Part shown: piece after piece, positions 1 to 37,381 of the stretch
How the letters are laid out: every line of letters begins with the position of its first letter
Position numbering within the stretch: the first letter of the stretch is position 1
Assembly (NCBI GenBank): GCA_028277825.1
Contig: JANQFN010000521.1
Coordinates: 1 to 37,381, forward strand
Direction: 5' to 3'
Length of the DNA: 37,381 nucleotides
Origin: Desulfarculaceae bacterium
GTDB lineage: Bacteria > Desulfobacterota > Desulfarculia > Desulfarculales > Desulfarculaceae
Position numbers and translations under genes: made by a program
The notes under the pieces: generated by a model
The model's database searches: none
Seen by the model: the letters and a program-made list of their open reading frames with translations, nothing else
Told to the model about the DNA's origin: nothing

Positions 1-996
1 ATTTTGGAGCTAGTGCACGGCAACGGCGCGGACGCGGAAACCGTGCTGGAGGAAGCCCAGCAGCAAATCAACCAGGCGGCGGCGTCTGCGGCAGGGGGCA
101 CGGATTTGGTTGTCGTGTCCCAAGCCATGGAAACCACACTTGAGGAATTTGAGCAGCGCCAAACCATGAAGCGCAACCCAAATGCTGTTCCTACTGGGTT
201 CCAGGCGCTGGATAATTTCCTAGGCGGCGGCCTTTGGCCCGGCAAGGTGTATTTGATTGGCGGAAGGCCGAGCATGGGCAAAACAGCTTTTGCTATTAAT
301 TTGGCCGGCCACAATGCTCTCGATCTGAAAAACACCGCGCTTTATGGCTCTACCGAGGAAATTTCAGAGGACATGACAGGACGGCTGATTTGTTCGCGTT
401 TGCGAATAGACACAGAGCAGTGGACACAGGGGCGGGTGCCTGCGAAACAGGCAAACGCGGTCCGCCAATTCCGTTCACGCCTTGAAGGGGTTCCGCTGTA
501 CTGGTTTTGCCGCGGCGGCCTGCCGGTGCAACCGCTGATGGCAAAGGCCAAGGCTTTGTGGGCCGCCTCCAGCTTAAGTCTTGTTGTTTTTGACTTTATA
601 CAACAGGGAGAGCGCGGAGAAAGGACGGAGCACGAGGAAATAACCCGCATGAGCCGGGCCCTTAAACGCTTGGCCATGGATCTAAAAATACCTGTGGTCA
701 TCTTAAGCCAACTGAACCGTAGCTTGGAAAAGCGCGACAACAAGCGGCCCATTCTGCCGGACCTTCGCGGCTCGGGCACGCTTGAAGAGGACGCCCATGT
801 AATTTTGTTTTTGTATCGGCCGGTAGAATACGATATTTCTGCCGATCCGCGTATTTGTGAGGTGGGGGTGGCTAAAAACAAGATGGGGCGCAAGGGAAAG
901 TTGTACTTGTCGTTCTTTGCTGAATACACACGCTTTGAAGACCGGGGCGGCGATCCTTCGCCGCAGGGTGAGATGTATGGACAATCCCACGCTTGA
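1..996 (+). CDS. dnaB: DnaB-family replicative helicase, 5' part missing
   Basis: This is the C-terminal RecA-like ATPase domain of a hexameric replicative helicase that would unwind the phage replication fork. The reading frame is open to the left edge, so the start lies outside. About 330 residues are present, against roughly 450 in full DnaB proteins. Counting from codon 2 of the window, the Walker A motif GRPSMGKT is at about residues 87-94. A Walker B-like VVFDFIQQ follows near 195-202. The family signature is complete: LSQLNR, then RPILPDLRGSGTLEEDAHV, then LFLYR. The acidic, Gln/Ala-rich first 50 residues fit the linker from the N-terminal domain. Its last 20 bases overlap the next gene. 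This is the only replication protein visible in the window. Confidence 0.93.
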   Translation: MLELVHGNGADAETVLEEAQQQINQAAASAAGGTDLVVVSQAMETTLEEFEQRQTMKRNPNAVPTGFQALDNFLGGGLWPGKVYLIGGRPSMGKTAFAINLAGHNALDLKNTALYGSTEEISEDMTGRLICSRLRIDTEQWTQGRVPAKQANAVRQFRSRLEGVPLYWFCRGGLPVQPLMAKAKALWAASSLSLVVFDFIQQGERGERTEHEEITRMSRALKRLAMDLKIPVVILSQLNRSLEKRDNKRPILPDLRGSGTLEEDAHVILFLYRPVEYDISADPRICEVGVAKNKMGRKGKLYLSFFAEYTRFEDRGGDPSPQGEMYGQSHA

Positions 997-1147
997 GGAA
1001 CTTAAAGACCGGGCCCAGGGCTTCTACAACGCGGCTGAGCGCGGGTGGTTCACCCCAGAATTCTGCTTGGAAAATATAGAGCGCATACAGCGCCAGATGG
1101 AAGAGGCTGAGAAACAAGAGCGCCAGGGGGCGCTGTTTGAGTCGTGA
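977..1147 (+). CDS. small hypothetical protein, 56 aa
   Basis: I do not recognise this protein. It starts at ATG 977 inside the helicase 3' end (20-base overlap), after a GGGTGAG ribosome site, so it is probably translationally coupled to the helicase. It begins MDNPTLEELKDRAQGFYNAA and ends with a charged helix rich in Glu, Gln and Arg. An upstream extension of the same frame runs only through helicase coding sequence. The size and composition suggest a helical accessory protein, but no function can be given. Confidence 0.6.
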   Translation: MDNPTLEELKDRAQGFYNAAERGWFTPEFCLENIERIQRQMEEAEKQERQGALFES

Positions 1148-1169
1148 AAACCAAGGAAAGGAGAGAGAG

Positions 1170-1421
1170 ATGGAAACTGTTAATACCGCAAAAAGTACGG
1201 GGACTAACGGGCTTCTGGATATGGTGGGTGAATCGATGTCTCTGTCAACCAGGATTGAAAACTTATCCGCAGGGTTAATCCCCGCAAAGGACAAAGGTGA
1301 TCCAGGAGAGTCGCCACCTGAGGCAGGAGATTTTCTAACCAGAATGAGCGGGCGGCTGGCCGATCTTAACCGCACGCTTCGGCGGGCCGAAAGCAACTTA
1401 GAAGATTTTTTGGGCGGCTAA
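1170..1421 (+). CDS. small hypothetical protein, 83 aa
   Basis: I do not recognise this protein. ATG 1170 is chosen because AAGGAGAG lies just upstream; an earlier in-frame start at 1137 would overlap the preceding gene and has no good ribosome site. The product begins METVNTAKSTGTNG and has a low-complexity middle (KDKGDPGESPPEAGD). It ends in a predicted amphipathic helix (RMSGRLADLNRTLRRAESNL). It contains no Cys and no membrane segment. It sits in the small-gene string after the helicase. Confidence 0.55.
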   Translation: METVNTAKSTGTNGLLDMVGESMSLSTRIENLSAGLIPAKDKGDPGESPPEAGDFLTRMSGRLADLNRTLRRAESNLEDFLGG

Positions 1422-1524
1422 GCCATGGGCGGCGGGGTTGCTGGGCGTTTTTACCCCCTCGTAAGGCATTGGTCCGCTTTGCGACGGGGCCCGTCAGCCC
1501 CGCTGCCCGACTAGGAGGTGGGTG

Positions 1525-1965
1525 ATGAAAACCAAGGTAATTGAAATGGGTGCTTTTCAAATAGTCGGGGACGGGTGTGTGGTGTTTAACGAAGATGGTG
1601 TGTCGTATGTAATCCCTGAGTGCTTGGAGCGTCCTGACGGACAAGAGCGCCGCATGATAGCCGACCTGGCCCGCGAGGTGGCGAGGCAGAAGGAAGAGAT
1701 TAGAAAGCGCTGTCCACAGGAAATGCTGAAAACCATCAGCGTCCAGGCGGCGACCATTAGGGAGCTACAGGCAGAGAAGGGGCTAGTAAGGCCCAAACCC
1801 CGCAAGGTGGTGGTAATAAAGGTCTGTGGCGATTGCCCAAAATTCAACCAGGCCATGGGGGTTTGTTCGGCGAAATATAGGGAGCAAATTGGCGGGGGCT
1901 CTTTAGGCAACATTCTTGACCCGGGCACAATCCCGTCATGGTGCCCCCTGGAGGATGCGGAGTAG
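1525..1965 (+). CDS. coiled-coil protein with C-terminal four-Cys motif (paralog A)
   Basis: Start ATG 1525 follows AGGAGGTG at 1513-1520. The 146-residue product has an N-terminal beta-rich part, a charged helical middle (about residues 35-95) and a cysteine tail. The tail reads C-G-D-C, nine residues, C, then PSWCPLEDAE at the very end. The C-x2-C plus two later Cys could form a zinc site, but this is not proven. The genes at 3450 and 3858 end in closely similar motifs, so the three look like diverged paralogs with different N-termini. The function is unknown. It lies upstream of the packaging module. Confidence 0.7.
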   Translation: MKTKVIEMGAFQIVGDGCVVFNEDGVSYVIPECLERPDGQERRMIADLAREVARQKEEIRKRCPQEMLKTISVQAATIRELQAEKGLVRPKPRKVVVIKVCGDCPKFNQAMGVCSAKYREQIGGGSLGNILDPGTIPSWCPLEDAE

Positions 1966-1978
1966 GAGGCTGACAGTT

Positions 1979-2176
1979 ATGGCTAAGGGCTGGCTAACAA
2001 AAGAAGCGCGGGAAGGCCTTTGGCTATGGTGCCGACAGGCAGCCAAGGGAAACATGGACCAAGACTTTGCAGAAGTGGTGGCAAAAGAAGCCTTGCCTCA
2101 GGTATTGTGTCGTTTAGATGAACTTGATCGCGGAACCCCTGAGAAAGCAACGAAAATCAAACGGGAACTTCCTTAG
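1979..2176 (+). CDS. small hypothetical protein, 65 aa
   Basis: I do not recognise this protein. ATG 1979 is preceded by AGGAGG at 1964-1969, immediately after the stop of the preceding gene, so the two probably share a transcript. The product starts MAKGWLTKEAREGLWLWCRQ and is mainly helical, with two Cys residues too far apart for an obvious metal site. Earlier in-frame starts would overlap the upstream gene and lack this ribosome site. Confidence 0.6.
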   Translation: MAKGWLTKEAREGLWLWCRQAAKGNMDQDFAEVVAKEALPQVLCRLDELDRGTPEKATKIKRELP

Positions 2177-2224
2177 CCACATAAGCGTGGGCTGCGGGGA
2201 CCAATATGATGGCGAGGACAAAGA

Positions 2225-2443
2225 GTGACAAAACAATGGAGGGGTGACATAGGGTATTGCCCGAAATGCGGTGGTCAATATGACGGTGGCATATACAACC
2301 GTAGCAACAACCTAGCTAATCTGGTCCAGCACAACGTCGGGCGGTCGTGGCCGGCAAGTGAAATGAACAACCATTCACTGCAAGTGGGGAAAAATGCCCC
2401 ATCGAAATGCCCAACAAAAACAACCAACAAAAAAAATACTTGA
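2225..2443 (+). CDS. small putative zinc-ribbon protein, 72 aa
   Basis: A GTG-initiated frame with a CPKCGGQYDGG knuckle near residues 12-22, followed by an Asn-rich stretch and a Lys/Thr-rich end. Only one further Cys is present near the C-terminus, so a full zinc ribbon is not evident. The ribosome site is weak, the start is uncertain, and base composition becomes A-rich toward the stop. It may be a decayed or recently acquired gene. The function is unknown. Confidence 0.4.
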   Translation: MTKQWRGDIGYCPKCGGQYDGGIYNRSNNLANLVQHNVGRSWPASEMNNHSLQVGKNAPSKCPTKTTNKKNT

Positions 2444-2468
2444 CAAACCAGTTATCAGCATAATCTAT
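2440..2468 (+). promoter_or_regulatory. weak candidate promoter
   Basis: A perfect -35 hexamer TTGACA at 2440-2445 overlaps the preceding stop. Downstream, the A/T-rich stretch around TAATCTAT (2461-2468) could act as -10, but no hexamer at 16-18 bp spacing is a good match. It would lead into the 2524 promoter region. Weak support. Confidence 0.25.
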
Positions 2469-2523
2469 CATTACCCATAGGAGGGCGGGATACGATAAAT
2501 CAAGTCTTCCCAAAAATCACCAC

Positions 2524-2563
2524 TTGACGACGCCTCATCAACCCTGATATAGGTTATTTCAAT
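2524..2563 (+). promoter_or_regulatory. promoter P1 with extended conserved block
   Basis: TTGACG at 2524-2529 and TATAGG at 2548-2553 are separated by 18 bp. The block TATAGGTTATTTCAAT continues to 2563. The same layout, with the same 18-bp spacing and 15 of 16 identical bases in this block, recurs in front of the capsid operon (11224-11263). This makes both sites credible promoters of one class. P1 would drive the HTH gene starting at 2600. Confidence 0.6.
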
Positions 2564-2588
2564 CAGGCCAATCGGCCAAACCTATATC
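2546..2588. promoter_or_regulatory. 10-bp perfect inverted repeat, candidate operator
   Basis: GATATAGGTT at 2546-2555 and AACCTATATC at 2579-2588 form a perfect inverted repeat with a 23-bp spacer. The left arm covers the -10 region of P1. The right arm lies just upstream of the ATG at 2600. This placement suits a dimeric repressor site, possibly for the HTH protein encoded next. The second promoter at 11224 shares the left arm sequence only in part and has no matching right arm nearby. Confidence 0.45.
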
Positions 2589-2599
2589 TGGGGCAATTC

Positions 2600-3169
2600 A
2601 TGCCAGAACAGGCAACCGCAAACAACAGCCTCTCGGATAAGCCTGTAAACAATCTCGATTTGGTCAAGGCAGTAAGGCTCCGCCTCCGCCGTAACCTCAC
2701 CTACCAGGAAATAGCCGACAAGCTTGGGGTTCCCAAATCAACCGTATATGACCGGATAAACGAGGTTTTGGGCCTAATAGATGACCCCGAAGCCAACCAA
2801 GCATATCACTCAAACATGGTCAGCATGCTCAGGGGCGCGGAGAGGGTGCTGATAGGTCATATGCTTGACCCCGGGCGCCTCAAAAAGGCCAGCGTCAACA
2901 ATTTGGCCTATGCCTTCCAGCAGATACACAATGCTAGGCGACTGGAGTCTGGCTTAAGTACTGAAAACGTTGACGTAATGGTGCAGTACGAGGCTGTGAG
3001 CAAGGAGCGCCAGCAGCAGGCCCGGGCGGCGCAGAAAATAAGGCAACGGTTGATAGAGCTGGGCGCCGATCCTGATCAGCCTGGCGAACAAGAGGAAATT
3101 ATCGACATGGAGCCTGGGCCTGATGGGTATCAATCCGGTGGGCCAGAATTGAGCGATAACGCAATATGA
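2600..3169 (+). CDS. helix-turn-helix protein, probable terminase small subunit
   Basis: The 189-residue protein has an N-terminal HTH at about residues 22-54, with LTYQEIADKLGVPKSTVYDR showing the typical helix-turn-recognition helix pattern. A long helical middle follows (KKASVNNLAYAFQQIHNA, then RRLESGLSTENVD). The tail is acidic and Gly/Pro-rich. This HTH-plus-helical layout is common among phage small terminases, which bind pac/cos DNA and hand it to the large subunit. The large subunit lies 2.3 kb downstream. The alternative is a transcription regulator acting at its own promoter. It sits immediately downstream of P1 and the inverted repeat, with only a weak ribosome site (GGGGCAATTC). 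Confidence 0.65.
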   Translation: MPEQATANNSLSDKPVNNLDLVKAVRLRLRRNLTYQEIADKLGVPKSTVYDRINEVLGLIDDPEANQAYHSNMVSMLRGAERVLIGHMLDPGRLKKASVNNLAYAFQQIHNARRLESGLSTENVDVMVQYEAVSKERQQQARAAQKIRQRLIELGADPDQPGEQEEIIDMEPGPDGYQSGGPELSDNAI

Positions 3170-3449
3170 GGCAAAACAGCCCCCGCATAATCTTGGTACT
3201 TATTCCTGTTAATGGCTTAAGGGTCTGTTAGTAATGAACTATCCAGAACGTACGCCAAGTTTACAGTTTGTGTGTTATGCGACATTAAGCCCGTTCTGCC
3301 CAGTGAATGCTCGTGGTTCTGCGAAGGGGGGGGGGGCAATGCGATTCCAAACATACCATAGTTCCCCCCCTGACTACAAATTTTCCAAAGGGGTTTCGCC
3401 ATGAGAACCCTTCTCATTTTATCGCGACGGTCTAAAAGGAGGTGGCGAG
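3170..3449 (+). other. 280-base gap with G11 tract and possible gene remnant
   Basis: No intact gene is convincing here. The stretch contains an 11-base G homopolymer (3326-3336) and a C7 run (3364-3370). One frame around 3268-3325 reads VCVLCDIKPVLPSECSWFC. Its C-x2-C-x9-C spacing equals that of the paralog at 1525, but the frame lacks a good start and runs out after the G tract. A 42-codon frame from ATG 3235 has no ribosome site. It may be a decayed paralog. The ribosome site at its end (AAGGAGGT, 3436-3443) serves the next gene. Confidence 0.35.
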
Positions 3450-3839
3450 GTGTGTACAGGCGGTGACTGGCGAAACATTTTGGATGTTCAGCGGTTGAGC
3501 AACGATCTTGCCTTGGAGCGCGTGGCCCATCAGGAAACCAAAGGCCGTTTGGCTCGGGCAGAGGCCACTTTGGAGAAGCTGAGGAAGGAACTAGGCCCCT
3601 TTGCCGACATTAAGCCCGGGCCCAGGGAGGTGAATGATGCGTTGCTTTCCGGCGGCGGATGGGTTCAAAAGCTGAAAACGGTTCTTATAGAGGGGCCGCG
3701 TCTCTGCCCCCAGCGCGAATGGCAGATTGGTTTGCCGGTGGGGGAATACTTTTGCATTGCCACCGGCATCGCGTGCCCCAGTCCCGCCTATTTCCCTGAC
3801 CATTGTCCCTTAGAGGACGGCGATGAAGGCCCTAGGTGA
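3450..3839 (+). CDS. coiled-coil protein with C-terminal Cys motif (paralog B)
   Basis: GTG 3450 lies 6 bases after AAGGAGGT. The 129-residue product begins with a charged helix of coiled-coil type (about residues 10-55, QRLSNDLALERVAHQETKGR and following). The C-terminal third carries Cys residues and ends with FPDHCPLEDGDEGPR. The end matches the PSWCPLED end of the protein at 1525 and, more loosely, the FPDFCLLPQ of the next gene. The family is unknown to me; metal binding is a reasonable guess from the conserved Cys. Confidence 0.68.
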   Translation: MCTGGDWRNILDVQRLSNDLALERVAHQETKGRLARAEATLEKLRKELGPFADIKPGPREVNDALLSGGGWVQKLKTVLIEGPRLCPQREWQIGLPVGEYFCIATGIACPSPAYFPDHCPLEDGDEGPR

Positions 3840-3857
3840 CGCAAGGAGGTGGTGGTT

Positions 3858-4226
3858 ATGGGTACCGAGCTTGAAAAATTAACCCTTCCCGGCCTTTTGG
3901 AGAAATATTTAGGACATCCCGGGGCGGGTTATCGCATGGAGATTTTTTACGAGCTTTATCGGCGGGCTGACGTATTGCAGCATGCCGAAAAGCTTGAGGC
4001 CAAGCGCTGTCCGGAGATAGAGGTTGGTGAGCCCATTTATGCCGTGATGGGCTTGCGGGTTGACGCCGACAATGTAATTGCGGGTTGTGGTGCCTGTAGT
4101 CACAACGCCCTAACGCTTTGTTCTCACCCCGATTTGGTTTCCAGGCTTTATATTCCAGCCGGGATCGTCGGCTTTCCCGACTTCTGCCTTTTGCCGCAGG
4201 TGGTGCGAGGTGGCGGCGATGAATGA
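3858..4226 (+). CDS. Cys-motif protein (paralog C), 122 aa
   Basis: ATG 3858 follows AAGGAGGT (3843-3850); the upstream GTG in frame lies inside that ribosome site and is rejected. The C-terminal half has C-G-A-C, seven residues, C, then FPDFCLLPQ, so it keeps the C-x2-C ... C ... P-x-[WHF]-C pattern seen in the genes at 1525 and 3450. The N-terminal half is helical and unlike theirs. Its last 8 bases overlap the next small gene, which indicates a compact operon. The function is unknown. Confidence 0.68.
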   Translation: MGTELEKLTLPGLLEKYLGHPGAGYRMEIFYELYRRADVLQHAEKLEAKRCPEIEVGEPIYAVMGLRVDADNVIAGCGACSHNALTLCSHPDLVSRLYIPAGIVGFPDFCLLPQVVRGGGDE

Positions 4227-4383
4227 CGAGTTGTGGGAAAAAGCGGCTGAGGCGACTAGGCGGCTTGCGGAGACCGACCCCGAAGCGGCTCAACGGCTGC
4301 TGCAGGGGTTGATAGAACGGTTGATTACGATTCAGCAAGAAACCTCGCGCCAGATCATGGAGGTGTTTCGCCATGGCCTCTAA
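4219..4383 (+). CDS. small helical protein, 54 aa
   Basis: This short gene fills the space between its neighbours. It runs ATG 4219 to TAA 4381-4383, overlaps the preceding gene by 8 bases and the next by 11, and has GAGGTGGCGG just upstream. It begins MNDELWEKAAEATRRLAET and is predicted to be almost entirely helical, with charged heptad-like spacing. No family is recognised. The tight overlaps on both sides and the ribosome site are the main reasons for calling it. Confidence 0.6.
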   Translation: MNDELWEKAAEATRRLAETDPEAAQRLLQGLIERLITIQQETSRQIMEVFRHGL

Positions 4384-4609
4384 ACACCTTCTTGACCTCA
4401 GCAAAGCAAACTGCCAGCGCGACCTAACCGAAAGTGACTTTGCGACCATAGGGTCAAGCTACTTTGAGGAAGTAGATAAAATGCTGACCGCTGAGGCCAA
4501 AAAGGGGGCTGAATTCGGGCGTAGCATGGCCCGGGCTGTGACGAAAGTCCACGTCGGACTGATCAAAAAAGTCGTTGGCCCCAGGCTTCCTTGGGGGTGC
4601 GGGCCATGA
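4373..4609 (+). CDS. small hypothetical protein, 78 aa
   Basis: I do not recognise this protein. ATG 4373 follows GGAGGT at 4359-4364, inside the preceding small gene. It starts MASKHLLDLSKANCQRDLTE and is mixed in charge and mostly helical. The stop overlaps the next start as ATGA (4606-4609), which favours translational coupling. It belongs to the string of small genes between the two terminase genes. Confidence 0.6.
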   Translation: MASKHLLDLSKANCQRDLTESDFATIGSSYFEEVDKMLTAEAKKGAEFGRSMARAVTKVHVGLIKKVVGPRLPWGCGP

Positions 4610-4821
4610 ACCCGCCTGTTTTCCGGCGCCGTTTTGAGGAACACCGGCTTGCCGTGGACTGGCGGGGCGTTTTTTGGCCGGATCATCCCCACAATATTAA
4701 GCCCCTGCCGGATGAAGTCTATGAAAAGGCCTATGCCGAGATGGCGGCCATAAGGGAAAGGGAATTGCGGCTGTTGGAGTTCCCGTTTTTGGCCAAGATC
4801 AATTGGCATTACGGGGTGTGA
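4606..4821 (+). CDS. small hypothetical protein, 71 aa
   Basis: I do not recognise this protein. ATG 4606 overlaps the previous stop by four bases (ATGA) with GGGGGTG upstream; a TTG at 4591 is a less likely start. The product begins MNPPVFRRRFEEHRLAVDW and is rich in Arg, Glu and aromatic residues. No motif or membrane segment is visible. Confidence 0.6.
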   Translation: MNPPVFRRRFEEHRLAVDWRGVFWPDHPHNIKPLPDEVYEKAYAEMAAIRERELRLLEFPFLAKINWHYGV

Positions 4822-4839
4822 GGTGGGCACGGTACGGGC

Positions 4840-5427
4840 ATGAGCAATCTTGGGTTTTCACATCGGGTCAATCCTTTGCCTGAGTCATTTGCCGATCAAA
4901 TACGAGATTGGCAGTCAAGGAACAAGGCGGCGGGATATCCTGAGGTCACGGGCAATGGCGGTGACCTTTCGGACTTGTTCGCTATCAATAAAAACGTAAA
5001 TAAAAAAATTAAGTTCACTCGCACCTCCGGTCTTCTCACTGAAAAGGATGCCCTTGTTGCGATTGAGGGGGATTGTGACGTATACGGCCACAGAAAGGGC
5101 GCGGAGGCCTGGCAGAAGGGTTTTGGGCAGGATGAAGTGACCCTGATGAACATGTGGGTCAATACCGGTGGCCCCAAGTGGACACCGGGTGCCACCACGC
5201 CAGCGCCGCGCTGGGAGCGCCACAACGTGGTGGTGTATTGGGATGACCCTGAGGACCCATTGGTTTTCAGCAATCCGTTTAAATTGCCTTTTGATCATGG
5301 AGATTTCCGCAAGCCCGTGAGGCTGAGCAAGATCGTGAAAAAGGTCAAGCTGCTGTATGCCTACAACCGGGAAAACCTCTGGGATATGTGGGGCGACTGG
5401 AGCCAGCCTGTGGAGGCGGAAGAATAG
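4840..5427 (+). CDS. hypothetical protein, 195 aa
   Basis: I do not recognise a family. The protein is soluble-looking and rich in Trp and Asp, with a central MNMWVNTGGPKWTPG region and the strand-like HNVVVYWDDPEDPLVF. A basic stretch RKPVRLSKIVKKVK precedes an acidic, Trp-containing end. Its position directly before the large terminase and its size leave a packaging or nuclease-accessory role possible, but nothing in the sequence shows that. GAGGTGGG lies about 12 bases before the ATG, a longer spacing than usual. Confidence 0.65.
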   Translation: MSNLGFSHRVNPLPESFADQIRDWQSRNKAAGYPEVTGNGGDLSDLFAINKNVNKKIKFTRTSGLLTEKDALVAIEGDCDVYGHRKGAEAWQKGFGQDEVTLMNMWVNTGGPKWTPGATTPAPRWERHNVVVYWDDPEDPLVFSNPFKLPFDHGDFRKPVRLSKIVKKVKLLYAYNRENLWDMWGDWSQPVEAEE

Positions 5428-5429
5428 GC

Positions 5430-6920
5430 GTGATCGATCTGCAAAACATAGATCAGATTGACGACGTAGACGAACTACGGCGGCTCTACCGGGAGGCGGA
5501 TTTTGGCGCCTTCAAAGCCGGCCAGGAGATCGAGCAGATGGAGCGGGAGAACGCCGTCATGTTTGTTCCCCGCCGCCCCAACCCCAAGCAGGGGGCCATG
5601 CTTGAAGTGTTCTTGAACTTCGCCAAAAAGGTTTTCGCCTACACCGGAGGCAACAGGTCGGCAAAGTCCACCACCGGCATATGGCTGACTATCGCCGTGG
5701 TTTGCGGTCATTATCCCTGGGACCCCTCCAAGATATTGCGCTTTCCCCACAAATACCCCCGAAAAGTGCGAATCGTTGGCCAGGACTGGGAAAAGCACAT
5801 TAAAACAGTGATTGAGCCCAAGCTGGTTGAGTGGTGGCCCAAAAGCCGTCCGGTGAAAAAAAAGAAAAATAACGTGGGCGTCAACGCCTTTTGGACCGAT
5901 GTCCTCACCGGCTCCACCATCGAGATCATGAGCAACAAGCAGGAAAGTGATTTATTTGAAGGCTGGGACGGCGATTTCATTTATTACGACGAGCCGCCCA
6001 AGCGGGACGTGCGCGTGGCCTGCGCCCGCGGGCTAGTTGACCGTCAGGGGCGTGAATACTTCGGCATGACCCTGTTGAAAGAGGCCTGGATTCACCGGGA
6101 GGTGATCAAGGCCAGGAACCCTGACGGCACGGTGGATGAAACCGTGTTTAACATCGAGGCCACCATTTACGACAACTTGGGCTACGGGGTGACCCAAGAG
6201 GGCATTGATCAGTTTGAAAAGACCTTAACCGAAGACGAAAAACAGGCCAGGCTTTATGGCAAGCCGTCCTTTCTTTCCGGCCTGGTCTACCCGCAATTCG
6301 ACAGGGACACGCATATCAAAGAACGCTTTGACGTACCCCTGGATTGGCTGGTGGACATTCAAATTGATTTCCATCCGGCCAAGCCCTGGGCGGTGAGTTT
6401 TATGGCCACCGACCCCCTGAATTTCAAATATGTGGTGGATGAAATCAAAATCAAATGCAACCCCAAGGTTTTGGTGGACACCATTGTGCGGCTGATCCGG
6501 GAGCGGCATTACCGGGTGGAGACCCCCATTCAGGTTGACCCGCTGGCCAAGGGAGACTCGGTACACGACTACACGGTCTTCGACAAGCTGGGGCGACATT
6601 TCAACGCCTTTGGGTATGTGGTGGGGGTGGGCAGCAAGGACAAGGACAATGGCATCGCCATGACCCAAGACTTGTTGATGACCGAAAACAAAATGCCCGC
6701 GCTTTTTTTCTTTCATGATTGCGTGCACACCATTGAGCAGGTGGAGAACTATACCTTTGACCCGGATACCCATTTGCCGGAGAAGGACAACGACGATTTC
6801 ACCGAGTGCCTTTACCGCAACGTTTTGCGGGACACGCAATGGTACGAGATGGAGGATGAAGACGACCGGCCCCGGCGCCGGCCCAGAAGCCGCGAATCGT
6901 TTAGCGCGGCCGGATATTAA
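5430..6920 (+). CDS. terL: terminase large subunit (packaging ATPase-nuclease)
   Basis: This motor pumps DNA into the prohead and cuts it. With GTG 5430 as start (GGAGGCGG upstream, just after the previous stop) the product has 496 residues, normal for the family. The Walker A-type loop GGNRSAKST is at about residues 73-81. The Walker B IYYDEP is at about 184-189. The C-terminal half should be the RNase H-like nuclease, with candidate acidic positions in QIDFHPAKP, QVDPLAKGD and NDDFTECLYR. The C-terminus is basic (RPRRRPRSRE). The portal gene follows at once, the usual packaging gene order. Confidence 0.92.
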   Translation: MIDLQNIDQIDDVDELRRLYREADFGAFKAGQEIEQMERENAVMFVPRRPNPKQGAMLEVFLNFAKKVFAYTGGNRSAKSTTGIWLTIAVVCGHYPWDPSKILRFPHKYPRKVRIVGQDWEKHIKTVIEPKLVEWWPKSRPVKKKKNNVGVNAFWTDVLTGSTIEIMSNKQESDLFEGWDGDFIYYDEPPKRDVRVACARGLVDRQGREYFGMTLLKEAWIHREVIKARNPDGTVDETVFNIEATIYDNLGYGVTQEGIDQFEKTLTEDEKQARLYGKPSFLSGLVYPQFDRDTHIKERFDVPLDWLVDIQIDFHPAKPWAVSFMATDPLNFKYVVDEIKIKCNPKVLVDTIVRLIRERHYRVETPIQVDPLAKGDSVHDYTVFDKLGRHFNAFGYVVGVGSKDKDNGIAMTQDLLMTENKMPALFFFHDCVHTIEQVENYTFDPDTHLPEKDNDDFTECLYRNVLRDTQWYEMEDEDDRPRRRPRSRESFSAAGY

Positions 6921-6952
6921 TAGGAGTTGGTGGCGGTGCATGGAGAGAGGCC

Positions 6953-8995
6953 ATGGCCTTTGATGTCCCCGAGGAAATAATCAATCTGGCGCCCATGGTC
7001 CAGGAGGTGGGCGATCAGGCCTTCCCATCCTACCTGGATGAAAAGACCCTGAAGACCGGCCCCGAGATTTTGCGCGAGATCGGCCAGTACGTGGTGGAGG
7101 AATTCGAGACCGACCTGGGCAGCCGCTCGGAATGGGAGGCCAACGCCGGGGCCTATCACCGGCTGTTCACCGGGCACATGCCGCCCAAAAACGAGCCCTG
7201 GCCGAACTGCGCGAACATCTGTTTGCCCCTGCTGACGGTCTCGGCCCTGCAGTTCCACGCCCGGGCCTATGACGCCCTGATCCCGCCCAAAGAGGTGGCG
7301 AAGGTGTATCCGGTCGGTGACGAGGACATACCTCGCGCCGAGCGGGTGGGCAAGTATATGGATTATGACATTCTCTACAAAATGCCCAATTTTGAAGAGG
7401 AAATGGACAAGTCCTTGATGCAGCTACCTTTGGTGGGTGACGTGCACCGCAAGACCTTTTGGGACCCGGAGCGCCAGCAAACGGTTTCGCAATATGTGTC
7501 CAGCATGGACGTGGTGGTGAACTACGGAGTGCGCGACATCGAGAACGCCGCTAGGGTCACCCATATATTGCGCTTGCGGGTGAGCGAGATACGCAAGCGG
7601 GTGGCCAAGGGAATCTATGTGCGCGAGGCTTGGGACCTGGACCCGGGCACCGAAACCCTGGACTCAGCCTTGCAGGATGAAGTGGACGACGCCCAGGGCA
7701 CCCAAGAAAGCGGTATCGAGCACGACCAGCCGCGCATCGTCTTGGAGCAGCACCGGGAGTGGGATCTGGACGGCGACGGCGTGGCTGAGCCCTATGTGGT
7801 GACCGTGGACTTTGAGACCGAGAAAGTGGTGCGCATCACCCCCAGGACCCACCAGGGCCAGGTGGTGGAATACTGGACCCACTATGTTTTCCTGCCCAAC
7901 CCGGAGGGATATTACGGCCTGGGCTTCGGCATCCTGATCAGGCACCTGAATGAGGCGGCCAACGGCATTATCAACGAGGTGATAGACGCCGGCTCTTTGG
8001 CCAACAAGCAAGGCGGCTTCATGCTTGGCCGGGCGGGCATGAAGGCCGGTGACCTGGAGTTTGAACACGGTGTTTATCAGAGCATCACTGCCAACGTGGA
8101 TGACATCCGCAAAGCCATTTGGAATTTCGACTTCAAGGGGCCCAACAACACCCTGTACGCGGTGCTGGGCCTGCTGTTCGAGTACGTGGAGCGGGTGAGT
8201 TCGGTTTCAGAGACCATGACCGGGCAGATGCCAGCCAGCGACACCCCGGCCACCACGGTGCTGGCCCTGTTGGAAGAGGGCCGCAAGGTGTTCAGCGCCA
8301 TCCACAAGCGCATTCACCGGGCGTTCAAGAAGGAACTGCAGAAGATGTACCGGCTCAACAGCATCTTTTTGGATGAAGAGCTGTATTTCCGGGTGTTGGG
8401 CCAGGGCAATGTGCCGGATATGAGCCAACCGGCGCAACCCATTGGCCGGGCGGATTTTGTAAGCGATGACAACGTGCAACCGGTAAGCGACCCCACCATC
8501 ATCAGCCGGGCTGAGAAGGTGGCCCGAAACCAAGTGCTGGTGCAGGACGTGCGCTCCAATCCCCTGACCGCCAACAACATGGAGGCCAACTACAAAGCCA
8601 CCATGCGGCTGTACAAGGCCCTGGATGTGGAGAACGCGGAGGAGCTTTTGCAGCCGCCCCCGCCGCCGCCAGACCTTAGCCCGGAGGAAGAAAACGCGGG
8701 ATTTTTTATGGAGCAACCGGCCAACGTGTTGCCCCAACAGGATCACGCTTGGCACCTGGAGATGCACCGGTCCTTCCGGGGAGACCCCATCGAGGATGCC
8801 GAGGGCAACATGGTTGGCGAACGCAAGGAAGACCGGCTGTTCAGGGAGCTTACCCCGGAGGGCCGCAAACTTTTAGACCAACATATCCAGGCCACGGTGG
8901 CGGCCCTGTACCTGGCGGCCAAGGACAACGAGAAAAAAATGGTCAAGGCCGCCGTGATGGGGCAGGGGCCCCGGCTGGCGACACCCGCGCAATAG
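6953..8995 (+). CDS. portal protein, podovirus-type
   Basis: The portal forms the dodecameric ring at the capsid vertex through which DNA enters and leaves. The 680-residue length matches large podovirus portals. Support comes from its place right after the large terminase and from typical stretches: NCANICLPLLTVSALQFHAR, then ARAYDALIPPKEVAKV near residues 100-120, and LNEAANGIINEVIDAGSLAN near 330. A run of six prolines (LLQPPPPPPDLSPEE) lies near residue 565. The C-terminus is helical and charged, as in portals with a barrel domain. ATG 6953 is preceded by GGAGAGAGG. Confidence 0.88.
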   Translation: MAFDVPEEIINLAPMVQEVGDQAFPSYLDEKTLKTGPEILREIGQYVVEEFETDLGSRSEWEANAGAYHRLFTGHMPPKNEPWPNCANICLPLLTVSALQFHARAYDALIPPKEVAKVYPVGDEDIPRAERVGKYMDYDILYKMPNFEEEMDKSLMQLPLVGDVHRKTFWDPERQQTVSQYVSSMDVVVNYGVRDIENAARVTHILRLRVSEIRKRVAKGIYVREAWDLDPGTETLDSALQDEVDDAQGTQESGIEHDQPRIVLEQHREWDLDGDGVAEPYVVTVDFETEKVVRITPRTHQGQVVEYWTHYVFLPNPEGYYGLGFGILIRHLNEAANGIINEVIDAGSLANKQGGFMLGRAGMKAGDLEFEHGVYQSITANVDDIRKAIWNFDFKGPNNTLYAVLGLLFEYVERVSSVSETMTGQMPASDTPATTVLALLEEGRKVFSAIHKRIHRAFKKELQKMYRLNSIFLDEELYFRVLGQGNVPDMSQPAQPIGRADFVSDDNVQPVSDPTIISRAEKVARNQVLVQDVRSNPLTANNMEANYKATMRLYKALDVENAEELLQPPPPPPDLSPEEENAGFFMEQPANVLPQQDHAWHLEMHRSFRGDPIEDAEGNMVGERKEDRLFRELTPEGRKLLDQHIQATVAALYLAAKDNEKKMVKAAVMGQGPRLATPAQ

Positions 8996-9004
8996 GAGGG
9001 CGAA

Positions 9005-9238
9005 GTGGTGGAAACCAGGATTGATGTCACCCCGGATGAGTGGAAAGAGTGGCGGAGCATGCCGCAGACCAAGGAGATGATCGGCAGGCTCTACGGGCTG
9101 CGGCAAAGCAAAATGGACGGCTATGTGAACCAGCCCCGCGAAAAGTGGCGCGCCCTATTGGATGAGTGCACTGGCATAGCTGAAGCGATCCATTTGGCTG
9201 AGAACCTGCACAAGGAGGCGGCAAGTGGCGGAGGTTAA
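9005..9238 (+). CDS. small conserved head-module protein, 77 aa
   Basis: No named family is recognised. It starts at GTG 9005 or at the adjacent GTG 9008, both suitably placed after AGGAGG (8994-8999). The product is helical, with DVTPDEWKEW followed by MIGRLYGLRQSKMDGYVNQ. Small proteins of this shape often lie between portal and scaffold genes in podoviruses. The 3' end overlaps the GroES-like gene by 14 bases. Confidence 0.62.
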   Translation: MVETRIDVTPDEWKEWRSMPQTKEMIGRLYGLRQSKMDGYVNQPREKWRALLDECTGIAEAIHLAENLHKEAASGGG

Positions 9239-9554
9239 GTTCAAGCCCATAGACGTGAAGGCTGAGATTGAGGCCTGCAAGCTGGAGCCTTATGGCCGGC
9301 GCCTGGTGGTGGTGGAGCGGGAGGTGGAGCAAGTGGGCTCCATCATCGTGGCCGAAACTTCCAAGGAAATGCAGACCAACACGGGCTACGTGGTGGCCTG
9401 CGGCGAAGACGTGGACCAGTGGGTACAAGAGGGCAACCTGGTCTACTACGGCCGGTATTCGGGCATGTGGGCCACCATCGACGGCCGCAAATACCGGATC
9501 ATGAACGATGAGGACATTCTGGGCAAGATCAAGGACCCGGACATGGAGTTCTAA
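9225..9554 (+). CDS. GroES-like co-chaperonin
   Basis: The 109-residue product follows the Cpn10 pattern: LEPYGRRLVVVEREVEQVG at the N-terminal strand, then SIIVAETSKEMQTNTGYVVA (the region of the mobile loop and following strand). WVQEGNLVYYGRYSGMW comes next, and the C-terminal end is RIMNDEDILGKIKD. Known phage co-chaperonins (T4 gp31 is the model) cap host GroEL to fold the major capsid protein. Its place between portal and scaffold supports that role here. GTG 9225 follows AAGGAGG (9212-9218). The mobile loop looks short compared with GroES, and dependence on host GroEL is inference. Confidence 0.8.
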   Translation: MAEVKFKPIDVKAEIEACKLEPYGRRLVVVEREVEQVGSIIVAETSKEMQTNTGYVVACGEDVDQWVQEGNLVYYGRYSGMWATIDGRKYRIMNDEDILGKIKDPDMEF

Positions 9555-9566
9555 GGAGGTGTGCGT

Positions 9567-10583
9567 ATGAGTGGCGAACAGCAACCAGAAATTGAGGTGC
9601 AGACCCCGCCCCCGGCGCCAGACCAGCAGGTGGAGGTGCAAACCGAGGAACTGCCCCCGGACCCCGGGCAGGATGAAGACAAGCCGGAACAGCCGGGCGA
9701 CGGCCCGCAGTCGGACCACCCCAGGTTCAAGAGCGTCTATGGCCGCATGAAGGGGGCGGAGGCCAAGGTGGAGAGCCTGGAGACGGAAATCGCCGGTCTC
9801 AGGGACACCATGAGCGGTATGAGGGACCACAACCAGAAGTTGTTCGAAAGCATGGAGCGCACCACCACCCAGGCGGTGGACGCGGTCACCACCTTGGCCC
9901 AGGGGCAGCAGCGCGACGAGCAGGCGGACAAGATTGAGAGCATGCAGACCCGGCTGGGCGAACTGGAGGTCCAGAAGGTCAAGGCCAAGGAAGACCTGGA
10001 CTATTCCAGGGAGGTGGATATCGAGCGGGATATCCGCAAGCTGGAGTTCGATATCCGGGTGGCCCAGGCAGAGGCCGTGCAACCCCCGCCCCCGGCCCAG
10101 CCCCAGGGGCAGGGGCAGGGGCAGCAGCCCCAGGGGCCCAGCCCGGAGTTCAAGGGGGCGGCTGACAAGTTCATAGCGGAGACTGAGTGGTTCAACCCGC
10201 CCGAGGATGGCAGTGCGCCCGATGCCATGACCGCTTACGCCACCAATCTGGACATATCGTTGTCCGCGCACCCGGAGTGGGCTGAAAGACCGGTGGCCGA
10301 ACGCTTCCAGGAGGTGAAGAGGTTGACTGAGGAAAAATTTGGCGTGAAGCCCCAGGACCCGCCGCCGGCCGCCCCCGCGACGCCGGACCTTAACAACCCG
10401 CCACCCCCGGCCGCGCCCAGCGCTCCGGCAAAACCCGCGGCCCCAGCGGTGGAGCCCGGCAATTTGGGCAGCCCTCAGGGTCCGGTCAGGGTCACCCTGA
10501 CCGCCGAAGAGCAAAAGGTGGCTCGGGGGTTCGGGATGTCTGAACAGGAATATGCCAAGCAAAAAGCCGCTGTGGAGCGGTAG
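9567..10583 (+). CDS. capsid scaffolding protein
   Basis: Start ATG 9567 lies 6 bases after AAGGAGGT. The 338-residue product has the usual scaffold make-up: an acidic Pro/Gln-rich N-terminus, a long coiled coil (about residues 55-170), a Gln/Gly/Pro linker (QPQGQGQGQQPQG), a helical part and an Ala/Pro linker. The C-terminus VTLTAEEQKVARGFGMSEQE is of the sort that contacts the capsid protein. Scaffolds guide prohead assembly and then leave or are cleaved. It lies between portal and capsid as expected. There is no sign of a fused protease. Confidence 0.78.
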   Translation: MSGEQQPEIEVQTPPPAPDQQVEVQTEELPPDPGQDEDKPEQPGDGPQSDHPRFKSVYGRMKGAEAKVESLETEIAGLRDTMSGMRDHNQKLFESMERTTTQAVDAVTTLAQGQQRDEQADKIESMQTRLGELEVQKVKAKEDLDYSREVDIERDIRKLEFDIRVAQAEAVQPPPPAQPQGQGQGQQPQGPSPEFKGAADKFIAETEWFNPPEDGSAPDAMTAYATNLDISLSAHPEWAERPVAERFQEVKRLTEEKFGVKPQDPPPAAPATPDLNNPPPPAAPSAPAKPAAPAVEPGNLGSPQGPVRVTLTAEEQKVARGFGMSEQEYAKQKAAVER

Positions 10584-10592
10584 GAGGCTGAA

Positions 10593-11201
10593 ATGACAGA
10601 AGAAATCAACGGCAGCCAAACGCCAGGAACCGATGATCAGCAGGCGCCCCCCGCGCTGGCCCCCGTCACTCATTGCCAGGGCACCAAGCGGGACGGTAAG
10701 CCGTGCGGCTCCACTAGGCTGGTTAAGGGCACCCAATTTTGTTATCCGCACTTGCCAAAGGACCACCCGCTCAAGCAAAAGCGCGGCGGGCCCATAACCG
10801 ACGAGCCCGAGCCGGAGTCGTTCGACGCCACCAGGCCCTGGCAGCCGGCGTCCATTCTTCACGTGACCAACAAGGACAAGAACTACACCTATTACTGGTG
10901 CAGAACGGACCTGTTGGAGAAAAAGCTGGCCGAGGGCTGGGAGACCGTGAAGAGCAAGGCCGGGGCCGAGGCTCCCAAGCGCACCCTGATGGACGGCACC
11001 AAGCTGACCGGTTTGGTGCAGAAGCGCAATCTCATTCTGGTGCGCATGCACATGTCCCGCAAAGAGGCCCGGGAAAAGTATTTCGCCGGCCTGACTGATG
11101 ACAACGTGGGCCGGTCTGTTAAGGAGCTTGAGAACGCTTCATACGACCCGGACAAGCAAGAGCAGATGGCCTACGGCGAAGTGAAGATCAAGGTGGGGTA
11201 G
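10593..11201 (+). CDS. zinc-finger-like protein of the head module, 202 aa
   Basis: ATG 10593 follows AGGAGG. Residues about 28-54 read CQGTKRDGKPCGSTR, then TQFCYPHLPK, a C-x9-C-x11-C-x2-H knuckle. It resembles the short 'C...T..G..C...C..H' domains found in many phage and bacterial proteins. The rest holds a WCRTDLLEKKLAEGWETVK segment and a basic helical C-terminus. The role is unknown. The place between scaffold and capsid suggests an assembly or minor virion protein. The promoter-containing gap follows. Confidence 0.65.
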   Translation: MTEEINGSQTPGTDDQQAPPALAPVTHCQGTKRDGKPCGSTRLVKGTQFCYPHLPKDHPLKQKRGGPITDEPEPESFDATRPWQPASILHVTNKDKNYTYYWCRTDLLEKKLAEGWETVKSKAGAEAPKRTLMDGTKLTGLVQKRNLILVRMHMSRKEAREKYFAGLTDDNVGRSVKELENASYDPDKQEQMAYGEVKIKVG

Positions 11202-11223
11202 AAGGCATGAAATAAAAAATTGC

Positions 11224-11263
11224 TTGACATATTTTTTTGCCTTCTGGTATAGGTTAATTCAAT
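11224..11263 (+). promoter_or_regulatory. promoter P2 of the capsid operon
   Basis: TTGACA at 11224-11229, 18 bp spacer with a T7 run, TATAGG at 11248-11253, continuing as TATAGGTTAATTCAAT to 11263. Fifteen of these 16 bases and the spacing equal those of P1 at 2524. It stands directly before the leader of the decoration and major capsid genes, which need strong expression. Confidence 0.65.
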
Positions 11264-11437
11264 AGTTAGTCATAGTTTTCTGCTATGGCTATCAATATCC
11301 GCCCGCCAGGGCGCTCGGCATTGGCCGCTCGGCTTTCAGGCCGCACATCTTTCAGCCTTTCAGGCTGCTCGGCATTCAGGCCGCACAATTTCCCAAGAAA
11401 AAACGATGCCTTGGCATCTTACTTCTAGGAGACCGAT
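11264..11437 (+). promoter_or_regulatory. structured 5' leader with repeats
   Basis: This is the untranslated region between P2 and ATG 11438. It has a hairpin AGTCATAG (11268-11275) / CTATGGCT (11283-11290). It also has two copies, 40 bases apart, of a 20-mer differing at one base: CTCGGCTTTCAGGCCGCACA at 11328-11347 and its near copy at 11368-11387. Between them CAGCC-TTTCA-GGCTG can form a small stem. No gene is seen here. A role in mRNA stability or late-gene control is possible. Confidence 0.5.
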
Positions 11438-11950
11438 ATGGCCAATACCGACGCTCCGATGGGATTTTGGCCGATCCGCCATTTGTGCGGCGGCGAAATT
11501 CGCCTGTCGGAACACATCTGTACCACCAGTGCGGCCATTTTTAAGGGCGATCCCTTGAAGGTGGTGGCGGGTGGGACCGTAGAAGTCGCGGCCGCCGACG
11601 ACGGACTAATCGTCATCGGCGTGGCCGCTGAGTACGTCGCGTCAGCCGCCGCCGGGGACACCGTAAAGGTGTGGGACGATCCCAACATTGTCTTTGGGGT
11701 CCAGGCAGATTCTGGCACCTCCCCTGCGGCCACCGACGTGTACAACACCGCCAACTTCATTACCTACGCCGCCGGCTCCACAACCACTGGCCTTTCCATT
11801 ATGGAACTGGATGCCAGCGACATCGGAACCGGCGCCCAACTCAAAATCCTTGGGAAAATTCCCGACCCCGACAACGTTTGGGGTGAGCATGTGAACCTTG
11901 AGGTTGTGTTCAATGAACACTTCCTCAAGGCCGCGGTTGCGGGGGTGTAA
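11438..11950 (+). CDS. capsid decoration-like protein, 170 aa
   Basis: The product begins MANTDAPMGFWPIRHLCGGE and is Ala/Gly/Thr-rich with beta-type periodicity. This matches small head-stabilising (decoration) proteins encoded just before major capsid genes. It contains repeated short strands such as GVAAEYVASAAAGDTVKVW and ends with LEVVFNEHFLKAAVAGV. It shares the capsid transcript from P2, two bases before the capsid ATG. AGGAG lies upstream of the ATG. The assignment rests on position, size and composition. Confidence 0.65.
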   Translation: MANTDAPMGFWPIRHLCGGEIRLSEHICTTSAAIFKGDPLKVVAGGTVEVAAADDGLIVIGVAAEYVASAAAGDTVKVWDDPNIVFGVQADSGTSPAATDVYNTANFITYAAGSTTTGLSIMELDASDIGTGAQLKILGKIPDPDNVWGEHVNLEVVFNEHFLKAAVAGV

Positions 11951-11952
11951 TC

Positions 11953-12849
11953 ATGGCTAACACTGGCAATTTTGCATCCCTGCTGGAACCAGGCCTGCGC
12001 AAGATATACGGGGAGTCCTACCGGCAGTACCCCAGGGAGTACACCAAGGTGTTCAGCCTGGACACCTCCACCCGCGCTTTTGAAGAGGACCAGGGGATCA
12101 CCGGCCTGGGGACCGTGCCCGAAAAGGCCGAGGGCAAGAGCATCAGCTACGACGACCCCCTGGAGGGCTATCTCAAGCGGTACACCCACACCACCTACGG
12201 TTTGGGGTTCATGGTGACTCGGGAGATGTTCGAGGATGACCAGTACCGCAAGATGCGGGCCATGCCCAAGGCCCTGGGCCGTTCGGTGCGCCAGACCATC
12301 GAGGTCTTGGGCGCCAACCACTTCAACCGGGCCTTTAACAGCTCCTATACCGGCTCCGACGGCGTTGAGATGTGTTCGGCGGTTCACCCCCTGGTGGGCG
12401 GCGGCACCTTCGCCAACGAGCTGAGCACACCGGCGGACCTGGACATCACCAGCTACGAGCAAGCCTTGATCGACATCCAGGCCTATGTGGACGACCGCGG
12501 CTTGAAGATGTTGTGCCGTCCCCAGAAGCTGGTGGTACACCCGGACAACCTGTTCCAAGCCCAGATCATCTTGAAGTCCGAGCAACTGCCGGACACCGCC
12601 AACAACGACATCAACCCGGCCGCGGGCACCATGAACGGCGGGATCGTGGTCATGCACTGGCTTACCGACCCCGATGCCTGGTTCATCACCACCGATTGCC
12701 CCAACGGCCTCAACTGGCTCTGGCGCCGCAAGCCCGAATTCACCCGGGACAACGATTGGGAAACCGAGAACGCGAAGTTCAAGACGACCTTCCGCGCTTC
12801 CAGCGGTTGGACCGATCCCCGGGGCGTGTTCGGCAGCCCGGGCGCCTAG
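11953..12849 (+). CDS. major capsid protein (HK97-fold type expected)
   Basis: The 298-residue protein sits where the major capsid belongs, after scaffold and decoration genes and behind the strongest promoter. Typical capsid stretches are LLEPGLRKIYGESYRQYP at the N-terminus and YGLGFMVTREMFEDDQYRK. ANHFNRAFNSSYTGSDG and LLVHP-like QKLVVHPDNLFQAQI follow. The C-terminal region WRRKPEFTRDNDWETE followed by KFKTTFRASSGW is also typical. The series resembles the Mu gpT-like capsid group. No protease domain is present. The gene ends just before a strong hairpin. Confidence 0.85.
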   Translation: MANTGNFASLLEPGLRKIYGESYRQYPREYTKVFSLDTSTRAFEEDQGITGLGTVPEKAEGKSISYDDPLEGYLKRYTHTTYGLGFMVTREMFEDDQYRKMRAMPKALGRSVRQTIEVLGANHFNRAFNSSYTGSDGVEMCSAVHPLVGGGTFANELSTPADLDITSYEQALIDIQAYVDDRGLKMLCRPQKLVVHPDNLFQAQIILKSEQLPDTANNDINPAAGTMNGGIVVMHWLTDPDAWFITTDCPNGLNWLWRRKPEFTRDNDWETENAKFKTTFRASSGWTDPRGVFGSPGA

Positions 12850-12867
12850 AAAAAGGCAAGCGGCTTA

Positions 12868-12892
12868 GCCGGGGCCCCGCGCGGGCTCCGGC
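12868..12892 (+). terminator. GC-rich hairpin after the capsid gene
   Basis: GCCGGGGCCC (12868-12877) and GGGCTCCGGC (12883-12892) pair at 9 of 10 positions around a CGCGC loop. No T run follows, so full termination is unlikely. It could stabilise the capsid mRNA 3' end or reduce readthrough into the next gene. Confidence 0.5.
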
Positions 12893-12920
12893 AAGCCCAT
12901 TCTCACAAGGAGACGATTGA

Positions 12921-13856
12921 GTGCCTAAGAAAGCGCAAATGAGCAACTATCCCAACGGATTCCCCGACGGTGTGACCATCCGGGGAGTTCCCATTCTCAA
13001 CCTGCATCCCGGCAACGTGTTCTGGGTGTCCTCTGACACCGGATCGGATGCCGGCAACCGGGGCTGGGGCAAAAACCCCCGAAAGCCCTTCGCCACCATC
13101 GACTATGCGGTGGGCAGGTGCACCGCTTCCAAGGGGGACATCATCGTGGTGATGCCCGGCCACACCGAGACCATTTCCAGCGCCACCGGCTTGGTGATGG
13201 ACGTGGCCGGAGTGCAGGTGATCGGCCTGGGCCTGGGCTCGCTGATGCCCACCCTGACCCTGGACACCGCGGCCGCCGCCACCGTAAGCATTACGGCGGC
13301 CGACTGCATGTTCGCCGGCGTCAAGCTGTACTCGGACTACACCGGGGGCCTGACCGCGGGCGTCACCGTGGGGGCCTCGGCTGACGGCCTGGTGCTGGAC
13401 GGCATCGTGTTCACCGAGGCGACCAACGCCAAGGAATACCTGATCGGCATCAGCATCGCCGCGGCCTGTGCGGATGTGGTGATCCAGAACTGCCGTTACT
13501 ACGGCACCGCCGGAGGCTCCACCACCAGCATCATCGCGGCCGCCGGCGCGGCCAATAACCTGGTGATCCAGGACAACTACCTGCATGGCGATTGCAGCGC
13601 GGCCGCGGTCAAGCTGGACGGCGCCGCTTCCAGCGATCTACAGGTCCTGGGCAACCGGGTGATCAACATTGACACCGCCGCCGGCCTGGGCATCGCCGCC
13701 CATGCCTCCAGTACGGGCATGATGGCCGGCAACTTCGTAACCAACCTCAAGGACACCGTGGTTGGCCTGTCCGGCGCGGGCATGGCCTTTCACGAAAACT
13801 ACGGCAGCAACGCCCTTGGTGCTTCCGGCATCATCTTGCCCGCCGTGGACGTTTAA
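12921..13856 (+). CDS. right-handed beta-helix virion protein
   Basis: GTG 12921 follows AAGGAG. The 311-residue product shows parallel beta-helix hallmarks. Near residues 36-60 comes VSSDTGSDAGNRGWGKNPRK followed by PFATIDYAV, as in pectate-lyase-like phage proteins. Successive rungs with stacked Val/Ile/Asn follow (ADVVIQNCRYYG, NNLVIQDNYLHG, SDLQVLGNRVINI, STGMMAGNFVTNL). Such folds occur in tailspikes and head fibres, often acting on or binding polysaccharide. No catalytic residues can be assigned. Its place next to the capsid gene, away from the fibre genes, suggests a head-attached fibre. Confidence 0.72.
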   Translation: MPKKAQMSNYPNGFPDGVTIRGVPILNLHPGNVFWVSSDTGSDAGNRGWGKNPRKPFATIDYAVGRCTASKGDIIVVMPGHTETISSATGLVMDVAGVQVIGLGLGSLMPTLTLDTAAAATVSITAADCMFAGVKLYSDYTGGLTAGVTVGASADGLVLDGIVFTEATNAKEYLIGISIAAACADVVIQNCRYYGTAGGSTTSIIAAAGAANNLVIQDNYLHGDCSAAAVKLDGAASSDLQVLGNRVINIDTAAGLGIAAHASSTGMMAGNFVTNLKDTVVGLSGAGMAFHENYGSNALGASGIILPAVDV

Positions 13857-13863
13857 ACACCTG

Positions 13864-13881
13864 GGGGGGCCAAAGCCCCCC
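13864..13881 (+). terminator. G/C hairpin, possible attenuator
   Basis: GGGGGGC (13864-13870), loop CAAA, GCCCCCC (13875-13881). The hairpin is followed by TTCAAAAAGG, not a T run, so it is at most a partial terminator between the beta-helix gene and the next gene. Confidence 0.45.
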
Positions 13882-13924
13882 TTCAAAAAGGCAGAGCGGG
13901 TGAAACCCCCGACCGGAGAAAAAG

Positions 13925-14722
13925 ATGGCATTTCATCTGCTTGACGGCGCAACCGCTATAGGAGTGAGTCGCGCCGTTCGCGTTGGCAAAAACGTGGTGG
14001 ATCACACCAACGAGGCCGAATTTGCCTCGCTGGCCGCCACCAAGATTTCGGCCCTGACCGTAAAGCTGCAGGGGGCCTCCCGGCAGAAAAAGTTCACGCC
14101 CACCGGTGGGGCGCCGGTGCCCGAATCGGTGACAGGGGTGATCACCAACCCCACTTTGGCGGTGGGCTCCACCGCTGAAAGGGTGGCCAATGCTTTGTTC
14201 TATTACCGCATCGCAGACGCCAACTATTCCAAGGCGGCCAACGCCGCTGGCTCGGTGTTCAGCGACGCCCACGTGGTGAGCGCCACCAAGTTCGGGGTGG
14301 TGCTGGTGTACATCAACGCGGCCGGGACGGTGATCACCAAGGTGCCCCTGGCCACTCAGGCCTATGCTTCGGCGGCGGCGGCCCACACCGCCGCAAGTGC
14401 CTTTGATGTGATCAACCGGACCTCCGACCTGTGCTATCTGGGTCGCATTCTGATTAACGCGGATGCCGGGGCCTGGACTGCGAACACAGATGATTTGACT
14501 GACGGCAGCGACCTGACCACGGCCACCTTCATCTCCGAGACCTCCAGCTTTTACGACCTGGCCACTAAAACATTCAGTTCGGATGAGATCACGGTTCAGC
14601 GGGCCATGTGGCACGCGACCAACAAGAACGTGAAGTACGCGCGGCACTTCATCTCGGCTTTGACCGGCACCGGAGAGGTGGACACTTATTACACGCCGGC
14701 CACCGGCTTGAGGAACTTCTAG
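13925..14722 (+). CDS. probable structural protein, 265 aa
   Basis: I do not recognise a named family. The sequence is Ala/Thr/Ser-rich with alternating strands, including FHLLDGATAIGVSRAVRVGK and TGVITNPTLAVGSTAERVA. An Ala-rich helical stretch follows (TQAYASAAAAHTAASAFDVI). This composition is common in virion proteins. It lies between the beta-helix gene and the neck adaptor and is preceded by GGAG. Its stop TAG shares its last base with the GTG of the next gene. Confidence 0.62.
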   Translation: MAFHLLDGATAIGVSRAVRVGKNVVDHTNEAEFASLAATKISALTVKLQGASRQKKFTPTGGAPVPESVTGVITNPTLAVGSTAERVANALFYYRIADANYSKAANAAGSVFSDAHVVSATKFGVVLVYINAAGTVITKVPLATQAYASAAAAHTAASAFDVINRTSDLCYLGRILINADAGAWTANTDDLTDGSDLTTATFISETSSFYDLATKTFSSDEITVQRAMWHATNKNVKYARHFISALTGTGEVDTYYTPATGLRNF

Positions 14723-14922
14723 TGCGCCAGACCCACAACGATAACCGCTACGTGCCGGGCGATTACTGGACGTATTGCGCGGTGTGCGGTTTCGATTATC
14801 GCCGCTCTGAGCTGCGCAAACGCTGGGACGGCGCGTTGGTGTGCACCAAGGATTGGGAGCCCGAGCACCCACGCAGGAAGCGCCGCCGGGTGTCCTATGA
14901 GCGGCCCTTTCGAAGGGATTAA
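14722..14922 (+). CDS. small zinc-knuckle phage protein, 66 aa
   Basis: GTG 14722 overlaps the previous stop by one base, so translation is probably coupled. The product has YCAVCGFDYRRSELRKRWDG followed by ALVCTKDWEPEHP. This C-x2-C ... LRKRWDG ... VC..DWEP.HP pattern is one I know from small conserved proteins in neck regions of podo- and siphoviruses. The three Cys and the His suggest zinc binding. The C-terminus is strongly basic (RRKRRRVSYERPFRRD). The role in assembly is unknown. Confidence 0.72.
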   Translation: MRQTHNDNRYVPGDYWTYCAVCGFDYRRSELRKRWDGALVCTKDWEPEHPRRKRRRVSYERPFRRD

Positions 14923-15606
14923 ATGGCTACCTCCGGCAGCTATGACTTCACCCTGGATCGCGACAAGATCATCAACGCGGCCTTGCGCAAGTGCGGGGTG
15001 ATCGCCACCGGCCAGACCGCCACGGCCAGTCAGATCGAATTCGGCTCCGAAGCCCTGAACGTGATGGTTAAGGCCTGGCAGACCCGGGGCGTATACCTGT
15101 GGACCCGGGAGTGGGTGAACGAAAGCCTGGCGGCCTCCACAGCCTTTTTCACGGTGGCCGCCGACACTTTGGACATAGACCGGGCGGTGATCCGCGATTC
15201 GGACGGGAACGACACCCCGGTGACCATCATCCCCATGACCGAGTACTTGGACCTGGCCGACAAGGACGCGGAGGGCAAGCCCCACACCATTTCGCTGCAC
15301 AAAAAGCTTACCCCCACGGTCTACCTGTACCCGGAGCCGGATGTGGCCACCTACACCCTGCAGTATTTGCGGGTGCGCAAGCTGGAGGACTTTGACGCCG
15401 GGGCCAACACCGCCGATTTCCCGGAGAAGTGGCTGGGCGCCCTGGTTTGGGGCCTGGCCGACGAGCTGGGCCCGGAATATCAGGTGCCCGAACCCAGGCA
15501 GCGGCGCCTGGAGAAAAAGGCCAAGGAGTCCTTTGCCGAGGCCAAAGGCGATGACGTGGAGACCGTGACGAGCCTCAGGGTGCGCCCGCGGCTGGGACGG
15601 AGATAG
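14923..15606 (+). CDS. head-tail adaptor (P22 gp4-like)
   Basis: The 227-residue protein opens with KIINAALRKCGVIATGQTAT, then EALNVMVKAWQTRGVYLWTR. This is the helical signature of the podovirus adaptor that docks under the portal and connects it to the tail. A beta-rich centre (LHKKLTPTVYLYPEPDV) and a helical basic C-terminus follow. Its neighbours, the zinc-knuckle protein and the fibre and gp10-like genes, agree with a neck module. The start immediately follows the previous stop. Confidence 0.8.
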   Translation: MATSGSYDFTLDRDKIINAALRKCGVIATGQTATASQIEFGSEALNVMVKAWQTRGVYLWTREWVNESLAASTAFFTVAADTLDIDRAVIRDSDGNDTPVTIIPMTEYLDLADKDAEGKPHTISLHKKLTPTVYLYPEPDVATYTLQYLRVRKLEDFDAGANTADFPEKWLGALVWGLADELGPEYQVPEPRQRRLEKKAKESFAEAKGDDVETVTSLRVRPRLGRR

Positions 15607-15609
15607 ACA

Positions 15610-17115
15610 ATGGCCAACGCCCTGCAAGTTGAGTTTTTGCAAGCCGGGCTGATCGATTCCAACGGGGATGCCCTGGCCGGCGGCAAGGTCTACACCTATG
15701 AGGCCGGCACTACCAACAACAAGGCCTGCTGGACCGCTGCCGATAAATCGGTGGCCGCCACCAACCCGGTGATGCTGGACGCCAACGGCGTGGCCATCAT
15801 CTATGCGGACGGCAACTACAAATTCGTGGTCAAAACCGCCGCCGACGTGACGGTGTACACCTGGGACAATATCTATTTCGGCATTCCGGCCGACTCCAAC
15901 AAGGTGGTGCAGAGCAAAACCGCCGACTACACCGCGGCCAGCACCGATGACGTGATATTGGTCAACGCCACCTCCGGTAGCGTGACTATTTCCCTGCCCG
16001 CCTCCGGCTCTAATGAGGGCAAGGAATATCTGATCATCAAGACCGATGCCAGCGCAAACACCGTGACCGTGGACCCCAACGGCGCGGAAACCATCAATGG
16101 CGATTCCACCATTGTCTTGGGCGGGCAGTACCAGGCCCTGGAAATTGTGAGCGATGGCTCCAACTGGCTGGATAAGTTCACTCTGCTCGATGAGGACGAC
16201 ATGTCCTCGGACAGCGATGCCCGGGGCGCTACCCAGCAAAGCATCAAGGCCTACGTGGACAGCGGCACGGTCACCATGACCAATAAGACGTTGACCGATC
16301 CGGTTTTGAATGGGGATTTGTCGGGCACCGCTTTCCTCGATGAAGATGATCTGGCCACTGACTCTGCCACCAAGACAGCAAGCCAGCAATCCATCAAGGC
16401 CTATGTAAGCCGGAAGTACCCCCGGGGGTTTATCTCCGGCCTGACGCCGTCCTGGACCTCCACCAGCCAAATCACCTTTGCCGGCGGCTCCCTGGACATC
16501 AACGGCGATATTTACGACCTGGATTCTGCCACCGCCATCACTTTTTCACCGGGCAGCAACGAGATTCATTACGTGATGGTGGACGAATCCGCCGACCCGG
16601 CCACGGCGCTGGCGGCCGGGCAGTTTAGCAGCACTACCACCGCGCCCACTTGGGATGATGATAAATCGGCCTGGATGGACGCCGGGGCGGACAAGCGCTG
16701 CATAGCCTGGTTCACCACGGACGGCTCATCCAACATTGAGGAATTTTATGTTTCCGGCGGGGACTACAAGTACAAGGACCATCCGGTGGACCTGAGCACC
16801 GGCAGCCCCGCCACCACCGCCACGGCCCTGCCGCTCACCGCCCCCAACTTCGGGCGCATGTCGGTCTCTGTTTTCGGGTCGGTCACCAAGGGCGGCGCCA
16901 CCTCTTTTTTGCGCGCCCGCAACGGGGACAGTTCGGAAACTCTTAACTTTGTGGACAGCGGGCTGGCCCTAACCGATGTGTCGGGCGGAATCGGCATCGG
17001 CGAGAGGGAGTACACCACCGATACATCGCAGCAAATTGATTACGAGGCCACCTCCGGGGCCACAGTCAAGATCAAAACCACGCGCATAGCGATACCTACG
17101 GGGCTGGCGCGATGA
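15610..17115 (+). CDS. tail fibre protein, 501 aa
   Basis: The N-terminal 90 residues have the phage virion-anchoring pattern: LIDSNGDALAGGKVYTYEAG, then NPVMLDANGVAIIYADGNYK and VTVYTWDNIYFG. A pair of internal repeats of the type LDEDDMxSDS...QQSIKAYV lies at about residues 196-218 and 240-262; this module is common in fibre shafts. The rest is beta-rich and probably the distal receptor-binding part. The stop overlaps the next ATG by four bases. Confidence 0.82.
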   Translation: MANALQVEFLQAGLIDSNGDALAGGKVYTYEAGTTNNKACWTAADKSVAATNPVMLDANGVAIIYADGNYKFVVKTAADVTVYTWDNIYFGIPADSNKVVQSKTADYTAASTDDVILVNATSGSVTISLPASGSNEGKEYLIIKTDASANTVTVDPNGAETINGDSTIVLGGQYQALEIVSDGSNWLDKFTLLDEDDMSSDSDARGATQQSIKAYVDSGTVTMTNKTLTDPVLNGDLSGTAFLDEDDLATDSATKTASQQSIKAYVSRKYPRGFISGLTPSWTSTSQITFAGGSLDINGDIYDLDSATAITFSPGSNEIHYVMVDESADPATALAAGQFSSTTTAPTWDDDKSAWMDAGADKRCIAWFTTDGSSNIEEFYVSGGDYKYKDHPVDLSTGSPATTATALPLTAPNFGRMSVSVFGSVTKGGATSFLRARNGDSSETLNFVDSGLALTDVSGGIGIGEREYTTDTSQQIDYEATSGATVKIKTTRIAIPTGLAR

Positions 17116-17324
17116 AGCACGCTTACGACGCAACCACCGGAAACATCATGGGTATTTGCCGTCCCACCATGGGCGTGGGCCGCGATGGCCGCCCGGTTGA
17201 GCTGGAAAGCCCCCAGGCCAAGTTTTGGGAAGCCCAGGGGTTTGCCATCGCCGATGGGAATCGGGTGGAGAGGGCGGAATACCGCTATGTGGACGGCAGG
17301 ATAACCAGGAGGGTTCGACGGTAA
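17112..17324 (+). CDS. small fibre-associated protein, 70 aa
   Basis: I do not recognise this protein. Start ATG 17112 overlaps the fibre stop as ATGA, and its own stop overlaps the next start by one base, so it is part of a tightly coupled set. It begins MKHAYDATTGNIMGICRP, has a beta-type pattern and ends very basic (GRITRRVRR). It may be a fibre chaperone or cap; that is only a suggestion from position. Confidence 0.6.
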   Translation: MKHAYDATTGNIMGICRPTMGVGRDGRPVELESPQAKFWEAQGFAIADGNRVERAEYRYVDGRITRRVRR

Positions 17325-18742
17325 TGCCCAAAGTGCCTTTCCCGCCTTTTGTTTCGCGTAGCGCCGACGAAGCGTCCTTGCCCGGGACCGTGGATGCCCG
17401 GCGGGTGGACTGCTATGCGGATATGGTGGGCGGGCAGGTGGTTTTTCGCAAAAAGCCGGGCACGGAGCTTTTCTGCGACCTGGGCGTCACCACTCCGGTT
17501 GATGCCCTGTACTGGTGGGATTCCAAGGACGTGGTGCTGGCGGTGTCTGGAGGCAATGTCTACCGGGTGACCAGCCAGGACGGCAATTTCTCCGACGTGA
17601 CCGGAGACGCCCTGAGCCCGGTGGGGCACACCTCCATCACCGATGATGGCACCTACGCCTTTTTCGCCAGCGGCGGCCGCATGGTGCACTACAACAACAG
17701 CGGCACTACCGTGCAACTGGCCGACAGTGACGCCCCCACGGTGGTTACGCACTTGGATTACCTGGATCAGTACATTTTGGCCCTGGTGGGTAACAGCTCC
17801 CAATTCCACCACTCGGACGTGGGCGCTTCCCTGAATTGGACGGCCACGGTTTTTGCCAACGCCGAATCCAACCCGGATGATCTGCTGGCCATGCACGTGG
17901 CCCACCGGGAAATAACCCTGTTTGGCACCAAGGGCATCGAGATTTTTTACAACGACGGCACCACGCCCTTCAGTCGTCTGGAGGGGTCGTACCAGGAGAT
18001 CGGCTGCATCGCGGCCAACAGCATTGTGAACGCCAACGGGGTGTGGATTTTTTTGAATAACGACCGCCAGGTGACCATGCTGGAGGGCCGCACCCCCCGG
18101 CTTAAGTCCGGGCCTTATGACGATGTGATCAGAAACATATCGGCGGTGGCCGACGCCTACGCGGTGTTCATCAGCCTGGGCCAGCATGCCTTTTATCTCC
18201 TAAGCTTCCCCAGCGAAAACCTGACCGTTGCCTATGACCTGGTGACCGATTCCTGGGCCGAGTGGGGCTATTGGAACAGCGCCAGCGGCGAGCACGACAT
18301 GTGGCCAGGCAAGTCTTACTGCTACGCCAAGCGCTGGCAACTGCACCTGGTGGGGGACCGCTCCACCGGCAAGATCTACAAGCTGAATCCCGCAGTGTAC
18401 CAGGATGCCGGCAACACCATCAGGAGCCTGCTCAGGTCCGGGCATCACGACCACGGCACCTTGCGCAGAAAGACCGTGGCCGAGTTGATCATCCGGGCCA
18501 AGCGGGGCCTGGGGGGCGTTTCGGGCGATGAGCCGGTGTTCACTATCCGGTGGCGGGACGACAACGGGCCCTGGGGCAATGAGGTCCAGGTGAGCTTGGG
18601 CAAGATCGGCGAAAACGAGTTTATCGCCCGGCTGGCCCCCATGGGGCAGTACCGCACCCGGCAGTACGAGATCGCCCATACGGACAATACCGATTTCGTG
18701 CTGGTGGAAATGGAAGAGCCGCAGGTGGAGTTGAGCGATTGA
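17324..18742 (+). CDS. packaged-DNA stabilisation / tail hub protein (P22 gp10-like)
   Basis: ATG 17324 follows AGGAGGG. The 472-residue product begins PFVSRSADEASLPGTVDARR and continues GGQVVFRKKPGTELFCDLG. This is the gp10 pattern (acquired-residue N-terminus, then a rich beta structure consistent with a propeller). In P22, gp10 binds below gp4 and closes the tail channel so that packaged DNA stays in. The gene follows the gp4-like adaptor and the fibre, which fits the neck module. Confidence 0.82.
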   Translation: MPKVPFPPFVSRSADEASLPGTVDARRVDCYADMVGGQVVFRKKPGTELFCDLGVTTPVDALYWWDSKDVVLAVSGGNVYRVTSQDGNFSDVTGDALSPVGHTSITDDGTYAFFASGGRMVHYNNSGTTVQLADSDAPTVVTHLDYLDQYILALVGNSSQFHHSDVGASLNWTATVFANAESNPDDLLAMHVAHREITLFGTKGIEIFYNDGTTPFSRLEGSYQEIGCIAANSIVNANGVWIFLNNDRQVTMLEGRTPRLKSGPYDDVIRNISAVADAYAVFISLGQHAFYLLSFPSENLTVAYDLVTDSWAEWGYWNSASGEHDMWPGKSYCYAKRWQLHLVGDRSTGKIYKLNPAVYQDAGNTIRSLLRSGHHDHGTLRRKTVAELIIRAKRGLGGVSGDEPVFTIRWRDDNGPWGNEVQVSLGKIGENEFIARLAPMGQYRTRQYEIAHTDNTDFVLVEMEEPQVELSD

Positions 18743-19077
18743 GCATGCAATGGCCACAGGTGCCCAGGGCCGGCAACGAGCGCAGCGTGGAGATGTGGCG
18801 CAATTTGGTGCTCAAGCACCTCAAGGGGTTGACGGCCAGTTTCACGTGGAACCCTGGCAGCTTGGCCGATGGCGCCGGCGAAACCAGCGCGGCTGTGATT
18901 GTGGCGGGGGCGGCCTTTGGGGACTTTGCGCAGGCGGCCGCGCCCTATGACCTACAGGACGTGCAGTGCACCGCCTACGTGTGCGCCGCGGGCACCGTGC
19001 GGGTGCGGCTGCAAAACGAGACAGGCGGAGTGGTGGACCTGGCCGAGGGCACCTGGAAGGTAAAGGTGACGAGTTGA
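18739..19077 (+). CDS. beta-type virion protein, 112 aa
   Basis: TTG 18739 overlaps the gp10 stop (TTGA) and lies 8 bases after GGAG; ATG 18745 is the alternative start. After a short helical N-terminus the protein reads LTASFTWNPGSLADGAGETS, then APYDLQDVQCTAYV and VRVRLQNETGGVVDLAEGTW. This is a small beta-sandwich-like domain that I know from podovirus tail modules. The exact role is unknown. Confidence 0.68.
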   Translation: MSMQWPQVPRAGNERSVEMWRNLVLKHLKGLTASFTWNPGSLADGAGETSAAVIVAGAAFGDFAQAAAPYDLQDVQCTAYVCAAGTVRVRLQNETGGVVDLAEGTWKVKVTS

Positions 19078-19610
19078 GCGAAGGGCAAGCCATAAACATC
19101 GACATCGCGACAACCGACCCGGTGATGACCCTGGCCAGGATCGTTGATTTTGACGGTGCGGTGGCCCCGCTGGTGATGAGGGAGCGGATTTTCGCTCTGG
19201 AGGCGGAGCTTTCCAAATTGCCTCAAGCCGAACTGCCCATTGCCCACCATTTTGCCAAGGGGGTGTATGCCAGGGAAATGACCATGAGGGCCGGTGAGCT
19301 GGTTATCGGCAAGATACACCGCCTCCAGCACCTGAGCATCATCTCCCAGGGCGACGTGGCGGTGGCCACCGAATTTGGCATCAGGCGCTACCGGGCGCCT
19401 TTTACCTTTGTTTCCGAGCCAGGGGCCAAGCGGGTGATCTATGCCCATGAGGATACTGTTTGGACGACCATTCATGTCACCGACAAGACGGACGTGAACG
19501 AGATCGAAAAAGACATAATTGCACCCAATTACGACGACATACCCGAATTGATTGATGTGGCGGCAATTGGCGGGGAACCGGAGAAGGCAGAATGTCTTGG
19601 GTTGCCGTAG
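19074..19610 (+). CDS. cupin-like tail-module protein, 178 aa
   Basis: The only start that does not run deep into the previous gene is TTG 19074, again overlapping a stop as TTGA. The core reads HHFAKGVYAREMTMRAGELV, IGKIHRLQHLSIISQGDVAV and APFTFVSEPGAKRVIYAHED, followed by TVWTTIHVTD. The His-rich motif, central Gly turn and second His/Glu motif give the two-motif layout of a cupin barrel with plausible metal ligands. Such proteins recur in podovirus tail regions without a settled function. The next gene overlaps by 19 bases. Confidence 0.7.
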   Translation: MSEGQAINIDIATTDPVMTLARIVDFDGAVAPLVMRERIFALEAELSKLPQAELPIAHHFAKGVYAREMTMRAGELVIGKIHRLQHLSIISQGDVAVATEFGIRRYRAPFTFVSEPGAKRVIYAHEDTVWTTIHVTDKTDVNEIEKDIIAPNYDDIPELIDVAAIGGEPEKAECLGLP

Positions 19611-20818
19611 CAATAGCCGGCGCGGCCGTGGTGGGCGGCATCGCCTCCACCGTGGCCGCCAACGAAGCGTCCAGCGGCGCTGAGGCCGCCGCCAACGCCC
19701 AGGCCCAGGGCGCCCGGGATGCGGCCGACGCCTCCATAAGGGCCGCCGAGATAGCCGCCGCCGCCAACATCAAGGCCGCGGAGCTGGCCGCCGGCGGCAT
19801 GGTGGAGGCCGCCGCCATCGCGGCCGAGGAATCCCGCCGGGCCCAGAAAGAGGCTTTGGCCTACATGGAACAGGCCAAGCAGGAGGCCTGGGGAATTCTG
19901 GATTCCACCATCGGGCAGGCCACCGGAGAGATCAGCACCGCTCAAAGCATGGCGGTGCAGGTGTTGGAGGATTTCGGGGACGAGACCGCTGCCCTGTACA
20001 AGCCCTATGTGGGCGCCGGTCCAAAGGCCTTGGCCGAATTACAAAACCTGGCCGCCCAGGGGGTGCAGATTCCGGCGGACCTGACCCAGAGCCCCTATTA
20101 CGGCCTGTATTCATTCCAACAACAGCAGCAGGACAAGGCCATCAAACAGGCCTTGGCGGCCCGGGGAATCCTGGACAGTGGCTATGGCATCACCGAACAG
20201 ATCAAGGCTGACACCGGCCTGACCCAGAGCTTCGCCGCAGACGAATACAACCGGGCTGTGGACGACTGGACGCGCTCGGTGAGCGTGCACGGAGATTTGC
20301 TCAACACCGGATTCGCGGCCACCGGCAATTTGGCCAATACCTATCAGGTGACCGCGGCAAACCTGGCGGACGTGATCAAGTGGGGCGGGGCGGCACGGGC
20401 CAATCTGCTTTCGGCCAACAGCGCGGCCAAGGCCAACGCCGCCATGGGGGCGGGCTCCCAGGGCGCGAACGTCATCAGCAACACCGGCTCCCAACTGGCC
20501 AACATCCAAACCCAGTTGGGCACCAACTTGAGCAATGTGGCTCTAGCCGAGGGTGCCAACGCGGCGGCCATAGCCCAGAGACAGGGAGACAACCTAAGCG
20601 CCATTTACATGAACAACGCCGCGAATCAGGCCCAAATGATGAACGCGGCGGCCCAGAGCCGGGCGAACCTATACACCAATTACGGCAACCTGGCCATGGG
20701 CGCGGCCAACGCCTATGCGGGTTACGCGGGTTGGCAGGCCTATTTGAAAAGCAGGCAGACGCCCACCACCACATCGGCGGCCCAGCCTGACCCATACGCT
20801 GGCTGGAACCTTTATTAG
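19592..20818 (+). CDS. DNA ejection/transfer protein, 408 aa
   Basis: The product starts with a hydrophobic helix (SWVAVAIAGAAVVGGIAST), then a long Ala-rich helix/coiled coil (about residues 20-125). A conserved part follows: KPYVGAGPKALAELQNLAAQ, SPYYGLYSFQQQQQDKAIKQ and ALAARGILDSGYGI. This matches phage DNA-injection proteins of the P22 gp7/gp20 type. These are packed in the head and ejected to form a channel through the cell envelope. The C-terminus is Asn/Ala/Gln-rich. GGAGAAGG precedes the ATG. Confidence 0.78.
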   Translation: MSWVAVAIAGAAVVGGIASTVAANEASSGAEAAANAQAQGARDAADASIRAAEIAAAANIKAAELAAGGMVEAAAIAAEESRRAQKEALAYMEQAKQEAWGILDSTIGQATGEISTAQSMAVQVLEDFGDETAALYKPYVGAGPKALAELQNLAAQGVQIPADLTQSPYYGLYSFQQQQQDKAIKQALAARGILDSGYGITEQIKADTGLTQSFAADEYNRAVDDWTRSVSVHGDLLNTGFAATGNLANTYQVTAANLADVIKWGGAARANLLSANSAAKANAAMGAGSQGANVISNTGSQLANIQTQLGTNLSNVALAEGANAAAIAQRQGDNLSAIYMNNAANQAQMMNAAAQSRANLYTNYGNLAMGAANAYAGYAGWQAYLKSRQTPTTTSAAQPDPYAGWNLY

Positions 20819-20828
20819 GGAGTAAGCC

Positions 20829-21866
20829 ATGGCGCAACCATATCAAGTGGATGGCAAATGGTGGATCATCCCCGACGGCAGTTATCAGCCGATTTCTTAT
20901 ACGCCGCCGTCTGAGAGCAGGGCGCCGGCCGCTAAGAAGCCTGCGCCCAAGCCCGCAGAACCCCCCAACCCAGGCAATTGGTCTCCGGAGTGGGCCAAGA
21001 AAGCGGCTGAAAAAAGGGCAAAGATTGCTGAGCAAAAGCCCGCGCCGCCGGTTTATATGCACCCCGAGCGGGCCAAGCGCGTAGAGGAAAAGACTACCTT
21101 GGCGGACCTGAACCGGGAGCGGAATCAAGCCTTGCTTGGGGTTGATCCGGCAGAGGTGGGGTACCCGGGCGATTTGCAGGGTCTAGAGGTGCCCCTTGGT
21201 CCCATAGAACACTTGGGCGGTCTCAATCCCGGCGCCTACGGCTACCCCGGCGACCTGCCCAGGGGATACAGCGACTACAACCATCTTATGGGCCTTGGGC
21301 CGACCGCCTATGGCTATCCGGGCGACCTGGGACTGCCCAGACCCCAGATAAACCTGACCGCAATACAGCGGGCGAATCAAGAGAACAAGGGCACCACCAT
21401 GGCCACGGCGCAGCCCTCCACCCTGGGGACATTGGCCGGGGGCGGTGCCACGTTTGTGAATCCCAGGCCCACCTTGGCAGGCGTGGTGCAGCCCGCTCCA
21501 CCTCAGGGACCGTTTCAGTTTGTGAACTATGACGGCCCCGGAGCCAACGGCGGTGCCGTGGTCGGCCCAGATGGCAAAAGGCGGCACATCTACGGGGATG
21601 CCCCCCCAGCCGATATTTTCCCTGATCCAAGACCAATGAGCAACACCGTTCCGGTCACCCCGGGAGCGCCGGCAGTACCCCAATATGACCCAACAGGCAA
21701 GCACGTTTATCAGACCACCCAACACCAAACGGGCAATAACCAGGGGAGCCTGGCAGACGCCTACAACATGGCGGCCAGCAACCGGGGCAACCTCTACGCC
21801 GGCCAGACCGGGAACCAATACCAGGACTACTTGGCCGCCTGGCGACAGTATATGGGAGGCCAATAA
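20829..21866 (+). CDS. Pro-rich virion protein with GYPGDL repeats, 345 aa
   Basis: I do not recognise a family. The first 110 residues are Pro/Ala/Lys-rich and basic. Between about residues 110 and 170 a unit ending in GYPGDL occurs three times (EVGYPGDL, AYGYPGDL, AYGYPGDL), about 28-30 residues apart, with Leu/Gly-rich linkers. The rest is low-complexity and Gly/Pro/Gln-rich. It lies between two ejection-type genes and is probably carried in the virion. Its stop shares one base with the next ATG. Confidence 0.62.
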   Translation: MAQPYQVDGKWWIIPDGSYQPISYTPPSESRAPAAKKPAPKPAEPPNPGNWSPEWAKKAAEKRAKIAEQKPAPPVYMHPERAKRVEEKTTLADLNRERNQALLGVDPAEVGYPGDLQGLEVPLGPIEHLGGLNPGAYGYPGDLPRGYSDYNHLMGLGPTAYGYPGDLGLPRPQINLTAIQRANQENKGTTMATAQPSTLGTLAGGGATFVNPRPTLAGVVQPAPPQGPFQFVNYDGPGANGGAVVGPDGKRRHIYGDAPPADIFPDPRPMSNTVPVTPGAPAVPQYDPTGKHVYQTTQHQTGNNQGSLADAYNMAASNRGNLYAGQTGNQYQDYLAAWRQYMGGQ

Positions 21867-22975
21867 TGGCTCGAATCGATCACAGGCTTTTGGCCAACAT
21901 CCCCAATGCCCATATCGGGGGTTACTTGGGAGCCCAGCGGGCGACCCTGAACGACCTTCAAATGGACGCCCATGCCAGGCAGCAGCGACAAGAGGCCAAT
22001 TTGGGCAGCTTGTTTGCCAGCCGGGGGGAGGGCGAGACCTACGGCGAAATGGCCGCAAGGGGGGCCGACATGGGCCTTTCCCCCAACATGATCCTGCGAC
22101 TGGAGGGCATGGGACAGACCGAGCGGCAGATAGCCGCCAACGATCAACAACGCAGGATCGCCAATCAGCAAAGAGGGCGGGAGTTCGCCCTCAAAGAAGT
22201 CAATTCGTGGGCTTCTCGGCAAAAAGCCATTACTCAACAGTACATCAATGCCAAAGACCAGAAGGGGCTGGATGCCGCCATAGCCATGGCCAAGACCGAG
22301 GCGGCCAAATCCAAGAACCCGGGCATCAGGCGCATGGGCGAAATGATGCAGGGCATCACCATCGGTCAAAACGGTGAGGTGAACAAGTCCACAATGCGCA
22401 TGACCGGCAAGGAGGCCCGGGAAAGCCTTGGTGTCACCGGATATGACGACAACGATTACGTGGAAGTCACCGTTCAGACCAACACTAAGAACGTGTTGGG
22501 GTCCAAGGAGATTGATACGCCGAAAAAGCAAAAGGTCAAATCTTCGGTGCACACCCGGCAGAACCCAGAGACCGGCGAAACCGAAGTGGTGCGGGTGTAC
22601 GAGGATGGCCGGGAGCCGGTGGTTACGAATCTTGGTGTGGACCTCCGCACTGCGGATGCCACCAGAAAGGCCATCAACCAGGGGTTGGCGCTGATTAACA
22701 AGATACAGTCTGGCTCCGAACTGGATCAGTACATCAAGACCAAGTTGGCTGAAATCGGGGTGGAGGGTGCCACCGTTGAGGCGGGAGACAAGAAGACCAT
22801 AATCCGGGAAATCAAGGAAAATGTGGACGCGTTCAAGAAGCGCTTGAAGGTCATGGAAAAAGGGGGCGGCGGTGATGATTTGCCCCCTGGAGTGAGCGAG
22901 GCCGACATTCAGCACACCATGAAAGCGCACGGCTTGACCAGGGAGCAAGTTTTGGAGCGTCTGGGGAATAGATAA
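21866..22975 (+). CDS. probable internal virion/ejection protein, 369 aa
   Basis: Starts ATG 21866, overlapping the previous stop by one base. The N-terminal third is helical and Gln/Arg-rich (DLQMDAHARQQRQEANLGSL); the middle is beta-rich (YVEVTVQTNTKNVLGSKEID). The C-terminal third is again helical (KKTIIREIKENVDAFKKRLK) and ends with a small helical motif DIQHTMKAHGLTREQVLERL. Its place between the ejection protein and the giant internal protein, with one-base overlaps on both sides, implies that it belongs to the same ejection apparatus. Confidence 0.65.
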   Translation: MARIDHRLLANIPNAHIGGYLGAQRATLNDLQMDAHARQQRQEANLGSLFASRGEGETYGEMAARGADMGLSPNMILRLEGMGQTERQIAANDQQRRIANQQRGREFALKEVNSWASRQKAITQQYINAKDQKGLDAAIAMAKTEAAKSKNPGIRRMGEMMQGITIGQNGEVNKSTMRMTGKEARESLGVTGYDDNDYVEVTVQTNTKNVLGSKEIDTPKKQKVKSSVHTRQNPETGETEVVRVYEDGREPVVTNLGVDLRTADATRKAINQGLALINKIQSGSELDQYIKTKLAEIGVEGATVEAGDKKTIIREIKENVDAFKKRLKVMEKGGGGDDLPPGVSEADIQHTMKAHGLTREQVLERLGNR

Positions 22976-25900
22976 TGCCAAGGGATTTGCTGGCACAACA
23001 ACCCAGAGACCTCTTGGCTGACCAGCCGAGGGATTTGCTGGCGGGCATGATGCCCGGATACGGCGCCGCCGCCGAGGGTGCACCTGTGCCTGGCGGGGAT
23101 TACGAGGCCGGCTTACAGGGCATTATGCAAACACCCTATACCCAGCCCCTACCCGAAGCCGTAGGGGCGATTGACGAGCTTGTTAGCCCCACCATTCAAG
23201 GGACATTACCGGGAAGCGGCTTAGTTGCCCCCGGCAATATCGACCTAAATAACCGGCCCAAAATCTACAACCCAGACGGGACGATCAGCACCGAGCTTTC
23301 CTTTAGCTTCAACGATGGACAGAATGAAGTTCTAATCCCCAGCATCGTCAACGGCCGGGTGCTTTCCCAGGAACAGGCCATACAACACTATTTCAACACC
23401 GGGGACCACCTAGGCAAGTTTGACTCTATTGAGGCCGCAAACGCCGCAGCCGAGCAAACCCACAACCGCAAGCAACCACAGCAAGACGAAACCACAATAG
23501 GCGGGGCCCTTATTGAAGGCATTAAAAACATCGCCAGGGGCCGCCTTGGAGCTATTCAGGGCGTTTTGGAGGCAGGTGGCCGGGATCAGTTTAGGACTGT
23601 GTACGAGCAGGCCGGTTGGGATCAGGCCACGCTGGACAAGATAGAGACGGAGGTAGACAAGGATGATCCTATTTTGCCAGCCGTCCGTAGGGCTGTTGAC
23701 TCCGAACTGCTAAAGCCCGATGAAGCGCAAGCCGGGTCCGATAGCTTGTTACATCAAGTAGTCCAGGCCGCGCCCGACTACGCCGCCATGATCGCCTCTG
23801 CCTTGGTGCATCCTGGCTTTGCGGCCGCAACTATCTCAAGCCAGTTGCTTGGTAGCTCATACCTAGAAAACCTTGAAAGCAGCGGAGATAGGGAGGCGTC
23901 CTTTACCGGGGCCCTGATTTCCACCGCCGGCCAGTTGCCCCTTGAGGCTATCGGTATAGGAAAGGTTACCAAACTGTTTACCAAGTCGCTTAATGGTCTT
24001 GCCAAAAGAGCCTTAGCGTCTGGCGAGGTTTCTTTGGTTGAGGGAGTTACGGAGGCTTTGCAGCGCTTGCCCGAAGTGGCGGGCAGCCTGTATGCCCAAA
24101 ACCCCAATGCTACTTTAGAGGAATTTGCACAGAAATTTGCCGACAGGATGCCCCATACCTTGCGGGAAGCTTGGCAGGCCGGCCAGGTGGGCGCAATTCT
24201 TGGCTTGGTGGGCGGTGGTGTTGTAGCCTCAACCCGCCCTTTGGGCGCATCCCCAAAAGAGCTTGGACTTTCCCAGTCACCCCAGCCGGCGGCAGAGGCC
24301 CCTGTGGCCGAACCGCCGGCAGCGCTCCAGCCACAATCACCCCCCATCCCCGGCGAGGCCCCCGCCCCTGGGCCGGAAGCAACCGCCACCGCCCTTTCGC
24401 CCGAGGCGGGAGTCTCGCCGGGCCTTCCTAGCGTTACTGCGCCGCAAAAGAAAGTAGCCCCTCCTGTGGTCAAAGCTGTGTCTCCCGAAGAATTCGCCAG
24501 GCTATCCATTGAACAGGGTGACATGATTAGGACGCCGGGACTGGCCTTGGCCGGAAAGGTGGTCGGCGAAGGCACGATTGGTAAAGGCATACCGGCCTGG
24601 AGGGTGGACGCGGGACCGCAGAAGGGCGAAACCCTGATTCCCAAAGACCAGGCCGAACTTTGGCAAAAGCCGGGATTTGAGGCCGTACAGGGGGTGAGTT
24701 CTCTTGAAGAGGCGGAGGCGCGGCTGGACCAAAGGGTAGATGAGAACATAGGCGAGGTGGTGCCTCCGGTGGGCCTATCGGTAAAACAGGTGGTCGCGCC
24801 GGTGGCGCCGGAAAGAGCCTCCACCTATCAATTCAAAGACCCAGAGACCGAGGAACGCTTTCAGGCCGCCAGGGGCGTGAAACGGGAAAGCCTGGCGGCC
24901 AAGACCAAGGCCGTCCTCACCTCCATCAAGAACAAGGCCACCAGGGAGTTTGAGCACCTGCCCCGGGGGGCCGAATTCGCCCCCATGAGAAGCGACCTTT
25001 TACGCATGGGCAAGGCCAGGGGCGTTGCCGAGGGTACGGCCACCAAATACATTCAGGGCATCACCACCGGCCTGAACAGCGCCTCATTCGAGATATTCCG
25101 CCGCAAGGTAATTTTGGATGATATGGCGGCTGAACTGGAGTCCAACCCGGATACTGATTTGGCCTTTGGGTTTACCCCCGAGACCCTGGGCGACGAGCTG
25201 GCCTCATTGAACGCACAGGTGGCGGCCATGCCGGAGGTGGCGCGTGCCCTGGAGGACCGCAAGGCGCTCTGGAGCGCACTGCCCGAAACATATATAGCAG
25301 CCATGAAGGACATTGGGTTCAATGTCGACAACCTCACCAAAAAGGATTATTTCAGGCGCCAGATATTGGCTTGGCAACAGGTGGACCGGATTGTCCAGGG
25401 GGCGGGCAGTAGGGCCAGAACCCCCGCCGGGCGCAGCCACTTGAAGAAGCGCACCGGCAAGGGCGGGCAGGACTACAACACCGATTACCTCCAAGCTGAA
25501 CACCAAGTTGTCTCTCAAATGCTGCACGACATGGAGGTGGCACGGCTGCTGAAGAACACCCGGGAAAACTACGACATCTCCGACACTTTGAAAAGGGAGG
25601 CCAAGGGAGAAGGGCTGGAAGATTGGCGGGGGTTGATTCCCGAGGGATATGTGGAGTGGCAGCCCAGGGAGGGGCACGCCTTTTATTTGGCCGACTCCAT
25701 CCCGGCCAAACTGGCCGAAGAAGTGGCCACCGGGCAGCTTGAGACCATCCTGGGCAAAAGCCTGGCGGGACAATTGCGTAAGGTCCTGGCCATGGGCCCC
25801 CGGCGCACCGCCTATGTGATTTCCCAGGAGGTGGCCGACACTCTGAATAACATCTCACAGTCCAAGTCGCATAACTTCATGGGTGAAGCCAGCCGAAAGC

Positions 25901-27510
25901 TGCTGAGAAGCTGGAAGCGATGGACTTTGATTTCCCCCCGCCGGTACTTCAAGTACAACCTGCGCAACTTGACCGGCGACGCGGAGGCGATGTTCGTGGG
26001 CAACCCTCGCGCCTTTTTGAAGGTGCCCCAGGCCACCGGTGAGTTGTTTGATGTGTATTACGGCAAAAAGGCGCTCACTCCAGAGATGAAGGAGTGGTTC
26101 TCCCGGGGCGGCACTTTGGGTAATTTGCAGGTTCAGGAGATGGGCGCAATCAGCGGTTTGTCCACTTTTAAAAAGCTGATGGACAAAAAGGACGCGGGCA
26201 AGAAAAACCTCAATGTCTGGAAAAAGTACTGGGAGCTGGCCCGGATCAGTACCGACATGCGCGAGGGCATTCTGAGGTACGCCGCCTATTTAGACTATTT
26301 GGGCCAGATGAAAAAAAGTCCGGACGGGCGGCCCAAGAATTTTGGCGCCTCCCGGCCAGAAGAGGTGATGGCCCTTAAGGATATCCACGACCGGGCCTAC
26401 TGGCTGTCCAACGAACTGCTGGGGGCCTATGACCGGGTGTCTGTGGCGGGCCAGGGCATGAGGGAGCACCTGTATCCCTTCTGGTCATGGAAAGAGGTGA
26501 ACTTCAAGCGGTATGTGGGGCTGTTCAAAAACGCCACTGAGGACCGCAAGCTAGCCGGGGCGGTGGGGCGCAAAGTTTTGGGCAAGGCCGCCAACCCCAT
26601 AACCTACATTCGCGTTGGGCGCTTTGTCATCATGGCCTCGGCCTTCTGGGGCGGGCTTCAAGCTTACAACCATCTTTTCTGGCCGGAAGAGGAAAAAGAG
26701 TTGCCGGCGGAGGTGCGCAACCGGACCCACATCGTTTTGGGCCGGGACTCCGACGGCAAGGTGATGTATTTCTCCCGGCTGGGCACCCTGGGCGATTTTC
26801 TGGAGTGGTTCGGGCTGGACGCTGCCCCGCAACATTTCCAGGCCTGGGCCAACGGCGTGGCCAGCGTGGCGGATATCGCTAAGCATATAGCAGAAGCGCC
26901 GCTAAAGATGCTGATCCAGGGCGCCACCCCGTTTTTCAAAACCCCAGCCGAGGTGATCACCCGCAGAAACCTTTTCCCGGACCCACTAAACCCGGGAACC
27001 ATCAGGGACCGTGGCCTGCATATTGCCCGTTCGCTGGGTTTGGAGAACGAGTACAAGGCCCTGATGGGAGTGCCCGGCGAACCCTATGCCGAAACCTTAC
27101 CCAAGGCCTTCATCTATAAGTCCGACCCGTTTGAGGCTGGCTACCGGGACATCCTGAGCGCCAAGCGAGAGTTTTTGGAAAAGGAGGGCAAGGGGTCCGA
27201 GGGCTTCTGGATCACTCCCAGGGGCAACGCCCTTTATTACCTTAAGCTGGCCTGGCGCTACGGACAGAAAAAAGAGGCAGCCAAGTATTACCAGGAATAC
27301 CGGGCCCTGGGCGGAACGGATAAGGGCATGAGGCGGTCCCTGGAAACCATGAACCCGCTGTACGGCCTTGATCCGGTGGAGACCGTCAAGTTCCTGGACG
27401 GCCTGGACGACAGCCAAAAAAACGCCCTAGTCAGGGCCATAGCGTTTTACAACTACACGCTGCTTGGGGGCCAGAAGGTGCCCAAAAAGAAAGCTTTTAA
27501 GGGGGAATAA
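22975..27510 (+). CDS. giant internal virion protein, 1511 aa
   Basis: This is the largest gene in the window. The N-terminus has three tandem copies of PRDLLAxQ (residues 2-24). Residues about 92-165 carry a domain I know from other large phage virion proteins: NRPKIYNPDGTISTELSFSF, NEVLIPSIVNGRVLS, then YFNTGDHLGKFDS. A hydrophobic helix lies near 402-420, followed by a Pro/Ala-rich linker to about 505. The long C-terminal half is helical, with LYPFWSWKEVNFKRYVGLFK and a hydrophobic MASAFWGGLQAYNHLFW segment near 1220. Size and position match T7 gp16-like proteins that are ejected and span the envelope. I see no lytic transglycosylase motif. Confidence 0.75.
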   Translation: MPRDLLAQQPRDLLADQPRDLLAGMMPGYGAAAEGAPVPGGDYEAGLQGIMQTPYTQPLPEAVGAIDELVSPTIQGTLPGSGLVAPGNIDLNNRPKIYNPDGTISTELSFSFNDGQNEVLIPSIVNGRVLSQEQAIQHYFNTGDHLGKFDSIEAANAAAEQTHNRKQPQQDETTIGGALIEGIKNIARGRLGAIQGVLEAGGRDQFRTVYEQAGWDQATLDKIETEVDKDDPILPAVRRAVDSELLKPDEAQAGSDSLLHQVVQAAPDYAAMIASALVHPGFAAATISSQLLGSSYLENLESSGDREASFTGALISTAGQLPLEAIGIGKVTKLFTKSLNGLAKRALASGEVSLVEGVTEALQRLPEVAGSLYAQNPNATLEEFAQKFADRMPHTLREAWQAGQVGAILGLVGGGVVASTRPLGASPKELGLSQSPQPAAEAPVAEPPAALQPQSPPIPGEAPAPGPEATATALSPEAGVSPGLPSVTAPQKKVAPPVVKAVSPEEFARLSIEQGDMIRTPGLALAGKVVGEGTIGKGIPAWRVDAGPQKGETLIPKDQAELWQKPGFEAVQGVSSLEEAEARLDQRVDENIGEVVPPVGLSVKQVVAPVAPERASTYQFKDPETEERFQAARGVKRESLAAKTKAVLTSIKNKATREFEHLPRGAEFAPMRSDLLRMGKARGVAEGTATKYIQGITTGLNSASFEIFRRKVILDDMAAELESNPDTDLAFGFTPETLGDELASLNAQVAAMPEVARALEDRKALWSALPETYIAAMKDIGFNVDNLTKKDYFRRQILAWQQVDRIVQGAGSRARTPAGRSHLKKRTGKGGQDYNTDYLQAEHQVVSQMLHDMEVARLLKNTRENYDISDTLKREAKGEGLEDWRGLIPEGYVEWQPREGHAFYLADSIPAKLAEEVATGQLETILGKSLAGQLRKVLAMGPRRTAYVISQEVADTLNNISQSKSHNFMGEASRKLLRSWKRWTLISPRRYFKYNLRNLTGDAEAMFVGNPRAFLKVPQATGELFDVYYGKKALTPEMKEWFSRGGTLGNLQVQEMGAISGLSTFKKLMDKKDAGKKNLNVWKKYWELARISTDMREGILRYAAYLDYLGQMKKSPDGRPKNFGASRPEEVMALKDIHDRAYWLSNELLGAYDRVSVAGQGMREHLYPFWSWKEVNFKRYVGLFKNATEDRKLAGAVGRKVLGKAANPITYIRVGRFVIMASAFWGGLQAYNHLFWPEEEKELPAEVRNRTHIVLGRDSDGKVMYFSRLGTLGDFLEWFGLDAAPQHFQAWANGVASVADIAKHIAEAPLKMLIQGATPFFKTPAEVITRRNLFPDPLNPGTIRDRGLHIARSLGLENEYKALMGVPGEPYAETLPKAFIYKSDPFEAGYRDILSAKREFLEKEGKGSEGFWITPRGNALYYLKLAWRYGQKKEAAKYYQEYRALGGTDKGMRRSLETMNPLYGLDPVETVKFLDGLDDSQKNALVRAIAFYNYTLLGGQKVPKKKAFKGE

Positions 27511-27513
27511 ACG

Positions 27514-29538
27514 ATGGCAGACACGGAGGTAGTTGGCCTTGACAATATGCCAATCTGGGTGTTTGGCCCCGCAGATGAAATTGGCATTGATACTAAGGTT
27601 ATAGGCAGAACTAACGAGGAGACTGGGCTTGGTACTATTGTTACTGGTCTCCGGGAAACATACCGCCCCCCAGCCACCAACGCCCGCGCCACGGCCAGGA
27701 GCTACATAGACGGCGGGGTGCTGAAGTACGCGGCGGCGAATCAGTCTTGCTTTGAGGACGGCCTGCTGTCCATCAGCCCAGCGGTGAGCAACCTGCTGGA
27801 GCAAACCGAGTCGTTTGACAACGCCTACTGGAACAACCTGGGCAGCCGGCTCAACATCACTGCTGATGCCGGGACCGCCCCGGATGGCTCGAACACAGCG
27901 GATTTGATAACCGCGACCGAATCCGGGAACAACTACTACGGGATCACCAAGGGTGGAATTACCGTAGTCAACGGCACCACCTACACCCATTCACGGTTTG
28001 TCAAACATGTAGACCAGCGATGGGTTTACATGGACGTGGACGGCGGGGCCACCTCCGCCTGGTTTGACCTGCTGAATGAGACAGTAGGCACGGAATCGCC
28101 TGGTGTCACCGGGCGCATTGAGAACATAGGCAATGGCTGGCTTCGGTTGTCCATTACCTATACCGCCACGGATACCAGCTTTGGGGAGGTGGCCCTTTGG
28201 TTCTGCGATACAGACAATGGTGCGCAGTTCAGTGGCGGCACCACCAGCATCTATATGTGGGGCGCCCAGCTAACCGCCTCCAGCGTGCCGCTGCCCTATG
28301 CCCCAAACGACGCGAACAACGCCAACGACATGGGTGGGTCCAGCAGCGCCGACGCCATATCCTTCACCCTGCCGCAAGACGTTAAAGACCTGCTCTCCAC
28401 TGAGCAACCCCCACCCACCAGCGCCTACGACGAAACCAGCGGGGCCTTGGTGCTGTCCACGGTGGACGGCACGGCCTTTGCCATGCCCAATGACGGCTCC
28501 GGGGCAGACATCTCCCCCTACGCGGGCACCCACGTAATCAAGCTGGTGGACTCGGCGGGCAAGGTGGCCTGGGGGTATCTGGGCGCAGCCGGGACCGGGG
28601 AAACGCTGGGGAGTGAGTTGCTGGACAATCCCGACTTTGATTTAGGCGATCAGGATTGGGACGTATCTGACCCCACCTGGAGCATTGCCGATCAGGGTGG
28701 TGGTGACTACGAGGGCGTGGCCACGGCTGTCCCCATTGATTATATGCTCTACCAGACGGCCACCGGCCTAACCGCAAACATACTGATGAAGGTCACAGCC
28801 GAGTGTACCAATTACACTTCTGGTGGGGCCTACGTTCGCGCCCACGATGGAACCAACCAACAGCTGGGCACCCTGCTGGACGGCGTGAAATCCGGTGTCC
28901 TTTACTACACCAGCCGGAACACCGCTTGGACCGTGGCCGCTGCCAGGGCCAGCGCCAATGGAACGACCCTGCGGGTTGATGGCTTTTCTGCCAAGCAAGT
29001 CACCGCCCCGCCCGCAACCGGGACCTGGATAGTCGACACCCCCGGCGGCGCGACAAAAAACTTCGCCTATATCGAATCGGGCTTTGACCCCAACGACATC
29101 AGCACCTACGACCTGTACCCCATCGGCCAGTGGCGCTCAGAGGGGACGTTGGTGGTGGAGTGGGTGCCGGGGTTTGGTGAGGGCGACGTGGCCTCGGGCA
29201 ATCACGGCATTATCTCTATTACCGACAGCGATGACAGCCTGCTCTTGTTTGACGCCGGCGTAGGGATTTGGTCCTACGATGGGACTAATTATCGCTCAGT
29301 GGATCCCGCCGTCATAGCTAGCACCCCCTACAACCTGGCCGTCCGTTGGAACTCCGCAACCAATCAAATGCAGGTGGGCTACGACTCAACTTGGGGCACG
29401 GCGGCCTCTTACGACGGCGCGTTCACCCTCGGCTCCAACCTCAACTTCGGCTACTCCCCGGCCTACCCCTTCAAGCTGGGCCGGGTGCTGTTCTACGACA
29501 AGTGGATGCCGGGGAATCCGGAGGAGATGTTGCCGTGA
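27514..29538 (+). CDS. modular adhesin / receptor-binding protein, 674 aa
   Basis: The short N-terminus is unlike the fibre at 15610. Then comes a module starting NLLEQTESFDNAYWNNLG with APDGSNTADLITATESGNNY (about residues 88-270). This is the common 'NLL..SE.F....W...aPDG..tA' phage carbohydrate-binding-like fold. A second module begins ELLDNPDFDLGDQDWDVSD (about 368), and a lectin-like C-terminal part contains GTLVVEWVPGFGEGD and YNLAVRWNSATNQMQVGYDS. Stacked sugar-binding folds suggest host recognition. It stands between the virion genes and the lysis block. Confidence 0.72.
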   Translation: MADTEVVGLDNMPIWVFGPADEIGIDTKVIGRTNEETGLGTIVTGLRETYRPPATNARATARSYIDGGVLKYAAANQSCFEDGLLSISPAVSNLLEQTESFDNAYWNNLGSRLNITADAGTAPDGSNTADLITATESGNNYYGITKGGITVVNGTTYTHSRFVKHVDQRWVYMDVDGGATSAWFDLLNETVGTESPGVTGRIENIGNGWLRLSITYTATDTSFGEVALWFCDTDNGAQFSGGTTSIYMWGAQLTASSVPLPYAPNDANNANDMGGSSSADAISFTLPQDVKDLLSTEQPPPTSAYDETSGALVLSTVDGTAFAMPNDGSGADISPYAGTHVIKLVDSAGKVAWGYLGAAGTGETLGSELLDNPDFDLGDQDWDVSDPTWSIADQGGGDYEGVATAVPIDYMLYQTATGLTANILMKVTAECTNYTSGGAYVRAHDGTNQQLGTLLDGVKSGVLYYTSRNTAWTVAAARASANGTTLRVDGFSAKQVTAPPATGTWIVDTPGGATKNFAYIESGFDPNDISTYDLYPIGQWRSEGTLVVEWVPGFGEGDVASGNHGIISITDSDDSLLLFDAGVGIWSYDGTNYRSVDPAVIASTPYNLAVRWNSATNQMQVGYDSTWGTAASYDGAFTLGSNLNFGYSPAYPFKLGRVLFYDKWMPGNPEEMLP

Positions 29539-29580
29539 TAGTCACCGCAAAAAGCCAGGGCCCTGCTAGGAGTATGCATC

Positions 29581-29799
29581 ATGCCTGAGTTGAACCATAC
29601 CGCCACGTGGCGCTGGCTAATCGGCGTGCTGGTGGGTTTGCTAAGCACGGGTGCGGTGATCATGACCACCTGGCAGTTTAACCAGGACACGGCCATAGCC
29701 AACGCGGTGGAAAAAGAGGACTACCGCGACGACAAGCAGCACATTTTTGATCTACTCAAGGAGATCCGCGACGACGTAAAGGAGTTGAGGAAAAAATGA
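29581..29799 (+). CDS. small membrane protein with coiled coil, lysis block
   Basis: The 72-residue product has a short N-terminus, one membrane segment (LIGVLVGLLSTGAVIMTTW, about residues 13-31) and a charged helical tail (DDKQHIFDLLKEIRDDVKEL). This resembles XhlA-type or spanin-like phage membrane proteins. ATG 29581 is chosen because an earlier ATG at 29574 stops after four codons. AGGAG lies 8 bases upstream. The stop overlaps the endolysin ATG by four bases, so it likely aids lysis. Confidence 0.68.
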   Translation: MPELNHTATWRWLIGVLVGLLSTGAVIMTTWQFNQDTAIANAVEKEDYRDDKQHIFDLLKEIRDDVKELRKK

Positions 29800-30248
29800 A
29801 CTCCCGAACCGCCCTGTCACATAGGTACTTCCAGCCTTGGGAATGGGCATGTCGGGACCGGTGCGGCGGCGGCGTGAACGAAATGAATTACGACTTCACC
29901 CGCCGATTGGATTTGTCCCGGGGTTTGGGAGAGACCCTGTATCGGGTGCGTAGCGCCTACCGCTGTCTGGCCCACAACAAGGCAGTGCATGGGGTGTCTA
30001 ACAGCGCACACCTTTTGGGTGACGCCGCAGACATTGAAACCCTAAACGGCCGGGCCCGCTTCATGGTTGTGGCTCAGACCATCTTGGCCGAACTGGTCAT
30101 TCTCGGGTTTTTGGCTCCCGGCCAGGCCCGGTATTACGCAGAGGTACTGGAAGGGCAGGGGCAGATAAGAATCGGCATCCCGAACAAAGACTTTGTGCAC
30201 CTGGATATCCACCCCGACAAGCCGGCTCCGTGGCTTTTCACCTACTGA
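29796..30248 (+). CDS. endolysin, M15-family zinc peptidase
   Basis: This 150-residue enzyme should cleave peptidoglycan stem peptides at the end of infection. The M15A signature is present: SAYRCLAHNKAVHGVSNSAH, then LLGDAADI. H72 and D79 act as zinc ligands, and VHLDIH supplies H135 with D137 nearby. There is no signal peptide, so release needs a holin, for which the neighbouring membrane proteins are candidates. The start overlaps the upstream membrane-protein gene (ATGA). Confidence 0.88.
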   Translation: MNSRTALSHRYFQPWEWACRDRCGGGVNEMNYDFTRRLDLSRGLGETLYRVRSAYRCLAHNKAVHGVSNSAHLLGDAADIETLNGRARFMVVAQTILAELVILGFLAPGQARYYAEVLEGQGQIRIGIPNKDFVHLDIHPDKPAPWLFTY

Positions 30249-30261
30249 GTTTTTATTCATG

Positions 30262-30285
30262 CCGTCCCCCAGCGTGGGGGTGCGG
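30262..30285 (+). terminator. short G/C hairpin after the endolysin
   Basis: CCCCC (30266-30270), loop AGCGT, GGGGG (30276-30280), with additional outer pairing CCG/CGG across small bulges. There is no T run after it. It may be an mRNA structure separating the endolysin from the next gene. Confidence 0.35.
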
Positions 30286-30308
30286 ACATACAACAAAGGA
30301 GGAAAGAG

Positions 30309-30476
30309 ATGAATTGGTTGTCAGGCAAGAAGACCTATTTTGTGGCTGCCGCTGGCATCGCCGCCGCCCTGGCGGGCCTCGCGGGTGGCGAGCTGTCCGT
30401 GGCCGAAGCCGTAACCGCCATTCTGGGGTCGCTGGGGCTTGGCACCCTGCGCGCCGGCGTGGCCAAGGGAGGCTAG
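30309..30476 (+). CDS. holin-like small hydrophobic protein, 55 aa
   Basis: A short gene read directly from the sequence: AAAGGAGGAAAGAG precedes ATG 30309, with stop TAG at 30474-30476. The peptide begins MNWLSGKKTYFVAAAGIAAA and continues LAGLAGGELSVAEAVTAILG, ending LGTLRAGVAKGG. It thus has two hydrophobic stretches divided by an acidic turn. The GKKTY start and the LGTLRAGVAK end are familiar from small phage membrane proteins annotated as putative holins. Position beside the endolysin supports this. Activity is inference. Confidence 0.7.
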   Translation: MNWLSGKKTYFVAAAGIAAALAGLAGGELSVAEAVTAILGSLGLGTLRAGVAKGG

Positions 30477-30516
30477 CTGCAAGGGCGGCATAGGCCAGCA
30501 TAAAGGGAGGTGCCTT

Positions 30517-31209
30517 ATGAAGCGCCTGTTAAGTCTGCTACTGATAATTAGCCTGGCCCTGGCCTTTGGGTGCGCGGGCAACAAAAAGATCATCGAGAAG
30601 ATCGACCCCGAAACCGGGAAGGTCATTGAGCGGACCACCCTTGATGAATCAGACGCGGTGCGCAAGTCGGCTGACCAGATTAAGCACTCCAAACTCCAGT
30701 CCGAGCACAGCATCCTGGATATAAAGGCCGCGGTCAACACCACCGTGCGTTATGTCTACAAAACTGACGAGAAAGACAACCCCGTTATTGACGAGCGGAC
30801 CGGTGAGCCCATAGTTCTTGAAAAGATAGTTACAACCTCAACCTCGCCCATGGAATTCAAGAACGTGGCTTATATTCGGGCCCGGGTGCCCATGCACCCC
30901 TGGCAGCAGGTCATTGGCGATTGGGCAAGAATCGTCAAAATGGTCACTGGCACCTTGGAAAAGGCCCTGCCGTGGGGATTCAGCTATGGCATGGTCCGCG
31001 CCTTGGCTGACGTGCGCGGCGACAACATTAATATCGCGGGGGCCAATGAGCGCGGCGTGATCAACATCAAGGGCAATCAAGCTGTGAGTCAACCCTCTGT
31101 CTCGGGCGGCGGGGAAGGCAGCGGCAACAGCGCTAGCGGTTCCACCGCAACTGTGACTACCAGTACCAGTGAGACCAAAGGCGATACAAACCAGGGACTT
31201 TTTAGGTAG
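30517..31209 (+). CDS. lipoprotein of the lysis region, 230 aa
   Basis: ATG 30517 follows AAGGGAGGTG. The signal MKRLLSLLLIISLALAFGC places the lipidated Cys at residue 19; the -2 Phe makes the lipobox slightly unusual. The mature part has charged helices (KIDPETGKVIERTTLDESDA) and a central domain with RARVPMHPWQQVIGDW. The C-terminus is Ser/Thr/Gly-rich low complexity. It could be an outer-membrane spanin partner or a superinfection-exclusion lipoprotein. It is longer than usual o-spanins, so neither is certain. Confidence 0.68.
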   Translation: MKRLLSLLLIISLALAFGCAGNKKIIEKIDPETGKVIERTTLDESDAVRKSADQIKHSKLQSEHSILDIKAAVNTTVRYVYKTDEKDNPVIDERTGEPIVLEKIVTTSTSPMEFKNVAYIRARVPMHPWQQVIGDWARIVKMVTGTLEKALPWGFSYGMVRALADVRGDNINIAGANERGVINIKGNQAVSQPSVSGGGEGSGNSASGSTATVTTSTSETKGDTNQGLFR

Positions 31210-31215
31210 TGCACC

Positions 31216-31779
31216 ATGGACTACACCCCTCAATATGCCGACGTGGGCAACACCCACGGCATAGACGCCGTGAGGTTTTTTCAGCGCTTCCCTGGCGAGT
31301 CCCCCAGCCTGGCGGGCCATACCTTTGGCATCTCCCGGCCGGGGACCGTCATGGAGGCCCTGTCCACGGTGAGGGAAAAGCCTTGGCTTGAATATGACAC
31401 CCCCTGCATCATCCACCGCTGCAACAAGTTCACCCCCAGCGAACTCAAGGCCGTGGCTGATTTTGCCCGGGACAAATTTTTGGGCGATGCATACGGGGTG
31501 TTAAAAATCCCCACCCAGCTTGCCGACTGGATCTTGGCTTGGGGGGCTTATTACGCCTATGGCCGCACAGGTGAATTGAGGCTGGCCCGCAAGCTGCAGT
31601 TCCTAAGGTACAGCCTTCCCAACTGCCACCTTGTTTGGGCCATCAGTTTTGAAGATGTGCTTGGGTATCGGTTTGGGTGCCCCGCCCTGGAGACCAATCC
31701 CGACCAGATTTTAGACCATCAGCAGGCCAGCGATGATTGGGATTGCGTGTATCAGTCTCCAGGGTGGGCCGCGGTCTAA
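31216..31779 (+). CDS. permuted papain-like (NlpC/P60-type) hydrolase, 187 aa
   Basis: The order His-first, Cys-last typical of YiiX-like permuted papain enzymes is seen: LAGHTFGISRPGTVMEAL (H35, E47), CIIHRC, a GDAYGVLKIPTQLADW middle, and NCHLVWAISFEDVLGYRFG with candidate nucleophile C137. The C-terminal NPDQILDHQQASDDWDCVY matches the usual end. Such folds cleave amide bonds in peptidoglycan or lipids. No signal peptide and only a weak ribosome site are seen. It is the last gene of the late operon, so it might be a second lysis enzyme. Confidence 0.68.
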   Translation: MDYTPQYADVGNTHGIDAVRFFQRFPGESPSLAGHTFGISRPGTVMEALSTVREKPWLEYDTPCIIHRCNKFTPSELKAVADFARDKFLGDAYGVLKIPTQLADWILAWGAYYAYGRTGELRLARKLQFLRYSLPNCHLVWAISFEDVLGYRFGCPALETNPDQILDHQQASDDWDCVYQSPGWAAV

Positions 31780-31800
31780 TTACATCTAGCCCCCATGAGA

Positions 31801-31834
31801 CGCCCGGGCCTCATCTGGTGTAAAGCCCCGGGCG
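31801..31834. terminator. hairpin between converging operons
   Basis: CGCCCGGG (31801-31808) and CCCGGGCG (31827-31834) form an 8-bp stem, with a few further inner pairs around an 18-base loop. It lies 22 bases after the last late-gene stop. There is no strong T run downstream, so it is only a candidate terminator. Confidence 0.5.
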
Positions 31835-31847
31835 CCCTCCTCCAAAA

Positions 31848-31908
31848 GGGGCCGGGAGCCGCGTTGTTGTTTTCCCTCTCTTTCCACAGCGATGCAGCCC
31901 CCGGCCCC
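31848..31908. terminator. second long-range hairpin in the convergent gap
   Basis: GGGGCCGGG (31848-31856) and CCCGGCCCC (31900-31908) are perfect 9-bp complements separated by 43 bases that include a T-rich stretch. It is placed just downstream of the minus-strand gene ending at 31918. It may stop converging transcripts. Confidence 0.4.
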
Positions 31909-31917
31909 GTCCTGCCT

Positions 31918-32361
31918 TTATTCCTTCTGCTCTAAGCCCTCCGGCGGCTCCGGCACCTGGGCCTTTTGCCAGAGGCCGGGCCACTCCTTAACAGCGGGGG
32001 ACGCGTACAGGCCATTAACTGGGGACAGAAATTTTTCTCCGTTGAGATACGTATTTTTGCGCTCAAGATATAGTTCAATGCCCTTCACCCGGCCACCGAT
32101 TGAATACCACCAAAGGCCCGGCTCCGTGGGCTCGTCAACCCAAAAGCCGGGGCGGGGCAGGGCGTTCCAGGCGGCTATGGCCGCTTCTTTTGAACAGCAT
32201 TTGGGGCCGCCCATTTCGCAGAGGTCAATACCAAAGTTGCCAGTGCAATAGACCCAATAGGTATCTTCTGGATAGCTACTAAGCCGACAGTCGTAATGCG
32301 CTTCCTTGACGCGCAACCCTTCGCTGTTTCCGCATGCTGGACACGGTTTTATCTCAGCCAT
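31918..32361 (-). CDS. Lar-like zinc-ribbon protein (restriction alleviation family)
   Basis: The N-terminal half shows the Lar pattern: MAEIKPCPACGNS, a beta strand ending YWVYCTG, further Cys residues, then SKEAAIAAWNALPRP. Lar proteins in Rac-type prophages reduce host type I restriction; the family is wide and many members are untested. The C-terminal 60 residues (VDEPTEPGLWWYSIGGRVKG and following) are an extra domain. Cys spacing is looser than in classical Lar. It overlaps the upstream minus-strand gene by 8 bases and is the last gene of this operon. Confidence 0.75.
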   Translation of the reverse strand: MAEIKPCPACGNSEGLRVKEAHYDCRLSSYPEDTYWVYCTGNFGIDLCEMGGPKCCSKEAAIAAWNALPRPGFWVDEPTEPGLWWYSIGGRVKGIELYLERKNTYLNGEKFLSPVNGLYASPAVKEWPGLWQKAQVPEPPEGLEQKE

Positions 32362-32539
32362 TTTGCTTCTCCAGTGCCTCCCGGCCAGCGGGGGTGATGG
32401 CGTAGCATAGGGGGGTCGCGTTTTCTCGGTTTGCCACCGTCAAAAGCCCGCGTTCAACCATACGGTCTGCCACGCCCATATCTTCCAGTTGCCAATGGTA
32501 GATCAGCCCGGCGCCCCCCGCCGCTATTTTCAGTTTCAT
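32354..32539 (-). CDS. small winged-helix-like protein, 61 aa
   Basis: ATG at 32539 has GGAGGA upstream on the minus strand. The end, MVERGLLTV...LCYAITPAGREALEKQ, matches the wing and last helix of small winged-helix proteins. It is similar to the end of the protein at 32717-32965 (GLVERI...IYYAITPADRRALEEN), so the two look like paralogs, this one shortened at the N-terminus. Its first 86 bases overlap the 3' end of the next upstream gene in another frame, which is unusual. The role is perhaps DNA-binding. Confidence 0.6.
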   Translation of the reverse strand: MKLKIAAGGAGLIYHWQLEDMGVADRMVERGLLTVANRENATPLCYAITPAGREALEKQNG

Positions 32540-32717
32540 GATTATCCTCCGCCAACTCCAACCAAAGAGCCTTCATCTCCGCCTCACAGGCTGGGCAGAC
32601 GTAAACGGTTTTGCCCCTGCCAGCACTTTGGCGGTGCATTTCCTGGTCGTGTTTTTCACATTTGGGGAACAGCGCCTTGGCCAACAGCTTCTGTGCTTCT
32701 TCACTTAACCCATCCAT
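32454..32717 (-). CDS. small protein with C-x2-C knuckle, 87 aa
   Basis: Starts at ATG 32717, overlapping the preceding stop as TAATG. It begins MDGLSEEAQKLLAKALFPKC and has VYVCPACEAEMKALW, giving C-x2-C plus an earlier Cys/His pair (KCEKHDQEMH), together a plausible zinc site. The C-terminal 30 residues are Arg/Gly-rich and lie over the start of the next gene. They may be the by-product of a late stop rather than functional protein. Confidence 0.55.
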   Translation of the reverse strand: MDGLSEEAQKLLAKALFPKCEKHDQEMHRQSAGRGKTVYVCPACEAEMKALWLELAEDNHETENSGGGRRADLPLATGRYGRGRPYG

Positions 32718-32965
32718 TACTCGTTTTCCTCCAACGCCCGCCTGTCGGCGGGGGTAATGGCATAGTATATGTCTCCGTAGTCCTCTATGCGCTCAACTAG
32801 GCCCAGTCCAGCTAGGGCTTTCAGCTTGGGGGCCGCCCACGATGAGGCCCGGTGGTGGGACTTGCCGCATTCCTCTCCGATGGTTATGGGCCGCCACGCC
32901 ATGTCACCTCCGGCCAGTTCGGTCAACGTGGTCAAGATAAGCCGCCGTGCATCACTCAGCTTCAT
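32717..32965 (-). CDS. winged-helix protein, 82 aa
   Basis: ATG 32965 follows AAGGAGG. The sequence MKLSDARRLILTTLTELAGG, then SSWAAPKLKALAGLGLVERI and YYAITPADRRALEENE, reads as helix, recognition helix and beta wing of a small DNA-binding protein. Related in its second half to the product of 32354-32539. It could be a regulator of the minus-strand operon. It overlaps the upstream gene by 14 bases. Confidence 0.68.
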   Translation of the reverse strand: MKLSDARRLILTTLTELAGGDMAWRPITIGEECGKSHHRASSWAAPKLKALAGLGLVERIEDYGDIYYAITPADRRALEENE

Positions 32966-33344
32966 CGCTGGCCTCCTTTAGCGCCTTGCGGGCATCGTCC
33001 GCCACGCCCTCATAGCTACTGTGCTGCCAGTCGCCTTCATCGGACCGTGTAGTGGCGTCCATATCATCGAAAACGCTAACGCAACCCTCCAGCGCGGCCC
33101 GCAGCCTCGCGTTCTCATCTACTGACTCCACCAACTGATCGCCTACTATTTTTAGGTGCTGCCCGGTGGTCTTGTTGATAACTGAAAGTCTGTGGTTTAG
33201 GCTCCGAAGCTCGGCGTTCGCAGCCTCAAGGGCGTTGATACGCTCGGCCTTTTCGTCGCACTGGCGGCAGTAGGTTCTGCCTATCTGGATTTCCCGGAAG
33301 TATTCCTTGTCTTCTTTTTGGGTGGGTATGAACTCGTCGCCCAT
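32952..33344 (-). CDS. coiled-coil protein with C-x2-C, 130 aa
   Basis: ATG 33344 (7 bases after GGAGG) is preferred to the GTG three bases upstream. A TYCRQCDEK knuckle near residue 25 precedes a long coiled coil (ERINALEAANAELRSLNHRL and following, to about residue 85). The C-terminus is acidic. I do not recognise a family. The start overlaps the previous gene's stop (ATGA), as throughout this operon. Confidence 0.62.
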   Translation of the reverse strand: MGDEFIPTQKEDKEYFREIQIGRTYCRQCDEKAERINALEAANAELRSLNHRLSVINKTTGQHLKIVGDQLVESVDENARLRAALEGCVSVFDDMDATTRSDEGDWQHSSYEGVADDARKALKEASDEAE

Positions 33345-33673
33345 CACGCATCCTCCCCGCTAAGTGCCTCAAGGGCTTTATCCACAATGGCCAAGGATTG
33401 CGCCGTGTGGTACTCCCCTCCGTCGACCATGCTTTTGAGCAACGCGATGGCTTTCCCCGCTTTCCTGCCCGCCCCCCGCAGCTGGTCTATCTCGTCGCAC
33501 ATGGCCTGGATCATCGGCGGGTCGTGGTGGGCAAAGTGGGCGGCGGTTTCCTCGCTGTCGCACTCTGCAACTTGGCCCTCACCGTCCACGACAAACCTTT
33601 CGTTGCCCCGCAATAGCCTGTATGGCCCTTCCGCAGCCGCCCCTGCCAACTCGCGGCTTTTAGTCGTGTCCAT
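33344..33673 (-). CDS. hypothetical early protein, 109 aa
   Basis: The N-terminus (SRELAGAAAEGPYRLLRGNE, then RFVVDGEGQVAECDSEETAA) resembles small phage proteins that start 'elA.aAt.GPW' and contain a folded beta-hairpin domain followed by helices. The second half is helical (EIDQLRGAGRKAGKAIALLK). The function is unknown. It overlaps the next upstream gene by 14 bases. Confidence 0.62.
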   Translation of the reverse strand: MDTTKSRELAGAAAEGPYRLLRGNERFVVDGEGQVAECDSEETAAHFAHHDPPMIQAMCDEIDQLRGAGRKAGKAIALLKSMVDGGEYHTAQSLAIVDKALEALSGEDA

Positions 33674-33863
33674 CAGCGGCGCGCTCCTTTACGCCCCCGG
33701 GAGGGGACTCAACCACCTCGATTCCTTCTATGACCGCCCCCAGTATGGTCCTGAGTATCTTCTTGCTGGGGCTTCCGTCGGGGCAGTCCTTGATCTTTAT
33801 GTGGAAGTGCGCGACTTCCCCCTTGTCCTCAAGCGTCATGAATATCTTTCCCACGTCACTCAC
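33660..33863 (-). CDS. small hypothetical protein, 67 aa or less
   Basis: I do not recognise this protein. GTG 33863 sits too close to AAGGA to be an ideal start; the GTG nine bases further in (33854) has better spacing. The core KIFMTLEDKGEVAHFHIKIK, followed by a Pro/Gly-rich loop and ILRTILGAVIEGIEVVE, suggests a small alpha/beta fold. Part of the overlapping minus-strand operon. Confidence 0.55.
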   Translation of the reverse strand: MSDVGKIFMTLEDKGEVAHFHIKIKDCPDGSPSKKILRTILGAVIEGIEVVESPPGGVKERAADGHD

Positions 33864-33890
33864 TCCTTAGCACCCACCAGCGGGGCGGGG

Positions 33891-34133
33891 TTAGTCGTCA
33901 ACCGGCTCGTAGGTTTGCTCGAAAATGTCGGGCTTGCAGGGGTAGAACTCGCCCTTGACGCCTTTAATTATCCAGTCTTCTGGTGAAGCCCAAAGTGGGC
34001 CTTCCAGGGTGGCAACGAGTAGTTTGCCATCGCGGAATTCGGCGTCGCCGCCCACAAAAGCCTCGATTTCATCAAAGTTGCCGGTGAACTGAATCGCCTC
34101 TATCACCACCGGCTTTTTCCTGTACTTCGCCAT
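33891..34133 (-). CDS. conserved phage protein of the '[11 protein letters not shown]' type, 80 aa
   Basis: ATG 34133 follows AGGAGGTGG; an in-frame start 18 bases upstream would include the ribosome site. The sequence [19 protein letters not shown], then [20 protein letters not shown] and [17 protein letters not shown], is a pattern I know from many temperate phages and prophages. The family is common but its function is not established, as far as I know. Confidence 0.8.
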
Positions 34134-34171
34134 CTTCCACCTCCTACGCAAAACGTGTCACACCGCTGGGG

Positions 34172-34351
34172 TTAGTTACGGTCAATAATCGTTTCGCCGT
34201 CCTGGCCGTAGTTCCAACCCTCCGGCAGATTTTTCCCCGTTTCGTCCATAAATTGTTCTTGCATGGCCTCAAAAACGTCTCCGTGCGCGGGGCCAAAATC
34301 TGCTCTCTGCACAAACCACTTAAGCCATTCGATTTCGGACGCTCTTTCCAC
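34172..34351 (-). CDS. small acidic protein, 59 aa
   Basis: This short gene is supported by GGAGGTGAGCA five bases before GTG 34351 and an open frame to TAA (34172-34174). It fills the space between two neighbours on the same strand. It begins MERASEIEWLKWFVQRADFG and contains EAMQEQFMDETGKNLPEGWN. It is rich in Glu, Asp and Trp. No family is recognised. Confidence 0.62.
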   Translation of the reverse strand: MERASEIEWLKWFVQRADFGPAHGDVFEAMQEQFMDETGKNLPEGWNYGQDGETIIDRN

Positions 34352-34374
34352 TGCTCACCTCCAAGTCAAAGCGT

Positions 34375-34656
34375 CTAGTAAGCGTTTGCAACCCGGTCGC
34401 AATATTCCCCGAAGTCTGCCGAGGACATTACGGCGCTGCGTTGCGTTTCTAGCTGACTTTCTGCCCCCTGGAGCCGAGATACAAGCCCATCAACAAGGGA
34501 GCGAATTTCCCGCACGGAATGTTCCAAACGATCCAGGCGAGTAAGCGCCGTGGCAACTTCATGGCTCTCTGCCTTTCTGCCCAACGCTAAACGCAGGCTA
34601 TTAATCTCACCTTGGAGTTGCCCCAGACCAGTTGTGGGGTCAAATTGTTGGGCCAT
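34375..34656 (-). CDS. coiled-coil protein, 93 aa
   Basis: ATG 34656 has GGGAGGTG upstream. Almost the whole length is heptad-like helix (GQLQGEINSLRLALGRKAES, LTRLDRLEHSVREIRSLVDG). It may oligomerise. No Cys-rich or membrane region. The function is unknown. Confidence 0.62.
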   Translation of the reverse strand: MAQQFDPTTGLGQLQGEINSLRLALGRKAESHEVATALTRLDRLEHSVREIRSLVDGLVSRLQGAESQLETQRSAVMSSADFGEYCDRVANAY

Positions 34657-34659
34657 AAT

Positions 34660-34860
34660 TCACCTCCCGTCCAAAGCGTCAGTCCTCAACCTTGCGGCTG
34701 GGCGTCCACCAACCGGCCCAGTTTCATTGTTCGGAAGGTGTTTCTGCCCAAGCCCCCCGACTCGTGCCATGTGTGCGTTCATATAGGGGGTGCGCTTTAT
34801 GTCTCCCCCGCAGTTGGGGCATACGCGCCGTTCAACTACTTCAAACCAGGTGTATCCCAT
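34660..34860 (-). CDS. small zinc-ribbon-like protein, 66 aa
   Basis: ATG 34860 follows GGGAGGTGAGTC. Near residue 14 is RVCPNCGGDIKRTPYMNAHM, a knuckle with C-x2-C and a following His, then a Gly/Pro-rich basic tail. Only one Cys pair is present, so a metal site would need the His residues or a dimer. The function is unknown. The 124 bases upstream (34861-34984) show no convincing gene. Confidence 0.55.
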   Translation of the reverse strand: MGYTWFEVVERRVCPNCGGDIKRTPYMNAHMARVGGLGQKHLPNNETGPVGGRPAARLRTDALDGR

Positions 34861-34984
34861 GACTCACCTCCCTTTGCTGTCACCAAAGCGTCCCCAAATC
34901 CAAAAAGCGCCCCGAAAAGCCCAGAGTATTCAAGGCCCTGGAATGGCGCGGAATTTTTTTGATCAGTAGCGTCATAACTATTGT

Positions 34985-35446
34985 CTACGCGGCCCTTCTT
35001 ATAATGGCCCGGTATTTGGCTATAAATCTGTTGGTGCCGGCAAAATTGAGGTGCTGGATTGCGCTCTCCACGTCCTCACCAAACCGCTGCACACGCGCCC
35101 AGGTGTGCACGTTGGGATATATTTTGTTTGCCGGGTTGTGCCAAAATCGCGGGGGCAGGTCTTTTATAAAGTTAAAAAGGTCACAGTCGTAATGGATTAT
35201 CTCCTTAGGGGGGTACGAGTGGATACGTAAAATTACTGGATAAGCCGTCCCGTCCCATGGCAATATTTCTTTTACCGAAGCACCGCCTATCATGCCGCTT
35301 GGTCTGCGACCACCAATGTAGTCGACCAGTTCGCCCGACTCCACAAAGGGTGGCCTTCTGCGATCAAACACAAGCGGCATGGGCAGCGTGGCTACAGCTA
35401 TCCCAGACGCCAAAGATTTTAGAAACTGCCTTCTGGTTATGCCCAC
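34985..35446 (-). CDS. Tat-signal protein, unknown function
   Basis: GTG 35446 is chosen because GGAGGTGAT lies just upstream; an ATG at 35464 would fall before that site. The N-terminus ITRRQFLKSLASGIAVATLP is a twin-arginine signal (RR at residues 5-6, then a hydrophobic stretch), so the folded protein would be exported by the Tat system. The mature 130 residues have GELVDYIGGRRPSGMIGGAS and IIHYDCDLFNFIKDLPPRFW and no family I recognise. Tat substrates are rare in phages. Immediately upstream stands a terminator, so expression needs its own promoter or readthrough. Confidence 0.65.
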   Translation of the reverse strand: MGITRRQFLKSLASGIAVATLPMPLVFDRRRPPFVESGELVDYIGGRRPSGMIGGASVKEILPWDGTAYPVILRIHSYPPKEIIHYDCDLFNFIKDLPPRFWHNPANKIYPNVHTWARVQRFGEDVESAIQHLNFAGTNRFIAKYRAIIRRAA

Positions 35447-35459
35447 CTGATCACCTCCA

Positions 35460-35515
35460 AACAAAAAACCCCCCAGAGCCGCCTGTCATACATCTGTCAG
35501 ACGGTTTTGGGGGGT
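35460..35515 (-). terminator. Rho-independent terminator, 21-bp imperfect stem
   Basis: On the minus strand the arms 35515-35495 and 35488-35468 pair at 17 of 21 positions around a 6-base loop, and T6 follows (35463-35468 as A on the plus strand). This is a textbook intrinsic terminator for minus-strand transcription from the integrase side. Its loop-proximal arm contains one copy of the attachment-site repeat. Confidence 0.75.
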
Positions 35516-35635
35516 ATGCTGCTAGTAATGTATTGGAATTTATTGTGAAAAATGGTGCCGTCGGCCGGATTTGAACCGGCTTCGGCTCCAATGATATCGG
35601 TGACTTACGAATCATTTGTCATACGCCTGTCAGAC
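35484..35635 (-). other. phage attachment site (attP) built on a tRNA 3' end
   Basis: The core (35553-35590, minus strand) is a tRNA 3' end: T stem GCCGG, loop TTCAAAT, stem CCGGC, then CGACGGC, discriminator A and encoded CCA, followed by T5. The matching 5' acceptor strand GCCGTCG is absent where a tRNA would need it, so this is not a whole tRNA. On each side lies a copy of TGTCATACNNCTGTCAGAC (35484-35502 and 35617-35635), itself a pair of 8-mers 11 bp apart. This fits integrase arm sites around a core. The crossover point cannot be fixed without the host tRNA. Confidence 0.72.
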
Positions 35636-35775
35636 TTGAGCCGCCTCCACAGGCGACGATACCATTTGTTCTGGCGCTTGGCCTCTGTCTTTTCGTGCAT
35701 GGCTACAAACATGCGGTCAATATCGTCGGCGTACAGGCACGGTTTGCCGTCAGGACCTTTCCCCACGTAGACCAT
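35605..35775 (-). CDS. small basic protein beside attP, 56 aa (possible excisionase)
   Basis: A short gene: AAGGAG, 7 bases, ATG 35775, stop TAA 35605-35607. The product starts MVYVGKGPDGKPCLYADDID and ends with a very basic stretch (KRQNKWYRRLWRRLKSDRR). The last part of the gene overlaps one arm-type repeat of the attachment site. Size, charge and position resemble recombination directionality factors, but no HTH is clear, so this remains a guess. Confidence 0.62.
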   Translation of the reverse strand: MVYVGKGPDGKPCLYADDIDRMFVAMHEKTEAKRQNKWYRRLWRRLKSDRRMTNDS

Positions 35776-35818
35776 CGCGGTTTCTCCTTGTTTCGATGCT
35801 CATCATCACCTCTGCGCC

Positions 35819-36070
35819 CTACGTAAAATAGGCCCAACATTCCTCATCTTCATTCGCGTGCCAGCCCAAGGCTTGGAGCAAAATACCGTCTTGGGAATCT
35901 TCGGGAATGTCGTTTATGGAGGGGCCCGCATAAATAATATCGTGCTGGGCATCAAGAGAGTATTTGGTTTGAAGCCCCTCTGATTCGTGCTTGGCTAATA
36001 TCTCTAGGGCAGCAATAAAGCCCTCAAGGCTTTTTGCCCTTGGGTCGCTGTTATAAATTTCGTCACTCAT
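35819..36070 (-). CDS. small acidic protein, 83 aa
   Basis: I do not recognise this protein. ATG 36070 has GGAGGCGAG upstream and overlaps the stop of the upstream gene (ATGA). It begins MSDEIYNSDPRAKSLEGFIA and ends GWHANEDEECWAYFT; it is acidic throughout and without membrane segments. It lies in the integrase transcript. Confidence 0.6.
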   Translation of the reverse strand: MSDEIYNSDPRAKSLEGFIAALEILAKHESEGLQTKYSLDAQHDIIYAGPSINDIPEDSQDGILLQALGWHANEDEECWAYFT

Positions 36071-36324
36071 GTCTCGCCTCCATCAGCCATCGGGTGTGTC
36101 AATATGCCGTCCATGATTTCGCTTATTGTTTTTATCCTTGCTGTGACGATCAATTCGCCCGCCTCGCCAAGCTTGGCGTCGACAACATGCTGAAAAAATC
36201 TTGTGTCCACAAAATCCTTGTGCTTGACAACGAGGGGTTCGCCACGTTCTTTCTGCAACAGATAAAGCAGAGCTTTCAGGTTTTTGTTTTCCTTCTCATA
36301 TTCCAGGGCTTTCCAAAGTGGCAT
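36067..36324 (-). CDS. small hypothetical protein, 85 aa
   Basis: ATG 36324 starts one base after the integrase stop, with AGAAGGATGGAG as ribosome site; the frame upstream of it lies inside integrase coding sequence. The product begins MPLWKALEYEKENKNLKALL and is helical, followed by KDFVDTRFFQHVVDAKLGEA. No family is recognised. Co-transcribed with the integrase. Confidence 0.6.
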   Translation of the reverse strand: MPLWKALEYEKENKNLKALLYLLQKERGEPLVVKHKDFVDTRFFQHVVDAKLGEAGELIVTARIKTISEIMDGILTHPMADGGET

Positions 36325-36325
36325 A

Positions 36326-37381
36326 TCACTCCATCCTTCTAAGTCTTCCTGCCGCCTGGTAAATGTCCCTAGACGGCTGCGCCTTGTGCTGCATGTAGCG
36401 CTCGAACGCCTTGTTGGTGGCGTGCATGGTGCCGCTGTCGCGGAGTTCGTCTTTGGTAAAGTGCTCCCCAAGAGCCGACGCGGTCGAATGCCTGGTGCCC
36501 CCGTAAAGGTCCACGCCCTTGACGCCCACCTCTTTGCAGGCGGCTATCCAGTTGCGCCAAAACATTTCCCTTGCAAACTGCTTTCCATTCGAGTGCCGAA
36601 AAAAGAACAGGTCCGGGAAGCCCCGGGGCAGGGAGCGGTATAGCTCAATGTCCTCATCCAGCATGGGAACCAGCTTGGGGCTTTTTTCCTTTGGTGAGGG
36701 GATCACCAGAAATCCGTTTACATCGATGTCCCGCTCCCTGAGGGCGCGCATTTCGCCGGGCCGGATGGCTATATAGTCGGCCAGCCACTTTATGCCGATC
36801 CATATCCGGGGGTTGCGCTCCCAGGTCATTTCCTTGATCTTGGCCAGCACCCTGGCTTGGGTCTGCATGTCAATGATGTTCCGCCAGCCAAGCTCATAGT
36901 TGATTTCTGGCATCTCGGGAGCGGGAATGCCCTCGCGTTTCTGGAGCCAGCCGAAAAACTGGCCGAGGGTGGCCCTGGCGTTGAACCGGGTTTTGTCCCC
37001 GACCTTCATAGCCAACAGCCAGTCCTCTATTTGGGCATACTGGATCAGCTTGCAATTGGTCTGGCCCCACTCAACAATGGCCTTGTCCATGTCGCGCTTG
37101 ATGTCGCGATAGGAGTTGGGCTTGACCTGCTGGGCCTTGACCTTGAGCCACTTTTTAGCCTGAGTTTCAAAACCAAGGGGAAAGTTGGTCCGATAGTCCC
37201 GGGGGTCGAACAGGCCGCGGTCATCGTCGCAGCGACAAGTGTTTAAAAAGCGGGCGGCCTGGGCGTAGTCCTTGAAACGCTTCATCACCTTACGGCCGTA
37301 TTGGACACGGAAGCGGCTGGCTCGAACCTCGGGGTGGTCTGGGCATAGAACGGCTTGCTTGCGCTCATTGTGCTGCAGGAT
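36326..37381 (-). CDS. int: tyrosine recombinase / integrase, 5' end outside window
   Basis: It should recombine attP with the host tRNA. Counting from GTG 37288, an arm-binding and core-binding region (about 1-140) is followed by the catalytic domain. There, RPGEMRALRERDID supplies Arg I (R176), GGTRHSTAS Arg II (R266), MHATNKAFERY the His (H289) and the Tyr nucleophile (Y298). The usual first His of HxxR is replaced, as in some phage integrases. The frame stays open and coding-like for 31 codons upstream to the window edge (CPDHPEVRASRFRVQYGRK), so the true start is probably beyond it. Its likely target site lies 0.7 kb downstream. Confidence 0.9.
   Translation of the reverse strand: MLQHNERKQAVLCPDHPEVRASRFRVQYGRKVMKRFKDYAQAARFLNTCRCDDDRGLFDPRDYRTNFPLGFETQAKKWLKVKAQQVKPNSYRDIKRDMDKAIVEWGQTNCKLIQYAQIEDWLLAMKVGDKTRFNARATLGQFFGWLQKREGIPAPEMPEINYELGWRNIIDMQTQARVLAKIKEMTWERNPRIWIGIKWLADYIAIRPGEMRALRERDIDVNGFLVIPSPKEKSPKLVPMLDEDIELYRSLPRGFPDLFFFRHSNGKQFAREMFWRNWIAACKEVGVKGVDLYGGTRHSTASALGEHFTKDELRDSGTMHATNKAFERYMQHKAQPSRDIYQAAGRLRRME

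Follow-up and report, generated by a model that had tools for sequence, protein, structure and literature searches.

The sequence analyzed here (hereinafter, the window) is a stretch of 37,381 nucleotides of contig JANQFN010000521.1 from the Desulfarculaceae bacterium assembly GCA_028277825.1. It includes a phage head operon on the forward strand, in which the genes follow in the order: terminase large subunit, portal, a 77-aa frame, a GroES-like protein, a scaffold-like protein, a 202-aa protein, a decoration-like protein and the major capsid protein. The terminase large subunit (5388-6920) was recognized through PHROG 10250 (E = 2.4e-4) and the portal protein (6953-8995) through SU10_portal (E = 9.3e-14) and the portal family PHROG 1216 (E = 9.1e-22). 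The 77-aa open reading frame (ORF) that comes next (9005-9238) has no family match in Pfam or PHROG; a small ORF between portal and GroES is also present in most of the relatives. Downstream of the GroES-like gene (9225-9554), an acidic protein is encoded at 9561-10583 (GTG at 9561, with a probable ATG start at 9567), and its position, its acidity and weak matches to a coiled-coil type (E = 0.0016) and to the end of the Mu I protein (E = 0.015) suggest a scaffold role. The 202-aa protein (10593-11201) has a counterpart of similar size at this place in relatives; the 170-aa product of 11438-11950 is a putative head decoration protein (PHROG 37556, E = 8.6e-21); and the major capsid protein (11953-12849; 298 aa, 33.4 kDa) matches Phage_capsid_4 (E = 6e-19) and Mu-like_gpT (E = 5e-9).

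Matches to adaptor and stabilization proteins in the window indicate a short-tailed phage. A terminal overlap of the kind that a circular phage genome gives was sought in the contig and not found. A scan of positions 4800-13000 for sigma-70 promoters returned matches no commoner than chance, and an Rfam search of the window yielded no match. The decoration and capsid genes are preceded by an untranslated stretch (11202-11437), in which a TTGACA-like box lies near 11222. The stretch also contains 25-nt direct repeats that are imperfect (GGCYGCTCGGCWTTCAGGCCGCACA), two copies of which are 92% alike, and has no match in Rfam; it may provide the capsid gene with a promoter and leader of its own. 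On the minus strand, an antisense open frame of 674 aa (9027-11051) runs across the GroES and scaffold genes and most likely owes its existence to high GC content and strong codon bias.

The GroES-like frame starts with a GTG codon preceded by an AAGGAGG box, and its start overlaps the end, including the stop codon, of the 77-aa ORF. The GC content at its third codon positions (0.84) is similar to that of the portal (0.80) and capsid (0.87) genes, compared with 0.61 and 0.32 for the two alternative frames. The encoded protein (109 aa, 12.5 kDa) matches the Pfam family Cpn10 (PF00166) with E = 1.1e-12 and 48.2 bits, above the curated cut-off of 21.1, as well as the PHROG 3188 co-chaperonin GroES (E = 1.1e-14) and the sequences of solved Cpn10 structures (down to E = 2.4e-9). 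Many GroES models match it too, all of them below the NCBIfam cut-offs for bacterial GroES (at best, 45.6 against 109 bits). An origin by bacterial contamination was rejected, given the location of the gene in a phage operon and a codon use common to its neighbors. Thus, judging from the sequence, the product of 9225-9554 is a member of the Cpn10 family and a phage co-chaperonin.

The structural model agrees with this assignment. An AlphaFold2 monomer model built with 60 relatives reached a mean pLDDT of 89.1 and a pTM of 0.83, and its 35 best matches in the PDB are all Cpn10 chains, namely GroES, with gp31 of phage T4 (1g31, E = 3.2e-3) included, so that a Cpn10 fold is virtually certain. The mobile loop, which was located approximately at residues 33-53 (9321-9383) by alignment to the host GroES and by low pLDDT, contains the block 41-50 that is modeled with low confidence (pLDDT 58), and Ile-Ile-Val occupies the place of the GroEL-binding tripeptide, aligned to Ile-Ile-Ile in the host protein; this tripeptide is hydrophobic in 101 of the 114 phage copies that we collected. 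The mobile-loop segment comprises 11 residues and so is hardly longer than the 10 typical of bacterial GroES (20 of 21), whereas most phage copies (103/114) have 14; the nearest relatives of the window copy have 10 (L121) and 12 (L037). A 14-residue loop thus is a common, not a defining, trait of the head-linked Cpn10 proteins that resemble those of pelagiphage HTVC023P. The roof segment (approximately, residues 61-72; 9405-9440) is shortened to 9 residues, compared with 17 in 20 of the 21 bacterial proteins and about 18 in most other members of the phage group, and the model contains no strands between residues 60 and 71; by alignment, the short roof is a trait of the window copy and a few others and not of the phage group. 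What the window copy does share with the group are three residues, namely, Trp66 (82 of 114 phage copies and none of the 21 bacterial ones), Asn94 (101/114 and 0/21) and Asp95 (106/114 and 1/21). The original prediction, made from the letters of this DNA, had placed a Cpn10-patterned protein at 9225-9554, between portal and scaffold, with a loop region unlike that of bacterial GroES, and had named a fold other than the Cpn10 barrel as grounds for giving it up. The exact ORF and the Pfam match, the flanking portal and scaffold-like genes and the roof and mobile-loop lengths all bear it out, and the predicted monomer fold is a Cpn10 barrel.

Two of the phage copies lack the usual Gly-Gly-hydrophobic tripeptide pattern. 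The GroES of Alcaligenes phage QDWS535 (L009:3531-3872) has a rearranged mobile loop, ALGIDLSAS, and another copy (L038:7728-8072) carries Trp-Glu-Arg (WER) in place of the tripeptide; these proteins possibly use an unusual GroEL partner or have altered or lost docking.

The bacterial host has a chaperonin operon of its own. The only GroEL gene in the genome, including the window, lies next to a groES gene on a different contig (C210), behind a CIRCE element with a single mismatch, so that the phage copy is not adjacent to groEL, and no CIRCE element was detected in the window. This host GroES shares with the window protein the Cpn10 fold, the hydrophobic tripeptide and 38% sequence identity. 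A second host Cpn10 gene, unlike the operon copy and away from groEL, was found on contig C15 (L002:1483-1782).

To assess how regularly such a gene accompanies this head module, relatives of the module were collected through the capsid protein, its most conserved member, hence blindly with respect to GroES, from IMG/VR, the GTDB genomes and phage records; to these were added phage records whose GroES or portal genes are related. A GroES profile, constructed over three rounds, was then run against all reading frames. In 116 loci, the sequence reaches 3.2 kb or more upstream of the capsid gene; these loci are related to one another, such that the counts do not represent independent events, and 114 of them carry a Cpn10 gene upstream of the capsid gene on the same strand. 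Apart from the window, these are 40 of the 40 IMG/VR contigs and 61 of the 63 GTDB contigs, neither set being circular, and 12 of the 12 phage records, a partly circular subset because 6 of them entered via the GroES gene. In the two loci without the gene (L169 and L177), runs of N lie exactly at that place, and L169 retains both ends of the GroES gene. Ten members of the group, including the most divergent ones, were scanned against Pfam and all pass the Cpn10 cut-off; 88 of the copies are less than 80% identical to each other. Neither the window GroES nor its portal, used as a single query against viral and genome contigs, retrieved any related loci; the nearest genome relatives of the module (L117 and L121) come from metagenome-assembled genomes named Deltaproteobacteria. 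In Caulobacter phage GB2A, gp089c (L010:8930-9361), which is annotated as a hypothetical protein, is a GroES of the same family (Pfam Cpn10, E = 3.5e-9), and its counterparts in phages RW and KcrB are named GroES.

The arrangement of the genes is conserved as well. The GroES gene lies 1.8-3.1 kb from the capsid gene (median, 2.08 kb; 2,366 bp in the window), and the capsid protein is about 300 aa long throughout the group. The gap from GroES to the next gene is short (median, 15 bp), whereas that between portal and GroES varies from 4 to 10,109 bp, indicating that the gene belongs to the block from scaffold to capsid rather than to the portal. Given that nearly all relatives possess the same gene, its placement is a feature of the whole group and not a peculiarity of the window phage. 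The coupling extends to every one of the 17 phage records in which capsid identity to the window protein is 37% or more. Three more distant capsid relatives (35, 29 and 26% identity) still have a Cpn10 gene, located beside a scaffold-like gene in the first of these and elsewhere in the genome in the other two. In an archaeal virus, assigned to Methanomicrobiales (BK063670.1, vir526; L198:1027-1383; capsid identity, 29%), the Cpn10 gene precedes the terminase gene, and in MW202601.1 (L202:13699-14163; 26%), it lies outside the head operon, near the gene for a single-stranded DNA-binding protein. As a control, we took viral loci that encode a Mu-type capsid protein, using as the query that of a Klebsiella prophage, a distant homolog (23% identity) of the window capsid protein; none of the 79 loci contains a Cpn10 frame, in a set that is dominated by close relatives and in which many loci are short, with 57 of the 79 reaching 12 kb. 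The presence of Cpn10 in almost every locus with the window-type capsid and in no locus with the Mu-type capsid fits a co-chaperonin dedicated to the head. The same results refine the original suggestion of a dedicated capsid-folding cap made together with portal and scaffold: a phage Cpn10 in the head operon with a conserved linkage stands, but the gene goes with the block from scaffold to capsid and not with the portal.

In a phylogenetic tree, the 114 phage copies and the 21 bacterial GroES are kept apart, with none misplaced, albeit with weak support for the split (0.27). Across 90 loci, GroES distances correlate with those of portal (r = 0.86), capsid (r = 0.83) and scaffold (r = 0.83), which implies that the gene was largely inherited with the head module. 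The partial correlations (0.19 with capsid, 0.21 with portal and 0.29 with the decoration-like gene) single out no particular client. When 297 genomes of the phylum were searched with the window GroES, the matches listed outside its own locus scored like ordinary bacterial GroES, at 44 bits or less, and the 21 copies that were aligned are those separated from the phage copies in the tree. A groS match attributed to an Acinetobacter 'phage', MD-2021a, was rejected because the contig is a bacterial groSL contig.

The closest known systems are pelagiphages of the HTVC023P type and their relatives, including HTVC023P itself (gp36), HTVC027P (gp55), CRP-901 and CRP-902 (gp61), DSL-LC04, Pag-Yong1, QDWS535 and Caulobacter phage RW. 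In these phages, as in the window, the portal gene is followed by one or more small ORFs, GroES, a scaffold-like gene, two further genes and the capsid gene; some of them have additional genes behind the portal. Their capsid proteins are 38-49% identical to that of the window and their portals 25-33%; their GroES proteins, however, are only 26-34% identical to the window copy, which differs from them in its shorter roof and mobile loop. Unlike these phages, that of the window carries an integrase-like gene (36326-37288). GroES is one of the 13 core genes of the HTVC023P-type pelagiphages (PMC9599517) and is drawn in the genomes of the Roseobacter phages CRP-901 and CRP-902 (PMC10149686). The GroES of Pseudoalteromonas phage B8b (ORF19) is likewise phage-encoded and located among structural genes; B8b, however, is a siphovirus, whose GroES gene is found two genes before a 254-aa structural gene and the tape measure gene and not next to portal and scaffold genes (PMC4294664).

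T4 gp31, which replaces GroES and is required for the folding of the capsid protein gp23 (PMC3012670), offers the functional parallel. Gp31 and CocO of phage RB49 share with the window protein the Cpn10 fold, the lack of the roof loop, the provision of a (here, predicted) phage lid without a phage GroEL and the link to head assembly; a missing roof is a mark of gp31 (PMC6318259). A gp31 ortholog was nevertheless rejected as the identity of the window protein because no sequence match to gp31 was obtained by phmmer or by profile: the two proteins match in fold only, at 17% identity. They may differ, furthermore, in the mobile loop, a long one being a gp31 trait, and they do so in the presumed client, given that gp31 serves a capsid protein of 56 kDa and the window capsid protein has a mass of 33.4 kDa.

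By analogy with gp31, we consider it likely that the window protein acts as a lid on the host GroEL in the folding of phage head proteins, most likely of the capsid protein. The protein would form a seven-membered ring that displaces the host GroES from GroEL, docking via the mobile loop, and the closed chamber would fold newly made head proteins, most likely the major capsid protein (33 kDa), while scaffold and capsid proteins are being made. The parts of this scheme differ in strength. The role of a GroEL lid is very probable, and head proteins are probable clients; the capsid protein, the likeliest client because it is needed in the largest number, is favored as the main one by a small margin. 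The Mu-type gpT capsid proteins, which are distant homologs, manage with no phage co-chaperonin encoded close to the head genes, and this counts against the scheme. At 33.4 kDa, the capsid protein is well within the capacity of GroEL-GroES, so that the cage-size reason invoked for gp31 cannot apply. Tentatively, and with somewhat less confidence than an even chance would warrant, we suggest that the phage lid provides client specificity, whether by the fit of lid and client, by the timing of release or by a link to the scaffold, instead of a larger cage, and that the head module requires it.

Alternatively, the phage gene might offset a late shortage of host GroES and serve all GroEL clients, its place in the head operon merely ensuring late expression. 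During infection by the related phage HTVC027P, the transcript levels of chaperones and folding catalysts of the host fall (PMC12753301), so that a lid of its own would be useful to the phage on either reading; the host groESL operon is preceded by the heat-shock element CIRCE, which the phage gene lacks; and gp31 can serve general Escherichia coli clients as well (PMC6318259). A general need, however, would not follow the capsid type, whereas the gene tracks a single capsid and portal module across hosts of many phyla and is absent from the 79 loci with the other capsid, which makes a general supply of GroES an unlikely explanation. It is more improbable still that the protein acts outside GroEL, for instance as a platform for assembly or, at the portal vertex, as a symmetry adaptor, or that it becomes a virion component. 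The retention of the hydrophobic tripeptide in most copies and the low-confidence loop in the model are what docking to GroEL requires, and in the table for phage B8b, by our reading, peptides are listed for other structural ORFs and none for GroES (PMC4294664). The near-obligatory presence of the gene beside portal and scaffold, the ring-forming fold and the erosion of the tripeptide in a few relatives would, on the other hand, suit a structural part. Finally, a passenger gene (moron) acquired from a host, with no part in head assembly, is conceivable insofar as Cpn10 genes are present in nearly all bacterial hosts and the window protein resembles the host GroES as closely as it does other phage copies, but is largely excluded by the near-universal retention of the gene at a fixed place, and is made very improbable also by the separate tree group of the phage copies, the phage-type residues and the co-inheritance with the head genes.

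The status of GroES as a core gene of HTVC023P-type phages has already been stated; the part worth following is the tie to the head module. In the open literature, with most subscription journals outside the search, we found no discussion of a group-wide tie of GroES to one capsid type or of the small client. A study of chaperonins in virioplankton by Marine et al. (ISME Journal, 2017; cited in PMC7785012) may already cover part of this.

The rationale given for T4 gp31 is cage volume, gp23 being too big for GroEL-GroES, and a group of phages with small capsid proteins is therefore a natural test of specificity against volume. The gp31 homologs of T-even phages, whose sizes are comparable, favor the gp23 of their own phage, and subtler features may matter (PMC3012670), and the small-capsid group looks like a clean case for this view; were the client-specificity reading true, the accepted reason for which phages bring their own GroES would change. 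The group includes a pelagiphage type that has been called the most abundant known in the ocean (PMC12753301) and has cultivable members, such as Caulobacter phage RW, Alcaligenes phage QDWS535 and the Roseobacter phages. With the coupling extending across the group, the GroES of such phages would count as a head-assembly gene and should not be tallied as a stray host gene.
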